A DNA stretch of 64,000 bases from positions 124,001 through 188,000 of the forward strand of contig JAICWP010000003.1 in NCBI GenBank assembly GCA_025934735.1. The letters are read 5' to 3'. The first letter of the stretch is position 1; every line of letters starts with the position of its first letter. The notes below the pieces were generated by a model, which saw only the letters and a program-made list of their open reading frames with translations, was not told where the DNA came from and made no database searches. A program made the position numbers and the translations under genes. This DNA is from Terriglobales bacterium (GTDB taxonomy: Bacteria; Acidobacteriota; Terriglobia; Terriglobales; Acidobacteriaceae). Positions 1 to 64,000 of this stretch are shown here, piece after piece.

Positions 1-136
1 TACACACTACGAAATAGTCCGTGAAGGCGCCGGAACCCTTCTCCATTTCCAGGATGGCGACGTCTTCCGCTTTCTTTTCGACGCAAGCGCCGAGGGCTTG
101 CGAGACCTGTTGCCTGAGATTGTTTTTCTTCGCCAT
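1..136 (-). CDS. rsfS: Ribosomal silencing factor RsfS, partial (N-terminal 45 residues)
   Basis: The gene runs off the left edge of the window. Reading from the ATG at 136 gives a protein starting MAKKNNLRQQVSQALGAC and continuing with a KKAEDVAILEM block and TDYFVVC, the conserved N-terminal pattern of RsfS/Iojap proteins. In characterised bacteria RsfS binds L14 of the 50S subunit and blocks subunit joining in starvation. The gene lies directly downstream of nadD on the same strand, the usual nadD-rsfS neighbourhood. Only the first third is visible, so the C-terminal half cannot be judged. Confidence 0.85.
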   Translation of the reverse strand, partial: MAKKNNLRQQVSQALGACVEKKAEDVAILEMEKGSGAFTDYFVVC

Positions 137-255
137 AGTAAACCGATGAACCCATGCTCTTGCTGGCTTTTACTGCTGGCTCTTAGCTCTAGCCCTTAGC
201 TTGAATCTCTACGACTCTGAGAGCCAAAAACGGCTAAGCGCAAAATGACCAACAT
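137..255. repeat. Degenerate word-repeat spacer between nadD and rsfS
   Basis: The 119-nt spacer is built from variants of a few short words: gctggctttt, ctggctcttagctc, cccttagcttg, then gaccaacatctaac and gaccaacaactgc. It has no coding potential and no clear terminator. The same style of degenerate short-word spacer recurs at many gene ends in this window. Confidence 0.5.
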
Positions 256-1059
256 CTAACGACCAACAACTGCATTCTCCAATCCAGCTTCCGCTGCCTG
301 CGCGTCGCGGTATAGCCGCATTTTCTTGATGTATTCCGCGACCGGTTCGGGCACAAAGCGCGATAGCGAGCGCCCGTTTACGGCGGCGGCCCGAATCTGG
401 GTAGAGGAAACCGGCACGTTCACGCCCTCTAGGAAATGTATGTGCGCCCGGCCCAGCACCAACTCGCCCTGCGCCGGCTGCTTGCGAAAGGCCTGGCTCA
501 CCGCCTGCTTGGGGCGGATGCTTTCCGGCAGCGCCTCCGCCACCTGGGCCAGGCTGTGCCCGGGCCGGCTGCCCACGATAAATTCGGCTTCCCCGAGCAG
601 CGCCTCCGCTTCCTTCCACTGTGCGATCTTCAGGAACGCGTCAATGCCGACGATGAAAAACAGGCGATCGCTCTTGCCCAGGGTACGCTTGAAACGGCGC
701 ACCGTATCAATCGAATAGTTTGTCCCTGGCCCGGCATGGTGCATGTGGCCGGAGCGCGCCGCCTTGGCTCCTTTGCGGAAGCGCGGCATCTCGACTACCT
801 CTCCGGGATCGCCGGCCGGGTTTCCATGCGGCGCTTCCAGCCGTGAAGGGAAGAACGCCTTCTGGTCCAGAGTGGCCAGGGCCAGCATGGCATAGCGATC
901 TTCGAACGCGGCCAGGGGCTGCCCGGAACGCAGCGGGGGCACGTTGGCCGGCACGAAGTGGATTTGCTTCAGGTCGAAGCGCTGCTGGGCCGCTTGGGCC
1001 AGGGCGAGATGACCTTTGTGCACGGGATCGAAGGTACCGCCGAATAGGGCGATATTCAT
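256..1059 (-). CDS. nadD: Nicotinate-nucleotide adenylyltransferase
   Basis: NadD transfers AMP from ATP to nicotinate mononucleotide, giving deamido-NAD in NAD biosynthesis. The 267-aa protein opens with the nucleotidyltransferase signature GGTFDPVHKGH (residues 7-17) and ends with the SSTQIR motif (218-223), which binds the ATP phosphates. It is longer than usual NadD (about 190-220 aa). Roughly residues 76-113 form an extra Gly/Pro/Arg-rich stretch between the FPSRLE and NYSIDTV conserved blocks, where the family normally has only a few residues. The reading frame is intact through it. It lies 93 nt downstream of obgE and upstream of rsfS. Confidence 0.93.
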   Translation of the reverse strand: MNIALFGGTFDPVHKGHLALAQAAQQRFDLKQIHFVPANVPPLRSGQPLAAFEDRYAMLALATLDQKAFFPSRLEAPHGNPAGDPGEVVEMPRFRKGAKAARSGHMHHAGPGTNYSIDTVRRFKRTLGKSDRLFFIVGIDAFLKIAQWKEAEALLGEAEFIVGSRPGHSLAQVAEALPESIRPKQAVSQAFRKQPAQGELVLGRAHIHFLEGVNVPVSSTQIRAAAVNGRSLSRFVPEPVAEYIKKMRLYRDAQAAEAGLENAVVGR

Positions 1060-1152
1060 GAACTGCGTTCGGTTCTCAGCAGTAGTTTCGCGTTAAACGG
1101 CAAAGGTTGCAAGGGGGCAAGCCCGAATGTTACTCGCCCGTGCGGCCTAGCA

Positions 1153-2196
1153 TTAGTCGGCGAGGGCTTCGGCCTCACGTTGCCGCAATTCTTCCAGGCG
1201 ACGAGACATGGCCAGCTTGAGCTGCTCGACTCCTTCCCCGGTAGCCGCAGATATTGGATAAAGCTCCAGCCCCTGCTTTTTGGCGTAGCGGCGCAGCTTG
1301 GAGAGCTTCTCCTTGTTTGCAATGTCCATTTTGGAGGCCGCCAGCAGCACGGGCTTTTCCTCCAGGTGGGCGCCAAAGCTCTTCAGTTCGCCGGCGATGA
1401 CCTCAAGGTCGTGCAGCGGGTCGGGACGGCCGCTCGAATCGGAAACATCTACGAGGTGCACCAGCAGCCGGGTGCGCTCAATGTGGCGCAGGAACTGAGT
1501 CCCTAGCCCCGCACCGGTGTGGGCTCCTTCGATCAGGCCGGGGATGTCGGCCACCACGAAGCTGACTTGGTCGGGATCGCCCAGGTTGCCGACCGCCACC
1601 ACGCCCAGGTTGGGCTGCAGGGTGGTAAAGGGGTAGTCCGCAATTTTTGGGCGCGCCGCCGAAATACGCGAGATCAATGTGGATTTGCCGACGTTGGGAT
1701 AACCGACCAGGCCGACATCGGCCAGCAGCTTGAGCTCCAACCGGTAGGCACGCTCCTCGCCGGGACGGCCTGGCTCGCATTCGCGGGGCGCCTGGTGGGT
1801 GGAAGTGGCAAAGCGGGCATTGCCGCGGCCGCCGCGCCCGCCGCGGGCGATGACCACCCGCTCGTCAGGGTGGGAAAAATCGTGCAGGCGCTCGCCGGTT
1901 TCGTCGTCATAGACGATGGTGCCCACCGGGACCTTGAGCACCACGTCAGCGCCGTCGCGCCCTTTGCGGTTGGCACCTTCGCCGTGACGGCCGCGCTCCG
2001 CGTTGTACTCGGGATTAAAGCGGAAGTGCACCAGGGTGTTGTGGCGTTCGCTGGATTCCATCACGACGTCGCCACCCTTGCCGCCGTCGCCGCCGGAAGG
2101 ACCGCCACGGGGCACGAACTTCTCGCGGCGGAAGGCCATGCAGCCGTTACCGCCGTCGCCCGCTTTCACCCGGATTTTTGCTTCATCTATGAACAT
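1153..2196 (-). CDS. obgE: Obg-family GTPase ObgE/CgtA
   Basis: This is a ribosome-assembly and stress GTPase. The 347-aa protein has the glycine-rich Obg fold (about residues 1-158, with repeated GGxGGxGG runs) and then a G domain. The G domain carries G1 GYPNVGKS (165-172), switch II DIPG (217-220) and a variant G4 motif, SKMD in place of NKxD. It ends soon after the G domain, so it lacks the variable C-terminal OCT domain found in some Obgs. The start is supported by GAGAG a few bases upstream. It follows rplU-rpmA, as in many bacteria, but an intrinsic terminator lies between rpmA and obgE. Confidence 0.95.
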
Positions 2197-2208
2197 TGAG
2201 CTCTCAGC

Positions 2209-2248
2209 CGAGGCAAAAAACGAAAGGCCTCGTATGCTGCACGAGGCC
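2209..2248 (-). terminator. Intrinsic terminator after rplU-rpmA
   Basis: Perfect 8-bp stem GGCCTCGT (2226-2233) / ACGAGGCC (2241-2248) with a 7-nt loop. Read on the minus strand it is followed by TTTCGTTTTTTG (2225 downwards). It lies 60-100 nt downstream of the rpmA stop and just upstream of obgE, so obgE probably depends on read-through or its own promoter. Confidence 0.8.
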
Positions 2249-2307
2249 GGAACGAAATCGAATTGAAATTCAAATTTCTCGGCGTACTCTGCGTCTCGAC
2301 GCGGGAA

Positions 2308-2571
2308 TCAGGATTTGGGGACAGGCTCGACCATCACAAACTTGCCCATGGACCCCTTATTGACGAACTTCAGCCGGCCCGTGATCTTGGCGAACAGGGT
2401 GTCATCCTTGCCGCGGCCCACATTCAGGCCCGGCTTCACCCGCGTGCCCCGCTGGCGAACAATGATGGTTCCGCCGGGGACCACCTGGCCTCCGAAAGCT
2501 TTAAATCCCAGCCGCTGCGCATTCGAATCGCGGCCATTGCGTGAACTGCCTAATCCCTTTTTGTGGGCCAT
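2308..2571 (-). CDS. rpmA: 50S ribosomal protein L27
   Basis: Component of the large subunit whose N-terminal arm reaches the peptidyl-transferase centre. The 87-aa sequence begins [20 protein letters not shown] and contains GVKVFGGQ-like (here GFKAFGGQ) and [10 protein letters not shown] blocks, all diagnostic of L27. An AAGGAG Shine-Dalgarno sits 6-7 nt before the ATG. There is no N-terminal pre-sequence of the Firmicutes cleaved type. It is the second gene after rplU; the 84-nt gap between them is a word-repeat spacer (ggctgttggcttttggctgc and variants). Confidence 0.97.
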
Positions 2572-2655
2572 AAAAGCTCCTTGGCTGTTGGCTTTTGGCT
2601 GCTAGCTTCAGCTAACTAGCTTTCCAGCTGCCTGGCTGGTTCTCTCTGAGTTCGA

Positions 2656-3159
2656 TTACTTCTTCTTTTTCCGCGCAGCGCTGGCTTTCCCTTTTGGCGC
2701 GGCGCTCTTCTTGGTTTTGGCCTTTTTTGCCGGGCTAGCCGCCTTGGCCTGGGGCTGTGCGCTTTCGGTCTCCGTGCCGGCTTCTGCCGCCGCTTTTTTG
2801 GGCTTGGCCTTGCGTTCCGGCTCTTCCGGGGCCGTAAACCGCTGGCCGTCGAAGGCAATCTCGGTGATGCGCACAGCAGTGTAGGGCTGACGGTGCCCAT
2901 ACATCTTCTTGTACTGCTTCTTGCGCTTGTAGTGGAAGACCAGCACTTTATCGGAGCGGCCGTCTCCCAGCACGCGGCCGGTGACGCTGGCTTGCGATTG
3001 GGGCCTGCTGGCTTGGCCCTCCCCGCCGGACACCAGCAGTACCTCAGAGAACTGCACGTTGCCGTCCTGGCGTTGCTCATCGGCCAGCTTTTCCACCCGG
3101 ATCACATCGCCGGGCGCTACGCGGTATTGTTTTCCCCCGGCACGAATGACTGCGTACAT
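2656..3159 (-). CDS. rplU: 50S ribosomal protein L21 with Lys/Ala-rich C-terminal tail
   Basis: Large-subunit 23S rRNA-binding protein. The start MYAVIRAGGKQYRVAPGD at 3159 is chosen because L21 always begins this way and GAGAGG precedes it; the frame stays open upstream to 3291 but that part has no family match. The canonical L21 part ends near residue 103. About 60 further residues follow, made mostly of Lys, Ala and Pro and ending in a KKKK run. The tail probably contacts rRNA; its role is inferred. The gene is transcribed with rpmA from a good promoter at 3300-3329. Confidence 0.95.
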   Translation of the reverse strand: MYAVIRAGGKQYRVAPGDVIRVEKLADEQRQDGNVQFSEVLLVSGGEGQASRPQSQASVTGRVLGDGRSDKVLVFHYKRKKQYKKMYGHRQPYTAVRITEIAFDGQRFTAPEEPERKAKPKKAAAEAGTETESAQPQAKAASPAKKAKTKKSAAPKGKASAARKKKK

Positions 3160-3299
3160 GATGCCTCTCTCGGTTTCGACTCCCAGGCGCAGTTCAGCGC
3201 GTTGGGATAAGGTGCGCTTTTGCTTGCTATGTTCCGTGCTGCGGCCTGCGGGCGGCAGCTCGCCCCAGAACGGGGCGGCAGATACAGGCAAACCTAGTT

Positions 3300-3329
3300 A
3301 TTTTAGCGTTTGCGCGCGGACAGCGTCAA
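3300..3329 (-). promoter_or_regulatory. Sigma70-type promoter of rplU-rpmA
   Basis: On the minus strand, -35 TTGACG (3324-3329) and -10 TAAAAT (3300-3305) are separated by 18 nt; each matches 5 of 6 consensus bases. The predicted start near 3292 leaves a leader of about 130 nt before rplU. That leader contains a GCCCC-AGAAC-GGGGC hairpin (about 3263-3277), a possible site for ribosomal-protein or attenuation control (inferred). Confidence 0.65.
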
Positions 3330-3388
3330 ACCTGCACTCCTGATTGCTGCGCGGAAGTATCCGACGTGCCCTATGCCGACGGTATCAG

Positions 3389-4093
3389 TCAGGGACGGGT
3401 CACGACCTGGTCGGGGGCGGAAGGCAGGACAAATTTGACGCCGCGCTCCTGGTTGGCTCGCAAGGTAGCGGAGAGATCAAGGTCCGCGAGCAGGACCTTC
3501 TGCGTCCAGTAGCCGTTCGTCCAGAAAGAGCCGGAAGCATACAGCGCAGGGCCGATAATGGAGTAACTGGACACTTCCTGCCGATGCCCGTCGCGAAAGA
3601 CCAGCACGGCAGGAGGAAGCTCAGGCCGTTGCTGGCCTGGGGACTGGGCGGACCCGGCCAGCGGCTGGTTTACCTGGCTGTCGGTCAGGCGCACAAAGTG
3701 GTCACCCTGCAACTCGATAAGCAGCGGATTGATGGGCTTGGTTTCCTGAATGGGAGTTGCCTGTTGAACCACCGTGGGAGCCGCAGGTTGCTGAACGACC
3801 TCCTGCTCTCTCTCCTGGGAATAGTAACCGTCATCCCACCAGAAGGCAGAACTCCCGAAAGGAGAAAGAAAGCGGTTCCGGTGAAAGCCGCGATGATGGA
3901 AGCCGCCCACGATGCCAGGCCGAACTGGCCTGGAGCCGAAACCATGCCCGGCGCCTGACCCGGCATGTCCCGTAGCCCCGCTGACGTGGGCGCCGCCGGC
4001 AACACCCAAGCCCCCGGTAGGGATTTGGGCCAGTAATGCGGAGGTCGCCAACAAAAGGGCCGCCATCAAAAGACACCGCGTCGGGTTTTTCAT
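3389..4093 (-). CDS. Secreted protein of unknown function, paralogue of the gene at 4106-4885
   Basis: The 234-aa product starts with a typical signal peptide (MKNPTRCLLMAALLLATSALLAQ), then a Gly/His-rich region and a GFHHRGFHRNRF stretch. The last 65 or so residues form a compact domain with VLVFRDGH, a Y-x-I-x-G segment, LADLDLSATLRAN and RGVKFVLP. The same domain ends the product of the upstream gene, and the Gly/His N-terminal half is also similar. The two lie 12 nt apart with a GAGG ribosome site, so they form an operon. I do not recognise an enzyme motif; an envelope role is inferred from the signal peptide. Confidence 0.8.
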   Translation of the reverse strand: MKNPTRCLLMAALLLATSALLAQIPTGGLGVAGGAHVSGATGHAGSGAGHGFGSRPVRPGIVGGFHHRGFHRNRFLSPFGSSAFWWDDGYYSQEREQEVVQQPAAPTVVQQATPIQETKPINPLLIELQGDHFVRLTDSQVNQPLAGSAQSPGQQRPELPPAVLVFRDGHRQEVSSYSIIGPALYASGSFWTNGYWTQKVLLADLDLSATLRANQERGVKFVLPSAPDQVVTRP

Positions 4094-4105
4094 GGTGTGC
4101 CTCAG

Positions 4106-4885
4106 CTACTCGCCCTTCACCGAAGCGGGAATGACGAAATCCACGCCACGGTCGTCATTAGCCTTCACTGTGGCCGGCAAATCAAGTTGCGAAAGCGGAA
4201 CTTTGCGCGGGTGCCCTGGCGTAAAGTCGTAAAGCATATCGCCGACGATGGCGTAATTCTGAACTTGCAGCTGATGGCCATCGCGGAACACCAATACGCT
4301 GGGATCCTGGGGCTGCGCCGGTTGGCTGCTCGCGGTCGAATTGACTTGGGCAGCCGCGGTATCATCCGCAGGCGCTGAGGCAGCTACCGGCGCGGGCTCA
4401 GGGTTCCCCACCGCAACGTCAGTCATATCTCCCGGGGTACGGCGCTCAAAAATCGTGGGGCCAGGAACCACAGCCTCGTCGTCGCCTCCCTCATCCGCCT
4501 GGTCCGGCGCAACCTCATACATCGGGGACGGGTCCACAACCACCGGCACGGGGACATAAACCGGATAAGCACCCACGAAAAGATTATTGTGATGGCGGTG
4601 ATGGAAGCCGTTGCTTGAGTCCACGTTTTGCGAACCTGGAGTACGCAGCATGGGCGGCACTCCGATGGGAGTGGGCGTGGGAAATCCGGGAGCAGGCGCA
4701 GGGGAGACGCCGATGGGGGTCGGCATGACGCGATGGTGTCCCAAGGGCCGGCCGGGCACAACTGAGGACTTGCTGGTGCCCTGCTGGCCATCAGGAGCAG
4801 GCATGCCGCGAACCTGAGCTGGGGAAAACGGCGCCAGAAGCGCCATTGCCAGCACCGCCGCCGCGCACGTCATCAGCCGCCGCAT
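4106..4885 (-). CDS. Secreted protein of unknown function, first gene of a paralogous pair
   Basis: The 259-aa product has a signal peptide (MRRLMTCAAAVLAMALLAPFSPAQ), a Pro/Gly low-complexity segment with PTPIGV repeats, a GFHHRHHNNLF motif, a Pro/Val-rich segment and an acidic linker. It ends with the domain VLVFRDGH...QLDLPATVKAN...RGVDFVIP shared with the downstream gene. No catalytic signature is visible. No Shine-Dalgarno lies at the usual spacing. Instead a TATGAT box sits exactly 6 nt before the ATG, so the mRNA may be leaderless. Confidence 0.8.
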   Translation of the reverse strand: MRRLMTCAAAVLAMALLAPFSPAQVRGMPAPDGQQGTSKSSVVPGRPLGHHRVMPTPIGVSPAPAPGFPTPTPIGVPPMLRTPGSQNVDSSNGFHHRHHNNLFVGAYPVYVPVPVVVDPSPMYEVAPDQADEGGDDEAVVPGPTIFERRTPGDMTDVAVGNPEPAPVAASAPADDTAAAQVNSTASSQPAQPQDPSVLVFRDGHQLQVQNYAIVGDMLYDFTPGHPRKVPLSQLDLPATVKANDDRGVDFVIPASVKGE

Positions 4886-4891
4886 AGCTAA

Positions 4892-4897
4892 ATCATA
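4892..4897 (-). promoter_or_regulatory. -10 box TATGAT 6 nt upstream of the start (leaderless candidate)
   Basis: Minus-strand TATGAT with exactly 6 nt to the ATG at 4885. A weak TTGGGG lies 16 nt further upstream as a possible -35. Transcription would begin at or next to the start codon. Confidence 0.45.
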
Positions 4898-5029
4898 CCC
4901 CTTGATTCAGATGCCCCAAAGACCTGATTGACTCGCCTATATTGCCGATCCCGGCGGGCCTGGGAAGACCCCGTGTTTTGTGGCGGTTGGCACCGGCGAG
5001 AGATTGCGAAAATAGCCGCCCAGCCGGAT

Positions 5030-6184
5030 TCACATCCGCCCGATGCGGCCCAGGGAGGTCACGCTCCAAACGATATAGGCGGCAAGCAGGCCGACGACGA
5101 TGCCCAGCACAATCTGGCGCTGGCGGGTTTCCAGCAGATCAGCGAGCACGCCGGCAATAAAGACAAACAGGATGGGCATGGCCACCAACTCAAATCCCTG
5201 CCCGGGCTGGTGGGGTGTGATCAAGCCGAGAAATAGAAAGATCGCGGTGACAACCAGTGGGGCGGCATTCCCGAAATAGCGGGCGCGCCGCCAGGCGAAG
5301 AACGTAATCAACGTCCCGGGAACGAAAATAACCAGAGCCGGGCTGGTGCGCACCAACCGGACCAGCAGGTCCCTGTAGCCGAAGGGCACGTTCAAGGCCC
5401 CCCAGGTTACATCCCAGAAGGCGGCCCGGTGCAGGCCCGCACTTAATGCCGCAAAACTGAAGGAATAGGCTGCCCACAAGATCACGAAAGCAATCACGCC
5501 GCTGGCGGCAAAAATAGCCAGCGCGGCGGCTCGCCGTCCCGGCGCCAGATAAAGCAGGAAGCCCAGGGCCATCGGCAACACTACCCACAGCGAAAACTGT
5601 GAGCCAATAGCCAGCGCCAGCGACAAACTCAGCAGCACGATGCGGCGCCAGTTCCACAGCACTCGCCGGGGCGCGTAGAGGGTATGGGCCACGGCGATGG
5701 AAGTAAAAATGGCGCCAAAAGCTCCCCAAGCAGCGGTCACCTCCGGCTGCACATAAAAGCTGGCGGCCTGGGCGATCATCAGGGGCGAAAAGCAATAAAG
5801 GGCGAGGGCAATGTAGCCCCCGGCGTTACCGTAGAGGCGGCGGGCCACATACCAGATGGAAGCCCCCAATAAGAGACCAAAGATCAGCCAGGGAAGGCGC
5901 ACCTGCCAACGCCAGGGGTTCAGGCTGGCGGCATCGCCGGCGCCGTGATAGGTGGCAATGGGCAGCGAGGCGACCAGGTAGTAGAGCGGCGAGCGGTAAG
6001 GATCCTGCACGTCAATGTGTCCCTGCTGCCACTGCGCGAGGCCGCGCTCCAGGAGGGCGCTTTCACTGGGAGAGATGGGAGCGGCGGCCATCAGCCACAC
6101 GCATTGCGCGGTGAACAGAAACAGCATGAGCAACGCTGCGAGTTGGGGGGCTCCAAAGCGGTCGCGAGTGAAGAATCTCGGCAT
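5030..6184 (-). CDS. Multi-pass membrane protein, ArnT/PMT-type glycosyltransferase-like
   Basis: The 384-aa product has about ten hydrophobic helices and almost no soluble part. After the first helix comes ISPSESALLERGLAQWQQG followed by DPYRSPLYYLVASLP. This matches the layout of GT39/GT83 lipid-linked-sugar transferases, where an acidic motif and an xxPPLYY-like segment follow TM1. The usual DE pair is replaced here by SES, so activity is uncertain. It may instead be an inactive or divergent relative, or a polymer-handling protein. The start is 50 nt from the divergent CPBP gene. Confidence 0.6.
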   Translation of the reverse strand: MPRFFTRDRFGAPQLAALLMLFLFTAQCVWLMAAAPISPSESALLERGLAQWQQGHIDVQDPYRSPLYYLVASLPIATYHGAGDAASLNPWRWQVRLPWLIFGLLLGASIWYVARRLYGNAGGYIALALYCFSPLMIAQAASFYVQPEVTAAWGAFGAIFTSIAVAHTLYAPRRVLWNWRRIVLLSLSLALAIGSQFSLWVVLPMALGFLLYLAPGRRAAALAIFAASGVIAFVILWAAYSFSFAALSAGLHRAAFWDVTWGALNVPFGYRDLLVRLVRTSPALVIFVPGTLITFFAWRRARYFGNAAPLVVTAIFLFLGLITPHQPGQGFELVAMPILFVFIAGVLADLLETRQRQIVLGIVVGLLAAYIVWSVTSLGRIGRM

Positions 6185-6234
6185 CCCGAACTGGTCATTG
6201 TTTTACCATGTGGAAGCACGCATCGGAAATCCGC

Positions 6235-7224
6235 ATGCCCGATGAGACCATCAACCCGCTCTCTTCCCCACCGCCGGGCGACAATCCAATCCCAGAACTG
6301 AAGCCCACATCGGGAGCACAGCGAGTCTTTGTGGGACCGCATGGCTTGCGAGCGGGCTGGCGATTCCTGATTTACCTGGCGCTCGGCACCATCTGTTTTT
6401 TTCTGTTTAGCTCGGCAGCGCAGTGGCTGGTTTCGCCGCGCCAGCCCGGTTTCAGCCCCTGGTTGATGCTGGCGCAGGAGATCGCCACTTTTCTGGCAGC
6501 GTTGGTTCCGGCGCTGATCCTGGGCAAGTTTGAGGAGCGGGCCCTGGGAGATTATGGCTTGCCTCGGCGCGCCATTTTTGCCCGCAGCTTTTGGGAGGGA
6601 ATGCTGTGGGGCATTATCTCGGTCAGCGTTCTGATGGCGGCGCTGCATGGGGCCGGCGCTTTTGACTACGGGAAGCTGGCGCTGCACGGGCACTACCTGA
6701 TCAAGTGGGGTGTGTTTTGGGGCGTGTTTTTTCTCTTTGTGGGATTGTTTGAGGAGTTTACCTTCCGCGGCTACACGCTTTTCACGCTCAGCACCGGCGT
6801 GGGCTTCTGGCCCGCCGCTCTCTTTTTATCCGTTCTGTTCGGCGCGATTCATATGGGAAACCCGGGGGAGGAGTGGGCGGGCGGGTTGGCCGCCGCCCTG
6901 ATCGGGCTCTGGCTGGCGCTGACCCTCCGCCGCACCGGTACGTTGTGGCTGGCCATTGGCTTCCATATGTCGTTCGACTGGGGCGAGACCTTCCTTTATT
7001 CCGTGCCCAATAGTGGGAACGTGATGCCCGGGCATCTGTTGAGCTCGCATTTCCATGGGCCGCGCTGGCTGACCGGAGGGTCCGTGGGGCCCGAGGGCAG
7101 CGTGATGGTGTTCGGGTTAATCGCGCTTCTGTTCGTCGTGTTTGACCGGGTGCACCGGCAGACGAAATATCCAAAGATGCTTTCGCCTAAGGCGATTCCT
7201 GTGTCGCAGGTCAGCCGGGGCTAA
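6235..7224 (+). CDS. CPBP-family intramembrane metalloprotease (CAAX protease-like)
   Basis: Membrane protein of about 329 aa with multiple helices and the three CPBP/Abi motifs in order: EEFTFRGYTL (the EExxxR glutamates), FGAIHMGN (metal-ligand histidine) and GFHMSFDWGETF. The family includes Rce1-type prenyl-CAAX proteases and bacterial proteins linked to bacteriocin self-immunity; the substrate here is unknown. I prefer the ATG at 6235 because GGAAA precedes it; an in-frame ATG at 6208 would add nine residues. The stop codon lies inside a small GGCT-AAGCC palindrome. Confidence 0.8.
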   Translation: MPDETINPLSSPPPGDNPIPELKPTSGAQRVFVGPHGLRAGWRFLIYLALGTICFFLFSSAAQWLVSPRQPGFSPWLMLAQEIATFLAALVPALILGKFEERALGDYGLPRRAIFARSFWEGMLWGIISVSVLMAALHGAGAFDYGKLALHGHYLIKWGVFWGVFFLFVGLFEEFTFRGYTLFTLSTGVGFWPAALFLSVLFGAIHMGNPGEEWAGGLAAALIGLWLALTLRRTGTLWLAIGFHMSFDWGETFLYSVPNSGNVMPGHLLSSHFHGPRWLTGGSVGPEGSVMVFGLIALLFVVFDRVHRQTKYPKMLSPKAIPVSQVSRG

Positions 7225-7344
7225 AGCCGCGAACTTTTGTTGCCCAGAGTTCCGGACTGAAGTCCGGGGTTCTGTGGCGATCGTGGCGGCGGCGTCACTA
7301 CACCCTGCGCAGGCGAGCTAGTCCTGCCCGGGGCCGAGCCCCGG
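7214..7344. repeat. Cluster of three short palindromes between the CPBP and DnaC-like genes
   Basis: Three hairpin-forming units lie in the 239-nt spacer. They are CGGGGCT-AAAGCCGCG around 7216-7230, CCGGACT-GA-AGTCCGG at 7252-7267, and CCGGGGC-CGA-GCCCCGG at 7328-7344. None is followed by a T-run, so they do not look like intrinsic terminators. Similar units occur at 13224-13239, near 56256 and inside mnmE. Confidence 0.5.
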
Positions 7345-7463
7345 ACCCACACGGATAGCGGTCTTCCACAACTTGGCCCACAAGTTCACAACTTGTACAC
7401 AGAAACTTTCAGGGCGGGTATTGCGCCCGAGGCGGGGCTGAGGCACAGTCAGATCAGGTTCCT

Positions 7464-8213
7464 ATGAAGGCTTCCCTGGACATCTGCCCGGTCTGTGACG
7501 GGACGGGCTGGAAAAGCATCGCAACCGGAAAAGAACGGCGCGTTACGCGTTGCGATTGCACCTTACGGTCGCGAAACGAACGGCTGCTGGCCCAAGCGCG
7601 CATCCCCAAACGCTACGAACACTGCGAGCTATCCAATTTTGAGTTCGATGGGCCACACCGGTTGCTGGGCCCGGCGCGCATGGCCGCCTGCAAATTCGTA
7701 GAAGAATACCCCGTGGACAGCACCGGGCTGCTGCTGATTGGGCCCATCGGCGTGGGCAAAACGCATCTCGCCGTGGGCATCATCAAAGAGTTGATTGCCA
7801 GCAAGGGCATTGCCTGCTTGTTCTACGATTACCGCGAGCTGCTGAAGGAAATTCAAAATTCCTATAACAGCTCGGTGCAGGCGACCGAGTTGGAAGTGTT
7901 GCGGCCGGTATTCGAAAGCGAGGTGCTGGCCCTGGATGAACTGGGAGCGGTGAAGCCGACGGAGTGGGTGTGGGACACGGTGAGCCTCATCCTGAACACG
8001 CGCTACAACAACAACAAAACCACCATCATCACCACCAATTTTGACGACAAACCCGCTGGAGTGCTGGCCGGACCGCGGGCCGCCGCCCGGGAAGAGACCT
8101 TGGGCGACCGCATTGGCGAGCGCATGCGCTCCCGACTGCACGAGATGTGCCGCATGGTGAAGCTGGAGGGGGAAGACTTCCGGCAGAAGTTCCGCAGCGC
8201 CAGCTTCCGATAA
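7464..8213 (+). CDS. DnaC/IstB-type AAA+ ATPase with N-terminal zinc motif
   Basis: The 249-aa protein resembles DnaC/DnaI helicase loaders. A Cys cluster (C8, C11, C30, C32) forms a probable zinc site. Walker A GPIGVGKT is at 93-100, followed by a Walker B-type VLALDELGA near 155 and a sensor-like TIITTNFD. The C-terminal segment has R-rich GERMRSRL, as in DnaC/IstB. No IstA transposase or terminal repeats are nearby, so an IS21 helper is unlikely. A role in loading the replicative helicase is inferred. Confidence 0.8.
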   Translation: MKASLDICPVCDGTGWKSIATGKERRVTRCDCTLRSRNERLLAQARIPKRYEHCELSNFEFDGPHRLLGPARMAACKFVEEYPVDSTGLLLIGPIGVGKTHLAVGIIKELIASKGIACLFYDYRELLKEIQNSYNSSVQATELEVLRPVFESEVLALDELGAVKPTEWVWDTVSLILNTRYNNNKTTIITTNFDDKPAGVLAGPRAAAREETLGDRIGERMRSRLHEMCRMVKLEGEDFRQKFRSASFR

Positions 8214-8342
8214 CTGACATTGCCGATTTAAGACTGAGGGATTGGCAGCTTTCCCAGCATCTCCGCCTTTTCAATCGCCAACCTGCAATCATCGATCGCC
8301 AATTCCTCTGGGATGAGCTCCCGTATGCGGTAATAATGAATC

Positions 8343-9548
8343 ATGCTGGCGCAGCAGCTGGAGTTCGCTCCTGAGCAGGATTCCGAAATCTTTGCCGCCG
8401 TGCCGTCTGCGGCGGCGGTGTTCCTGCTGCGGGCCGCCGATGCCGGCTCAGAGCCCTACGTTAGCAAGACCGCCAACCTCCGATGCCGCCTGGTGCGCCT
8501 GCTAGGCCGCACAGACGAGCGCACCCGGCGCTTGAACCTTCGCGAACGGGTAAGCAGCATCGAGTACACCCTCACCGGCTCGGATTTCGAATCCGGATTC
8601 CTGCTCTACAAAGTTCAGCGCGCAACTTTTCCTGAAACCTATTCCGCGCGCCTGCGGCTGCGTCCTGCTCCTCTGGTCAAATTGCATCTGCAAAATGAAT
8701 ACCCGCGAGCTTCCATCACCACGCGCCTGGGGCGGCTGAGCGGCGGTTCGTATTACTACGGGCCGTTCGCCTCGCGGGCTGCGGCGGAAAAATTCGTCAA
8801 CGACTCGCTGGATTTTTTCAATATGCGGCGCTGCGTTGACGACCTCCATCCCGATCCAGCTTTTCCCGGCTGCATCTACTCGGAGATGAAAATGTGCCTG
8901 GCGCCCTGTTTCAAGGGCTGCACGGATGAGCAATATGCGTCCGAGGTGGCGCGGGTACAAAGTTATTTCGAGACGCGGGGCCAGTCGCTTGCGCGGGAAC
9001 TGGCTACCGAGCGCGACCAGGCCTCCGCCAGCCTGGAATTTGAGAACGCCGCGGCGGCGCACGCGCACCTGGAAAAGCTAACGCCCGTGCTCAGCCAACT
9101 ACCGGAAGTCGTGCACCGCCTGGACCGGCTGGCCGGGCTCATCATCCAGCGCTCGCCAGCGCAAAATGCGGTGGCGCTGTTTCCCGTGCAGGCGGGTGCC
9201 ATTACCGGGCCGCTGACTTTCGCCGTCCAACCCACAGCCGAGCAGGCCGCGAAGTCGCAATCCATGGAGTCGCGTGTTCAGGAGGCGCTGGCCCCCTTCG
9301 CTCCGCATTGTGACCTTTCCACGGTAGAACGCATGGAGCACCTGGCCATCCTCAAGCGCTGGTACTACCGCAGCGGTCGCGCGGGAGAAATCTTTTTTGC
9401 CGATGAAAAGGGTGTGCTGCCGATGCGCCGGGTAGTGCGCGGCATTGGCCGCGTGTTTCACGGAGAGCGTCCGGACGCGGGCCCGCCCGCCGCGGGAGTG
9501 GTTTACGAAGTTCTGCAGAGGGAGAATCATCATGAAGAAAAAAAATGA
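8343..9548 (+). CDS. UvrC-like protein lacking the RNase H endonuclease and HhH domains
   Basis: The 401-aa product aligns with the first two thirds of excinuclease subunit UvrC. Residues 20-100 correspond to the GIY-YIG domain, but the first motif is VFLLRA rather than GVY, and the second is YVSKTANLR instead of YVGKAKNLR. Next comes the UvrC middle region (YYYGPFAS) with cysteines C164, C177, C185, C189 and C193, at spacings like the Fe-S ligands of UvrC. A UVR coiled-coil motif follows (about 222-247). The last 150 residues match neither the RNase H-like nuclease nor HhH. Nuclease activity is therefore doubtful; a repair or regulatory role is inferred. Confidence 0.75.
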   Translation: MLAQQLEFAPEQDSEIFAAVPSAAAVFLLRAADAGSEPYVSKTANLRCRLVRLLGRTDERTRRLNLRERVSSIEYTLTGSDFESGFLLYKVQRATFPETYSARLRLRPAPLVKLHLQNEYPRASITTRLGRLSGGSYYYGPFASRAAAEKFVNDSLDFFNMRRCVDDLHPDPAFPGCIYSEMKMCLAPCFKGCTDEQYASEVARVQSYFETRGQSLARELATERDQASASLEFENAAAAHAHLEKLTPVLSQLPEVVHRLDRLAGLIIQRSPAQNAVALFPVQAGAITGPLTFAVQPTAEQAAKSQSMESRVQEALAPFAPHCDLSTVERMEHLAILKRWYYRSGRAGEIFFADEKGVLPMRRVVRGIGRVFHGERPDAGPPAAGVVYEVLQRENHHEEKK

Positions 9549-10023
9549 TGACGGCCAGGTTCTGCGCCAGCATCTGGTCGACCTGCTCAAGGGCGGGAAT
9601 GCGCATGTGAGGTTTGATGAGGTGGTGAAGGATTTCCCCGAGCGCCTCCGGGGCAAGAAGCCAGAAGGGCAGCCGCATACCGCCTGGCGTCTGCTCGAGC
9701 ACATGCGGCTCGCCCAATGGGACATCCTGGAGTTCAGCCGCACTTCCAAGCACGTTTCACCGAAATGGCCGGACGGCTACTGGCCGGAGAGTGACGCGCC
9801 GCCCGGTGCTGCCGCCTGGGATAAGAGCGTGAAGCAGTTTCACGCCGACTTGAAGGCGATGGAGGATCTGGTGGGCGACTCCAAAACCGATCTGTACGCA
9901 CGGATCCCCTGGGGCGACGGGCAAACCATCCTGCGCGAAGCTCTCTTGATCGCCGATCACAACGCCTATCACCTGGGCGAGTTGCTGATGATCAGGAGGC
10001 TGTTGGGAGCATGGACGAGTTAA
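9532..10023 (+). CDS. DinB-like putative metalloenzyme
   Basis: The 163-aa protein has the DinB/YfiT four-helix-bundle pattern with a likely metal triad H57 (LLEHMRL), H143 and H147 (ADHNAYHLGELL). DinB-family proteins often act as thiol-dependent transferases or hydrolases; the substrate here is unknown. The start MKKKNDDG at 9532 is preceded by AGAGGGAG, and it overlaps the end of the UvrC-like gene by 17 nt. The two genes are therefore translationally coupled. Confidence 0.8.
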   Translation: MKKKNDDGQVLRQHLVDLLKGGNAHVRFDEVVKDFPERLRGKKPEGQPHTAWRLLEHMRLAQWDILEFSRTSKHVSPKWPDGYWPESDAPPGAAAWDKSVKQFHADLKAMEDLVGDSKTDLYARIPWGDGQTILREALLIADHNAYHLGELLMIRRLLGAWTS

Positions 10024-10095
10024 AGGCGGCAGTTGGTGACTAGCAGTTGCTTCCGGACACTCCACCAACTCCCAGCTACTAACCACCAGCTGCGT
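10024..10095. repeat. Degenerate word-repeat spacer
   Basis: Between two convergent genes the sequence consists of imperfect copies and inverses of agttggtgactagcagttg, ccaccaactcccagctac and taaccaccagctgcg. These can fold back on each other and may serve as a bidirectional transcription end, but there is no T-run. Confidence 0.4.
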
Positions 10096-11526
10096 TTATT
10101 TTCCGCCGGTAAGCGCCTTCAGGAGCAGGTAATAGAACTGCACCCCGTTGTAGTAGGACTGCACGCCCAGACGTTCGTCCCTACCGTGAGCGCGCACATC
10201 ATCCATATCAATAGCCGTTCCGGAAATGCCGTAGGTGGGCAGGCCGGCGGCGTTGGTGTAAATCCCGTCTGAGGCCCCAGTAGACATGGTGGGAATCACT
10301 GGAGCTCCCGGCCACATCTGCGCTGCCACCTTATCCAGAGTCTGCATGACGTCGGGGCGCAGCTGCACCGGCGAATACCCCAGCTTCTCGGGAGCGCGAT
10401 CCGTCACCATGCCGTCATTGGCGACGTAGCGCACCTCGACTTTGGGATCAGCAAAAATCTTGACCAGCTGTTGCCGCACTTCCTCGCGCGAGTGCCCAGG
10501 CAGGATCCGGCAGTTCACGTTGGCAGTAGCGGTCTGGGGCAGCGCGTTGTTGGCGTGGCCCGCTTCCAGGCGCGTGGCCACGCAAGTGGTCCGCATGATG
10601 GCGTTGAATATCGTATCTTCGGATAAGCGGGCGATGGCGCCGCGGTCAGAGGGCGTTTTGAGGACGGCTTTCATGTCGGCCGCACGCTGGCCGTGTTCAA
10701 TCGTCGCCATGCGTTGGAAGTAGCCGCGGGTCACTGCATTGAGCTCGAAGGGGAACTTGTATTTTTCCAGGCGGGAGAGGGCGTCGGCAACGTGGTAGAT
10801 GGCGTTGTCGGGCACGGGCAGCGAGCTGTGGCCTCCGGGATTCGTCACCTTGAGCTGGTAGTCTCCGTAGAGCTTCTCGCTGCCATCCATGGAAACGAAC
10901 AGGGGCTTGCCGTTCACCGTGTTCACGCCGCCGCCATCGGAATTGAGCACGTACTCAGCATCAATCAGGTCGCGGTGGTTCTTGATCAGCCAGTCCACGC
11001 CATTGGCATTGCCGCCTTCCTCATCGGAGGTGAGGGCGAGAATGAGGTCGCGGTCGGGTTTATAGCCTTCGCGCTTGAGTCGGATGAAATCCGCCACCCA
11101 GACAGCATCGTCGCTCTTCATGTCCTGGGTGCCGCGGCCGTAGAAATAGCCGTCTTTCTCCACAAACTTGAAAGGATCGGTGGTCCAATCCGACCGGCGG
11201 GCTTCGACAACGTCAAGGTGGCCGATGAGCAGGATGGGCTTGTGCGCGCCGGTGCCGCGATAGCGCGCCACCATGTTGCCGTGACGTGAGTCGGGGCCGA
11301 GGACCGCCACATCGGTTGCCGGAAAGCCGGCATCGCGCAGGCGCTTGGCCATGGCCTCGGCGGCGGCGGTCATGCTGCCTACCGACTCGGTCGTGTTGGT
11401 GTCAATCAGCTGCTGGAAAATATCGCGCGCCAGCTGCTTGTCCGCATTGTCCAGCTGCGCCTGTAAGGAAGAAGTGGCAAGAGTGACGATCAGGAAGAAT
11501 GAAAACCAGGAGCCGAGCCTGCGCAT
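10096..11526 (-). CDS. Exported M20-family metallopeptidase
   Basis: Zinc aminopeptidase/carboxypeptidase of the M20/M28-like superfamily, 476 aa. A signal peptide (MRRLGSWFSFFLIVTLATSSLQAQ) precedes the metal motifs LLIGHLDVV, GRGTQDMKSDD (bridging Asp) and LTSDEEGG (catalytic Glu plus ligand). The dimerisation insert and the C-terminal metal-binding His region (TMSTGASDG) follow, so it looks active. The start at 11526 is supported by GGAGGG 4-6 nt upstream; the frame continues to 11577 but overlaps the next gene. It probably acts on peptides in the periplasm. Confidence 0.9.
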   Translation of the reverse strand: MRRLGSWFSFFLIVTLATSSLQAQLDNADKQLARDIFQQLIDTNTTESVGSMTAAAEAMAKRLRDAGFPATDVAVLGPDSRHGNMVARYRGTGAHKPILLIGHLDVVEARRSDWTTDPFKFVEKDGYFYGRGTQDMKSDDAVWVADFIRLKREGYKPDRDLILALTSDEEGGNANGVDWLIKNHRDLIDAEYVLNSDGGGVNTVNGKPLFVSMDGSEKLYGDYQLKVTNPGGHSSLPVPDNAIYHVADALSRLEKYKFPFELNAVTRGYFQRMATIEHGQRAADMKAVLKTPSDRGAIARLSEDTIFNAIMRTTCVATRLEAGHANNALPQTATANVNCRILPGHSREEVRQQLVKIFADPKVEVRYVANDGMVTDRAPEKLGYSPVQLRPDVMQTLDKVAAQMWPGAPVIPTMSTGASDGIYTNAAGLPTYGISGTAIDMDDVRAHGRDERLGVQSYYNGVQFYYLLLKALTGGK

Positions 11527-11573
11527 GAACCCTCCGAGGAATGTGAGCACGGAAGAGGCATTGTACACGGGCT

Positions 11574-13109
11574 TCATGCAGCGAAAGAACCGGGGCTCAA
11601 GTTCTGGGCACGCTTGCGGAAGACCACTCGCAGCTCCTCCCGCCAGTGTTCGTCAACGGCGGCCAGAGTCCAGTCAATTTCGGGTGAGAGAAAACGCAGG
11701 AGTGTGTCCGTGGCTGGATGAATGTGGAAGGCGGGCGCCACCAGGACGAGCAAAGGCGAGCCGGGCGCCAACTTCATGCCGGGAAAATAGCCGAAACGGG
11801 TGAACTCGCCGCGGGCATGATGCCATTCCACTCGCGCCCAGTAGTCCAGGCCCTGGAGCGGAAGGTGAATGTCTTCGTCAGCTTTGAGCTCGACCACTGC
11901 CATCCGGCTATCGCGTGTGGCAGCCAGCACGTCAATCATCGCTCGGTCGGCGGCAGAGAATGCCGGCACCTGGGAATACACGGGCACGTTCACAAGGCGG
12001 TCATCCAGACTGCTGATGTTTTGGACGGCCAGCGACTCCAGCCACCGTTCCGGATGCATGCGCCAGCAGGGGTGAGCGCGCGGCCCTGCCGAACGACGCA
12101 CTTCGGCCAGCTGCTTAACAACGCCTTCAAATTCGGGGGCGTTCCGGTTGGTCAGGGTACTCTCTGCCGCACCTGTGCCGAACACGATTTCCTGGGAATT
12201 GCGGAAGCCTTCAGCCGCGACGCGGGCGCGGGCAAACTCCAGGCCGCGCAGTCGGAAAGCAATCTCTGCTGGGGATAGAACCGCCGCATCCGCTTCCGGG
12301 CAAAGAGCCCTGATGTGGTCTATAGAGGCAGCGAAGCGCTGCCGGGCCGCGGTTTCGTCGCAGCATTGCACCAGGCGGGTGGCCAGGTTGCCGCGATCGG
12401 CGGTATCCAGCTGGAGCAGTTCTTCGCCACGCTCATCAAATTCATAAAGCTGCCATTTGGCCGCGCCGCGGTCCAGATGGGCCATGCGCTCGCGCACCAC
12501 CGCTGAGCGGCCCGGCGGAACCAGCAAGTTCAGGCCTTCCACCTGCAAACCGCTAAGCGATTCGCGGCAGGCACTGAGCCATAGAATCCCGAAGGTCAGG
12601 GCGGCATCAACGGACGATTGTGTTTCTTCCGCATTCACACCCAGGAAGGAAAATGCAGAACGTCCCCGGCGCAGCACGCCACGGGCGTAAACCGGCCCAA
12701 AGGAGTGTTCCAGATCCACGGCCGAAGTCATCTGGCCAAGGGTGAATTCAGGAAAGTGGCGGGCCAGGGCACGACGCAAGCGCTGCTGGTAACCCATGCG
12801 AGATGCCTCCCTGGCTGATGGAGTGCGGCGGTCGCGATCGCGGCAGATTTCCAGCTTGGAGGGACGGGACTGACCAAAGCGCAAGACGGCCAGCCGCAGT
12901 ACGCCGCCTTTCTGCTCCAGGCTCACCACGCGCCGGACCGTGTTGCGCTCGTCCGACCACAGGTGCAGAACGCACTTGCCGTGCTCTGCGGAGATGCTGT
13001 AGTGAGAGCGCGCCAGCGCAAAGCAGACCGCACCTTCTTCCATTACGACGGCGTCGCGCGCCTCGGCAAGATACTGCTGCAGCGTGCGCGCGAGGGAGGC
13101 AGCTTCCAC
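11574..13109 (-). CDS. Uncharacterised 511-aa protein with NucS-like PD-(D/E)XK signature
   Basis: I do not recognise a named family for the whole protein. Near the C terminus there is a good PD-(D/E)XK nuclease pattern: helix residue E358 (ERWLESL), D393 in MIDVLAATRD, E407-x-K409 in AVVELKAD, and Q419/Y423 in LQGLDYW. The spacing and the RxIDVLA...VVELK...QxLDYW order resemble the catalytic domain of NucS/EndoMS and DUF91 proteins. The N-terminal 340 residues are Arg- and Ala-rich without a visible motif. The GTG start has CACAAT (with TG one base upstream) exactly 6 nt before it, so the mRNA may be leaderless. The gene diverges from tldD. Confidence 0.7.
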   Translation of the reverse strand: MEAASLARTLQQYLAEARDAVVMEEGAVCFALARSHYSISAEHGKCVLHLWSDERNTVRRVVSLEQKGGVLRLAVLRFGQSRPSKLEICRDRDRRTPSAREASRMGYQQRLRRALARHFPEFTLGQMTSAVDLEHSFGPVYARGVLRRGRSAFSFLGVNAEETQSSVDAALTFGILWLSACRESLSGLQVEGLNLLVPPGRSAVVRERMAHLDRGAAKWQLYEFDERGEELLQLDTADRGNLATRLVQCCDETAARQRFAASIDHIRALCPEADAAVLSPAEIAFRLRGLEFARARVAAEGFRNSQEIVFGTGAAESTLTNRNAPEFEGVVKQLAEVRRSAGPRAHPCWRMHPERWLESLAVQNISSLDDRLVNVPVYSQVPAFSAADRAMIDVLAATRDSRMAVVELKADEDIHLPLQGLDYWARVEWHHARGEFTRFGYFPGMKLAPGSPLLVLVAPAFHIHPATDTLLRFLSPEIDWTLAAVDEHWREELRVVFRKRAQNLSPGSFAA

Positions 13110-13223
13110 AAGCTAATTGTGTCACCGTGGAAGGCCAGAATAGCCACAGAGACACGGAGGCACCGAGAAAGAAAGACCAAAATGGGATTGGGTATTGCGG
13201 CGGAAGCTCGGCGATTTCAGCGC

Positions 13224-13239
13224 CACGGCTGAAGTCGTG
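13224..13239. repeat. Small palindrome upstream of tldD
   Basis: CACGGC-TGAA-GTCGTG with G-U tolerance, in the 263-nt spacer between tldD and the divergent 511-aa gene. It belongs to the same GGCTGAAG/C-centred palindrome type as 7252-7267. The rest of that spacer shows no gene. Confidence 0.4.
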
Positions 13240-13372
13240 CCCTTCCGAAATCCGGCATGGCTTGGTATTCACGGTCAATGTTGAGTGCTGGCTGCTGACG
13301 GCTTCCAACAAACCTCTGTGTGATAATGAAATGGGCGAGGCGTGTGCTTCTTCTCTGCCCCTGAAGCATCCA

Positions 13373-14839
13373 ATGAATGTGACCCTAGATCAGCATAAGT
13401 TTTTCTTTGAGCGCTACGGCATGACCGAGCGCGACCTGGAACGTTACCTGGCAGCCGCGCTTTCCGCCGGAGGCGAATATGCCGACCTGTACTTCGAATA
13501 CCTGACTTCCACCTCGCTGATGGTGGACGAATCCATGGTGAAGACGGCATCGCAGGGGATCTCGGCGGGCTGCGGCGTGCGGGTAGTGGCGGGTGAGCGT
13601 ACTGGCTACGCCTACACCGATGACCTGGCCCCGGACAAAATCCTTCATGCGGCCCGCACGGCGGCCCTGATCGCTAGCGGCCCGGCCAAGACGCCGGTTG
13701 TGGGCGAGCATCGTAAACCGCCGCGCAGCCTGTACCCGGTAGCGTTGCCCACAGCCGACTCCGAGATCACCAGCAAAGTGGACCTGGTGATGCGGGCAGA
13801 CCGTGCCGCCCGCGCCTATGATCCGCGCATTCGTGAAGTGCGCGCCGGCTACGCCGATGAGGTACGCAACATTCTGGTGGTCGGTTCGGATGGCACCTTG
13901 GAGGAAGATTCCCAGCCCTTGGCCCGCCTGAACGTCTCCTGCATTGCCAAGTCCGACGACAACTCCGCCCGCGGCACCTACGGTGGTGGTGGCCGAGTGA
14001 CCCTGGACTTCTTTAGCGGGGAAAAAACGCCCGAGTTCTTCGCCAGCGAAGCGGCGCGCCAGAGCATCATCCAGTTGGACGCGCGCGAGGCTCCAGCCGG
14101 AGAGATGGAAGTGGTCCTGGGGCCGGGCTGGCCGGGAATTCTACTGCATGAAGCCATCGGCCACGGTTTGGAAGCCGACTTCAACCGCAAGAAGACCTCA
14201 GCGTTTGCCGGCTTGCTGGGCAAGCGCGTGGCCAGCGAAAAGTGCACGGTAGTGGACAATGGCACGCTGCCCAACCGTCGCGGCTCCATCAATGTGGATG
14301 ATGAAGGGGCGCCCACGCAAAACACAGTGCTCATCGAGAAGGGCGTGCTGAAAGGCTATTTGAGCGACAAGCTTTCCGCCCGCCTCATGGGCATGGCCGA
14401 CACAGGAAATGGCCGGCGCGAGAGCTACGAACATATCCCCATGCCTCGTATGACCAACACTTACATGTTGGCTGGCGAGGAGGATCCGCAGGACATCATC
14501 CGCTCGGTGAAACAGGGCGTGTACGCCGCCAACTTCGGCGGCGGCCAAGTGGACATCACTAATGGCAAGTTCGTATTCTCCGCTTCGGAAGCTTACCTGA
14601 TCGAAGACGGCCAGATAACCGCGCCTTTGCGCAACACCACGCTGATCGGCAACGGTCCGGATGTGCTAACCCGCGTGTCCATGGTCGGCAATGACCTGAA
14701 ACTGGATGAAGGCGTGGGCACGTGCGGCAAAGATGGGCAGGCCGTGCCGGTCGGTGTCGGCATTCCCACGCTGAAGGTGGACCGCATTACGGTGGGCGGT
14801 ACGGCCAAGCGCGAGCCCGCCAGAGATTATATGAAGTGA
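13373..14839 (+). CDS. tldD: Metalloprotease TldD
   Basis: TldD is the catalytic subunit of the TldD/TldE(PmbA) heterodimer, a cytosolic zinc protease that trims unfolded peptides, matures some RiPPs such as microcin B17 and degrades CcdA. The 488-aa product carries the HEAIGH motif at residues 259-264 within the conserved LLHEAIGHGLEADFNRK block and the C-terminal third typical of the family. The start MNVTLDQHKFF aligns with E. coli TldD; upstream in-frame ATGs (13331 and earlier) have no family match. Its partner tldE follows after ppa. Confidence 0.93.
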   Translation: MNVTLDQHKFFFERYGMTERDLERYLAAALSAGGEYADLYFEYLTSTSLMVDESMVKTASQGISAGCGVRVVAGERTGYAYTDDLAPDKILHAARTAALIASGPAKTPVVGEHRKPPRSLYPVALPTADSEITSKVDLVMRADRAARAYDPRIREVRAGYADEVRNILVVGSDGTLEEDSQPLARLNVSCIAKSDDNSARGTYGGGGRVTLDFFSGEKTPEFFASEAARQSIIQLDAREAPAGEMEVVLGPGWPGILLHEAIGHGLEADFNRKKTSAFAGLLGKRVASEKCTVVDNGTLPNRRGSINVDDEGAPTQNTVLIEKGVLKGYLSDKLSARLMGMADTGNGRRESYEHIPMPRMTNTYMLAGEEDPQDIIRSVKQGVYAANFGGGQVDITNGKFVFSASEAYLIEDGQITAPLRNTTLIGNGPDVLTRVSMVGNDLKLDEGVGTCGKDGQAVPVGVGIPTLKVDRITVGGTAKREPARDYMK

Positions 14840-14903
14840 TGCGGGAGCGGGCGGAAGCCCCGTCTTCCCACAAGCAACTGCACCACATGACGCAGATACG
14901 TTA

Positions 14904-15434
14904 ATGATGGATTATCTTCATCTTCCAATAGGCGAACGCTGCCCGGAACTGGTCAACACCGTAATTGAAGTGCCCCTGGGCGGAGTGAATAAATACGAGT
15001 ACGACAAAAACCTGCGCGTCTTCCGCCTGGATCGAACCTTATATTCGCCGGTGCACTATCCCGGTGATTACGGTTTCATCCCCAGCACGCTGGCCTCCGA
15101 TGGCGATCCGCTGGACGTGCTGGTGCTGGTGGATAACGCCAGTTTTCCCGGGTGCCTGATCGAGGTGCGGCCCATCGGCATATTGGAAATGCTGGATCAG
15201 GGCGTGCGTGATGAGAAGGTGCTGGCCGTGGTGAACAACGATCCGCGCTACATCGAGGTAAGCAATTACACCGACATTTACACCCATATACTGCGTGAAG
15301 TGGAGCACTTCTTTTCTATCTATAAGGACCTGGAAGGCAAGCGCACCAAGACCATCGCCTGGCACGATGACAAGGAAGCGAGACGCGTAATTCTGGAGAG
15401 CCGGGAACGGTTTATTGGCGGAATGGCAGCCTAG
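14904..15434 (+). CDS. ppa: Inorganic pyrophosphatase (family I)
   Basis: Hydrolyses pyrophosphate to phosphate, driving biosynthetic reactions. The 176-aa protein has the family I blocks: EVPLGGVNKYEYD, YPGDYGFIP and the signature DGDPLDVLV with metal ligands D66, D68 and D71, then KVLAV and the C-terminal K-rich helix. Length and motifs are normal for bacterial soluble PPase. It sits between tldD and tldE on the same strand; co-transcription is likely because the gaps are about 65 nt. Confidence 0.95.
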   Translation: MMDYLHLPIGERCPELVNTVIEVPLGGVNKYEYDKNLRVFRLDRTLYSPVHYPGDYGFIPSTLASDGDPLDVLVLVDNASFPGCLIEVRPIGILEMLDQGVRDEKVLAVVNNDPRYIEVSNYTDIYTHILREVEHFFSIYKDLEGKRTKTIAWHDDKEARRVILESRERFIGGMAA

Positions 15435-15499
15435 CTGTACGAATCCGTACCACGCGGAGGGCGAGACGCCTCGCGTCGCCCGGCGAGACATGAGACAAA

Positions 15500-16882
15500 A
15501 TGATTTCACAACCCATCGTTACTGCGCCTGAAAAAACTGACCTCAATGAGATTGCGGCCGAGGTTGTTCGCCGTGCGATGGCGGGCGGCGCAACGGCCGC
15601 CGAAGCGGTAGTCCGAGAAGGCACCGAGTTTGGCACGGTCGTGCGCCTGGGCCAGGTGGAGACGCTCAAGGAGTCAGGCTCACGAGCCCTGGGCGTGCGC
15701 GTGTTCTTCGGGCAGCGCGCGGCCAGCACCTACAGCAGCGACTTTTCCCCGCAGGCGCTCGACCACATGGTGAAGTCGGCGCTGCAACTCGCGCGAGTGA
15801 CCTCGGAAGATCCTTACGCCGGCATCCCGGAACCTGGGCAACTGGGCGCGATCTCCGGCGACCTCGACCTCTACTACGACGACGTGTTTTCCCTGCCCAC
15901 TGAGGAGCGCATCGGCTATGCGCGGCGCTGCGAGAAAGCCGCTATGGACGTAGACGCCCGCATCCGCAACTCCGAAGGCGGTTCCTTCGATGCCGCCACG
16001 GGTCGCAAAGTGCTGGCCAATTCACACGGCTTTGTGGGCGAATACCAGCGGTCCTACTGCTCGGTCGCAGCGGTGCCCATCGCGCAGGCGGATGATGGCG
16101 GCATGCAGCGCGACTACTGGTATTCGGTGGCGCGCAGCCTCAGCCGACTGGAATCGCCGGAGGCGGTAGGGCGCATCGCCGCCGAGCGCACGCTGCGCCG
16201 TCTGGGAGCGCGCAAGGCCCGCACGGCCAACGTTCCGGTGGTGCTCGATCCCATGGTTTCCCGTTCCATCCTGGACCACATTTTTGAAGGCGTGAACGGC
16301 GACTCCGTTTACCGCGGCGCTTCGTTTCTTTCTGGCAAGCTGGGCCAGAAAGTGGCCGGCGAAAACGTCACCATCATGGACGACGGCACCATGCCCGGCG
16401 GTTTCGGCACCAGTCCGTTCGACAGCGAAGGCGTGCCCACGCGCCGCACCGTGGTGATTGACCGGGGAACGCTGAATTCCTACCTGCTGAACACCTACAC
16501 GGCCAAGAAGCTCAAGCTTCAGACCACCGGTAATGCTTCCCGCGGTCTGGCCAGCAATCCTGGGATTGGGCCGGGCAACTTCTTCCTGCAGCCAGGCAGC
16601 CGTACGCCCCAGCAGATGCTGGCTGATATTGATGAGGGCCTGTACGTAACCGAGTTTCTTGGCTTCGGGGTGAACATGGTGACCGGCGACTACTCGCGCG
16701 GCGCCAGCGGACTGTGGATCTCTAAGGGCGAGTTCGCTTATCCCGTAGAAGAGATTACCGTGGCCGGCAACCTCAAAGACGTCTTCTTCAACATCAGCGA
16801 GATCGGCAATGACCTGGAGTTCCGTGGCTCGGTGGCTTGCCCCACGATTCGCATTGACGGATTGACGGTAGCCGGACAATAG
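15500..16882 (+). CDS. tldE: TldE/PmbA, non-catalytic partner of TldD
   Basis: The 460-aa product belongs to the U62/TldE-PmbA family. It shares the TldD fold and the C-terminal blocks (GNASRGL, GINPGNFFL-like and TGDYSRGASG) but lacks the HExxxH zinc motif, as PmbA does. It pairs with TldD to form the peptidase chamber. The insertion of ppa between the two subunits is unusual but the order on one strand suggests coordinated expression. No strong Shine-Dalgarno is seen. Confidence 0.9.
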   Translation: MISQPIVTAPEKTDLNEIAAEVVRRAMAGGATAAEAVVREGTEFGTVVRLGQVETLKESGSRALGVRVFFGQRAASTYSSDFSPQALDHMVKSALQLARVTSEDPYAGIPEPGQLGAISGDLDLYYDDVFSLPTEERIGYARRCEKAAMDVDARIRNSEGGSFDAATGRKVLANSHGFVGEYQRSYCSVAAVPIAQADDGGMQRDYWYSVARSLSRLESPEAVGRIAAERTLRRLGARKARTANVPVVLDPMVSRSILDHIFEGVNGDSVYRGASFLSGKLGQKVAGENVTIMDDGTMPGGFGTSPFDSEGVPTRRTVVIDRGTLNSYLLNTYTAKKLKLQTTGNASRGLASNPGIGPGNFFLQPGSRTPQQMLADIDEGLYVTEFLGFGVNMVTGDYSRGASGLWISKGEFAYPVEEITVAGNLKDVFFNISEIGNDLEFRGSVACPTIRIDGLTVAGQ

Positions 16883-16942
16883 CAGAGTTTCAGGTTTCCG
16901 TGCCGCTCCCGGCTCATCTCTCCTCATGGCCGCTGAAGCAGG

Positions 16943-16967
16943 TCCTTTGCTGCGCTCAGAATGACAG
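16943..16967 (+). repeat. Copy of the CGCTCAGGATGACA-type dispersed repeat
   Basis: tcctttgctgcgctcagaat followed by gacag. It is one of six copies seen in this window, here in the 244-nt spacer between tldE and the next gene. Confidence 0.5.
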
Positions 16968-17126
16968 CCCTCGGCAGCAAGGAGTTGCCGAGGCGGTTAT
17001 AAGCGGAGCAAACCCCTATTCACACGCATCATCCAATAACGAGTGTGGGCCCAGGTTATGAGCCGGGTGCAAGCTGGTTGGATTCCCTGATTTGACGGAG
17101 GCAAGCCTGAGCCCGGGAGTTAATGG

Positions 17127-17672
17127 ATGGCAACGAACCCGCAGTATCCAGAACCGCAGAAACCCCACATACATCCGCGCTTGCAAACGCCGCCTAAGAA
17201 GCAGTTTCCCTGGCCGCTGATCGCGATCGTCATTGCCGCGGCCATTCTGGCGGCGCTGATCTGGTGGCTGCCGCAAGCGCCCAAGAAGCAACTGCCGCCC
17301 AATGCGGCCGCGGTGCCGGTGCAGCCCACCGGAAACCAGATCCAGCTCACGAATGTGAAGATGACGCCGTCTCCCGTGGGCAGCGCGTTTTACGTCCAGG
17401 GCATGCTCTTCAACAACGGCAACTCGGATATCACCGGCGTGCAGTTACAGGCCGCGTTCCACGGCATCAACGGGCAGGTGCTGCAAACGCAAACCCGCCC
17501 CATGCAAGGCATGGTCGGCAACTCCGCCACCGAGGCGCAGGATCTTACGCAAGCTCCCATCAAGCCAAACGAGTCACGCGCCGTGCGGGTGTACTTCGAG
17601 CACTATCCCGCGGGCTGGAACAAGCAGATGCCCGATTTGAAAGTAACCACGGTTACGGCGCACGCGCCCTAA
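17127..17672 (+). CDS. Membrane-anchored DUF2393-like protein (copy 1)
   Basis: The 181-aa protein has a Pro/His/Lys-rich cytoplasmic N terminus, one transmembrane helix (about 31-50, LIAIVIAAAILAALIWW) and an exported domain. The domain contains LTNVKMTPSPVGSAFYVQGMLFNNGNSDITGV, a beta-sandwich-like pattern describing a FxxxLFNxG element, and ends with YFEHYPAGWNKQMPDLKV. The neighbouring gene encodes the same architecture. I assign DUF2393 tentatively. Function unknown. GGGAG lies at a fitting distance from the ATG at 17127. Confidence 0.7.
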   Translation: MATNPQYPEPQKPHIHPRLQTPPKKQFPWPLIAIVIAAAILAALIWWLPQAPKKQLPPNAAAVPVQPTGNQIQLTNVKMTPSPVGSAFYVQGMLFNNGNSDITGVQLQAAFHGINGQVLQTQTRPMQGMVGNSATEAQDLTQAPIKPNESRAVRVYFEHYPAGWNKQMPDLKVTTVTAHAP

Positions 17673-17762
17673 GCAAAGTTTTTTCGTGGACACGTGAAGG
17701 ACTGGCCGTGTCCATCCCGGGACCCCACCGCCGCTCCAACCGGGTGCGGTGGGGTGAGATTC

Positions 17763-17796
17763 GGCTCGGCAGCTCTGCTGCCGGGCCTTTTTCTTT
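17763..17796 (+). terminator. Intrinsic terminator after DUF2393-like copy 1
   Basis: An 11-bp stem (17763-17773 with 17777-17787, one G-U pair) and a TCT loop, followed by TTTTTCTTT. A second, 10-bp hairpin ACCCCACCGC/GCGGTGGGGT (17722-17731 with 17746-17755) stands just upstream. Together they separate copy 1 from copy 2 and selD. Confidence 0.85.
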
Positions 17797-17865
17797 GTGC
17801 TCCAGTCGTTCCGGGCGTCCCTGGATCGCACATCTCCGGTTGGTCATAGCCGAGTTGCCGAGGAG

Positions 17866-17871
17866 TACAAT
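17866..17871 (+). promoter_or_regulatory. -10 box TACAAT 6 nt upstream of the start (leaderless candidate)
   Basis: TACAAT is followed by exactly six bases (TCGGCC) and the ATG at 17878. It lies after the terminator at 17763-17796, which agrees with a new transcription unit for copy 2 and possibly selD. No good -35 is visible. Confidence 0.45.
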
Positions 17872-17877
17872 TCGGCC

Positions 17878-18393
17878 ATGGGTGGGCTGATAGAGCCACA
17901 GCCGGCGCAACAGGACGAGAGCGGCCGGATCTGGACCTTTGTGGGGCTGGGCGTCGCCATTGTGGTGATTGTGGTGGCCGTGCTGGCTATCCTCGGCCGC
18001 AGCGGACGCACCGCGCCGCAACCACCTCCAGCCTATGCCGCGAGCCTGAAGCTGACCGACCTCAAGATGAGCGCCGCGGAAAATTTTGTGGGCGCCACCG
18101 TAACCTACCTCGACGGGAAGATCAGCAATTCCGGCGACAAAACCGTGACCCGCGCCATCGTGCAGGCCACGTTCATGAACAGCCTGGGACAGGTGGTGCA
18201 GCGTGAGACTCTGCCGATCCATGTGCTGACCAGCGGGCCCAGCGGCGGAATCTACACCGACGTGGTGGACCTGAGTGCCGCTCCTCTTGCGCCCGGCCAG
18301 AGCCGCCCCTTCCGGCTCACCCTGGAGCACATCTCCGCCGACTGGAATCATGCCGCGCCGGAGTTGAAAATCGTGGACGTGGCCACAAAGTAG
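17878..18393 (+). CDS. Membrane-anchored DUF2393-like protein (copy 2)
   Basis: The 171-aa product has a short N-terminal tail, one helix (about 18-38, VGLGVAIVVIVVAVLAILG) and an exported domain. The domain includes LTDLKMSAAENFVGATVTYLDGKISN, NSGDKTVTRAIVQATF and LEHISADWNHAAPELKI. These align with copy 1 (LTNVKM..., NNGNSDITGVQLQAAF, FEHYPAGWNKQMPDLKV), so the two are paralogues by duplication. Function unknown; an extracellular or periplasmic scaffold role is a guess. It ends 19 nt before selD. Confidence 0.75.
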   Translation: MGGLIEPQPAQQDESGRIWTFVGLGVAIVVIVVAVLAILGRSGRTAPQPPPAYAASLKLTDLKMSAAENFVGATVTYLDGKISNSGDKTVTRAIVQATFMNSLGQVVQRETLPIHVLTSGPSGGIYTDVVDLSAAPLAPGQSRPFRLTLEHISADWNHAAPELKIVDVATK

Positions 18394-18400
18394 CGATTGC

Positions 18401-18406
18401 TAGAAT
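18401..18406 (+). promoter_or_regulatory. Extended -10 box TGC-TAGAAT 6 nt upstream of selD
   Basis: TAGAAT preceded by TGC (extended -10), followed by six bases (ACCCTC) and the selD ATG at 18413. There is no Shine-Dalgarno, so a leaderless selD transcript starting at the ATG is plausible. Confidence 0.5.
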
Positions 18407-18412
18407 ACCCTC

Positions 18413-19474
18413 ATGCCTGACGTGAAGACCGTGCGGTTAACGGAATCGGTTAAAGCCGCGGGTTGAGCTTCCAAGCTGAGTCCGGCGGCGCTGGACGCGG
18501 TGCTTGGGAAATTAGCCCGGCAACAGGACGCGAACGTGCTGGTCGGCTTCGACAAAGCCGACGATGCCGGAGTGTATCAAATCGCTCCTGACACCGCCCT
18601 GGTGCAGACCGTGGACTTCTTCACGCCCATCGTGGATGATCCCTATACCTTCGGCCAGATCGCCGCCGTCAACTCGCTGAGCGACGTTTACGCCATGGGA
18701 GGGCGGCCTCTCACCGCGCTGGCGCTGGTCTGCTTTCCCGAAAAGGGTGAGCTCGAAATTCTGGAGGGGATTCTGGCCGGCGGACTTTCTAAGATGATGG
18801 AGGCCGGCTGCACCATCGTGGGCGGGCACAGCATCCGTGACGACGAGTTGAAGTTCGGCTACTCGGTGACAGGCCTGGTCCATCCCCAGCGCGTGCTGGC
18901 CAACAGCGGAGCTCGCCCGGGCGATCGCTTGCTGCTCACCAAGGCCCTGGGCACAGGAGTGATCTCGACTGCCATCAAAAAGGGAAAAGCCGAGCCGCAA
19001 TGGATTGAGGCAGCCGCACGGTCCATGACCACGCTTAACAAGGCTGCGGCAGAAGTGATTACTGGAAAAGCAGGACAGGCCTATGAAGTTCACGGCATGA
19101 CCGACATCACCGGCTTTGGCCTGGTGGGGCACGCCCGGGAACTGGCGCTGGCCAGCGACGTCAGCCTGCACCTGCACGCCGGGCGAGTGCCGTTGCTGGA
19201 GGGCGCTGTGCAATGCGCGCACGCCGGCTACATTCCGGGCGGGCTGAAGGCCAATCGCGAGTTCGCCGAGTGTGCGGTGGAATTCGCGGCTGGCGTGGGC
19301 GCAGAGCTGAAAACTCTGCTGTTTGATCCCCAGACCGCGGGCGGCCTGCTCATCTCAGTTGCAGCTGCCGATGCGGAGAGGCTGGCTCGCGACCTTAAAG
19401 CGAATAAAGTTCCTGCCGTTCAAATCGGCGAAGTTGTCCCCCGTGCCCAACCGCTCATCTTTGTCGAAAAATAA
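18413..19474 (+). CDS. selD: Selenide, water dikinase SelD containing selenocysteine (UGA at codon 18)
   Basis: SelD makes selenophosphate from selenide and ATP, the selenium donor for Sec-tRNA and selenouridine. The frame from ATG 18413 is closed only by a TGA at 18464-18466, then continues to 19474. The codon falls at the catalytic position: KAAG-U-ASKLSP aligns with E. coli GCGCKISP, so Sec18 replaces Cys17 and K21 matches Lys20. The rest is typical: VDFFTPIVDDPYTFGQIAA, NSLSDVYAMGG, GGHSIRDDELKFGYSV and DPQTAGGLL. The full length of 353 residues is normal. Read as a standard ORF it would look N-terminally truncated at 18500. A SECIS-like hairpin follows the UGA. Confidence 0.93.
18464..18507 (+). 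promoter_or_regulatory. Bacterial SECIS-like element downstream of the selD UGA
   Basis: The UGA is at 18464-18466. Downstream, a perfect lower stem CCAAGC (18471-18476) / GCTTGG (18502-18507) encloses an upper stem GTCCGG (18480-18485) / CTGGAC (18491-18496, one G-U pair) with loop CGGCG. The loop begins 19 nt after the UGA and has G in its first two bases, in line with the known bSECIS rules for SelB recruitment. Confidence 0.75.
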
Positions 19475-19528
19475 GCCCTGAGAACTAAATGAGCAGCGTT
19501 CTCGCCGTCTCAATGGCGAGTTCCGTTT

Positions 19529-20596
19529 TCACAGCTGGTCAAAGCTCTGCTGGCAGTTGTTGCCATAGGTGAACGAGTGCAGGTCGAAGCCGCGGGCGTC
19601 CGGGATGAGCCGGGCGCTATGGGCTCCGAATTCGGGATTGTTCGCCAGGTAATACATGCGCGGTTCACTCACCTCAATGTAAGAGCGCTGGCCATTAAAT
19701 TTCACATCCGCTCCGGCATTGGCCTTGTCCAAAGGCTTGCCGTCCTGCTCGAGGTAGAGCCGCACCGGCTTCTTAGGATTGCTGACGCTAAGCACCGCAT
19801 AGAGCGAGCGGGCGTGATAGCGCAAGTTGGCGCTGACGTTGGACGCTTCAGAAATAACGCCGTCGCTTTCCGTGCGCCACTTGCCTGCCAGGATTACGCC
19901 GCCATCGCGGGGGGCGTGGTTGGCATGAAAGTCCATGGTCTGGTCCAGGTGATAGCCCTGGCTATTCTCCAGCGCGCCCCGGCCGAACCAAGCCCCTACG
20001 TAGGTTTCCTCCGTCGGCCGGCCGCACTGAGGAGCAAAGGTATTCTCCGGCGGGTCCGGCGGAACCTTCATCACTTCGGGATGATCTTTGGCCAGCAGCT
20101 CGCGGATTCGGTTCTCCATGGGCACATTGTTGCCTTCGCCCTCTACTTGTATGACGATATTGCCGCCCTGGTTGATGAGATAGCGGTTGGGCCACACCTG
20201 CGAACCGTAAGCGTTCCAGATGCTGCCGTGCACGTCCGACACAACTGGCCAGGGCAGGCGGAAGCGCTTGGCGGCCCGGCGCACATTACCTGTGTCGTGG
20301 CCGATGGCAAATTCACCATAGTGCACACCGACCACGTCGAAGCCGTACTGGTGGTACTTGGCGTACCAGCGCTTGACCACGGCGAAGTCGCGGATGCAGT
20401 TGATGCAGGTGTACTCCCAGAAATCAATCAGCAGAACGTGGCCGCGGTAGCCCTTGATGGTGTGCGGAACATGGGCGCCTTGATCAATCCAATCCACATC
20501 CGGCGCGAAATCAGGCGCGGGGTGAGCAATTTCGAGGGTCTGAGCACAGGCAGCGGTGGCAAGCAGGAGGGCAAGCAGTATCTTGACGCGAGCCAT
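19529..20596 (-). CDS. Exported thioredoxin-like protein resembling the DipZ C-terminal region
   Basis: The 355-aa product has a signal peptide (MARVKILLALLLATAACAQT), then a TlpA/DipZ-type redoxin domain with LLIDFWEYTCINCIRDF (C64 and C67, CINC). A second beta-rich domain follows (about 200-340, with GKWRTESDGVISE and VRLYLEQDGKPL). This order matches the periplasmic part of mycobacterial-type DipZ, but the CcdA-like membrane domain is missing, so electrons must come from elsewhere. A role in extracytoplasmic disulfide exchange is inferred. TAATCT lies 8 nt before the ATG. Confidence 0.82.
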   Translation of the reverse strand: MARVKILLALLLATAACAQTLEIAHPAPDFAPDVDWIDQGAHVPHTIKGYRGHVLLIDFWEYTCINCIRDFAVVKRWYAKYHQYGFDVVGVHYGEFAIGHDTGNVRRAAKRFRLPWPVVSDVHGSIWNAYGSQVWPNRYLINQGGNIVIQVEGEGNNVPMENRIRELLAKDHPEVMKVPPDPPENTFAPQCGRPTEETYVGAWFGRGALENSQGYHLDQTMDFHANHAPRDGGVILAGKWRTESDGVISEASNVSANLRYHARSLYAVLSVSNPKKPVRLYLEQDGKPLDKANAGADVKFNGQRSYIEVSEPRMYYLANNPEFGAHSARLIPDARGFDLHSFTYGNNCQQSFDQL

Positions 20597-20788
20597 AACT
20601 GTACAGATTACACAGGTACGGGACCGGTCACGAAAAAGTAGGTCGCGTCAGGCTATACCCGCGGCTCAAGTCGGACATATTTCGACGTCCTATTCGGTAC
20701 GTCTGACAACCTGCCCTGATACGAAACCCTGAGCACCTTACATTGTTCAGCGCAAAGCACAACAGACCGACAAACCGCGAGGAGCACT

Positions 20789-21670
20789 CTACAGCTCCAA
20801 CTGCTTCAGCCAGGTGCGGAATTCCTTGCCCAGGTCGGCACGCTTGAGGGCGAACTCTACCGTGGCCTTGAGGAAGCCCAGCTTGTCGCCGGTATCGTGG
20901 CGCTTGCCTTCCACCACATAGCCGTAAATTTTTTCCTTGGCGAGGAGCAGCTTCAAGCCATCGGTAAGCTGCAGTTCGCCGCCGGCGCCCAGCGGCGTGC
21001 GGGAGAGCGTTTCAAAGATTCCGGGGGTGAGCACGTAGCGGCCGATGATGGCCAAGTTGGAAGGCGCGTCCTGCGGCTTGGGTTTTTCCACCAGATTGGA
21101 GACCTCGTACAGGCGTCCGCCAAAGCGGCCGTCGGCAGGCTTGGAATCGAGTACCCCGTAGGAGGAGATCGCCGGGCCTTCCACCACCTGCGTGGCCAGC
21201 ACCGAGGATTGCGTCTCGTCGAAGACATCAATCATCTGCTTCAGGCAGGGGACATCGGCGTCCATGATGTCGTCAGCCAAGAGCACCGCAAAGGGCTCGT
21301 CGCCTACCAGTTCGCGCGCCATGAGCACGGCGTGGCCCAGGCCCATGGCTTCCTTCTGGCGGACGTAGGCCACGTGGATCATGTCCGAAATCTGGCGCAC
21401 CACTGTCAGCAGCTCGGTTTTGTTGCGCTCCTCCAGCATCTTTTCCAGTTCGTAGCTGACATCGAAGTGGTCCTCAATCGCGGTCTTGCCCCGGCCGGTG
21501 ATCATGATGATCTGGTCGCAGCCGGCGGCCATGGCCTCTTCCACTCCGTACTGGATAATGGGTTTGTCTACCAGGGGCAGCATTTCCTTGGGTTGAGCCT
21601 TGGTGGCGGGCAGGAAACGCGTGCCCAGTCCGGCGGCGGGAAAAACGGCTTTGCGGACTCGTTTTTTCAT
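20789..21670 (-). CDS. galU: UTP-glucose-1-phosphate uridylyltransferase
   Basis: GalU forms UDP-glucose from UTP and glucose-1-phosphate for envelope polysaccharides and trehalose. The 293-aa protein carries the nucleotide-binding start FPAAGLGTRFLPATKAQPKEMLP, VDKPIIQYGVEEAMAAG, the LLADDIMD metal site and the GKRHDTGDKLGFLKA block. All are conserved and in the normal spacing and length. The spacer upstream of galU on this strand is short and leads into the DUF885 gene, which is transcribed in the same direction. Confidence 0.95.
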   Translation of the reverse strand: MKKRVRKAVFPAAGLGTRFLPATKAQPKEMLPLVDKPIIQYGVEEAMAAGCDQIIMITGRGKTAIEDHFDVSYELEKMLEERNKTELLTVVRQISDMIHVAYVRQKEAMGLGHAVLMARELVGDEPFAVLLADDIMDADVPCLKQMIDVFDETQSSVLATQVVEGPAISSYGVLDSKPADGRFGGRLYEVSNLVEKPKPQDAPSNLAIIGRYVLTPGIFETLSRTPLGAGGELQLTDGLKLLLAKEKIYGYVVEGKRHDTGDKLGFLKATVEFALKRADLGKEFRTWLKQLEL

Positions 21671-21689
21671 AAAAAATCTACTTGCTGCT

Positions 21690-23477
21690 TCATAAAACCG
21701 GTGAGTCGTTGCCCAGCATGGCCTTGCGAATCATTTTCACCGGTACCGCTCCCTGCTTCATGAACTCGTCGTGAAACTCTTGCAGATTGAAGCTGGAGCC
21801 TTTCATCTTTTTATAATCATCGCGCAGCTTCATGATCTCCAGCTTGCCCAGGGTATAAACCAGATAAGTAGGATCGGAGGTGCCGCGCTTGGTTTCCATT
21901 TCCGCCACGGCGTGTGTCTGGTAACCCTCCTTGACGAAGAAGTTCACGCCCTGGTCGAAGGTCATCTTCCCCGTGTGCATTTCGATGCCGACTATGTATC
22001 GGGCGTCGCGCAGCAGCGCGTCCTGGAGCTGCCCGAGCCGGAGCTGCAGAAAGGCGGCATCCTTGTCCACGGGCACGCCGGGTGTGCGCCCGTAGCCTTC
22101 ATCCAGCATCATCTGCTCGCAATAATGCGCCCAGCCTTCCGCATTCGACCCGCTGAAAATCAGCTTCCGAGCCTTGGAAGGCGCTTCCTGCACCCACAGA
22201 AACTGCGTGTAGTGCCCAGGATAAACCTCGTGCACCGCGGTGCTGATGATGGTGCCCCGGTTAAAGCTCTCCATGAATTCCTGGCGGCGCTGCTCCGGCC
22301 AGTTGGGCTCGGGTAGCGTGACGTTGAAGTACGCCTCCTTGGCTTTGATCTCGTAGGCGCCCGGAGTATCCATGGAGGCGGAGGTCAGGGCGCGGGCAAA
22401 AGGTGGCGTCTCCTCCACGATGGGCAGCACGGGGGAAGGAATGGTGATGATGTGGTGGGCAACGATGTAGGACTTGAGTCCGCCGAGCACGCCGCGAAAC
22501 GTATCCAGCAATTTCCTAGGTGCGGGATGATCCTTTTCCATCCGCTGCAGAATCTGCTGTGGCGGGTGCTGAGCATCAATCGTGGCGGCGGTTTCCTTGA
22601 ATGCCTGCTGGTTGCGGCGGAGGTCGGCCATGCCGATTTCCAGCAGCCGGTCCTGCGGAACGTCCACCATCTCCTCGTCCAGCAGCTTCTTGCGGTAGTT
22701 CTCCGCGCCGATGCGGAAATCGCCGTGCGAAACCGGCAGCAGGTCCTCTTTGAGGAAGTTCTGGTAATTCTTGAGGGCCGCAATCACATCCTGGTTTGTG
22801 CTGTGGAACTCGCTCAGCAGCTTCGGGTCCTTGACTTCGGAAAACGCCGCGGGCACATCCTTCTGGAAGAAGCCGATGATGCCGGGCACCTGCTCCAGCG
22901 CCACTTCGGTATAAACCCGGGGAGGATTTTTCAGATTGCGCCGAGCGGCATTGAAGGCGGCTGGCATTTGCCGCTGACGCTCCACAAGCGCTCGCAGGCG
23001 CTCCTCTTGCGAGGCATAATTCCGGCTCATGATGGTAAACGCGCTGGCGCTCACGAAGCTGGAGTAATGGTCTGGATCCTTCTCCCACATGCGGATATTT
23101 TCCAGGTCGAGCAATTGGCCGGCGATGCTGGTGCGCAGCAGCTCCAGATCGGCGGCAGCCGCCGGGCGTGAAGGCGTAGCCACGGCGGCGAACTTCTGCT
23201 GATACTCCTTCAGGAAAGCTCGTTCGCGGTCCAGGCCGGCGGGGGAGAAATCTTCCAGTTGGGAATCATACTGGTGGAAACCCGCGGCCGTGCCCTCGGT
23301 GGGGTGAAGCTTGAAATAAGCGTCAAAGTACTGGTCCACCAGCTGGTCGTATTGCGCATCGAAGGCGGGCGCCGATCGCGCCGGGGCGGGATTCTGGGCG
23401 GACAAGTTGATGACCATGAGAATAGAAAGAACTGCAAAAGAAGTGAGAAGCTGAAAAGCGCAGACTGGTTTGCTCAC
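21690..23477 (-). CDS. Exported DUF885-family putative metallopeptidase
   Basis: The 595-aa product begins with a GTG at 23477 preceded by GAGGGG; the signal peptide KPVCAFQLLTSFAVLSILM follows. The frame extends to 23630 but that part has no signal or family match. The family motif HEVYPGHYTQ (HExxPGH) and the EGWAHYCEQMMLDEG block, both typical of DUF885, supply probable zinc ligands and the catalytic Glu. The substrate is probably a peptide or a peptide ester in the periplasm; it is not known. Confidence 0.85.
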   Translation of the reverse strand: MSKPVCAFQLLTSFAVLSILMVINLSAQNPAPARSAPAFDAQYDQLVDQYFDAYFKLHPTEGTAAGFHQYDSQLEDFSPAGLDRERAFLKEYQQKFAAVATPSRPAAAADLELLRTSIAGQLLDLENIRMWEKDPDHYSSFVSASAFTIMSRNYASQEERLRALVERQRQMPAAFNAARRNLKNPPRVYTEVALEQVPGIIGFFQKDVPAAFSEVKDPKLLSEFHSTNQDVIAALKNYQNFLKEDLLPVSHGDFRIGAENYRKKLLDEEMVDVPQDRLLEIGMADLRRNQQAFKETAATIDAQHPPQQILQRMEKDHPAPRKLLDTFRGVLGGLKSYIVAHHIITIPSPVLPIVEETPPFARALTSASMDTPGAYEIKAKEAYFNVTLPEPNWPEQRRQEFMESFNRGTIISTAVHEVYPGHYTQFLWVQEAPSKARKLIFSGSNAEGWAHYCEQMMLDEGYGRTPGVPVDKDAAFLQLRLGQLQDALLRDARYIVGIEMHTGKMTFDQGVNFFVKEGYQTHAVAEMETKRGTSDPTYLVYTLGKLEIMKLRDDYKKMKGSSFNLQEFHDEFMKQGAVPVKMIRKAMLGNDSPVL

Positions 23478-23615
23478 GGCGACGCCCCTCGCGCGAACGT
23501 GTAAAGGTATCACATGGGAAGCTAATGCGGCACGGCAGGCATATCCGTTGTGCTGCCCTGTTGAGCGCGGGAAAGCGCACCGAATCGTCGGCTGCCGAGC
23601 GATCCGGAGGGATCG

Positions 23616-23638
23616 TTCTACTTCGCTCATGATGACAG
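23616..23638 (+). repeat. Copy of the CGCTCAGGATGACA-type dispersed repeat
   Basis: ttctacttcgctcatgatga followed by cag, located between the mfd stop (23660) and the DUF885 start. Confidence 0.45.
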
Positions 23639-23659
23639 GGCAGCAAGAAGGGCTTGGGA

Positions 23660-26600
23660 TTATTTTGCGACCTTACTCTCGGCGTCTCCGGCCAAGCCGG
23701 GTCCCGACAGCGCGCCAGTCAACTCTTCCAGCACGCCGCGGATGCGGGCCAGCACCTCTTCCGCCTGGGTCGCGCCTTTGATGAAGAATTTCAAAGTTCC
23801 GCCGGGAGTGAACTGGGCGCCGCGTTGGTCGGAGACGAAGCGGGCCAGCTTTTCGGGCTCGACGGCGGCGTTCTGAGTGAAGTTGATGCTCACCAGATCG
23901 CGCTTGCGCTCCACCCGGGCCACGCCAATTCGGTTGCAGAGCAGCCGCAGCGTGGCATAGTCGAGCAGGTTGCGTACGGGCTGCGGCGCTTCGCCGTAGC
24001 GGTCTTGCAGCTCGGAGCGAACATCGGCCAGCTGGTTCTCGTTCTCCACCCCCGCAATGCGTTTGTACATGCGTAGGCGCTGGTTCTCTTCCGCGATATA
24101 CTCAGCGGGAATGCGGATATTGAGACCCAAGTTGAGCTGGGTCTCCACTTCTGCGGCGGCAACCTCGCCCTTGTTCTCGCGCACCGCGCGCTCCAGCATG
24201 GAAGTGTAAAGCTCGAAGCCTACCGCTTCGATATGGCCGCTCTGCTCCCCGCCCAGCATGTTGCCGGCGCCGCGCAGCTCCAGGTCGAGGGCTGCGATTT
24301 TGAAGCCTGCTCCCAAGTCGGAGAATTCCTTGAGCGCAGCCAGGCGGCGGCGAGCCAGCGGTGTCAGCTCAAGTTCGGCGGGCAGCAGCAGGTAGGCATA
24401 GGCGCGGCGGTTGGAGCGCCCTACGCGCCCGCGCAGTTGGTAGAGCTCGGAGAGCCCATAGCGGTCGGCGCGGTTGATGATGATGGTATTGCAGAGGGGA
24501 ATGTCCAGTCCATTCTCGATGATGGTGGTGGCCACCAGCACGTCGGCTTCGTGATGCATGAACTTGAGCATCACTTTCTCCAGTTCGCGCTCCGACATCT
24601 GTCCGTGCCCAACCATGGTGCGCGCCCGCGGAACGAGCTCCTGCACCTTGGCGGCGATTTCGTAGATGCTGTCCACCCGGTTATGCACGAAGTACACCTG
24701 GCCGCCGCGCTCCAACTCCTGCTCGATGGATGACTTGATTAATTTTTCATCCCAGGCCGCCACCACCGTCTGGATGGCGATGCGGTCGCGCGGCGGGGTT
24801 TCGATCACGCTCATGTCGCGCAGCCCCACTAGCGACATGTGCAGCGTGCGCGGAATGGGCGTGGCCGACATGGTCAGCACGTCCACGTCCTTGCGCATCT
24901 GTTTCAGCCGCTCCTTGTGGCGCACGCCGAAGCGCTGTTCCTCATCCACGACCAACAGGCCAAGATTGGTAAACTTCACGTCTTTCGAGAGCAGGCGGTG
25001 GGTGCCGATCAGAATGTCAACCTTGCCGGCCTCAACCCGCTGCAGAATTTCTTTCTGCTGCCTGGGGGTGCGGAATCGGCTGATCATCTCAATGCTGACG
25101 GGAAAAGCGGCGAATCGCGATTTGAAAGTCTCGTAGTGCTGAAAGGCGAGCACCGTGGTGGGCGCCAGCACCGCTACCTGGTGATTATCGCTGACCGCCT
25201 TGAAAGCCGCGCGCATGGCCACTTCCGTCTTGCCGTAGCCCACATCCCCGCAGAGCAGCCGGTCCATGGGCTGCTGCACCTCCATGTCGCGCTTGACATC
25301 GGAGATGGCCAACCCCTGATCTTCGGTTTCCTGAAACTCGAAAGAGTCTTCAAACTCGCGCTGCCACTCGTTATCGGAGGGGAAGGCGTGGCCCTCCACC
25401 GTCTTGCGCTCGGCGTAGAGTTTGAGCAGCTCGTCGGCCATGTCCTGCATGGCCTTCTTGACCCGCGCCTTGGTTTTGGCCCAGGTAGCAGTGCCCAGGC
25501 GGCTCAGCGCCGGCTTGGCGCCCTCGGCCGAGCGGTATTTCTGCACCAGGTCCAGGCGAGTGAGCGGCACGTAGAGCTTGGCGCCTTCGGCATATTCCAG
25601 CAGCATGAATTCGGCTTTGCCGTCCTGCTGTGCGATTTCTTTCAGCCCCTGGTAGATGCCGATGCCGTGCTCCACGTGCACCACGTAATCGCCGACCGCC
25701 AAGTCGCGAAAATCGGAGAGGAATGTGGAGGTCTTGGATCGGGGCCGCTGCGGGCGGCTGACCACCGCTTCCGACTCATCGAACAGGTCGCGCGAGCCGA
25801 AAATAACCAGCGCGGCCGCAGGCAGCAGCACGCCATCGGGCACATAAGCTTTGACCACGGTGGTGGCGTACACCTCGCCCGCGAAGTACGCGGTTTCGTC
25901 GGCGTAGCTCTCGCCGCCAGCACGCACCGGGCTGCCCAGGCGGTAAGAAACGTTGTATTCCGTGAAGATGTCGGCCAGTCGCTCCAGTTCTCCGGTGTTG
26001 GCGGCGGCAAACATAACGTGCTTGCCTTCGGCGGTGAGTTTCTTCACTTCTTCTACCATGGCCGGGACAGAGCCATGAAAGCGCGTAGTCGGCTGAGAGC
26101 TGAGCGTCAGCTGCTCCTCGCCCGCGCGAGTAATGCCCAGGTGCTCGACTTCGACTACACCAAGCTGGCTAACCCGCTGCTCCCAATCCTGGGGCGCAAA
26201 GTAGAGATCCTCCGGGCGAACCAGGTTGCCGACCCCGCTGCGCTCGTGGATTTCGCCCAGGCGCTCCCAGAAGTGCTCGAACTCGCTCTCAAGCGCGTCC
26301 GGCTCATCCAGCACCACCGCCGCGCGGGGGAGGAGGTCAAACAGGGTGGTATTCGCGCTGGCCACCGGTGCATAGAATTCCCAGCCCGGAAAGACGGTGG
26401 CGCCGGCGGCCAGCGCTGCTTCCTCCAAAAGCTCTTCGGCGCCGCTAATCCGACGGCCGGAAAGGCGGGCATGAATCGCGCCCAGCAGTTCCTCAGTGGC
26501 AGGTGTCTCGGTAAGCGGCAATAGCACGGCTTCGTCCAGAGGGGTGGAGGAACGTTGGGTACTGGGATCGAACTTGCGGATGGATTCCACCTCGTCGCCA

Positions 26601-27223
26601 AACAGTTCGATGCGCACCGGGCGGTCGGCTTCTGGCGAATACACGTCTAGAATGCCGCCGCGAACCGCGTATTCCCCAGGCATCTCCACCACGTCTGCCG
26701 CCGTGTAGCCGACCATATTGAGGTGGCGGGCCAGCGCTTCAGCGTCCACGCTCTCGGCGCGGCGCACCACCCGCGCTAAATCGGCGTAGAACTCGGCCGC
26801 ACGCAGGCGGATGGCGGTGGAAGCGACCGGGGCCACCACGATCGAAGCGGCGCCCGTCGCGATCTTCCACAGCGCCGTCGCCCGGGCCTCCTGAATCTCC
26901 GGATGAGGAGACAGATTCTGAAAAGGCAGCACATCGCGCGTGGGCAGGGCGACCACGGATTCCGGCTGGGCCGCTCCGGTCAGAGTGCCAAACGACTGCA
27001 GCACCGGAAGAATATCCTCTGCGGCTCGGTTATCGGCTACCACCAGGACCAGGGGGCGTCCGGAACTGCGATGTAGAAGGATTGTGGCTAAAGCCTTGGC
27101 GGTGGGAGTGAGACCGGAGACACTAACCCGTCCCGTGCCCTCTTTGAGGTGGGAGGCCGCACGCGACAGTGGCGCCAGATTTTCCGCGTCCGCGAAGAGT
27201 TCGCGGACGAAGGGAAGAACCAT
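23660..27223 (-). CDS. mfd: Transcription-repair coupling factor Mfd
   Basis: Mfd recognises RNA polymerase stalled at lesions, pushes it off with its translocase and recruits UvrA. The 1187-aa protein has the UvrB-like N-terminal part, then the CarD-like RNAP-interaction domain (GDYVVHVEHGIGIYQG). The RecG-type translocase follows with CGDVGYGKTEVAMRAAF (Walker A), VVDEEQRFGVRHKERLK (DExQ box) and MSATPIPRTLHMSL. The C-terminal D7-type autoinhibitory region is present (AEYIAEENQRLRMYKRIA). Full length is normal. The minus-strand extended -10 TGC-TAGAAT lies only 9 nt before the ATG, so the leader is very short. Confidence 0.97.
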   Translation of the reverse strand: MVLPFVRELFADAENLAPLSRAASHLKEGTGRVSVSGLTPTAKALATILLHRSSGRPLVLVVADNRAAEDILPVLQSFGTLTGAAQPESVVALPTRDVLPFQNLSPHPEIQEARATALWKIATGAASIVVAPVASTAIRLRAAEFYADLARVVRRAESVDAEALARHLNMVGYTAADVVEMPGEYAVRGGILDVYSPEADRPVRIELFGDEVESIRKFDPSTQRSSTPLDEAVLLPLTETPATEELLGAIHARLSGRRISGAEELLEEAALAAGATVFPGWEFYAPVASANTTLFDLLPRAAVVLDEPDALESEFEHFWERLGEIHERSGVGNLVRPEDLYFAPQDWEQRVSQLGVVEVEHLGITRAGEEQLTLSSQPTTRFHGSVPAMVEEVKKLTAEGKHVMFAAANTGELERLADIFTEYNVSYRLGSPVRAGGESYADETAYFAGEVYATTVVKAYVPDGVLLPAAALVIFGSRDLFDESEAVVSRPQRPRSKTSTFLSDFRDLAVGDYVVHVEHGIGIYQGLKEIAQQDGKAEFMLLEYAEGAKLYVPLTRLDLVQKYRSAEGAKPALSRLGTATWAKTKARVKKAMQDMADELLKLYAERKTVEGHAFPSDNEWQREFEDSFEFQETEDQGLAISDVKRDMEVQQPMDRLLCGDVGYGKTEVAMRAAFKAVSDNHQVAVLAPTTVLAFQHYETFKSRFAAFPVSIEMISRFRTPRQQKEILQRVEAGKVDILIGTHRLLSKDVKFTNLGLLVVDEEQRFGVRHKERLKQMRKDVDVLTMSATPIPRTLHMSLVGLRDMSVIETPPRDRIAIQTVVAAWDEKLIKSSIEQELERGGQVYFVHNRVDSIYEIAAKVQELVPRARTMVGHGQMSERELEKVMLKFMHHEADVLVATTIIENGLDIPLCNTIIINRADRYGLSELYQLRGRVGRSNRRAYAYLLLPAELELTPLARRRLAALKEFSDLGAGFKIAALDLELRGAGNMLGGEQSGHIEAVGFELYTSMLERAVRENKGEVAAAEVETQLNLGLNIRIPAEYIAEENQRLRMYKRIAGVENENQLADVRSELQDRYGEAPQPVRNLLDYATLRLLCNRIGVARVERKRDLVSINFTQNAAVEPEKLARFVSDQRGAQFTPGGTLKFFIKGATQAEEVLARIRGVLEELTGALSGPGLAGDAESKVAK

Positions 27224-27232
27224 CGCTCTTTC

Positions 27233-27241
27233 ATTCTAGCA
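27233..27241 (-). promoter_or_regulatory. Extended -10 box TGC-TAGAAT 9 nt upstream of mfd
   Basis: Same hexamer and extended motif as selD, here 9 nt from the ATG, predicting an extremely short leader. Confidence 0.4.
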
Positions 27242-27723
27242 GGGCGGCGGCAAGGCGGTGCTCTGGCCAACACCACCACCCGGTCTCTGTCACCCTGAGC
27301 GGAGTAGGCTGGTTCGAATGGGAACAAGGCTGGGAAGTCGAAGAATCCCGAGTTCTGCGCCATAACGGCGATTTCAGGGGAGTACTCGAGCTTGTGCCTC
27401 GCTCAACCTGAGAGACGCGTAAAAGATTTCCCTTGCCGGTCATGTACTTCGGTGTGCTTGGAACTTGCAGAATGTGAGTTATAAAGAATTCGTGCTGAGC
27501 TAGATGGCTGCCTGGTCGCCTGGCTAACCGGCCCGCGACTAGTCAGCCAGCCAGCCGCTCAAGCGGCCCGCGAAAAATCGTAAGTTCCTTCCGATAAAAC
27601 TCTCGACAATGAACACATCCGCACCCGAAAGGGCGCGGGTGTGCCCGCAAATCACCGCAACACACAGATCTCATCCTGAGCGGGGGGCCGGAACACAATT
27701 CCGGCCCGAGCGAAAGAGAACAC
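27242..27723. other. Gene-free spacer (about 480 nt) between mfd and the DUF4139 gene
   Basis: There is no credible ORF on either strand. It holds two copies of the CGCTCAGGATGACA-type repeat in inverse orientation (27287-27307 and 27670-27685). It also has a stretch of CAGC/GGCT words including cagccagccagcc (about 27545), and a GCACCC-gaaagggc-GGGTGTGC hairpin-like segment near 27625. A promoter for mfd lies at its left end; no terminator for the DUF4139 gene is clear. Confidence 0.5.
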
Positions 27724-29232
27724 TTACCACGAGTAGTGCACCAGGTACGTAATCACCTGCTCGCCATTGGGCGCAACCGTCACTGGAAACTCAACGGTCT
27801 GCGCGTCCGTCTTTCGGTACTGATGCGACTGTTCAATCAGCTTCCAGTTGGTCCAACGATAGAGGTGCTCGACCACCCGCACATTCACCGCCTCCTTCTT
27901 GTGGTTACGCACCTTGATTTCGAATGATTCTTCGATCCATCTCTGCGCCGAATCCACGCGGATGTTGGTACGGCGCCGCTCGCCCACTACGTCGAAGGCA
28001 TTTCCGGTATAGACGCGCACAGTTTCGTCCTTGGGAGTGTGGTCAATGGTGTTCTCGCCCACAAACTCCAGGTGGCCGTCAGTGTCGCGGCGGTAGAAGC
28101 GCAGGCGACCCTTGGGCAGGGCGATACCCAGGTGATTGGCTTCTGAGTTCTTGAACTCCTGCATGACCCAGACCTTGGGATTGGAAGCCGTGCCGTAACT
28201 GACATCCTGGCGTGCCTGCTCCGGGCTGTAATAGGCGTAGTTGGCCAGATTGGCGCCGTCATAGATATAAAGGCGCTGGGAGCGGAAGCCCGTGGCGCGC
28301 ACAAATTCCACCTGCTTGGTCTGCTGGTCCCGCAAGGTGGTGGGGCGCTGCAGGGTATAGAGGTGGAATTCGTCGAAGGATTTCTCCCGGACCACGGGAG
28401 CCATGGCTTCATCGGCGGCGGCTTTCGCAGCCATGTTGTAGATGCGACTCGCCGGCGTGGGTGCCTGAATCTTGCTCACATCGCCGGCCAGCAGTTTGAT
28501 GCGCGCATTCTCGTAAGTCTTGCCGCTCTGGTTGCGCATGGTAATCCAGCCCACCAGGTCAACCAGGTTGCTGCCGCGCTCGCTGCTGTCGGCCAGCACC
28601 AGGTTGTAGTCTGCCTGCCAGCTCATGCCGCCGCTGACATAGGAAATTTCTCCGTCGAAGGTGCCGGGCTGGTTAGTTTCGAGCAGCCAACTGAGCGTGG
28701 GCTTCAAGATAGTGTCGCTGCCCAGAGCAGGGAACAGGGGCTGGCCGGGCAGTCCGAAGCGCAGCACTCCATCTACTTCGATAATGGGCTGGCCCATGCC
28801 GGGCTGAGGATAGCCTCCGTTGTAAGAAGCGCTGGGAATGTAGCCACTGCGGATGATCGTGCCGCGCACGGTTTCCTGGCGCTCGCCACGCTGCACCAGA
28901 AAGTCAATCGTCTTCCCTTCATACATGGAGAGCAGCAGCTCCTGGGAAATGGGATCGTTGCGGTAATTCTGTTCCAGGATCTGCAGGGCGCGGCCCGCAG
29001 GGTCGCGCAGGATCACCGAATCCGGCTCCAACAGGCTGGTCATGCCGGCATATTGAATGTGATTCACTCCGGCGTGCAAAGTGAGCGGCAGCCGCTCCCG
29101 CGCAACAAAGAAGTTCTGGTTGTAAATGGTTAATGCGGGCGCGTTATCCTGCGCTGGCTTCTCCTGCGGCCTCTCCTGCGCCGCAACCGTTACCGCAAGC
29201 AAACACACCAGTACCGCGATGAGCTTCCTCAT
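27724..29232 (-). CDS. Exported DUF4139-family protein
   Basis: The 502-aa product starts MRKLIAVLVCLLAVTVAAQE (signal peptide), with AAGGACT in front of the ATG at 29232; the longer frame upstream to 29391 lacks features. It matches the layout of DUF4139 proteins: an N-terminal beta domain with LTIYNQNFFVARERL, a central DISYVSGGMSWQADYNLVLAD-like segment (here GEISYVSGGMSWQADYN) and a C-terminal half with FEIKVRNHKKEAVNVRVVEHLYRWTNW. Family function is unknown; an exported adhesion or envelope role is possible. Confidence 0.82.
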   Translation of the reverse strand: MRKLIAVLVCLLAVTVAAQERPQEKPAQDNAPALTIYNQNFFVARERLPLTLHAGVNHIQYAGMTSLLEPDSVILRDPAGRALQILEQNYRNDPISQELLLSMYEGKTIDFLVQRGERQETVRGTIIRSGYIPSASYNGGYPQPGMGQPIIEVDGVLRFGLPGQPLFPALGSDTILKPTLSWLLETNQPGTFDGEISYVSGGMSWQADYNLVLADSSERGSNLVDLVGWITMRNQSGKTYENARIKLLAGDVSKIQAPTPASRIYNMAAKAAADEAMAPVVREKSFDEFHLYTLQRPTTLRDQQTKQVEFVRATGFRSQRLYIYDGANLANYAYYSPEQARQDVSYGTASNPKVWVMQEFKNSEANHLGIALPKGRLRFYRRDTDGHLEFVGENTIDHTPKDETVRVYTGNAFDVVGERRRTNIRVDSAQRWIEESFEIKVRNHKKEAVNVRVVEHLYRWTNWKLIEQSHQYRKTDAQTVEFPVTVAPNGEQVITYLVHYSW

Positions 29233-29428
29233 AGTCCTTAGCCCCAGTTGTTTTTTGCGTCCGGGAGGGAGTCCCCAGCTTTCCGGCCTTCGTATGTAGA
29301 ACGTACGTGCGTGGAGGAATTGCGTGGAAGCCGTGAGCAGCGCGGGTAATAGGGGAGTGGTTACCTCTGGAACAACCCTGGTCCTAAACAAATGTGCGAT
29401 CTGTCACTGTTTAGGGGTGCTTCGTTAA

Positions 29429-29463
29429 AAAAGCAAAAGAGACGTAGCAAGCTACGTCTCTTT
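29429..29463 (-). terminator. Intrinsic terminator of gyrB
   Basis: A perfect 13-bp stem (29436-29448 / 29451-29463, arms AAAGAGACGTAGC and GCTACGTCTCTTT). On the minus strand it is followed by TGCTTTTTTAAC. It lies about 90 nt downstream of the gyrB stop. Confidence 0.85.
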
Positions 29464-29513
29464 ACGGGTTTGATTGTGATCCGCGTGTTCAGCGTCAATC
29501 TGCGGCGAAGCGC

Positions 29514-29538
29514 TCCCTCGCTGGCCTCAGGATGACGG
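29514..29538 (+). repeat. Copy of the CGCTCAGGATGACA-type dispersed repeat
   Basis: tccctcgctggcctcaggat followed by gacgg, between the gyrB terminator and the gyrB stop codon. Confidence 0.5.
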
Positions 29539-29550
29539 CGCTCAGACGCC

Positions 29551-32190
<2,640 letters not shown>

Positions 32191-32494
32191 TCAGCTCCGT
32201 AAATAACGCGTGGGTCGGGCTCGAGAAGGAGGATTCTTTGCTCCCCCAAAATCTGGTACAACTTATTGATATTAGAAGCAGTTAGCGGAACTCAACCCGT
32301 GTTCTATTTTAACACAAAGCAGGTGCTTTTTTACCTGTCGGGCAGGCGAAAAATGGCAGGTATCTGGAGGCGCAACAGCAGAAGAATCAGAGGCTTAGGA
32401 GTGCCGATCGGCGGCTGATGATTGCGGTTGACGCATTCACCCTCGGCACCACGTTCGAACGATCGTCAATCGAGAATTTTTAACCTTGAATTCC
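32191..32494. other. Gyrase leader spacer without a gene (304 nt)
   Basis: There is no ORF of note. Minus-strand AT-rich stretches (TGTGTTAAAATAG near 32310 and CTTCTAATATC near 32270) probably contain the gyrB promoter, but I cannot pair a convincing -35 with either -10. The left part near mscL contains word-repeat material (gccgatcggcggctgatg, cgatcgtcaatcgag). Confidence 0.4.
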
Positions 32495-32917
32495 TCATAC
32501 CGCCTTCGCCCTAACCTCCGTCAGCGCGCTGGTGCAGAAGGCGCAACGCCGTGCGTCAATCGGAATCTCGCTCAGGCACTCCGGGCACTTCTTGGTGGTG
32601 GGATCGGCGGGCGGCTCTTTGCGCGCGCGCGAGACCAGGGTGTTGATGGGGGTAACCACAAAGAAGTACACCGCTGCGGCAATCAGAAGGAAGGATATGG
32701 CGGCGTTGATGAAGTCGCCGTAAAGGAAGGTGCTGTTATTGATGGTGAAGCTGAGGCCGCCGAAATCCGGCTTGCCCACAAGAGCGGCGATGAACGGTGT
32801 GAGCAGGTCCTTCACGAACGAAGTCACTACCGTGCCGAAAGCGGCACCGATGACCACGCCGACGGCCAAATCCACTACACTTCCCCGCAGCACGAATTGC
32901 CGGAAGCCCTTGAGCAT
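32495..32917 (-). CDS. mscL: Large-conductance mechanosensitive channel with C-terminal zinc ribbon
   Basis: MscL opens under membrane tension to release solutes. The 140-aa product has the N-terminal amphipathic helix MLKGFRQFVLRG, TM1 (VVDLAVGVVIGAAFGTVV) and TM2 (DFINAAISFLLIAAAVYFFVV). The cytoplasmic helix is followed by CPECLSEIPIDARRCAFC (C111, C114, C125, C128), a zinc-ribbon motif absent from E. coli MscL. The start is set by AGGAGG 6 nt before the ATG; the longer frame to 33016 is not used. It interrupts the usual dnaN-recF-gyrB order. Confidence 0.92.
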   Translation of the reverse strand: MLKGFRQFVLRGSVVDLAVGVVIGAAFGTVVTSFVKDLLTPFIAALVGKPDFGGLSFTINNSTFLYGDFINAAISFLLIAAAVYFFVVTPINTLVSRARKEPPADPTTKKCPECLSEIPIDARRCAFCTSALTEVRAKAV

Positions 32918-33029
32918 GGCACACCTCCTGAGGCGGGTAGAGTAGCCCCGGGCGGCAATGACGTCAAATCCGGGGATCACAGAACACCGTGATGACCTGC
33001 TTGGGGGGCGGTACAAGGAACTACACAGG

Positions 33030-33080
33030 TCCTTCGCTCGGGTGCGCGTCTGTATTCGTCACCCTCCGCTCAGGATGTCA
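33030..33080 (+). repeat. Two units of the CGCTCAGGATGACA-type dispersed repeat
   Basis: tccttcgctcggg and, 30 nt later, ccctccgctcaggatgtca, in the spacer between mscL and dnaN. Confidence 0.5.
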
Positions 33081-33099
33081 TTCGTGTGGGACAATCCCC

Positions 33100-34206
33100 T
33101 CAGATCCGCATGGGCATCACGATGTAGCGGTACTTGTAGTCCTCGGCGCCTTCGGGGCGAAGCTGGCCGGCGGACTGCGGGTCTTTGAACTCCAGGCGCA
33201 CTTCCTCGGTGTCGGCGGCCTTCAGGAAATCAAGCAGGTAAGCGGAATTGTAGCCGATAGTAAGCGCGTCGCCGGTATAGGAAGTATCCAGGGAATCTTC
33301 TGACTCGCCGGCCTCGGTGGAGGAAGAGGAAACCTTCAGCTCGTTCTTCTCCAGCCGCATGCGGATGGCGCCGGAGCGCTCGTCGGCAAACTGGGCCACG
33401 CGCTGGATAGCGCCGTTCAGATCGTCGCAGCGCACCAGCACGCTCTTCGTGTTGTCCTTGGGCAGCACCGCCTCGTAGTTGGGAAACTGGCCGGTGAGCT
33501 GGCGCGAGGTGAGCAGGCGCTGGCCGATGCGGAAGAAGAGGGTGGACTCATCCTTGGCGAATTCCACTTCATCCACATCCGCGTTCTGCAGCAGCGAGTG
33601 CAGCTCCGACATGGCCTTCTTGGGGATCAGGGTGCGCATGTCATTAGCGCCAAACTTCTCCTGCGCTTCAATGTGCGCCAGGCGATGCCCATCCGTAGCC
33701 ACCATGACAATGGACTCAGGCTTCAACACCATGAGCGCGCCATTCAGGGTGTAGCGCGACTCCTCGTTGGAGATGGCAAAGATGGTCTTGCTGATCAGGG
33801 TGCGGAGCACCGCAACCGGGATCTTCACGATGCTGGCGCCGGGAAAGGCGGGCAGGCTGGGGAAATTGGAGCGCGCCATGCCTACCATCTTGGTATTGGA
33901 CCGGCCGGCGCGGATGTTGACCCAGTGGTTCTCCAGCAGCTTAACCGAAATATCCACGTCGGGCAGCAGCTTGACGTAATCGTAGAGCTTGCGCGCTGGA
34001 ATGGTGCACGCGCCCTCTTTCTTCACTTTGGCGCTGCAGGAGGTTCGCAGGCTCAGGTCGAGGTCCGTGGCGGTGATCGACAGCTTGTCACCGGCGGCTT
34101 CGAATAAAAAGTTGGAAAGAATGGGAATCGTCGTCTTGCGCTCGACCACGCCCTGTGTCGCGGTCAACTCGCGCAGCAGTTCAGACCTGCTGACGGTGAT
34201 TTCCAT
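33100..34206 (-). CDS. dnaN: DNA polymerase III beta subunit (sliding clamp)
   Basis: Ring-shaped clamp that tethers Pol III and repair proteins. The 368-aa product starts MEITVSRSELLRELTATQGVVERKTTIPILSN, the standard N-terminal beta-clamp block. It contains VATDGHRLA and PNYEAVLP in the middle domain and ends with IGYNSAYLLDFLKA and YRYIVMPMRI. I chose 34206 because the family starts here. A longer form from 34245 (MPAEAMVATGTST...) has an AGGTGG site and cannot be excluded. The gene is downstream of dnaA and separated from it by an AT-rich spacer. Confidence 0.95.
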   Translation of the reverse strand: MEITVSRSELLRELTATQGVVERKTTIPILSNFLFEAAGDKLSITATDLDLSLRTSCSAKVKKEGACTIPARKLYDYVKLLPDVDISVKLLENHWVNIRAGRSNTKMVGMARSNFPSLPAFPGASIVKIPVAVLRTLISKTIFAISNEESRYTLNGALMVLKPESIVMVATDGHRLAHIEAQEKFGANDMRTLIPKKAMSELHSLLQNADVDEVEFAKDESTLFFRIGQRLLTSRQLTGQFPNYEAVLPKDNTKSVLVRCDDLNGAIQRVAQFADERSGAIRMRLEKNELKVSSSSTEAGESEDSLDTSYTGDALTIGYNSAYLLDFLKAADTEEVRLEFKDPQSAGQLRPEGAEDYKYRYIVMPMRI

Positions 34207-34554
34207 GGTGGACGTCCCTGTAGCGACCATCGCCTCTGCCGGCATAAATGACCACCTGAAAACCGGGCTAATAGCCCGAGATTAGTACTTCCCTTATATC
34301 AAAATAAAAAGCTATAAAACCAGTAGTAACAGTAGGCAGGCCGGAAAAGTGGAAATTCGGGCTCCAACCGCCAGGGGAGCTGCTTTTCTAGCAAAATCCC
34401 CCCTGTTCATAAGGGCTCCCGGCTGTGGCTGGACAGGGAAAGCTGGGGACCCCGGCAAAATCCGACCGTTTGTTACACACATTCCACAGGCGGCGCACAG
34501 CGGGGCTGGAGGAAGACTGGGCCGCGAGGTGGAAAAGGAGAGCGGAACCGCGAT
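34207..34554. other. dnaA-dnaN spacer: AT-rich segment and inverted repeat, possible oriC component
   Basis: There is no gene in these 348 nt. A perfect inverted repeat CGGGCTA-A-TAGCCCG (34264-34278) lies in the dnaN leader. An AT-rich run at 34280-34325 could be a DNA-unwinding element, or the dnaN promoter (GATATAAG on the minus strand). DnaA-box-like words with at least two mismatches to TTATCCACA are seen (ggtggaaaa 34528-34536; tgttacaca and attccacag near 34470-34490). No clean cluster of boxes is visible. Confidence 0.35.
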
Positions 34555-35946
34555 TCATCCGCCCAAAGTCTCCGTGAGTTTATTGAGCAGCCTGTTCAAA
34601 TCCTTGTCGCTCTTTCGGCTCTCGTCAATCTTCTCGACGGAGTGCAGCACCGTGGTGTGATGCTTGCCGCCAAACTGGCGCCCTATTTCCGGCAGCGAGG
34701 CCTCGGTGAGATGCTTGGCCAGGTACATGGCGATCTGCCGCGGATAAACGATGGCGCGGGAGTTGTTCTTGGCCTTGATCTCCACCAGTTTAAGGCCGAA
34801 CTGCTCGGCCACTGATTTCTGGATGGCTTCGATAGTGACCTTGCGCGCCTGCGAATCAATGAAGTTTTTGAGCACCTGCTGTGTATAGGGCAGGGTGATC
34901 TCGGCGCCGATGAGCGAAGAGTGGGCAATCAGGCGGATGAGCGCCCCTTCCAGTTCGCGCACGTTCGAGCGGATGTTGGAGGCTATATAGAGGGCGACGT
35001 CGGTGGGCAGCGTAACCCGCTCCTGCTCCGCCTTCTTCTGCAGAATGGCGACCTTGGTCTCCAGGTCGGGCGGCTGAATGTCGGCAATCAGTCCCCACTC
35101 GAAACGGCTGCGCAGGCGGTCCTCGATTTCGGCCAGTTCCTTGGGTGGACGGTCACTGGCGATCACGATCTGCTTCATGGACTCGTGCAGCGCGTTAAAG
35201 GTGTGGAAGAACTCCTCCTGAGTGCGCTCCTTCTGGGCCAGGAACTGGATGTCGTCAATGAGCAGCACATCCACGTTGCGAAACTTGTCACGGAAGCTGC
35301 TCATCTTGTCGTAACGCAACGAGTTGATCATTTCGTTGGTGAACTTCTCGCTCGACAGATAGCAGATGGCCATTTGCGGCTGGCGGCGCTTGATCTCGTG
35401 TCCGATGGCCTGCATCAGGTGCGTCTTGCCCATGCCAACACCGCCGTACAGGAACAGCGGGTTGTACGCCTTGGAGGGCCGCTCGGCAACGGCCAGCGAT
35501 GCAGCGTGGGCAAACTGGTTGCCGGCGCCAATAACAAACGCTTCAAAGGTGTAGCGAGGATTGAGCTGGGCGGCTCCATCCCAGTCGAAGCGCGCCTGGT
35601 GAGCCAGGGCGCTGGGCGTGTGCGACTGCGCCGGCGCTGGTGCTGAAAGCCCGCCGTCATGACGCACCGGCGTGGCCGCCGGATCATCTTCCGGAGTCAC
35701 AAACTTCACGTCCTGGAATTCCAGGTTCAGGTTGTCCAGAGCTTCCTGGATCAGGTCAGCGTACTTCTCTTCGATGTGGCGGAACTCCGGAGTGGGAACG
35801 CGGACGTAAATCACCTTACCGGTGGCATGACTGTAACGCGTGGGCTTGAGCCAGGTATCGTAAGAGTGCCGGTTGATCTTTTTTTCCAGCGCGTCAAGGA
35901 TGCGAATCCACGGATTGGGAGCAACAGCGGTACCAGTAACCGACAT
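34555..35946 (-). CDS. dnaA: Chromosomal replication initiator DnaA
   Basis: Binds origin boxes and opens oriC. The 463-aa protein has domain I (WIRILDALEKKINRHSYDTWLKPT), a Pro/Ala-rich linker and the AAA+ domain with Walker A GGVGMGKTHL and LLIDDIQFLAQKE. The C-terminal DNA-binding domain carries the signature PRQIAMYLAKHLTEASLPEIG and FGGKHHTTVLHS. The ATG at 35946 is preferred to TTG at 35952. TATGGT lies 6 nt before that ATG and no Shine-Dalgarno is present, so the transcript may be leaderless. Confidence 0.97.
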   Translation of the reverse strand: MSVTGTAVAPNPWIRILDALEKKINRHSYDTWLKPTRYSHATGKVIYVRVPTPEFRHIEEKYADLIQEALDNLNLEFQDVKFVTPEDDPAATPVRHDGGLSAPAPAQSHTPSALAHQARFDWDGAAQLNPRYTFEAFVIGAGNQFAHAASLAVAERPSKAYNPLFLYGGVGMGKTHLMQAIGHEIKRRQPQMAICYLSSEKFTNEMINSLRYDKMSSFRDKFRNVDVLLIDDIQFLAQKERTQEEFFHTFNALHESMKQIVIASDRPPKELAEIEDRLRSRFEWGLIADIQPPDLETKVAILQKKAEQERVTLPTDVALYIASNIRSNVRELEGALIRLIAHSSLIGAEITLPYTQQVLKNFIDSQARKVTIEAIQKSVAEQFGLKLVEIKAKNNSRAIVYPRQIAMYLAKHLTEASLPEIGRQFGGKHHTTVLHSVEKIDESRKSDKDLNRLLNKLTETLGG

Positions 35947-35952
35947 TAGCAA

Positions 35953-35958
35953 ACCATA
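35953..35958 (-). promoter_or_regulatory. TATGGT box 6 nt upstream of dnaA (leaderless candidate)
   Basis: Minus-strand TATGGT, six bases, then the ATG at 35946. The -35 is not obvious. It fits the pattern also seen upstream of ruvA, selD, mnmE and vapB. Confidence 0.35.
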
Positions 35959-36343
35959 GCTGGGCCGTACTGACGGACCCCGGAAGAAATGCGATAGAAC
36001 GAAACGCCCGCCGGAGCGGGAGCAGAGTATGCAAAGAATGAGTAAACCGAAATGCAGTGACTGCTCGGCATACTAGCACGAAAATTTTTTTGCGTGTGGA
36101 AATGTTGGCGGAGATTTTTTTTCACTGGGGTGAGTTGTAGCGCGCCGGAAGATTCTGTCAAGTCATTAGTTGGTAATGTCGCAAACCTGATGCAGAGAAG
36201 AGTGGCCCCGCCCGCATTTTTGTCCCGCGGGATTTCGCCTTAATACTTTTCTCGCCGCGGTCCCCGCAGCTAGAGACGAAGCGCAACGAAAGCAGAGCAC
36301 AAGCGGCCCAGCGCACACCCGAGCGAGCCTCCTGGCAGCAGAA

Positions 36344-36372
36344 TTGCCGCTCGCGCAGGCTTCATTTATACT
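36344..36372 (+). promoter_or_regulatory. Promoter of the rpmH operon
   Basis: -35 TTGCCG (36344-36349), 17-nt spacer, -10 TATACT (36367-36372). The predicted start near 36379 gives a leader of about 44 nt with AAGGAG at 36402-36407. Confidence 0.65.
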
Positions 36373-36422
36373 TTTCACTTACCACTGGTTTATTCAGCAG
36401 CAAGGAGCAGCTAACTTTTTCC

Positions 36423-36578
36423 ATGCCCAAGCGCACGTTCCAGCCTAACCGTCGCCGCCGCTCAAAGACGCACGGCTTTCGCCAACGGATGAAAACCAAA
36501 AGCGGCCAGGCGGTCCTGTCACGCCGCCGCGCCAAAGGACGCAAGCGGGTATCGGTGAAGCCGGGCTTCCGCGAGTAA
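36423..36578 (+). CDS. rpmH: 50S ribosomal protein L34
   Basis: A 51-aa, very basic protein: [19 protein letters not shown], then [21 protein letters not shown], the L34 signature. It is short and easily missed. It opens the conserved block rpmH-rnpA-yidD-yidC-jag, in which L34, the RNase P protein and the membrane insertase are co-expressed. AAGGAG lies 15 nt before the ATG, further than usual, and the -10/-35 pair at 36344-36372 serves the operon. It diverges from dnaA across the 476-nt spacer. Confidence 0.97.
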
Positions 36579-36626
36579 CATCTGTCCTGCGCAGGCACAG
36601 CCGGATTTGAGCGAGCCGAGACCACT

Positions 36627-37070
36627 GTGAGCGGCCCTCCGCCGAACACGCAATCTCCGGGACGGCAAAAAGCCGCCGGGAAGCAGGCGGGGGCATTCTC
36701 CCGAGCCGCACGCCTGCTGAAGCATGCTGATTTCGAGCGCGTGTACGAAAAGGGGCAGCGCCATTTCGCGCGCCACATGACGGTGTTTTTTCTGCCCCGC
36801 GAATCCAGCCAGGCGCGGATCGGATTCACGGTGGGCCGGGTACTGGGTGGGGCGGTGGAGCGCAACCGCATCAAGCGCCGGCTACGGGAAGCGGTACGCC
36901 TGCAGTGGGGCCGGCTGGGTTCAGCGGTGGATATAGTGGTCAACCCCAAGAAGTCGGTCTTGCAGGCGAAGTTTGCCGAGGTCGAGCAGGAACTGGGGCG
37001 GGCCTTTGAAGTGATCGATGGGAAACTCCGGAACCCGGGGGGGCCATCGGCCACCCGGAAGAGGGTTTGA
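36627..37070 (+). CDS. rnpA: Ribonuclease P protein component
   Basis: Protein cofactor of the RNase P ribozyme, which removes 5' leaders from tRNA precursors. The 147-aa product begins with a GTG. It contains LLKHADFERVYEKGQRHFARHMTVFF, the signature block RIGFTVGRVLGGAVERNRIKRRLREA with the RNR motif, and a conserved DIVVNPKK stretch. The N-terminal 25 residues are a non-conserved Pro/Gln extension. The stop codon directly abuts the GTG of yidD. Confidence 0.95.
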   Translation: MSGPPPNTQSPGRQKAAGKQAGAFSRAARLLKHADFERVYEKGQRHFARHMTVFFLPRESSQARIGFTVGRVLGGAVERNRIKRRLREAVRLQWGRLGSAVDIVVNPKKSVLQAKFAEVEQELGRAFEVIDGKLRNPGGPSATRKRV

Positions 37071-37322
37071 GTGAAAAGGACCGTAATAGCTCTGCTGCGG
37101 GCGTACAAGTGGGCGCTATCGCCCCTGCTGCCCGCCGCGTGCCGCTACGTTCCCAGCTGTTCTGAGTACGCGCTGGAGGCGGTGGAGCGCCAGGGCGCGC
37201 TGCTGGGCGGACTGAAGGCGGCGTGGCGGGTGTTGCGTTGCCATCCTTTTGCGCGCGGCGGATACGATCCGGTGGTTCGCGAGCAACACGACGCGCCCGC
37301 CCGCGCTCACCACGCAAGATGA
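37071..37322 (+). CDS. yidD: Membrane protein insertion efficiency factor YidD
   Basis: A small (83 aa) amphipathic protein that aids YidC-dependent insertion. The sequence VKRTVIALLRAYKWALSPLLPAACRYVPSCSEYALEAVERQGAL has the family pattern (Y-K-x-x-LSP, CRYxPSCSEYxxxAxxxxG) with its cysteines, and the C-terminal RCHPFARGGYDPV block. It starts with GTG immediately after the rnpA stop and lies 29 nt before yidC. Confidence 0.93.
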   Translation: MKRTVIALLRAYKWALSPLLPAACRYVPSCSEYALEAVERQGALLGGLKAAWRVLRCHPFARGGYDPVVREQHDAPARAHHAR

Positions 37323-37351
37323 AAAGAAAGATTTTTCTCAGGTAAATTGGT

Positions 37352-39124
37352 TTGGCAGACTTTCAAAATCCCCAACAAGATCCCGGACTCGAACGCCGCC
37401 TGCTGCTGGTGTTCGCCCTCACCTTTCTGGTCATCCTAGCGCTTCAGCCCCTGCTGATGAAGAAGGTGCTGCCGCAGAAACCCAGCGGCACGGAAAAAAG
37501 AGCCACACAGCCGGCACCACCCTCGGCCAAACCTCCTGCGCCCGAAACCGCAGCCGCAGTTGCCACTACGAAGCCAACCAGGGGCCGCAAAGGCGCTCGC
37601 GCCGCCAGCGAGGCGCCCGTTCCCGGTAAGCAGGCCCAGCAGGAAACGGCCACGGTAGTTGAAAACGACCTGTACCGCATTGAGTTCACCAATAAGGGCG
37701 GGCAGGTCAAATCCTGGATCCTGAAGAAGCAAACCGACGACAAAGGAAAGCCCCTGGACCTGGTGAATGCGGATGGTGCCAAGTTCGGGCTGCCTATGTC
37801 GCTGTGGACCTACGACGAGGCGCTGCGCAACCGGCTCAACAATTCTTTATACGTGGCCAGCCAGGCGGGCACGCTGCATGCGCCCGCCGACATCAGCTTC
37901 GAATACGCTGACGGCGATCTTACGGTGCGTAAGAGTTTTCACTTCGATCACACTTACGTGGTCAAGGTGGAGACTTCGGTCGTCTATAAAGGCGCCGCCA
38001 CGGCCGCTTACCCGGCGTGGCCGGCAGGCTTCGGCGACCAGACCACGCCCAGCGCCTACGGTTCCGCGCGCATAGCCCGGCAATTCAACGACAAGATTCA
38101 GCGCGATAAGGCCAAGAGCGTCAGCGGCGGTGGCACCATCGCCGGCCCCTTCCACTGGGCGGGGGTGGAGGACCAGTACTTTGCCGCCGTCTTCATTCCC
38201 GACCATCCGGAAACCGCGGCCATGGTCACGCTGCGCAACAGCGTGGAAATTCCGAAGGATCCGGCGCACCCCAGTCCTGACCAGACCACCAAGGAAGACC
38301 TGCTGGGAGCAGCGGTGGGCAACACTCAAGGGGCTACTACGGAGCGAGTCTTTGTCGGCCCTAAGGCGGTGAATGTCCTGGAGTCGGTACGCGTCGCTAA
38401 TGGCGACTTGCGCGGCTTGGTGGATTTTGGATTCTTCGGCATCATCGCTCGTCCGCTGTTCATCTGGCTGCGGTGGATGCAGCAGCACTGGATCAGCAAC
38501 TGGGGTTGGGCTATTGCGCTGCAGACCCTGATCATCACGTTGGCTCTGTTGCCGCTGCGCATTTCCAGCATGAAGTCATCGCTGAAGATGCAAAAGGTGG
38601 CGCCGCAAATCAAGTCCATCCAGGAAAAATACAAGAAGTACAAGATGCAGGATCCGCGCCGGCAGCAGATGAACCAGGAAATTGCCGAGCTGTACAAAAA
38701 GGAAGGCGTGAACCCGGTGGGTGGCTGCCTGCCGCTCATCATCCAAATGCCCTTCCTGATCGCGTATTACGCCATGCTGGAAGTAGCCATTGAGCTGCGG
38801 CATGCCCCCTGGCTGTGGATCCACGACCTGTCTTCGACTGACCCCTGGCACGTCCTGCCCATTCTGATCATCATCTCTACCTTGTTTGTGCAGAGAATGA
38901 CTCCGGCCGCTGGCATGGATCCCACCCAGCAGAAAATGATGAATCTGATGATGCCGCTGTTCCTGGGCGTGATCAGCTGGAACTTGGCGGCAGGGCTGTG
39001 CGTTTACTGGGTGCTGAGCAACGGAATCGGCATAGCCCAGCAAGCGGTGATGAACCGCACCGAGCTAGGGCGGGAGATGCGCGCTGAGATGGAAAAGCGG
39101 GCGCGCAAAAAGGCCAAGGTTTGA
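37352..39124 (+). CDS. yidC: Membrane protein insertase YidC (Oxa1 family)
   Basis: Inserts and folds inner-membrane proteins. The 590-aa product has TM1 (LLLVFALTFLVILALQPLL), a large periplasmic beta-domain (about 90-350) and the conserved Oxa1 core of five helices. The core includes the IISSLKS-like coiled loop (KSSLKMQKVAPQIKSIQEKYKKYKMQDPRRQQM) and GCLPLIIQMPFLIAYYAML, ending with KRARKKAKV. The start is TTG (37352), giving MADFQNPQQDPGLERRL; no ATG fits. AGG lies at 37339-37341. Confidence 0.95.
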   Translation: MADFQNPQQDPGLERRLLLVFALTFLVILALQPLLMKKVLPQKPSGTEKRATQPAPPSAKPPAPETAAAVATTKPTRGRKGARAASEAPVPGKQAQQETATVVENDLYRIEFTNKGGQVKSWILKKQTDDKGKPLDLVNADGAKFGLPMSLWTYDEALRNRLNNSLYVASQAGTLHAPADISFEYADGDLTVRKSFHFDHTYVVKVETSVVYKGAATAAYPAWPAGFGDQTTPSAYGSARIARQFNDKIQRDKAKSVSGGGTIAGPFHWAGVEDQYFAAVFIPDHPETAAMVTLRNSVEIPKDPAHPSPDQTTKEDLLGAAVGNTQGATTERVFVGPKAVNVLESVRVANGDLRGLVDFGFFGIIARPLFIWLRWMQQHWISNWGWAIALQTLIITLALLPLRISSMKSSLKMQKVAPQIKSIQEKYKKYKMQDPRRQQMNQEIAELYKKEGVNPVGGCLPLIIQMPFLIAYYAMLEVAIELRHAPWLWIHDLSSTDPWHVLPILIIISTLFVQRMTPAAGMDPTQQKMMNLMMPLFLGVISWNLAAGLCVYWVLSNGIGIAQQAVMNRTELGREMRAEMEKRARKKAKV

Positions 39125-39216
39125 AAAACTGGCCGCAAGCTATTAGCTTTTAGCGCTTAGCGGAAGAGTCCCTATACTGCACAAGTTAGAGCCAACAACC
39201 AAGAGTCAACAGCCAC
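39125..39216. repeat. Degenerate word-repeat spacer between yidC and jag
   Basis: aagctattagcttttagcgc, then gcttagcggaag, then gagccaacaaccaagagtcaacagcc. Short imperfect repeats with no coding capacity and no T-run terminator. Confidence 0.4.
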
Positions 39217-39744
39217 ATGCCTATTTCCGACAAAGCGGGCGCGGCGCGAAAAATTGACGAGCTATTGCGGGCCGTCTTGAAGGAGTGCGGTTTCCGTGTC
39301 AAGTACCGCATCGTGGTGGATCCGCCTTTGCCCGAGGAGCGCGATTGGGAGAGGCCGGAGATCCTGGTAGAGCTTTCTGGGCCGGACAGCGACCTGCTGC
39401 TGGAACGCGGCGGCGAGCTGCTGCGCTCACTGGAGCATCTGGCACAGGAGATTGTGCGCCTCGCCCCCTCCGAGCACGAGCGTGTTGCCTTTGACTGCAT
39501 GAACCACCGCGCCATGCGCCTGGAAGAGCTGAAGCTGGCCGCCGGTGTGGCGGCGGAGCGCGTGCGTAAAACCGGAGTGCCTTACACCTTCAGTCCCATG
39601 TCGTCGCGCGAACGCCGCATTGTTCACCTGGCGCTGCGCGACGAGGCCGATCTCAAGACCGAGAGCACGGGCGAGGCTGGACGTCGCGCCGTCGTCGTCT
39701 ATCCCAAGGACTACAAACCGGCCCCGCGCGCCGGGCGGCGCTAG
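39217..39744 (+). CDS. jag: Jag/KhpB-like RNA-binding protein (KH-R3H)
   Basis: The 175-aa protein follows yidC, as SpoIIIJ-associated Jag does in many bacteria. It contains a KH-type segment (about 45-110, with ELLRSLEHLAQEIVRL and VAFDCMNHRAMRLEELKLAA). The R3H motif is RERRIVHLAL, with arginine and histidine separated by three residues, in SSRERRIVHL. KhpB-type proteins bind RNA and affect cell elongation and division. The N-terminal Jag_N domain is missing, so this is a short form. Confidence 0.85.
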   Translation: MPISDKAGAARKIDELLRAVLKECGFRVKYRIVVDPPLPEERDWERPEILVELSGPDSDLLLERGGELLRSLEHLAQEIVRLAPSEHERVAFDCMNHRAMRLEELKLAAGVAAERVRKTGVPYTFSPMSSRERRIVHLALRDEADLKTESTGEAGRRAVVVYPKDYKPAPRAGRR

Positions 39745-39836
39745 CAGGTCGCGGAGCTTCAGGGCGTCCTGCACCTTTCCCGTGCTAACCAGCAGCCAGA
39801 AAGGCTAGTAAGCTAGACAACTCCGGGGAGGCGCCG

Positions 39837-40823
39837 ATGCGAACCCTACTGCTGCCCCTTGTCGTCGTGGTAATTGGCACCATGGTGTGGGCTCAGTCTC
39901 CAAGTCCGGGCCCAGCTGCCAATGCGGCCCAAGTTTTTGCTTACGACGCCAAGGCGCCGCTGGATTTCCAGGAAAAAGCTGTCGAGGACGTGCACGGCGT
40001 AAAGGTGCACGACATCTCCTATGCCAGTCCCAAGGGCGGCCGCGTGCCCGCTTACCTGGTGGTGCCCCCGGGCAAGGGGCCCTTCGCGGGACTGATCTTC
40101 ATACATTGGGGGCAGGCTGATCGCACCGAATTTCTCTCCGAGGCGGTCATGCTGGCGCAGGCTGGAGCGGAATCTTTGCTGATTGACGCGCCCTACAACC
40201 GCCCGGGCGCTCCCAACGTGGATACCTTCACCCACCCGGAGGTCGAGCGCGACGGCTACATTCAGCTGGTGGTGGATATCCGTCGCGGCGTGGACCTGCT
40301 GCTCAGCCGCCCGGAAGTGGACGGCAAGCGTATCGGATACGTGGGGCACAGCCTTGGGGCCACCTGGGGAGGGCCGCTGGCGGCGGCCGACAAGCGCATC
40401 AAGGCGCTGGTCCTGATGGGCGGCTTGCCCACACTCACCAATTTTTCCGCCGACAATTACATATCCAACTTCGTACACAAGACTTACACGCCAGAACAAG
40501 TCGCCAACTACGTCAAGGTGATTTCCCCCATCAACCCGGAGAATTTTGTGGGGCAATCCGCGCCGGCGGCGCTGTTCTTTCAATTCGCCCAGCACGATCG
40601 CTACATTACACCCCAATTCGCCCGGGAGTACTTTGAGGCGGCGGGCCAGCCCAAGCAGCAGAAGCTTTATTTCTGTAGCCACGAGTTCAACGATCCCGCT
40701 GCGCTCATGGATCGCGATCGTTTTCTGCAAAGGCAGCTGCAGCTGAAGCCAGTGATGGCCATCATTCTGCGGGAAATGGGCATGAAACTGGCGCCGGCCC
40801 GGGTGGTGGGCAAAACGCAATGA
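39837..40823 (+). CDS. Exported alpha/beta hydrolase (dienelactone hydrolase-like)
   Basis: The 328-aa product has a signal peptide (MRTLLLPLVVVVIGTMVWAQ), an N-terminal strand-rich lead-in and an alpha/beta-hydrolase core with the nucleophile elbow GYVGHSLGATWGG (Ser172). An oxyanion-type HWGQ lies near residue 90, and there is a late His region (CSHEFNDP). The PAYLVVPPGKGPFAGLIFIHWG start is typical of DLH-like esterases that act on small esters or peptides; the substrate is unknown. GGGAGG precedes the ATG. Confidence 0.82.
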   Translation: MRTLLLPLVVVVIGTMVWAQSPSPGPAANAAQVFAYDAKAPLDFQEKAVEDVHGVKVHDISYASPKGGRVPAYLVVPPGKGPFAGLIFIHWGQADRTEFLSEAVMLAQAGAESLLIDAPYNRPGAPNVDTFTHPEVERDGYIQLVVDIRRGVDLLLSRPEVDGKRIGYVGHSLGATWGGPLAAADKRIKALVLMGGLPTLTNFSADNYISNFVHKTYTPEQVANYVKVISPINPENFVGQSAPAALFFQFAQHDRYITPQFAREYFEAAGQPKQQKLYFCSHEFNDPAALMDRDRFLQRQLQLKPVMAIILREMGMKLAPARVVGKTQ

Positions 40824-40860
40824 ACTAATAGCGGATCGGGCGTTGGGCCGAGCCCGCAGT

Positions 40861-41382
40861 TCAGCCCACCCGCCGAGCTAATTCGGGTACCACCTCGCGC
40901 AATCGGCCGCTTTCCACCTCATATACAAATCCACGTAGCGTGATCTCGGAAGGAATCCAGGCATGAGAACGCAGCCGCTGAATTTGCCGGCGGACATTCT
41001 CCTCGATGTCACGGAAGCTGTAGAAATACGCAGGCACCACGGCGGAGACACCGGTACTCTTCTCCAGGCGGCTGCGCAGCTCCTCCTCGGTAAAGCTGAG
41101 CATGCCGCAGTCGGTGTGGTTCACGATGGCAAATTCCTGCGTGCCCAAAACATAATGTGAGATGAGAAGCGAGCGCAGCACGTCCTCAGTGACCACGCCT
41201 CCGGCATTGCGGATGATGTGGGCTTCGCCCGTCTTCAGCCCGAGAAACTGCTCGACCGAGAGGCGCGCGTCCATGCAGGCCACCACGGCCAGCTTGCGGG
41301 CGGGAGGCTTGGGGAGGCTCCCCAGGGTGAAGGCTTTGGCGTATGATTCGTTGGCTCGCAAGACGTCGTCAATCGCCGACAT
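40861..41382 (-). CDS. Beta-class carbonic anhydrase
   Basis: Interconverts CO2 and bicarbonate. The 173-aa protein has the zinc ligands C36 (VVACMDAR, with D38 and R40 as the catalytic dyad), H89 and C92 (NHTDCGM). The spacing is that of beta-CAs. Start MSAIDDVLRANESYA at 41382 is supported by GGAGGG at 10 nt; upstream in-frame residues to 41427 are not conserved. It is a stand-alone gene between a hydrolase and the divergent mnmE. Confidence 0.93.
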   Translation of the reverse strand: MSAIDDVLRANESYAKAFTLGSLPKPPARKLAVVACMDARLSVEQFLGLKTGEAHIIRNAGGVVTEDVLRSLLISHYVLGTQEFAIVNHTDCGMLSFTEEELRSRLEKSTGVSAVVPAYFYSFRDIEENVRRQIQRLRSHAWIPSEITLRGFVYEVESGRLREVVPELARRVG

Positions 41383-41459
41383 GGATTCAGTACCCTCCAG
41401 GTAAACTCGGTTAGATGATGGCAACAAGGCCGGAGTGAAAGATCCAGGCCTCCTCCCAC

Positions 41460-41465
41460 TAGAAT
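41460..41465 (+). promoter_or_regulatory. -10 box TAGAAT 6 nt upstream of mnmE (leaderless candidate)
   Basis: TAGAAT, six bases (AAAACG), then the GTG start at 41472. The -35 region is poor. No Shine-Dalgarno is present. Confidence 0.4.
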
Positions 41466-41471
41466 AAAACG

Positions 41472-42899
41472 GTGAACCTGGACGACACCATCATAGCCAT
41501 GGCCACTCCTCCGGGGCGAGGCGGGATCGGGGTAGTGCGCCTGTCCGGCCCCGAAGCCCGCCAGATTGCCCTGCCCATGCTGCGGCTGAACCATGGACTG
41601 GAGCCTGGGCGCGCCGTGTTCGGGGAACTGGTGGAGCCCGCAAGTGCAACGGAATGTGTGGCTGAAGGAGTCCCGCCGGCCCAGACGGGGCTAAGCCCTG
41701 GCTCCCCACCGGCGGCCCTCACGCGCGTAGATGAGGTGGTGGTCACGTTTTTTCAGAAGCCGCACTCCTACACCACCGATGATGTGGTGGAAATTTCCGC
41801 TCATGGCTCACCCGTAGTGCTGCGCCACATTGTGGAGCTGGCACTCTCCAGCGGGGCCCGCCTTGCCGAACCGGGCGAGTTCACCATGCGTGCGTTTCTC
41901 AATGGCCGGCTGGATCTGGCTCAGGCCGAGGCGGTGCGCGACCTGATTGAATCGCAAACCCTCTACCAGGCTAAGATTGCGGCCCAGCAACTGGAGGGAG
42001 CACTTTCCCGCCGCCTGCACCCCATCAAGCAGAAGCTGGTAGAACTGATCGCGCTGCTCGAAGCCGGCATTGACTTCGCCGAAGACGATGTTTCCGTGCT
42101 GCCGGGGGAACAAATCGAGCAGCGCATCGCGGCCGTGCGCGTCCCGTTGCAGGAGCTGGCAGGCTCCTTCGCATACGGCAAGCTGGTGCACGAGGGTTTG
42201 ACTCTGGCCATTGTCGGCCGGCCTAATGTCGGCAAGTCCAGTCTGTTTAACCGCCTGGTGGAGCGCGAGCGAGCCATCGTGACCGCCACCCCTGGCACCA
42301 CCCGCGACCTGGTGAGCGAGACCGTGGCCCTCGAAGGCATTCCCGTTAAGCTGGTGGACACGGCGGGCATCCGCCGCGCGCTGGATGAAGCTGAGAGCAT
42401 CGGCATTCGCAAATCCATGGAGGCGCTGGCCGACGCGGACCTGGTGCTCGTGGTCGTGGATGCATCTCAGCCCATCACGGCGGAAGATGAAGAGCTGTTA
42501 CAGCAGGTAGCCGGCAGATGTGCCATTGCGGTCGCCAACAAGGCCGACTTGGCCGTCAACCGGCCGTGGACCGTTGACGGCTCACCCGTGGTGCGCACTT
42601 CCGCCCTCACGGGCTCGGGCGTTTCCGAACTGCGCGCCGAAATTCTGCGCCAGGTGGGTGGCGATCAAGGGGCGCAGATGGAAAGCGGCTTCCTCACCAA
42701 TACTCGTCACCGTGGGCTGGTGGAAAATGCCCTGCAGGCGCTGGATGCGGCATCCGCAGCGGTCGAGCAGAAGGTCCCCCACGAAATGCTGCTGCTTGAC
42801 CTCTACAACGCCCTTCGGCCGCTGGACGAAATCACCGGCGCCACCACCACCGAGGACATCCTCGGCCTGATCTTCAGCACGTTCTGCATTGGAAAGTAG
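41472..42899 (+). CDS. mnmE: tRNA modification GTPase MnmE (TrmE)
   Basis: With MnmG it installs the 5-carboxymethylaminomethyl group on wobble uridine. The 475-aa product has the N-terminal TrmE domain ([23 protein letters not shown]), G1 [11 protein letters not shown]3 DTAG, G4 NKAD and the C-terminal FCIGK with the catalytic cysteine. Between ELVEPASA and VDEVVVTFF it has about 20 extra residues ([20 protein letters not shown]), where most MnmEs have few. Their DNA contains a GGGGCTAAGCCC palindrome. GTG start; a -10 box sits 6 nt upstream. Confidence 0.95.
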
Positions 42900-42935
42900 T
42901 CGTGGTACATTGACCTCGCAAGCGGCGGAGGGGGA

Positions 42936-43229
42936 ATGTCCTGGGTCGTCAAACTGGAAGACGAGTTGGGCGAGCGCAGCGAGTGGGTGATGCTGCACGG
43001 GGTGGTCCCGGCGTTCGAGGAGAAGGACTTTGCCATCCTGCACTGCATTGACCCTTATGGTCACACCATCTTCAACCACCTGCAGATGGAGCCCTTCCTG
43101 GCCGAGTGGGAGAAGGTGATGGAACGGGCCCGCGACGATTCCCAGATGCTGGCCTGGAACAAAATCAAAGAAATGGCCCAGATCTGCCAGAAAGACCGGG
43201 ATCTGTACTTGAGGTTCGTGGGCAATTAG
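42936..43229 (+). CDS. Small protein of unknown function (97 aa)
   Basis: A soluble acidic protein (MSWVVKLEDELGERSEWVML...) with several conserved-looking aromatic and acidic residues (CIDPYGHTIFNHLQMEPFLAEWEKV) and no signal peptide or membrane helix. The strong GGAGGGGGA just before the ATG supports a real gene. I do not recognise the family. It lies 36 nt downstream of mnmE on the same strand and ends close to ruvA, which is convergent. Confidence 0.75.
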   Translation: MSWVVKLEDELGERSEWVMLHGVVPAFEEKDFAILHCIDPYGHTIFNHLQMEPFLAEWEKVMERARDDSQMLAWNKIKEMAQICQKDRDLYLRFVGN

Positions 43230-43258
43230 GGACTACCTTTTACGGTTGTGGTGAAAAA

Positions 43259-43840
43259 TTACTTGGAGAGCGCCGCCAGGGCTTCCCGGAAGAGCGCTTC
43301 GAAGGATTGCTGGTTGCCGTTGCTCACCTTGCCCAATGCGCGCTCGGCGGCAGGGCGCTGGTAGCCCAGATTAACCAGCGCGGAGACCACATCTTCCTCA
43401 ACCGGACTGGCCGGGGCGGCTGCCGGCGCGGCGCCAAAATCCTGCAACTTGTCGCGCAACTCCAGCACCATGCGCTCCGCCGTCTTTTTGCCGATGCCGG
43501 GGATACGGGTCAGGCGCGCCACGTCGTTACCGCGAATTGCGCCCACCATCTCATCCGCCGGCATGCCGCTCAGGATGGTAATGGCCAGCTTGGGACCGAT
43601 GCCGCTCACTGAAATCAGGCGTTCGAACAACTGCTTCTCCGCCGGACGCAGAAAGCCAAACAGGGCAATGGAGTCCTCCCGCACGTGCGTGTGTACGTGC
43701 AAAGCGACCTCGGTACCCACGGCGGGAAGCGCGGAGAACGTCGGCACGCTGATGGTGACGTCATAGCCCACTCCGGCGGCCTCAACCACGGCCTGGTTGG
43801 GATGTTTGGCGATCAGCCTTCCGCGAAGATGGGCAATCAT
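43259..43840 (-). CDS. ruvA: Holliday junction branch migration subunit RuvA
   Basis: Tetrameric junction-binding subunit that loads RuvB. The 193-aa protein starts MIAHLRGRLIAKHPNQAVVEAAGVGYDV (OB-fold), has the two helix-hairpin-helix motifs (ISVSGIGPKLAITILSG and RIPGIGKKTAERMVLELR) and the C-terminal domain that contacts RuvB. The start at 43840 follows the family; the frame extends to 43915 without a match. TACAAT lies exactly 6 nt before the ATG. ruvB and ruvC are not adjacent. Confidence 0.95.
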   Translation of the reverse strand: MIAHLRGRLIAKHPNQAVVEAAGVGYDVTISVPTFSALPAVGTEVALHVHTHVREDSIALFGFLRPAEKQLFERLISVSGIGPKLAITILSGMPADEMVGAIRGNDVARLTRIPGIGKKTAERMVLELRDKLQDFGAAPAAAPASPVEEDVVSALVNLGYQRPAAERALGKVSNGNQQSFEALFREALAALSK

Positions 43841-43846
43841 GCCTGC

Positions 43847-43852
43847 ATTGTA
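43847..43852 (-). promoter_or_regulatory. -10 box TACAAT 6 nt upstream of ruvA (leaderless candidate)
   Basis: Minus-strand TACAAT, six bases (GCAGGC), ATG at 43840. Confidence 0.4.
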
Positions 43853-43956
43853 GCCGGGGACTGCTTGGGAGCAAGGGGCCGTCGGCTGGCGATTAGTGCC
43901 GGGGAAGACGAACACCTGGGGTCCGACAGCTGAAGACCGACCGCCGACAGCTTCTT
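43853..43956. repeat. Degenerate word-repeat spacer
   Basis: ggccgtcggctggcgattag and gctgaagaccgaccgccgac, followed by agcttc, in the gap between ruvA and the next gene. Imperfect short words of the same style as other spacers. Confidence 0.35.
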
Positions 43957-44697
43957 TTACTGCGCCCGGCGCCGATAGTAGATGGCGAACTCGAACCCGG
44001 AATTGGGAGGAAACAGTTCTGCCACCTTGCGCAGGCGCTCCGCTAATGGCGTAGGGGCAAGCAGCGGGTAATCGCGTTCCCGCAGGTCGTAGTAGTCCAC
44101 ATCCAAGTAAAGCGAGAGCAGGTAGACGGAAATGGCGTCAGAGAACGCAGTTTCCAGGTAATCATTCTTGTGCTTTTCCACGTCCGCGCTGGGAGCGGTG
44201 GCCAGCTTGCGCAACTCATAGGCATCGAGGCTGGTCTCCCCGCGCACGCCCTGTTCCACCTGCTTCCACACTAGCTGGCTGAACGCGTCCGAAACGCCGG
44301 CGCGCTCCACCACCGCGTGCCCCACGTTGATATAAAACTCAAAAGCGACGGAGAACTTGTCGTCCATCAGGCGAGTGGATATAAAGACGCACTGCGAGTC
44401 GCCCACGTTCAGGTTTCGGTGGCAGACGGCGTTATCGCTCAAGGCCACGTCGTAGCGGTCAGCAATCAGGGTCTCATCGCCCTGGCTGACGGTAAGCGGG
44501 ACAAAGTAATAAGCTTTGCGCTCCAGGGCAGCCGCGGCGCTCTGCGGAACGGCCGCCACCATGCGCTCCAGATCGTTCGAGGGGGTGCTGATGTTGCCGG
44601 TGAAGGCATAACAGATGCCGTTGGGAGCCTGCGAGACCGGGTTTTGCCGAATTACGTCCGCGGGAGACCGGGTCAGGGCGTGTGCTGCTTGCGCCAT
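43957..44697 (-). CDS. Uncharacterised soluble protein (246 aa)
   Basis: No signal peptide or membrane helix is seen, and I do not recognise a family. Visible features are an internal NGICYAFTGNIST segment, CVFISTRLMDDKFSVAFEFYINVGHAV and a C-terminal LSLYLDVDYYDLRERDYPLLAPTP. The Asp/Tyr-rich composition and long beta-like strands suggest a folded cytoplasmic protein. TAGAAT lies 8 nt before the ATG. The gene diverges from a small membrane protein. Confidence 0.7.
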   Translation of the reverse strand: MAQAAHALTRSPADVIRQNPVSQAPNGICYAFTGNISTPSNDLERMVAAVPQSAAAALERKAYYFVPLTVSQGDETLIADRYDVALSDNAVCHRNLNVGDSQCVFISTRLMDDKFSVAFEFYINVGHAVVERAGVSDAFSQLVWKQVEQGVRGETSLDAYELRKLATAPSADVEKHKNDYLETAFSDAISVYLLSLYLDVDYYDLRERDYPLLAPTPLAERLRKVAELFPPNSGFEFAIYYRRRAQ

Positions 44698-44763
44698 AGA
44701 GCCTTATTCTAGCGCAGGGGAAGGCCAGCATCGCGGGCCGCTCCCGTTGTAAGCTGAAGAGTT

Positions 44764-45057
44764 ATGGCTGAGGTCGGAATTGTAACCCGCAAGCCCCGGC
44801 TGCCGGGTGTCTTCGTCCGCGCCCTCCTGATCACCTTTGTGCTGACCCTGCTTGCGTTTGCCGTGACCCTGCTGCTGGCTATTATTGGATTCAGTCTCTT
44901 TGGCTTGGTCCAGGGGCACCGGCCGGATATGGCGAACGCCTACAAATACATAGCTTTGCCCATGGCGGTGGTGGTAGCCACGATAGTCTTGGTCATGGCC
45001 TTCATTACAGAATTCAAGCATTATCGGCGCCGATTGGCGGCGTGGCGGGGGGTTTAA
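44764..45057 (+). CDS. Small two-helix membrane protein (97 aa)
   Basis: The product has an N-terminal basic tail (MAEVGIVTRKPRLPG), TM1 (VFVRALLITFVLTLLAFAVTLLLAIIGFSLFG), a short loop (LVQGHRPDMANAYKYIA) and TM2 (LPMAVVVATIVLVMAFITEF), ending with a basic KHYRRRLAAWRGV tail. No family is recognised. It diverges from the 246-aa gene across 66 nt. Confidence 0.7.
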   Translation: MAEVGIVTRKPRLPGVFVRALLITFVLTLLAFAVTLLLAIIGFSLFGLVQGHRPDMANAYKYIALPMAVVVATIVLVMAFITEFKHYRRRLAAWRGV

Positions 45058-45059
45058 CA

Positions 45060-45152
45060 ATCAGCAAGTACCACTTGGCAATTAGCATTTCGTCCCTGAG
45101 AGCTGGTCCGGCAACTTCGGCTCATCAAGTGCTAAATGCCAAATGCCAAGTG
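45060..45152. repeat. Word-repeat spacer with inverted copies
   Basis: Words of the type AAATGCC, AAGTGCC and CACTTGGCAATTAGCATTT recur. cacttggcaattagcattt (about 45071-45089) and the later gctaaatgccaaatgcc with aagtg (about 45131-45152) are imperfect inverse copies. The repeat supplies the first codons of the next gene. Confidence 0.45.
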
Positions 45153-45907
45153 CCCGAAAGCCTGTAGCTCAGGCTCCGCGTATCGCGATACCGCTGCCGC
45201 ACTCCAGCAACTTGGAATATTCGCAGCGGGTTTTGCCGCAGTACGAAAAGGCGGTGGAGGAGGCCGGCGGGGAAGCGGTGCGCATCCCGCTGGACCGACC
45301 GCGGGCGGAGTTGATGAAGCTTATGGAAGGCTGCGACGCCGTGTTACTGCCGGGCAGCCGGGCTGATGTGGACCCGCAGCACTACGGTGCAGAGCCTGAC
45401 CCGCGCACCAACCCGGCCGACCCGCAGCGTGAGACCGCCGACCGGCTGCTGCTGCGGGGGGCCGATAATCTGCGTAAGCCGGTGTTGGGCATCTGCTACG
45501 GCCTGCAGATCTTGAATGTTTACCGCAGCGGCACGCTGTGCCAGCACGTTGAATCCACCATAGATCACACTGCTCGTGACAAAACGCATAGGGTCCGGGT
45601 GGAACCGGCTTCCCGGCTGGCCCGGATCCTGGAGGTGCCCTCAGGCGAGGAGATCCAGGTCAACACCAGTCATCACCAAGCCACTTCCACGGTGGGGGAC
45701 GGCCTGCGCATCTCCGCCAAAGCGCCCGATGGAGTGGTTGAGGCTTTGGAAGGCATCTCTCCCGAGCATTTTGTCCTGGCTGTGCAGTGGCACCCGGAGC
45801 GCTCATTAGACGAACCAGCCTCGCGGGCTATATTCCGTGCCCTGGTGGAGGCGGCTCGGGAGCGTCAGCGGGAGCTGGCGGGCAAATTTGAATCGCTGCC
45901 AAGATGA
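45143..45907 (+). CDS. Class I glutamine amidotransferase-like hydrolase (PuuD/C26 type)
   Basis: The 254-aa protein resembles gamma-glutamyl-gamma-aminobutyrate hydrolases. It has the nucleophile C118 in LGICYGLQILNV, the QWHPE histidine (H217) and the SHHQA block. Its substrate is unknown; polyamine or folate-polyglutamate hydrolysis are options. The ATG lies inside the AAATGCC word repeat, so the first few residues (MPSARK) are repeat-derived and the true start is uncertain. Confidence 0.8.
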   Translation: MPSARKPVAQAPRIAIPLPHSSNLEYSQRVLPQYEKAVEEAGGEAVRIPLDRPRAELMKLMEGCDAVLLPGSRADVDPQHYGAEPDPRTNPADPQRETADRLLLRGADNLRKPVLGICYGLQILNVYRSGTLCQHVESTIDHTARDKTHRVRVEPASRLARILEVPSGEEIQVNTSHHQATSTVGDGLRISAKAPDGVVEALEGISPEHFVLAVQWHPERSLDEPASRAIFRALVEAARERQRELAGKFESLPR

Positions 45908-46016
45908 GGTTTCAGAGTTGCAAGGTTTCGCAGTTTGCGGTGAGAATGTCGTATCTGTTCGAGCCTTCTAAAACTCTCTAACCTAAAGAAAAGGAAATGC
46001 TACGGCTCGACGAAGC

Positions 46017-48479
46017 TCATGCTGCCTGGGGCACGGGCTCCGGCGGAGACGTCGCTTCCATGGCAAAGCCAGCGCACTTCAGGTTCAGCTTGTCTGCGAT
46101 GGCGAGCCAGCGCTGCAGCCATTCCTGATCAGCTGCGGCTACCGGTTTGCCGGCGCATACCTCCTGCAGCACTCGATAACAGACGTTCTGCGCCGTCCAC
46201 AGGTCCACTTCGAAAGGCAGGGAACGCGCCAGGCGAACCGCGCCCTCGAATTGTGCGAACACGGTGGGCTCGGCGGGATTCTGTGCCAAGCGCTCCGCCA
46301 ACCGCGCCAGCCTTTTCTTCAAAACGTAGCTGAGCCCGGGAATATCCAGAGTGATCTCGTCGCGCGCGGCGGCGTCCATCAGCGCGGCAATGGCGCCCAG
46401 GTCCAGATCTTCCGCTTCAAAGGCATGACGAAGATTGCTGTTGATAACAAATTCCGCCGTTGATTGCAGCACCTTGGGCCGGGGCATGTGCAGCTCGCTC
46501 AGAAACCGCAGCAGCGGCGCATCGCTTTCATACACCTGCCGGTAATTCGCTTCCACCTCGCCCAGGGTGGACTCCAGGATGTGCCCCACGATGCGGCGCT
46601 GTTCGTCGCGGAAGAGCGACTTCAGGGTGTACTGGGCGCCGTGGAAGTGTTTGTCCAGCAATCGCAGGGATTCCGCCACATCTGCGCGGTTGAAAGCCTC
46701 CGACAACTCCTGCCGCGCCTCCGCATAGGCCGGTTCACCACGGAACTCCCGCACGCCGGCATTGATGTTGTGGTCTCCCAGGTGCAATACGCCGTAAGTG
46801 AAGGAGCCGCACTCCTGAGTGATGCGGGAGCAAACCCGTTCCTGGGCCACATCCAGGCGAAACCGGCCCGACTGGAAACGCTGCACGTCCTTTACCGTTA
46901 TGTCGTAACAGTAAATCGAGGGGTGTTCTTCATGGTGGTCGAAAAGCGAGCTGATGGCGAAATGCGCCGCCACCTTGGGCAGGTCAAGCACCGCGGGTTT
47001 CACCCAGGTGGCGTAAATGCGGGCGCCATCTCCGAAGCTGGCCACATTGCTATGAGCCTGAGCCAGGCGCTCCAGGAATCCAGCCTCAAAGTCCTGCTGC
47101 AGCGACTCCTGCGCCAGTTGCAAGGCGCGCCCGGCGTACATGATGACCTGCACTGTCTCGATACCGGAAAGCTCGTCGAAGAACCAGCCGCAGCTGGTGT
47201 ACATGAGCATGATGTGCCGCTGCATCTCCAGCAGCTTCCAGAGAGTGACCTGCTCGTCTGAGGTGAGTTCGCGGGCTTGATGCCGGGCCAGGAATTCCTG
47301 TCGCGCGTGCTCTGAGCGCTCAAGCATCACCGAGATGTACTCATCGCGCGCCGCCCAGGGATCTTTCAGGTACTCGCCACCCTTGCGCTCATAAGGACCG
47401 CTCAGCTCATCGCGCAGCCAATCCAAAGCCTGGCGCAGCGGCGCCCGCCAATGCTGGCGCCATCCTGGTTTCATGCCTGAGTTGCAGCCGCAGTCGTTCC
47501 TCCAGCGCTCCACTCCATGCATGCAGCTCCAGGAAGTGTTGCTGATGATCTCCACTTCGTGGGTGGGCGGGTGCTTGGCAAGGTATTCGCCGTAATTGGT
47601 GATGTGGGCCAGCTGACGCGATTCGATGTAATCCAGTGCATAGGCCAGCGCCATATCGCCGTGGGGGTGGTGGTGGCCATAGGTTTCGCCGTCGGTGGCG
47701 ATGTTCATGAGCTGTGGCCAGCGGCGGGCGTCAGAGAAGCCGCTTAGAAGCCGCTGCGCGAACTGTTCACCGTTAGAGAGCAGGTGCTCGAAAGCCACCG
47801 CCTGCGAAATCGGCCCATCGTAAAAGAAAAGGCTGATGCTGCGGCCCGAAGGCAGATCGGCCGCATAAGCGCGGGTAGGGTCAATCTTAGCGCCCTCCAC
47901 GTTGCGCCAGCGCTGGCCGCCCAGTTTACGCACCTGCCGGGCCTGGTGCGGCGCCAGGATAGTAAAGCGGATGCCCAACTCGGCCAGGATCTCCAGGGTC
48001 TCCAGGTCCACCGCGCTTTCCGGCAGCCACATGCCTTCCGGCGAGCGTCCGAAGCGGTGCTCGAAATCGCGAATGCCCCACAGCACCTGTGTGTACTTGT
48101 CCCGCCGCGTGGCCAGGGGCAGGATCATGTGGTTGTAGGCTTGGGCTATGGCCGAACCATGCCCGGAGAAGAGTTGCTGGCTCTCCTTGTCGGCTTGCAG
48201 GACCTGCGCGTAGGTGTTGGGGGAATTCTCTTCCATCCAGGAGAGCAGCGTGGGTCCGAAATTGAAACTGATGCGAGAGTAGTTGTTGACGATTTTGACG
48301 ATGTGGCCTTCGCCATCGAGGATGCGGGCGGCGGAATTGGGAGCGTAGCATTCTGCCGAGATGCGCTCGTTCCAATCGTGGTACGGATACGCCGAATCCT
48401 GAATTTCAACCGCTTCCAGCCACGGGTTCTCCCGCGGTGGCTGGTAAAAGTGGCAGTGAATACAAAGATAGCGTTCCAT
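46017..48479 (-). CDS. GH57/DUF3536-type glycoside hydrolase
   Basis: The 820-aa protein starts MERYLCIHCHFYQPPRENPW, the GH57 N-terminal HxHFYQP pattern. GMWLPESAVDLETLEIL carries the likely nucleophile E154, and NIATDGETYGHHHPHGDMAL is a second conserved block. The C-terminal half corresponds to DUF3536. GH57 enzymes act on alpha-glucans (amylase, branching); this subgroup is poorly characterised, so substrate and bond are not assigned. There is no signal peptide, so it is cytoplasmic. Confidence 0.85.
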   Translation of the reverse strand: MERYLCIHCHFYQPPRENPWLEAVEIQDSAYPYHDWNERISAECYAPNSAARILDGEGHIVKIVNNYSRISFNFGPTLLSWMEENSPNTYAQVLQADKESQQLFSGHGSAIAQAYNHMILPLATRRDKYTQVLWGIRDFEHRFGRSPEGMWLPESAVDLETLEILAELGIRFTILAPHQARQVRKLGGQRWRNVEGAKIDPTRAYAADLPSGRSISLFFYDGPISQAVAFEHLLSNGEQFAQRLLSGFSDARRWPQLMNIATDGETYGHHHPHGDMALAYALDYIESRQLAHITNYGEYLAKHPPTHEVEIISNTSWSCMHGVERWRNDCGCNSGMKPGWRQHWRAPLRQALDWLRDELSGPYERKGGEYLKDPWAARDEYISVMLERSEHARQEFLARHQARELTSDEQVTLWKLLEMQRHIMLMYTSCGWFFDELSGIETVQVIMYAGRALQLAQESLQQDFEAGFLERLAQAHSNVASFGDGARIYATWVKPAVLDLPKVAAHFAISSLFDHHEEHPSIYCYDITVKDVQRFQSGRFRLDVAQERVCSRITQECGSFTYGVLHLGDHNINAGVREFRGEPAYAEARQELSEAFNRADVAESLRLLDKHFHGAQYTLKSLFRDEQRRIVGHILESTLGEVEANYRQVYESDAPLLRFLSELHMPRPKVLQSTAEFVINSNLRHAFEAEDLDLGAIAALMDAAARDEITLDIPGLSYVLKKRLARLAERLAQNPAEPTVFAQFEGAVRLARSLPFEVDLWTAQNVCYRVLQEVCAGKPVAAADQEWLQRWLAIADKLNLKCAGFAMEATSPPEPVPQAA

Positions 48480-48585
48480 GGCCGCGTGATTAGATGCTGA
48501 TTGTGCCCGCCGAGAAGGCGAGGACGGCGTCGCAGTGTCGGATTCAGCCCAGCTTCGTAATAGGCATCTTCAAGACGACAGCGCG

Positions 48586-48614
48586 TTGACATGTGGCGCA
48601 CATGAAAGTATGCT
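48586..48614 (+). promoter_or_regulatory. Promoter and operator-like palindrome of the vapBC pair
   Basis: -35 TTGACA (48586-48591), 17-nt spacer, -10 TATGCT (48609-48614). The spacer contains a palindrome CATGTG-GCG-CACATG (48590-48604) overlapping the -35, as expected for autoregulation by the antitoxin. The ATG at 48621 follows the -10 by exactly six bases, so the mRNA is probably leaderless. Confidence 0.7.
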
Positions 48615-48620
48615 ACTAAC

Positions 48621-48851
48621 ATGTCAAAAATGATTCAATTGCGCAACGTTTCCGACGCGCTGCACCGAACCCTAAAAGCTCGCGCGGCCATGGCGGGCAT
48701 GTCCCTTTCGGACTATCTGCTGGCGGAGATCAAAGAAATTGCGGAAACGCCAACGCTTGCCGAAATGCGACAACGGCTTCACGCGCGTAAACCGGTCGCG
48801 GCGCAGATTGACACTGCTCTTCTGGTGCGGGAAGAGCGCGAAGGCCGGTGA
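48621..48851 (+). CDS. FitA/VapB-type ribbon-helix-helix antitoxin
   Basis: The 76-aa protein has the RHH pattern MIQLRNVSDALHRTLKARAAMAGMSLSDYLLAEIKEIA (beta-strand MIQLR, helix 1, turn GMSLSDYL). Its basic and hydrophobic tail wraps the toxin. It precedes a PIN toxin with a 4-nt overlap (GTGA). The promoter contains a palindrome, so autorepression is likely. No Shine-Dalgarno is seen; leaderless translation from the ATG (48621) is inferred. Confidence 0.85.
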   Translation: MSKMIQLRNVSDALHRTLKARAAMAGMSLSDYLLAEIKEIAETPTLAEMRQRLHARKPVAAQIDTALLVREEREGR

Positions 48852-49240
48852 TCGTCCTGGATGCGTCTGCCGCAGTTGAGTGGCTTCTGCAGACACCTGC
48901 GGGGCTACGCATTGAGAATCGAATCTATTCGCGCAGCGAAACCCTGCATGCGCCACACCTTTTAGATGTTGAGGTTACTCAAGTTCTGCGGCGTCTTCTA
49001 CGGCAGGGGGTGCTTTCTGGACGCCGTGCCGACGAGGCCATCCGTGATCTGCTGGATCTCCGTATTAATCGGTACCCTCACCTCGTCTTCCTGTCTCGCA
49101 TCTGGCAACTACGTCACAATTTGTCTGCCTACGACGCGTCCTATATCGTGCTCACCGACCAACTGGGGGCCACGCTGCTGACGCGGGACCGCCGGCTTGC
49201 GGTTGCTGTGGGCCATGCGGCAACCGTCGAGCTCTTTTGA
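48848..49240 (+). CDS. VapC-type PIN-domain ribonuclease toxin
   Basis: The 130-aa PIN protein has the acidic catalytic residues D5 (MIVLDASAAVEWLL), E42 (DVEVTQVLRR), D96 (SAYDASYIVLTD) and D114 (LLTRDRRLA). VapC toxins cleave tRNA or rRNA; the target here is unknown. It begins with GTG inside the antitoxin stop (GTGA overlap), so the two are co-translated. This is the only toxin-antitoxin pair I see in the window. It stands alone, without mobile-element signs. Confidence 0.88.
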   Translation: MIVLDASAAVEWLLQTPAGLRIENRIYSRSETLHAPHLLDVEVTQVLRRLLRQGVLSGRRADEAIRDLLDLRINRYPHLVFLSRIWQLRHNLSAYDASYIVLTDQLGATLLTRDRRLAVAVGHAATVELF

Positions 49241-49248
49241 TTCCTGCA

Positions 49249-49270
49249 GAGCGACTCTTTTAAGTCACTC
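49249..49270. terminator. Possible bidirectional hairpin between vapC and aceA
   Basis: GAGCGACT (49249-49256) / AGTCACTC (49263-49270) with one mismatch and a CTTTTA loop, between convergent genes. There is no downstream T-run, so it is weak as a terminator. Confidence 0.3.
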
Positions 49271-49335
49271 CCGTTTGCACGCTGCCTGCATGCGGGGCGC
49301 TCTAACACGCCGGTGCTAAGCGATGGTGAGACCAG

Positions 49336-50760
49336 TCACGCCGGGCGCTTGCTGTCTGCCTGCGCCGCAGCGGGCAAGATCAGATTGCTTGCGCTGACCT
49401 CTTCCGCCGGACACTCGCCCAGAATCGGCTGGCAAGCAGCACTGGGATGGCCGGTGCGTGCCTCCCCAGCGTGGCCGTTGCCACCAGTGAACTGGGCCTG
49501 TTCGGTCGAGCCATCTAGGGCCAAGGTGGAGGAAGTTCCCCCCGCGATCACCTGCGCCACCGTATCAAAGTATCCGGTCCCCACGAAGCGCTGGTGCTTC
49601 ACGGCTTCGTAGCCGTAGTGCTGCTCCCGGCTGAATTCTTTCTCCTGCAGCCGCGCGTAAGCAGTCATGCCGGTTTCGCGGTAGCCGCGTGCCAGCTCGA
49701 ACATGCTCAAGTTCAGCGCATGGAAGCCGGCCAGGGTCACGAACTGGAACTTGTAGCCCATGGCCGACAGCTCGCGTTGGAAGCGCGCGATGGTAGCGTC
49801 GTCCAGCTTCTTTCTCCAGTTGAAGGAGGGCGAGCAGTTATAGGCCAGCAGCTTTCCGGGGAATTCGCCCAGAACCGCTTCGGCGAAGATGCGGGCTTCC
49901 TGCAGATTGGGCTCGGCGGTCTCGCACCACACCAGGTCGGCGTAGGGCGCGTAGGCGCGGGCGCGGGCGATGGCCGAATGCAGCCCGCCACGAATGCGGA
50001 AAAAGCCTTCGGCGGTGCGCTCGCCGGTGCAAAACTCGCGGTCGCGGGCGTCTATGTCGCTGGTCAGCAGGTTGGCCGCGTTGGCGTCCGTACGCGCCAT
50101 GATCAGCGTAGGCACGTCCATGGCATCAGAGGCCAGGCGTGCCGCCACCAGTTTCTGAATGGCTTCCGGCGTGGATACCAGCACCTTACCGCCCAGATGG
50201 CCGCACTTCTTGGCCGAGGAGAGCTGGTCCTCAAAGTGAACGCAGGCCGAGCCCGCCTCGATCATCGCCTTCATCAGCTCAAAAGCGTTCAGAGTGCCGC
50301 CGAAGCCGGCCTCGGCATCGGCAATTAGGGGAGCGAACCAGTACACGTCGCTCTTGCCTTCGGCATGATGCACCTGGTCGGCACGCAGCAGCGCGTTATT
50401 GATGCGCCCCACCAGGCTGGGCACGCTGTTCACCGGGTACAGGCTCTGGTCGGGATACATCTGCCCGGCATCGTTGGCGTCGGCAGCCACTTGCCAGCCA
50501 CTCACATAGATGGCCTTCAGTCCGGCCCGCACCTGCTGGATGGCCTGGTTGCCGGTCATGGCGCCCAGGGCGGCAACGTGGTTCTCGGACTGCAGCAGTT
50601 CCCACAGCCGCTCCGCTCCCATGCGCGCCAGCGTGTAATCAATTTTGATGGAGCCGCGGATGCGTTCCACGTCCGCGGCGGTGTAGGGGCGAGTGATTCC
50701 GTGCCAGCGCTTGCCAGCCCATTGAGCGATAGTCTTGTCAGCCTTGCCGTTCGTCGTCAT
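49336..50760 (-). CDS. aceA: Isocitrate lyase
   Basis: Cleaves isocitrate to succinate and glyoxylate in the glyoxylate shunt. The 474-aa protein carries the ICL signature [10 protein letters not shown] with the catalytic cysteine, [15 protein letters not shown] and [12 protein letters not shown]. Start [16 protein letters not shown] at 50760 follows GGAAAG. Family members normally end soon after [11 protein letters not shown]. Here about 50 more residues (Gly/Ala/Pro rich, ending in QADSKRPA) follow, an odd C-terminal extension. It is the second gene of an aceBA operon; malate synthase lies 50 nt upstream. Confidence 0.94.
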
Positions 50761-50810
50761 GTCTTTCTTTCCTTTCCTCGCAGCACTGCGGGGAACTGCA
50801 GGGTACTTAA

Positions 50811-52442
50811 TCACGCTGGATTAAATTCACCATTCAGGATCATGGCCTCCGCGATGCAGCGCGCCTCGCGAAGCGTCTCCGGTGTGCCGATATCGGCGCG
50901 CGCCGGATTGGCCACAATCTTTTGCAATTCTTCATCAAAGAGCCGGCTGATGAGCTCGGGCGTGTGCACCACCGGATTCCCGTTATCGTCCAGGATGTCC
51001 ATGGCTTCGCTGTGGCGCATGCGTTGCGCGATCATGAGGCGGTAAATGCGGTCGGTGGCCAGGTCTTCCATGTAGCCGTCGAGCAGGCTGGCGCCCTTGC
51101 CGTTGAGCACGCCGTTGCGATAGCGAATTACGGTGCGCACCGCCGCGCGCGTGCCGGCCAGGGTACGGCAACCCACCCCTCGGGGCACTGCCCGCAGGTC
51201 GGCATAGCGGTTGAACTGCCCATTGCGCAGCATGCCGGCGCGCTCCAGTTCTTCGCGGCCCAGGTCGCGCGAGGGCAGCTTGTTGATCTGGTTGGGACCG
51301 GGAAACTGATCCACGGCGATCTGGTTCTGGTCGGGATGGCCGGTCCAAGCGCCATCCATCAGGCAGCCGGCTTCGTTCTTCTTGTCTTTTTCCAGTGCGG
51401 CCAAGGCGCGGGCGTTGAGCTCGGAATCTTCGCGGCTGGGATAGAGAGCAGTCATTCCGCCAATGGCGAGCGCCCCGCGGCGGTGGCAAATCTCCGGCAG
51501 CAGTTCGCGCACGCGCTGGAAAAATGGCACGTCGTGGGAGATGGTGTTGCGGTCCGGCAGCACCCATTCCGCGTCGCAGAGGTTGAAGTGGATAAGGCTG
51601 GCCATATAGTCCCAGCGCCCGAGGTTCAGGCCCACGATGTGCTCGCGCAGGTTGAAGAGGAACTCTTCCATCTGGAAGGCCAGGGGATGCGATTCCACTA
51701 GCGCCATGCACTTGATGTAGTCGCGGGGGAGTCCCCGAATTTCGGCCAGCGCCTGGAACAGGTCGCGCCACCACAAGGCTTCCTCCGCTGATTCCGATTT
51801 CGGAATATAGACGCATAGCGGGTGACGCAACTGTGCCGGATCCATTGCGTAGAACACGCGCGCCACGTCAAACAGCGATGCCGACGCCGGTTCGTCGCCA
51901 AACAGTCCACGCTGGCTCATGTGCAAACCGCGCGGCCGCACCCAGATCACCGTCTTGCTGGGCTTAATGCCCGTCATCTGTTTGCGCTTCTTGTCGAAGT
52001 AGGTGAGTGTTCCGTGCAGCGCCTGCACGATATTCTCGGCTCCCAGTCGCTGGTGCTCCCACTCGTTCACCGTGGAGTCTTCCAGGTCGAGCATCACTCC
52101 GGGAGCGCCGGAGTTGAGCATCTTCACCACCAGTTCGGCGTCATCCGCCGGCCCGGTCATCTGGTTGCGCTGGTCGGCGCACCACTCCGGAAGTTCGATG
52201 CGCCACTCCCTCTCGGTCGCGGGCGAAGGCGGCAGGTGGCGCGGGCGCTTTCCGGCGTGCGACTCGGCCAGGACCCGATAACGTTTTTCAATCAGCTCCT
52301 GCTGGCGCGGCGTGAAGCGCTGGTGCAAGGGCAAAAGGAATTCCAGGAATCCTGGCGGCAGATCGCGGCGCGCGGCCTGCTCGGCCGAATAATTCAGGCG
52401 AAAACCACTTGTTTGCGAAACGTTAACCGGCGAGAGTGCCAT
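50811..52442 (-). CDS. aceB: Malate synthase A
   Basis: Condenses glyoxylate with acetyl-CoA to malate, completing the glyoxylate bypass that lets cells grow on acetate or fatty acids. The 543-aa product has [21 protein letters not shown], the substrate-binding [10 protein letters not shown] block and [12 protein letters not shown], with the C-terminal [18 protein letters not shown] region. The start [10 protein letters not shown] at 52442 has AGGAGG in front; the longer frame to 52466 is not needed. A promoter-like pair sits upstream, together with an inverted repeat. Confidence 0.95.
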
Positions 52443-52514
52443 CCATCCTCCTAGGTTTCGCGGCAATTACTGCGGGCGATTCCAAACGCGAATCCGCGCC
52501 CCACTGGTCTGCGG

Positions 52515-52543
52515 ATTCTGGGGTACGCCCGCAGAGCCGTCAA
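52515..52543 (-). promoter_or_regulatory. Promoter of aceBA
   Basis: Minus-strand -35 TTGACG (52538-52543), 17-nt spacer, -10 CAGAAT (52515-52520). A leader of roughly 70 nt runs to the aceB start. Confidence 0.5.
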
Positions 52544-52561
52544 ACTGAATGTTTTTATCGC

Positions 52562-52584
52562 CCTGATAAACAACTTTTATCAGG
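52562..52584. promoter_or_regulatory. 9-bp inverted repeat upstream of the aceBA promoter
   Basis: CCTGATAAA (52562-52570), loop CAACT, TTTATCAGG (52576-52584). It is a perfect palindrome centred about 30 nt upstream of the -35 of aceB, a good position for an activator or repressor site. No T-run follows on either side. Confidence 0.55.
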
Positions 52585-52648
52585 CCATCCCCTCACCCGC
52601 AGATCGGGGGACGGCGTGCTTAGAAGCAGGCACATAGCACGCGGTTGC

Positions 52649-52716
52649 ACGCGCCGTACGCAAAGAAATGCGTTTTCGAGACGGCGCGTCCAAGTCCTTG
52701 CGGGCCACCAACTTGG
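52649..52716 (+). other. Structured segment (nested hairpins) upstream of the lipoprotein gene
   Basis: A 9-bp stem ACGCGCCGT (52649-52657) / ACGGCGCGT (52681-52689) encloses a 5-bp inner stem ACGCA/TGCGT with loop AAGAAA (52663-52668) and a one-sided TTTCGAG bulge. A second stem CCAAGT/ACTTGG (52690-52695 / 52711-52716) follows. It lies in the 425-nt aceB-lipoprotein spacer, 150-220 nt before the lipoprotein ATG, and may be part of its 5' leader. It does not match a riboswitch class I recognise. Outside the sites listed, this spacer shows no gene. Confidence 0.45.
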
Positions 52717-52867
52717 GCCGGATATAGCCAATTAGTAATCTGCCTGCCGTACGTCGGTACATGCACCTGAAGTAAGTCACCTTTTCCGCAACAACCCACT
52801 CTGTAGGAGGGTTAATGCCAAAGAACTGTCTCAACTCCGGTTGAGCAAAAACCCCTGGGAGGAATGA

Positions 52868-54277
52868 ATGTCAGAAAGAATCGGGTTTGTGGAGCGTTAC
52901 GTGTCGGCTCTCGCCTTAACCGGCCTCATCGCCTTGCTGGCAGTGGCGGTGGCCTGCGGCGGCGGTTCCAGCAGTCCACTGGAGACCAGCGCCAACAGCG
53001 CGGTTCAGATCAAGATTGGCGACGACCCGGACGATAGCGTTCTCGCCTTCGAGATCACCGTAAATTCCGTTGTACTGACGGACCAGAGTGGAGCGACCAT
53101 CAATGCACTTTCCTCCCCAACCACCCTGGAGTTGACCCACTTAGCCGATACGAACGAGCCCCTGTCGTTGCTGAACGTGAATCAGGGGACGTACACGCAC
53201 GCCGTCGTTACTGTTTCGCATCCGAAAATCGTTTATATCAACAGCCTCGGTCAGGTGGTGGAGAAGCAGCTCACCCTGAGCGACGTGGTTACCATTAACT
53301 TCAGTCCGGCCCTGGTGGTTGGCCCTGGCAGCACGGTGGTCAATCTCGACCTGAACGTCGCCCATTCCGTTAGCATCAACCTGAGCACCGGCAGCGTCAC
53401 TCTCAATCCCGTGTTTGTGGTCACCACCTCGGCGGTTCCGCCCGCAGGCCAGGAAGAGCAGGAGAACGATAATGATGGCCAGTTTGAGGACGCCCGCGGT
53501 GTGGTCATGAGTGTGGCGGCAAACTCCTTCACCATGTCTTTGGGCTTGAGCACGCAGACGCTAACCTTCAACGTGGATGCCAGCACTGTGTTTGAGAACA
53601 TCGGTGGCTTGGCGCAGTTGAGCAAGGGCATGCTGGTGAAGGTGAATGCCATTACCGAGGCCAATGGCGATCTGCTGGCTAGAAAGGTAGAAGCAGTTGA
53701 GATGGATAATGCCTCCGAAGCTGAGGGCATCATCACTGCCGTTACCGGCAACCCGGCTACGCAGCTTTCCGTGCTCGATCAGGATGGGGTGGGGCTGGGC
53801 ATGACTGCCAACATGCTGGGCGGGACCCTGAACGTGGGGATTACTTCCAGCACTATGTTCCGTATGCCGGAAGAAATTGACCTCAGCAACCTGCCCTTTA
53901 CCCCAGCTTTCGACGCGACCTCGATCAGAGTGGGCCAGCGGGTGGAAGCCGACACCAATAGCGGCGTGGGTCCGTCCGGTACCTTGAGCGCGACTAATGT
54001 TGAGCTGAAGCGGCAGGCGGTACACGGGACTGTGGCCAACTACACTGCCACGGGTTCCGGGCAGTTCACCTTTACGCTGAAGCTGCCGGTGGACTCATAC
54101 CTGACGCGGCTTAGCCAGGGAGCTGTGACTTCCATCCTGGTGGTGCAGCAGCCGGGCACCGAACTGCGCGGCTTAAGCAGTGTGGCGAATGGCGCCAATG
54201 TACGGGTGCGAGGCGTGCTGTTCTGGACAGGAAGCGGCTTCAGCATGGTGGCCCGCCGCATCGTCGCAGTTCAGTAG
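52868..54277 (+). CDS. Exported lipoprotein with DUF4382-like N-terminal and repeated beta domains
   Basis: The 469-aa product has a lipoprotein signal (ALTGLIALLAVAVACGGGSSS, lipobox VAVAC). A DUF4382-like domain follows (KIGDDPDDSVLAFEITVNSVVLTD) and then DUF5666-like repeats (FTMSLGLSTQTLTFNVDASTVFEN, LSVLDQDGVGLGMTANML, FTLKLPVDSYLTRLSQGAV). Such proteins are cell-surface or periplasmic and of unknown function, common in Acidobacteria. GGGAGGA precedes the ATG. A strong terminator follows the stop at 54294-54328. Confidence 0.82.
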   Translation: MSERIGFVERYVSALALTGLIALLAVAVACGGGSSSPLETSANSAVQIKIGDDPDDSVLAFEITVNSVVLTDQSGATINALSSPTTLELTHLADTNEPLSLLNVNQGTYTHAVVTVSHPKIVYINSLGQVVEKQLTLSDVVTINFSPALVVGPGSTVVNLDLNVAHSVSINLSTGSVTLNPVFVVTTSAVPPAGQEEQENDNDGQFEDARGVVMSVAANSFTMSLGLSTQTLTFNVDASTVFENIGGLAQLSKGMLVKVNAITEANGDLLARKVEAVEMDNASEAEGIITAVTGNPATQLSVLDQDGVGLGMTANMLGGTLNVGITSSTMFRMPEEIDLSNLPFTPAFDATSIRVGQRVEADTNSGVGPSGTLSATNVELKRQAVHGTVANYTATGSGQFTFTLKLPVDSYLTRLSQGAVTSILVVQQPGTELRGLSSVANGANVRVRGVLFWTGSGFSMVARRIVAVQ

Positions 54278-54293
54278 CTTTAGCAACATACCC

Positions 54294-54328
54294 AGCTGCG
54301 CTCCTCGCATGGGGAGCGCAGCTTTTTT
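54294..54328 (+). terminator. Intrinsic terminator after the DUF4382-like lipoprotein gene
   Basis: An 11-bp stem AGCTGCGCTCC (54294-54304) / GGAGCGCAGCT (54313-54323) followed by TTTTTT (54323-54328), 17 nt after the stop codon. Confidence 0.85.
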
Positions 54329-54364
54329 CTTGGAGGCTGGGCAGCACTCGTGGTGGCGCGGTGA

Positions 54365-56146
54365 TTAGGGGCGATTTTTTGAAGTGTTGGGTGACTCGCG
54401 ACTACCGACTCCTGACTCCCTGTTTTTACCGTGCTGGCGGGCATAGATTCCTCGCACTCGCTCGATGTTATCCGCCTCCTCAGGAGGCTTGTCGTCGCGG
54501 AGGCGCAGTATGCGAGGAAAACGCAGTGCATAGCCGCTCTCGTGCCGGTCGGAACGCATGACGGCGTTGAAAGCGACTTCCAGAACGATTTTGGGCTCCA
54601 CTTCGCGCCAAAAGCCGTGGTCCGCCAGAGTGTGGGCCAGGAACCACTCGGTCATGGCGGCGATTTCTTTGTCAGTGAGGCCGGAATAGGCTTTGCCGAT
54701 GTTGACCAGGCGATCGCCGTCGCGGACCGCGAAAGTGTAATCGCTGAGCACGCTGGCGCGTTTGCCATGGCCGTATTCCACGGATGTGACCACCACGTCC
54801 AACCTGGCCAACTCGCGTTTTAGCTTTACCCAGGATTGGCCGCGCCGTCCGGGCGTATAGGGCGATTCGACGTCCTTGATCATTAGCCCTTCATTGCCGC
54901 GGGCCTGGGCAGCCGCGAACAGCTCGTCGAGGTGTGCTGGTGAATCGGCGCGCAGCACGGGCGCCCGGATGACCTCCGCGCTGGCTTGCGTTTCCGCCTG
55001 AACCGCGGGTTCGAAGGTGAGCCGCCCCTGGGCGTTGGCGGTGCGCACCAGGGCCGGGCGGCGAGCACGCGAAAATATGCCGTCCAGGATGGCGGCGCGC
55101 CGGCGCAGCGGCTGATCAATGACCAGCTTGCCATTGGCATAAAGGACATCAAATGCCATGTATGCCACCGGCACCGCGCGCTTCATGGTTTCCGTGACTG
55201 TCTTCCGGCCCAAACGCTTCTGCAGCTCGGAAAAAGGTAGGGCATGAGATTCAACGTTTGGCTCAGCGCGATTCCAGGCCACGATTTCGCCGTCCAGGAT
55301 TACTTCACCGGAAAACTGCGCCAGCGCCTCTGCCAGTTCGGGAAACGACCCCGTTACCTCGTCCAGGGTGCGGGAGAAGAGGCGCACCTCTCCCTCGCGG
55401 CAATGCGCCTGCGCGCGGATGCCGTCATATTTGTCTTCCACTTGCGCGTGCTGGAAAAAGCTGAAGGCTTCCTCGGCCGATTGCACCGGGCTGGCCAGCA
55501 TGAAGCCGATGGGATGAAACAGGCGCATGCGGGCCTCGGCCAGCCGGTCAGCAATGGCCAGCCGACAGGTCTCGCCGATATCTCCCAGCATCATGTTGGC
55601 GCGCTGCACCGCGCGGACATCCCTGCCGTAAGCCTTGGCGATGCCTTCTTCCACCAGGCTTTCTTTCATCCCGATACGCAGGTCGCCGGTCATGATTTTG
55701 ACCAGATACTTGGTTTCCAACGGCGTGGCCTGGGCCAGGAGGTCGCTAACCAGCTTGAGTTTGGCCGCCGTGCCGCGGGTGTTTGCGATTTGTCGGAACG
55801 CTTGCTCTACCTGTAAGACGTTGAGGGGCTGGGGCGGCGGCTCCTGGTGTGTGGCGGAAAGGATGTCGCACGCGGCGGCGCCCAGATCGCCGTGACGCCG
55901 ATAAGCCGCGGTCAGGACAGCGTCGGTCTTGCCGGATAACTCCTTCATCGCGCGCCACAGATGTGTGCCGCCTACACCCAGCGTGGCCTCGTCATAAGTA
56001 GGAAACGGCCTTCCGGAGAGAAACACGGCGGAGGCCGCGGCTTCATCAGCGCTACGCGCGCGGAGGTAGTCGGCTACGATCTGCGTCTTTTCCAGCTTTT
56101 TCGTGGTGCGCGCGATGGCCTCGCACGCCGGCGCCAGCAGGTACAT
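54365..56146 (-). CDS. ATP-dependent DNA ligase
   Basis: The 593-aa protein joins DNA nicks using ATP. It has an N-terminal DNA-binding domain (MYLLAPACEAIARTTKKLEKTQIVADYL), motif I with the adenylated lysine (K239 in EDKYDGIRAQ), motif III (LDGEIVAW), motif IV (EGLMIKD), motif V (SWVKLKRE) and an OB domain. This layout is closer to archaeal/eukaryotic LIG1 than to LigD. NAD-dependent LigA is not in the window. The start at 56146 is preferred over the TTG at 56167. The final residues (RESGVGSRES) come from the word-repeat spacer. Confidence 0.88.
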   Translation of the reverse strand: MYLLAPACEAIARTTKKLEKTQIVADYLRARSADEAAASAVFLSGRPFPTYDEATLGVGGTHLWRAMKELSGKTDAVLTAAYRRHGDLGAAACDILSATHQEPPPQPLNVLQVEQAFRQIANTRGTAAKLKLVSDLLAQATPLETKYLVKIMTGDLRIGMKESLVEEGIAKAYGRDVRAVQRANMMLGDIGETCRLAIADRLAEARMRLFHPIGFMLASPVQSAEEAFSFFQHAQVEDKYDGIRAQAHCREGEVRLFSRTLDEVTGSFPELAEALAQFSGEVILDGEIVAWNRAEPNVESHALPFSELQKRLGRKTVTETMKRAVPVAYMAFDVLYANGKLVIDQPLRRRAAILDGIFSRARRPALVRTANAQGRLTFEPAVQAETQASAEVIRAPVLRADSPAHLDELFAAAQARGNEGLMIKDVESPYTPGRRGQSWVKLKRELARLDVVVTSVEYGHGKRASVLSDYTFAVRDGDRLVNIGKAYSGLTDKEIAAMTEWFLAHTLADHGFWREVEPKIVLEVAFNAVMRSDRHESGYALRFPRILRLRDDKPPEEADNIERVRGIYARQHGKNRESGVGSRESPNTSKNRP

Positions 56147-56310
56147 GCAGTCGGTTCGATGCCGCAAGTTATTGACAGGACTCGGGGCTGCCTCGGTCGG
56201 ATCAACTCTTTTGCAACAGCCTCGCGTACTGATGACATTTCAGGCCTTCTGCGCTAGGCTAAAGCCTGCTGAGGCTGTTTCCCCGTGCCTTCCGGAGTCA
56301 TCTAATCACC

Positions 56311-57297
56311 ATGCGATTTTTGCGTCAGATGTGGCGGTTTCTTGTGGCGGTACAGCTTCTGCCCGCTCTGGAGAGCGGGGAAGAGACCCTGGTAGGCGGC
56401 CAGGCCGTGCTGGAAGGTGTAATGATGCGTTCGCCCCATGCCTGGGGCATCGCCGTACGCAAGCCGTCGGGCGAAATTTCCACCCATACCGAACCGCTGG
56501 AACGGCTATCGGAAAAGCACAAGTGGATGGGCTGGCCGGTGGTTCGCGGAGTCATCACTCTGGGCCATGCCATGACCCTGGGCTTCCGCGCCCTGAAGTT
56601 TTCGGCCAACGCGGCGCTGGCGGAGGCGCCGGCCACGGAGAGCGGCAAGAAAATCGAGTTCAGCGGCTGGCTGGCCGCGGTGAACGTGGCCATTTCCGTC
56701 GGATTCTTTATCTTCATGTACAAGTTCCTGCCCCTGGTGGCCGCTACCGAACTGAAGAAGGTCTCGCCGGTTTTTGGCGAGCAGGTGATCTTCAACGTGG
56801 TGGACGGCGTCATCCGCATCGCTCTGTTTCTGCTGTTCATCTGGGGCACATCGCTGTGGAAAGACATCCGCCGGGTGTACGAGTATCACGGGGCGGAGCA
56901 CAAAACTGTGTTTGCTTTCGAGTCGGGCGACCCGCTCAGCATCCCGGAGGCGCAGAAGTATTCCACCTTTCATCCGCGTTGCGGCACCAGCTTCCTGATG
57001 ACGGTGATGCTTATCTCCATCGCCTTCTATACGGCTGTGCCGGTTTACACTTTCTGGGCCCGTTTCGGTATCCGCATCGCCTTACTGCCGGTGATTGCCG
57101 GCGTTTCCTACGAGATCATCCGCTTCGCCGCCAGGCATCAAGGTTCGCTGTTCGCCCTGATGACCGCCCCCGGGCTATGGCTGCAACGCATCACCACCCA
57201 ACCTCCCGCGAACGACCAAGTTGAATGTGCCATCGTGGCCTTGAACGAGGCCATGGCAGTGGAAGCGCAGCGGGGCGGGGAGCTGGTTATAGCGTAG
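56311..57297 (+). CDS. DUF1385-family membrane protein
   Basis: The 328-aa protein shows the DUF1385 signature GGQAVLEGVMMRSPHAWGIAVRKPSGEI, then several membrane segments (VNVAISVGFFIFMYKFLPLV, RIALFLLFIWGTSLWK, TVMLISIAFYTAVPVYTFWA). The conserved HGAEHK and HPRCGTSFL motifs lie in between. The family is of unknown function, often near prfA and prmC as here. The start is the ATG at 56311. The spacer before it holds a GGCT-AAAGCC palindrome (about 56256). Confidence 0.88.
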   Translation: MRFLRQMWRFLVAVQLLPALESGEETLVGGQAVLEGVMMRSPHAWGIAVRKPSGEISTHTEPLERLSEKHKWMGWPVVRGVITLGHAMTLGFRALKFSANAALAEAPATESGKKIEFSGWLAAVNVAISVGFFIFMYKFLPLVAATELKKVSPVFGEQVIFNVVDGVIRIALFLLFIWGTSLWKDIRRVYEYHGAEHKTVFAFESGDPLSIPEAQKYSTFHPRCGTSFLMTVMLISIAFYTAVPVYTFWARFGIRIALLPVIAGVSYEIIRFAARHQGSLFALMTAPGLWLQRITTQPPANDQVECAIVALNEAMAVEAQRGGELVIA

Positions 57298-57567
57298 CGA
57301 ATAGACGGCGGATGGCTGACGTTCCGATCGGGAATTCCTGCACTTCCTATTCCATGCCCGCGGTTCCTTGTTCGAAGTTGAAACCCAGCTTTTATTGGCA
57401 AAGCAGCTACAATACATCTCAGATCCGATTCCGTATGCTGCTGGATTCACTTCCCATTGTGGCAGGTAGCCTCGCCGGAATGATCAACAGCTTGTCGGCT
57501 CAAGCAGCAGAAGCAAGTTAGGTGACACAAGCGGCTGTCGTCCATAGCCGCCGACTGCCGACTAATT

Positions 57568-58647
<1,080 letters not shown>

Positions 58648-58720
58648 ACAAGTCTTCTGTAAACGGCACCGAGTTCCTAAAAGATCGGATGCTGCGAACT
58701 GAGTACTGGGAACTGGTTCC

Positions 58721-59557
58721 ATGCAGCTACGCCAAGCACTTCATGCGGGTGTGGACCGGCTGCAGGCCGCCCATGTGGGCTCGCCGCGGATGAATGCGGA
58801 ACTGCTGGCCATGTTCGTTCTGGGCTGCGACCGCGCCTACCTCTATGCGCACGGCGAACGTCCGTTGACCAAGGACGAGATTGCCCGCTACGACGATGCG
58901 CTGGGCGAGCGCGCCCGCGGCGTGCCCGCACAATATATCACCGGCCACCAGGAATTCTGGGGCATGGACCTGATTGTCTCGCCTGCGGTGCTCATCCCGC
59001 GGCCCGAAACCGAGCACATAATTGAAACCGTGCTGGAGCTGGCCCGTGAGCACCCGCCGCTGCGCCTGGTGGATGTGGGCACGGGGTCGGGCTGTATTGC
59101 TCTGGCGTTGGCTAAGGAGCTTCCCCAGGCTGAGATCCAGGCCACCGACATTTCTCCCGAAGCGCTCGAAATTGCGCGCGCCAATGCAGCCCGCCATCAG
59201 CTTGAGCAACGAATCCAGTTCCATCAGGCCGACCTGCTCGCTGCCGTGGAAGAAGGTCCTTTCGATTATGTAGTTTCCAACCCGCCTTACATCGGGGAAT
59301 GGGAAGCCGAGTCGGTGGAAGCGCAGGTGCGCCGCTTTGAGCCACGTCTGGCACTCTTTGCCGGGCCCAGCGGTCTGGAGGTGTTCGCCCGAATTATTCC
59401 GCAGGCACGCACAGCCCTGAAATCCGGCGGATGGCTGGTAATGGAAATGGGGCACGCCAGCCGCGATCAAGTCTGCGAACTGTTAAAGGATTGGGAAGAA
59501 ATTCGCATCACCAACGATTTGCAGGGTATTGCGCGGGTAGTAGCAGCCCGGCGGTGA
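58721..59557 (+). CDS. prmC: Release factor glutamine methyltransferase PrmC
   Basis: Methylates the glutamine of the GGQ motif in RF1/RF2. The 278-aa protein has an N-terminal helical RF-binding domain and an SAM-binding fold with LVDVGTGSGCIALALAKE. The catalytic NPPY (N187-Y190 in VVSNPPYIGEW) follows. It lies 73 nt downstream of prfA, as usual. The start at 58721 gives MQLRQALHAGVDRLQAAHVGSPRMNAELLAMF. Confidence 0.95.
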   Translation: MQLRQALHAGVDRLQAAHVGSPRMNAELLAMFVLGCDRAYLYAHGERPLTKDEIARYDDALGERARGVPAQYITGHQEFWGMDLIVSPAVLIPRPETEHIIETVLELAREHPPLRLVDVGTGSGCIALALAKELPQAEIQATDISPEALEIARANAARHQLEQRIQFHQADLLAAVEEGPFDYVVSNPPYIGEWEAESVEAQVRRFEPRLALFAGPSGLEVFARIIPQARTALKSGGWLVMEMGHASRDQVCELLKDWEEIRITNDLQGIARVVAARR

Positions 59558-59608
59558 CCTACGCTGGCAAATCAGTTTGGATCGAATCTGCGGTGCCACT
59601 GAAAACAG

Positions 59609-61015
59609 TTACGGCAAGTGGTCCAGGTAGCAAGCTCCAGTCGTGGGCTGTACCGGAGGAGTAGGCGGCGTGAGCCAGCTGGGATGGCTGAAATCGAAGA
59701 ATTCGGTCATGTCCGGCTGGTTGGCATCGCGCAGCGTCAGGCTCCGCAGGTGGAAGCGGGTTTCGATGAGCCTCAGAATGGCGGTTGTATCAGCGACCGT
59801 ATGCGAAACGAAGCCTTTCCGAGCGTAAGGCGAAACCACGAACATGGGCACGCGATAGCCGGTGGACGTGAAGTCGCAGGTGCGGCCGCCCCCGCTGGTG
59901 GTGCAGATGTCGTTGGGTTGCAAGTCCTGCGGTGGGATACTGTCGGGGCTGACCGCCGGTTGCGGTGGCACGTGGTCGTAAAACCCGCCCGCTTCATCGG
60001 TGGTCCAGATAAAAGCCGAGTGCGCCCATGAGGAACTGCCCATGAGCGCATTGATGAAGGTGGAGACGTAAGCCGCCCCCACCTCGACAGAAGGACCGGG
60101 CAGGTTTGGATTTTCCCCCGGGTGTTCGTCCAAACCGCTGAAGTAGCCGCTTTCGATCAGCGCCACCTGGGGCAGAGTACCATTCTTTAAGTCGCTGAAA
60201 TACTGCGCCACCGGAACCACGTTCTGGGGATACTTTTTCCCGGCGGCGAACATGCTGATGTAGCTGCCCTGCAGCAGCGAGCCGTTGACTTTATCGGTGA
60301 CATAGATTTTCCACGACACCCCCGCCTGCTGCAGTTCATCGAAAATGGTAGGCACCGTCAACAGCCCTCCCCCAGTCGGTGGATAGGCGTGCCCCGCCGA
60401 AGTTGCCGCCAGAATGTACATGCGGTTTGGCTGGGTGCGCGTCATCACCGGGGAAAACCAGCGGTCCGAGGTGGCGAAGTAGGTAGCCATGAAGTAGTAA
60501 TAGGGCAGATCCGTCTGATCGTAATAGCCCATCACTCGCCGGCCCTGCACATCGTGAAAATGCTCCCCTTGGGCGTCCTTGGCCGCTGTCTGAACAAAAC
60601 CGTCCAGAGTGGCATCGTTGGACGTGGGATTCTGCCGGTTAAAGTCCACGTGGCTCTCGTTCCAGGAAGGACTGGGGTTCTCCACACAAGCGGTCAACAA
60701 GTGAAAGGCGGGAACGCTGCCGCTTCCGGACGCAGCCGGGTTGGAGGCATTTGCCGGTGTGCCATCTACGTCGGCGTGGAAGCCGTTGGCCACGCGATAG
60801 GCGTTGAGGTGCCCGAAATAATGATCGAAGCCGCGGTTCTCCTGCACCATGAAGACAATATGGCTGACAGCCGCGTCTAATGCGGGATTATCCGCCGGCG
60901 GCGGCTGGCTGATTCCCACCAGCCCCTGGCACCCGCTGAGCACGGCCGCGGCGGCTAGGGTCACAGAGACAACAAGAAATTTCCGCAGAGTCAGGGCAGT
61001 CCGGTTCGCAATCAT
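59609..61015 (-). CDS. Phosphoesterase-family lipoprotein (phospholipase C/AcpA-like)
   Basis: The 468-aa product has a lipoprotein signal (LVVSVTLAAAAVLSGC, lipobox LSGC) and the phosphoesterase-family start IVFMVQENRGFDHYFGHL, with the N-terminal Glu-Asn catalytic region. VMTRTQPNRMYILAATSAGH and SAFIWTTDEAGGFYDHVPPQ are further typical blocks. The family covers non-specific phospholipases C and acid phosphatases; the substrate here is unknown. It is exported and probably anchored to the membrane. Confidence 0.85.
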   Translation of the reverse strand: MIANRTALTLRKFLVVSVTLAAAAVLSGCQGLVGISQPPPADNPALDAAVSHIVFMVQENRGFDHYFGHLNAYRVANGFHADVDGTPANASNPAASGSGSVPAFHLLTACVENPSPSWNESHVDFNRQNPTSNDATLDGFVQTAAKDAQGEHFHDVQGRRVMGYYDQTDLPYYYFMATYFATSDRWFSPVMTRTQPNRMYILAATSAGHAYPPTGGGLLTVPTIFDELQQAGVSWKIYVTDKVNGSLLQGSYISMFAAGKKYPQNVVPVAQYFSDLKNGTLPQVALIESGYFSGLDEHPGENPNLPGPSVEVGAAYVSTFINALMGSSSWAHSAFIWTTDEAGGFYDHVPPQPAVSPDSIPPQDLQPNDICTTSGGGRTCDFTSTGYRVPMFVVSPYARKGFVSHTVADTTAILRLIETRFHLRSLTLRDANQPDMTEFFDFSHPSWLTPPTPPVQPTTGACYLDHLP

Positions 61016-61335
61016 GGTACGTCGAGGTGAGATGACGGATGGCGAGCCCCCGTTGGCTTTCAGCAGCTAGTTACCGAACTTAAAAGCTGTGCATCACCCA
61101 GCTTCTCTTAGCTTTCAAGAGTAGCGGCGTAGGAGGTTATGTCCCCTCTCGTAGCGGGCGGAGCTGCCCCGCAGACCAAGTCGGACAGAGCCAAAATCTC
61201 AGGGTACTACGGCCTTTCGTGTAATACGCTTTCCCGCCTTTCAGACCTACAATCCTTCAGCCGCCACTTGCAAATTGAACCGGGCAAGTTCGCCGGAGCA
61301 CAAACCGTCCCCCAACGGTTTCTCGGAGGAAGAGT
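61016..61335. other. Spacer (320 nt) between the phosphoesterase and the glycosidase-like gene, with a start-proximal hairpin
   Basis: There is no gene. A perfect 7-bp hairpin AAACCGT (61302-61308) / ACGGTTT (61315-61321) with a C-rich loop stands directly before GGAGGA (61325-61330) and the TTG start at 61336. It may modulate initiation. Promoters are not evident. Confidence 0.4.
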
Positions 61336-63132
61336 TTGCGCCGAAAGCTCACTTGTCTTTCCCTGCTTTCCCTTGGCTTACTCATGCTGGCACCTGTAAG
61401 GGCCGGCGCGGCCATCCAACCCACCACCACGCTGGCTGCGCAAACCGGCAATAACACGAGTGCAGCCAACAGTTTCACCAGCCTGCCCGACGGCAACCTG
61501 GGAGCTGGCAACATCAGCAAGTTGGACATTCACTCGTTGCTGTATCCCGGCGCGACCACCAAAATTTACGCCCACCTGGTGCCCTGGTTTGGGGGAAAGA
61601 ACCACATGAACGTAGGCTATTCCTCGACCAATCCGCAACAGGTGCATCGGCAGGTAGAGGACATGGTCAGCCGCGGCATTGAGGGAGTGATTATTGACTG
61701 GTATGGTCCGGGCACGAGCGAGGACACGGCCACCAAGCTGATCATGGCCGAGGCGGAACAACATCCCGGCTTCACCTTTAGCGTCATGGTGGACAAGGGC
61801 GCCATTGCCCATGCAGGTTGTGGCACTTGCAGTGCGCAGCAGGCGCTTATTGACGAGCTGAATTACATTGCCAGGACCTACTACGGCTCCCCTGCCTACA
61901 TGCACTGGGGAGGGCGGCCGATGGTGACCAACTTCGACCTCGATGTGCACTTCACCATTGATTGGAACGCGGTGCGCAGTGCCATAGCCGGCAACCCGGC
62001 CTTGATTTTCCAGCACTCTCCTGGCTTTACCCATGCCCAGACCAGCGGCAGCTATTCCTGGGTGATTCTCTCAACCGATTACGGCATGTCTTACCTTTCG
62101 GGTTTTTACAATACTGGTTTGGCGCACAGTTCCGAAAACGCATACGGCGCAGCCTACAAGGGATTCAACGACAGCCTGGCATCCTGGGGCACGCACCGGG
62201 TGATGGGCCAGCAGTGCGGGCAGACCTGGCTGCAGACCTTCAACAAGATCAACTCGATGTACAACTCCTCGCGCCAGCTGGATGCGCTACAGCTGGTCAC
62301 CTGGAACGATTATGAAGAGGGCACCGAACTCGAAACTGGCATTGATAACTGCTTGACCATTTCGGCGTCGCTTTCCGACGGAAAGTTGCAGTGGTCGGTG
62401 CAGGGGAACGAGAACACAGTGGATCACTACACTGTGTTCGTGTCCACCGACGGACAAAACCTGATGGAACTAGCCCAGGCAGGCGCGGGCAACCACTCCA
62501 TCAATCTGGGCTCCTATTCGTTGCCGGCGGGAAACTACACCGTTTACGTGCAGGCGGTGGGCAAGCCGGTGTTCCGTAACCGTATGTCCGGTGAAGTTCA
62601 CTATAGGAGCAGCGGCACCAGCAAGGGCAGCGGTATCAGGGTTGGGACCTCGCCCTCCACGCTGACCCTAACGGCCGGTCAAAGCGCCAACCTACAGATA
62701 TCGGTGACCGCGGTGGGAACCAACGTGAGCGCGCCTGTTGCTCTGGCCTGCTCCAACCTGCCAGCCGGAGCCAGTTGCGTATTTTCGCCGAGTTCGGTTA
62801 CACCCGGGCACGGCACGGCTACTGCGACCCTCACCATTACCGCCGGTAAGACAAGCGCATCCAAGCTACCTCGGGCGCCTGTTTATGTGCTATGGCTGCC
62901 AATGTTTGGTTTTGCGGGCATGTTTCTGCTGGAAAGCCGCAAACTGCGCAAGCTCGCACTCGCAACTCTGCTCGGGGCACTGCTGCTGCTGCTATGCGCC
63001 TGTGGAGGAGGAGCTTCGCCAGGTGCTTCCATCGCCAGTCAATCGGTGGCGCAGGGCACCTATGCCATCACTGTCAGCGGGAGTTCCAATTCTCTGCAGA
63101 ACTCGACCACGCTGACATTGAACATCCGATAA
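61336..63132 (+). CDS. Secreted GH71/GH99-like protein with Ig-like and C-terminal anchor region
   Basis: The 598-aa product has a signal peptide (LTCLSLLSLGLLMLAPVRAGA) and a glycosidase-like barrel with YAHLVPWFGGKNHMNVGYSS, IEGVIIDWYGPG, GYGMSYLSG-like segments and TWNDYEEGTELETG. It resembles GH71/GH99-like proteins (tentative). A beta domain follows (TVFVSTDGQNLMELAQAG), then an Ig-like domain (TLTLTAGQSANLQISVTAV). Near the C terminus there are two helices around LWLPMFGFAGMFLLESRK and LALATLLGALLLLLCACGGG; the second looks like a lipoprotein signal with a lipobox, followed by 40 residues. TTG start with GGAGGA. Confidence 0.78.
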   Translation: MRRKLTCLSLLSLGLLMLAPVRAGAAIQPTTTLAAQTGNNTSAANSFTSLPDGNLGAGNISKLDIHSLLYPGATTKIYAHLVPWFGGKNHMNVGYSSTNPQQVHRQVEDMVSRGIEGVIIDWYGPGTSEDTATKLIMAEAEQHPGFTFSVMVDKGAIAHAGCGTCSAQQALIDELNYIARTYYGSPAYMHWGGRPMVTNFDLDVHFTIDWNAVRSAIAGNPALIFQHSPGFTHAQTSGSYSWVILSTDYGMSYLSGFYNTGLAHSSENAYGAAYKGFNDSLASWGTHRVMGQQCGQTWLQTFNKINSMYNSSRQLDALQLVTWNDYEEGTELETGIDNCLTISASLSDGKLQWSVQGNENTVDHYTVFVSTDGQNLMELAQAGAGNHSINLGSYSLPAGNYTVYVQAVGKPVFRNRMSGEVHYRSSGTSKGSGIRVGTSPSTLTLTAGQSANLQISVTAVGTNVSAPVALACSNLPAGASCVFSPSSVTPGHGTATATLTITAGKTSASKLPRAPVYVLWLPMFGFAGMFLLESRKLRKLALATLLGALLLLLCACGGGASPGASIASQSVAQGTYAITVSGSSNSLQNSTTLTLNIR

Positions 63133-63153
63133 AGAAGTCTTTACCTCGCGAGG

Positions 63154-63180
63154 AGCGGCTGGAGTCTTCGTCCAGCCGCT
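63154..63180. terminator. Hairpin between convergent glycosidase-like genes
   Basis: 10-bp stem AGCGGCTGGA (63154-63163) / TCCAGCCGCT (63171-63180) with a 7-nt loop, followed by TTCCC on the plus strand. It is probably a bidirectional end. Confidence 0.55.
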
Positions 63181-63193
63181 TTCCCGGTCTCAC

Positions 63194-64000
63194 TCAGAAC
63201 GTGACCGGCGCAGACATGTGATTGCTGATGCTGGGCTTGCCCACAGCCTGCACATATACCTTCGTGCCGCTCCCGGGATGAATATGGGCGGAGGAAACAT
63301 TGGCGGAGTGCCTGCCTGCCTCCACATCCACAATGTGATCGAAATTCTGGCCATCGCTGCTACTCCACACGGAGTAGTGGTCAATGGTCTTTTCGTCGCC
63401 CTGGATTTGCCAAGCCACTGAATTCCCGGCCACGTTGGCGGAAACGCTGACGCAGTTGTCAATGCCGCTTTCGATCTCAGTGCCTTCCTCGTAGTCGTTC
63501 CAGGTAACCAGTTGCACGCCCGTCAGTTTGGGATTCTTGCCGTAGTACTTGCCAATTTCGTCGAGGGTTGCCAGCCAGGTTTGACCGCAATTCTGGTTGA
63601 GGACCCGATGCGCGCTCCACCCCGACATAGTGTCGTTGAAACCCTTGTAGCCGCTACCGACCACTGCGTCTTTGCCATGCTCCATGCCGGTGGCATAGAA
63701 CGAATCCAAGTAGGACTGGCCCCAGTCGTTGGCGTCAGCGGTGTTGATTTCTACCCAGCTGAACCCGCCGTCGGTCTGAGAGTACTGAAAGCCCACTGCA
63801 TTGCGGAAAATGAAAACGGGCTTGCCCTTGACCTTGGCGCGAACTTTGTTCCAATCCACCGAATATTGTTCCAGGCCGAAGAAGAAGAGTGCGGGATGGC
63901 CCTTTATCTGAATGTAGGCAGGTGATTGGGCGTAATGGTCCATCACGTAATTCAGGTCGGCAATCACCTGGTCCGTTACATTGCAACCCGGAGTTTGCAC
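63194..64000 (-). CDS. GH71/GH99-like protein, paralogue of 61336-63132, partial at the right edge
   Basis: The frame is open to the right edge; the 268 visible residues are the C-terminal part. They match the plus-strand neighbour strongly (VGSGYKGFNDTM, HRVLNQNCGQTWLATLDEIG, QLVTWNDYEEGTEIESGIDN, VYVQAVGKPSISNHMSAPVTF). It ends after the beta domain; the Ig-like domain and the membrane-anchor region of the paralogue are missing. The two genes are convergent and face each other across 61 nt. The N-terminal half lies outside the window. Confidence 0.8.
   Translation of the reverse strand: MQTPGCNVTDQVIADLNYVMDHYAQSPAYIQIKGHPALFFFGLEQYSVDWNKVRAKVKGKPVFIFRNAVGFQYSQTDGGFSWVEINTADANDWGQSYLDSFYATGMEHGKDAVVGSGYKGFNDTMSGWSAHRVLNQNCGQTWLATLDEIGKYYGKNPKLTGVQLVTWNDYEEGTEIESGIDNCVSVSANVAGNSVAWQIQGDEKTIDHYSVWSSSDGQNFDHIVDVEAGRHSANVSSAHIHPGSGTKVYVQAVGKPSISNHMSAPVTF

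Follow-up and report, generated by a model that had tools for sequence, protein, structure and literature searches.

The gene, its neighbours and its inheritance

Within the window, a 64,000-nucleotide stretch of contig JAICWP010000003.1 from a Terriglobales bacterium, an open reading frame (ORF) at 13109..11574 on the minus strand begins with GTG, adjoins tldD and encodes a protein of 511 amino acids. A preliminary description of this ORF had listed residues E358, D393, E407, K409, Q419 and Y423, all of which are present as stated. The ORF is a genuine gene, chromosomal and conserved within Acidobacteriota. Its features are as follows.

11574..13109, minus strand: whole ORF, 511 amino acids; NucS-like nuclease by profile and model, with a predicted degenerate N-terminal half
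12825..13109, minus strand: residues 1-95; predicted helix and seven beta strands (DSSP of the model), aligned with the N-terminal domain of EndoMS
12402..12821, minus strand: residues 97-236; predicted PD-(D/E)XK fold without the catalytic residues (VIA-align: PaqCI, XisH and NucS at Z 7.8-9.1)
12090..12362, minus strand: residues 250-340; mostly helical linker in a low-confidence part of the model, with G289 and R338 each conserved in 97 of 98 sequences
11601..12056, minus strand: residues 352-503; active-type NucS-like PD-(D/E)XK domain with E354, D393, E407, K409, Q419 and Y423
13116..13121, minus strand: CACAAT, a -10-like box of a possible leaderless promoter, 6 nt before the GTG

A single run over genome contigs with one query sequence, which detects close relatives only, found relatives at 32 loci, all titled Acidobacteriota or subgroups thereof; the later genome searches covered Acidobacteriota. 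Alignment A1, built from the window protein and 26 of these 32 loci (the other six, L023, L024, L028, L029, L030 and L033, are broken or cut), provided the profile for a search of 396 genomes of the phylum, 116 of which gave a match. The positives listed comprise 44 genomes of the window's taxonomic family, its own included, and 3 more of its class; the negatives listed (20 of 280) fall, without exception, outside that class. Because the listed negatives all lie outside the class and the rows are apparently ordered by kinship, we infer near-universal occurrence of the gene within that class. The window's genome carries a single copy. In a tree of 63 rows (23 of the 58 from the window's family and all 40 others), each of the three taxonomic families tested forms one clade with an ultrafast bootstrap of 100, and from these family-wise clades, rather than from comparison with a species tree, inheritance of the gene looks vertical.

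At 24 of the 31 nearer loci with a called nuclease ORF, a gene of TldD/TldE type is found on the opposite strand no more than six genes upstream, and a DinB-like gene is next downstream, again on the other strand, at 15 of those 31; these counts rest on crude gene calls, and some of the contigs are cut. In the window, the longest ORF of tldD starts at 12803 on the plus strand. This start is probably too early, because the first TldD domain begins only at residue 227 of that ORF, so that tldD and the nuclease gene probably do not overlap in reality. An M20 peptidase gene (10096-11577, minus strand) begins at the nuclease stop codon with an ATGA overlap, an arrangement confined to the window, with this neighbour at none of the 32 genome-contig loci. 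Further away, at 8343-9548 on the plus strand, lies a conserved neighbour of 401 amino acids that occurs at 26 of the 32 nearer loci and belongs to no Pfam family; by eye, it resembles a UvrC/Cho-type GIY-YIG protein. Among distant loci (L064-L067 and L069-L071), the nuclease gene is followed at six loci by a gene of the truB cluster and then one of the prkA cluster, and genes of the DUF444 and spoVR-like clusters come after it at six and five loci, the truB-type and prkA-type labels coming from a scan of one member of each gene cluster.

The position of the GTG holds ATG or GTG in all 26 aligned nearer relatives. A leaderless start had been proposed from the CACAAT box. Of the 27 upstream regions of the window and these 26 relatives, 20 have ANAAT 6-8 nt ahead of the start (300 shuffles gave a mean of 0.67 and no more than 3), and 21 have RTCACWGAY, in 19 of them at -39 to -41 (shuffle mean 0.11, maximum 2); both patterns were picked on the same 27 sequences. 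None of four Shine-Dalgarno-like 5-mers is found in any of the 27. In a second set, 22 loci of the window's taxonomic family whose starts were set crudely (7 further loci that have no start codon near the expected place were omitted), ANAAT occurs at one locus and RTCACWGAY at three, so that a general leaderless footprint across the family fails. The window's box is real, and its pattern recurs in most of the nearer relatives but hardly in the second set; the leaderless reading is supported, at the level of sequence pattern, for the nearer relatives and unproven beyond them. A regulon marked by the RTCACWGAC block with the ANAAT box was also considered and rejected, as an exact search of 8 genomes gave 3 matches, none at the nuclease gene and no sensible target. 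The window's own upstream region (13110-13150, minus strand) keeps the -10-like box and lacks the RTCACWGAY block. Two short stretches upstream of the gene, 13135-13176 and 13213-13254, are small dispersed repeats, for which 19 further matches, each 27-39 bases long, are listed elsewhere in the genome; one of them occupies the place of the block found in the nearer relatives.

The C-terminal nuclease domain

We examined conservation in a family alignment of 98 rows, comprising the window protein and 97 of the 101 other loci, from which the fragments L024, L029, L030 and L033 were removed and in which the broken genes L023 and L028 are represented by their longer piece. Residues E354, Q380, D393, E407, K409, Q419, Y423, W424, F442, P459 and W489 are each present in all 98 rows and E358 in 96, and the E-hydrophobic-K triplet of the C-terminal domain is likewise found in all 98 sequences. 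A loose pattern of the motif, written after the motif had been seen, matches 3 of 20,000 shuffles of the window protein; for a motif recognised in sequence, conservation is the stronger test.

Profile alignment pairs E354, D393, E407, K409, Q419 and Y423 with E127, D160, E174, K176, Q187 and Y191 of NucS (numbers counted from the printed alignment range, 2vld 124-191), which we take to be the NucS catalytic residues. The NucS-like PD-(D/E)XK core that had been proposed therefore stands for D393, E407-x-K409, Q419 and Y423, but not for E358, which lies one turn off: it is E354 that aligns with NucS E127.

Sequence profile and predicted structure both back such a core and place it at residues ~350-503. 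We built a profile from 51 diverse C-terminal domains, one from the window and 50 chosen to represent the 97 loci; compared with the sequences of solved structures, it matched Card1 first (E 4.5e-4) and Pyrococcus NucS (2vld) next (E 6.8e-4), with EndoMS at only E 0.95. The best match of a full-length profile in the corresponding comparison was sarcosine oxidase at E 0.23, which we took as chance. In a few members, the Pfam MmcB-like family gave a slightly better E-value than NucS_C, all such matches being weak (best E 0.0014).

Folded alone, residues 322-511 gave a model with a mean pLDDT of 80.4. VIA-align placed EndoMS 5gke_A at the top (Z 11.7, rmsd 2.6 over 115 residues), together with NucS 2vld_A (Z 11.5, rmsd 2.0 over 107 residues, 21% identity) and EndoMS 5gkj_B (Z 10.4), and XisH below them (Z 8.6). 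Foldseek ranked Shedu SduA first (E 4.2e-4) and gave EndoMS/NucS an E-value of 8e-3 with a probability of 1.00. The two orders differ, yet both methods put PD-(D/E)XK nucleases on top in their comparisons with the predicted fold. A nuclease fold with its active site is almost certainly present in the C-terminal domain, and from it we infer that the window protein has nuclease activity.

The N-terminal half and the linker

The first 340 residues had been described as lacking any known domain, a claim that gave way once the model was compared with solved structures: the predicted fold of residues 1-228 resembles a whole EndoMS chain. The full-length model has a mean pLDDT of 72, mostly good over residues 1-236 and poor in the linker. 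In the PDB, Foldseek matches it best to EndoMS, at E 3.0e-4 with a probability of 0.99 and a TM-score of 0.26 when scaled by target length, and VIA-align superposes residues 1-228 of the model on residues 22-239 of EndoMS 5gkj_B with a Z of 9.3 over 188 residues at an rmsd of 16.2. This large rmsd suggests that each of the modelled domains may fit EndoMS singly with a different mutual orientation. The restriction enzyme PaqCI is tied with EndoMS, matching residues 101-236 alone (Z 9.1).

When the beta-hairpins are aligned by eye, the positions of the catalytic D, E and K in the N-terminal nuclease fold are occupied by Y141, F155 and G157. Over the 98 aligned sequences, column 141 holds D and column 155 holds E in no more than one sequence, column 157 never holds K, and 8 sequences have an acid-hydrophobic-K/Q triplet near this hairpin. 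The N-terminal alignment omits L076 and L095, which have a short N-terminus. The model and these substitutions suggest that the N-terminal half is a NucS-like chain with a dead nuclease fold. By sequence, it matches none of the solved structures (best E 0.064). An internal duplication visible in sequence was considered and rejected, as hhalign of the C-terminal domain profile against the N-terminal profile gave a probability of 0.2. Within the linker, residues 285-315 (12165-12257) include G289, L290, A293, F310 and G311, conserved in 84 to 97 of the 98 sequences.

Alternative functions, proposed role and relation to known nucleases

Long NucS homologues resembling this protein are already in print. 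In a report on Antarctic Dry Valley metagenomes, 'Cluster (2)' comprises 115 NucS homologues, some over 500 amino acids, which carry an N-terminal extension and align best to NucS over their last 200 residues (PMC10140301). After 18 h, one of them, DV-NucS (58.8 kDa), had cleaved duplexes with uracil or an abasic site and had degraded single strands, the authors deferring active-site mutants; a putative lysophospholipase gene lay directly upstream of all four Cluster (2) genes examined, on four contigs (PMC10140301). In one acidobacterial family of distant members, f22, a GDSL lipase gene is directly upstream on the same strand at 19 of 27 loci (L090, L091, L094, L102, L124-L126 and L128-L139), and among the 8 others, L127 is near a contig end. 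Such a lipase is directly upstream at none of the 33 other distant loci, and at neither the window locus nor the 32 nearer loci. The 27 f22 members span 430-536 amino acids, counted from the first profile-matched residue. Because of the upstream lipase, the length and the domain layout, DV-NucS probably belongs to the acidobacterial protein family, the two being compared by description. The term 'uncharacterised' in the preliminary description thus needs a qualifier: it overlooks that probable relatives have been named as long NucS proteins and one of them assayed (PMC10140301).

The degradation of single strands by DV-NucS (PMC10140301) lends something to a reading in which the window protein acts on RNA or single-stranded DNA, as Card1/Can2 do, in RNA turnover or recombination, and so do the rank of Card1 (6wxw) as the best sequence match of the C-terminal profile and the position of six distant nuclease loci just upstream of a truB-type gene. 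Although the catalytic cores of Card1 and the window protein are similar in sequence, the C-terminal model is nearer to EndoMS/NucS than to Card1, for which the structure comparison gave a Z of 7.0, and we regard this reading as unlikely. Card1 carries an N-terminal CARF sensor. A CARF fold is not among the N-terminal VIA-align matches listed, but absence from those lists is given no weight here.

A further candidate, and an improbable one, is a nuclease of phage defence or restriction that degrades invading DNA in the manner of Shedu, NucC or PDC-S11. In its favour, SduA is the first Foldseek match of the C-terminal domain, and the PADLOC profile PDC-S11 matches the core of that domain, at E-values up to 1, in every one of 27 members (9.3e-5 for the window protein, 4.4e-7 at best). 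The window's match, however, covers positions 24-98 of the 379 in the profile, so that the nuclease core is held in common while the full-profile match failed. The nuclease domain of SduA (8ps5, 8ti9) shares the PD-(D/E)XK fold with the C-terminal domain, but its VIA-align Z of 6.0-6.4 is well under that of NucS, and Pfam SduA_C matched 3 of 51 C-terminal domains (best E 0.056) and 1 of 27 f22 members (E 0.15). The distribution of the gene also argues against this reading, as it groups by taxonomic family and appears near-universal in the class; A1 had no match in viral contigs, the window protein none in plasmids and phages, and two distant members none in plasmids. Among 10 neighbour proteins scanned with PADLOC, nine gave nothing and one a weak partial match to mad8 (E 8e-4, positions 30-99 of 314), and the 20 neighbour proteins scanned with Pfam, being housekeeping-type or without a family, led us to reject a defence system here. 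With vertical-looking inheritance and this one partial match among the neighbours, the suggestion of a role in defence, made from the sequence at the outset, found no support.

NucS has been studied as a replacement for MutS/MutL, and a diverged NucS orthologue in clamp-dependent mismatch repair would be consistent with the matching catalytic residues and with NucS-like folds predicted in both halves. This possibility is nonetheless remote, given the doubled size, a score under the Pfam NucS_C cut-off, the missing clamp motif and the presence of MutS and MutL. A Pfam scan of the window protein returned no family, the cut-off of PF01939 being missed. That profile matched 13 of 51 C-terminal domains at E up to 1 (best 0.0056) and 13 of 27 f22 members (best E 0.0027); at E 0.001 it matched the family gene in none of the 30 positive genomes, 3 of which have a PF01939 match elsewhere, 2 of these above the cut-off. 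The clamp-binding motif of bacterial NucS, [E/K][L/Y][T/R]LF, is absent from the last 60 residues in all 98 sequences. In a set of 119 genomes, all 30 that carry the family gene have a MutL match and 28 of them a MutS match; both are present in the window's genome, and the two positive genomes without a MutS match are multi-contig drafts. We therefore rejected a replacement of MutS/MutL. Since NucS_C falls below its cut-off, the clamp motif is absent and MutS/MutL are present, we do not file the protein as NucS: it is not a canonical NucS, its cutting domain being NucS-like in active site and predicted fold. A structural or regulatory protein whose conserved site serves another chemistry is very improbable indeed, given that all 98 sequences retain every residue of the catalytic set.

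We therefore return to repair and consider, with moderate confidence, that the best explanation is a chromosomal, metal-dependent DNA-repair endonuclease of Acidobacteriota, and we think it reasonably likely that its role is exerted on damaged or mispaired duplex DNA. Along the chain, a NucS-like beta domain that serves to bind DNA or to pair would come first, followed by the putatively dead NucS-like nuclease fold and, behind the helical linker, the active NucS-like PD-(D/E)XK domain. The N-terminal half would probably recognise or position duplex DNA whose bases are mismatched, deaminated or abasic, leaving the C-terminal domain to cut beside the recognised site. Such a cut would feed into excision or recombination, in parallel with MutS/MutL. 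Uracil and abasic sites as substrates are extrapolated from DV-NucS, the probable distant relative, and hold by analogy with it.

More tentatively, the protein could be an asymmetric, single-chain counterpart of NucS in which reading the lesion and holding the duplex fall to the dead module and the one live domain nicks a single strand; we put this forward as a possibility on the doubtful side. If true, it would mean a lesion- or mismatch-directed nickase working beside MutS/MutL, in place of the double-strand breaks of NucS, and a second use of the NucS scaffold that is apparently near-universal in one bacterial class. That a phylum with MutS/MutL also conserves a NucS-like enzyme with an added dead domain suggests another repair task for the scaffold, perhaps on bases that are deaminated or abasic, and a possible division of reading and cutting between two modules.

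The window protein is thus probably a NucS-like repair nuclease, conserved and with its first half degenerate, whose relatives are probably already in print. Canonical NucS is a dimer that makes double-strand breaks by mismatch-specific cleavage. NucS/EndoMS (2vld, 5gke, 5gkj; PF01939) and the window protein have in common a C-terminal RecB-like PD-(D/E)XK domain with matching catalytic residues. Whereas NucS/EndoMS consists of two domains joined by a short linker, the window protein, at 511 amino acids, is twice the size, with a long linker in the model; by prediction, a degenerate nuclease fold holds the NucS position and the intact one follows behind it. The N-terminal domain of NucS is described as a half-closed beta-barrel of one helix and eight strands (PMC8228993). 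Residues 1-95 of the window protein have one predicted helix and seven predicted strands, and the whole-chain match, with the high rmsd given above, comes with no sequence match. NucS C-terminal domains in other domain architectures have been noted before (PMC5290159); a search of open-licence papers, covering listings and passages of the three cited here, found no description of a degenerate NucS half. For DV-NucS, a NucS E-value of 3.5e-6 is reported (PMC10140301), against a best of 0.0027 in the 27 f22 members, a gap that speaks against its membership of the family but is perhaps due to a different Pfam release. The Dry Valley Cluster (2) proteins and the acidobacterial family are alike in being long and NucS-like in the C-terminal ~200 residues; the probable hosts of the long Antarctic homologues would then be Acidobacteriota, and the domains seen here would account for their N-terminal extension.
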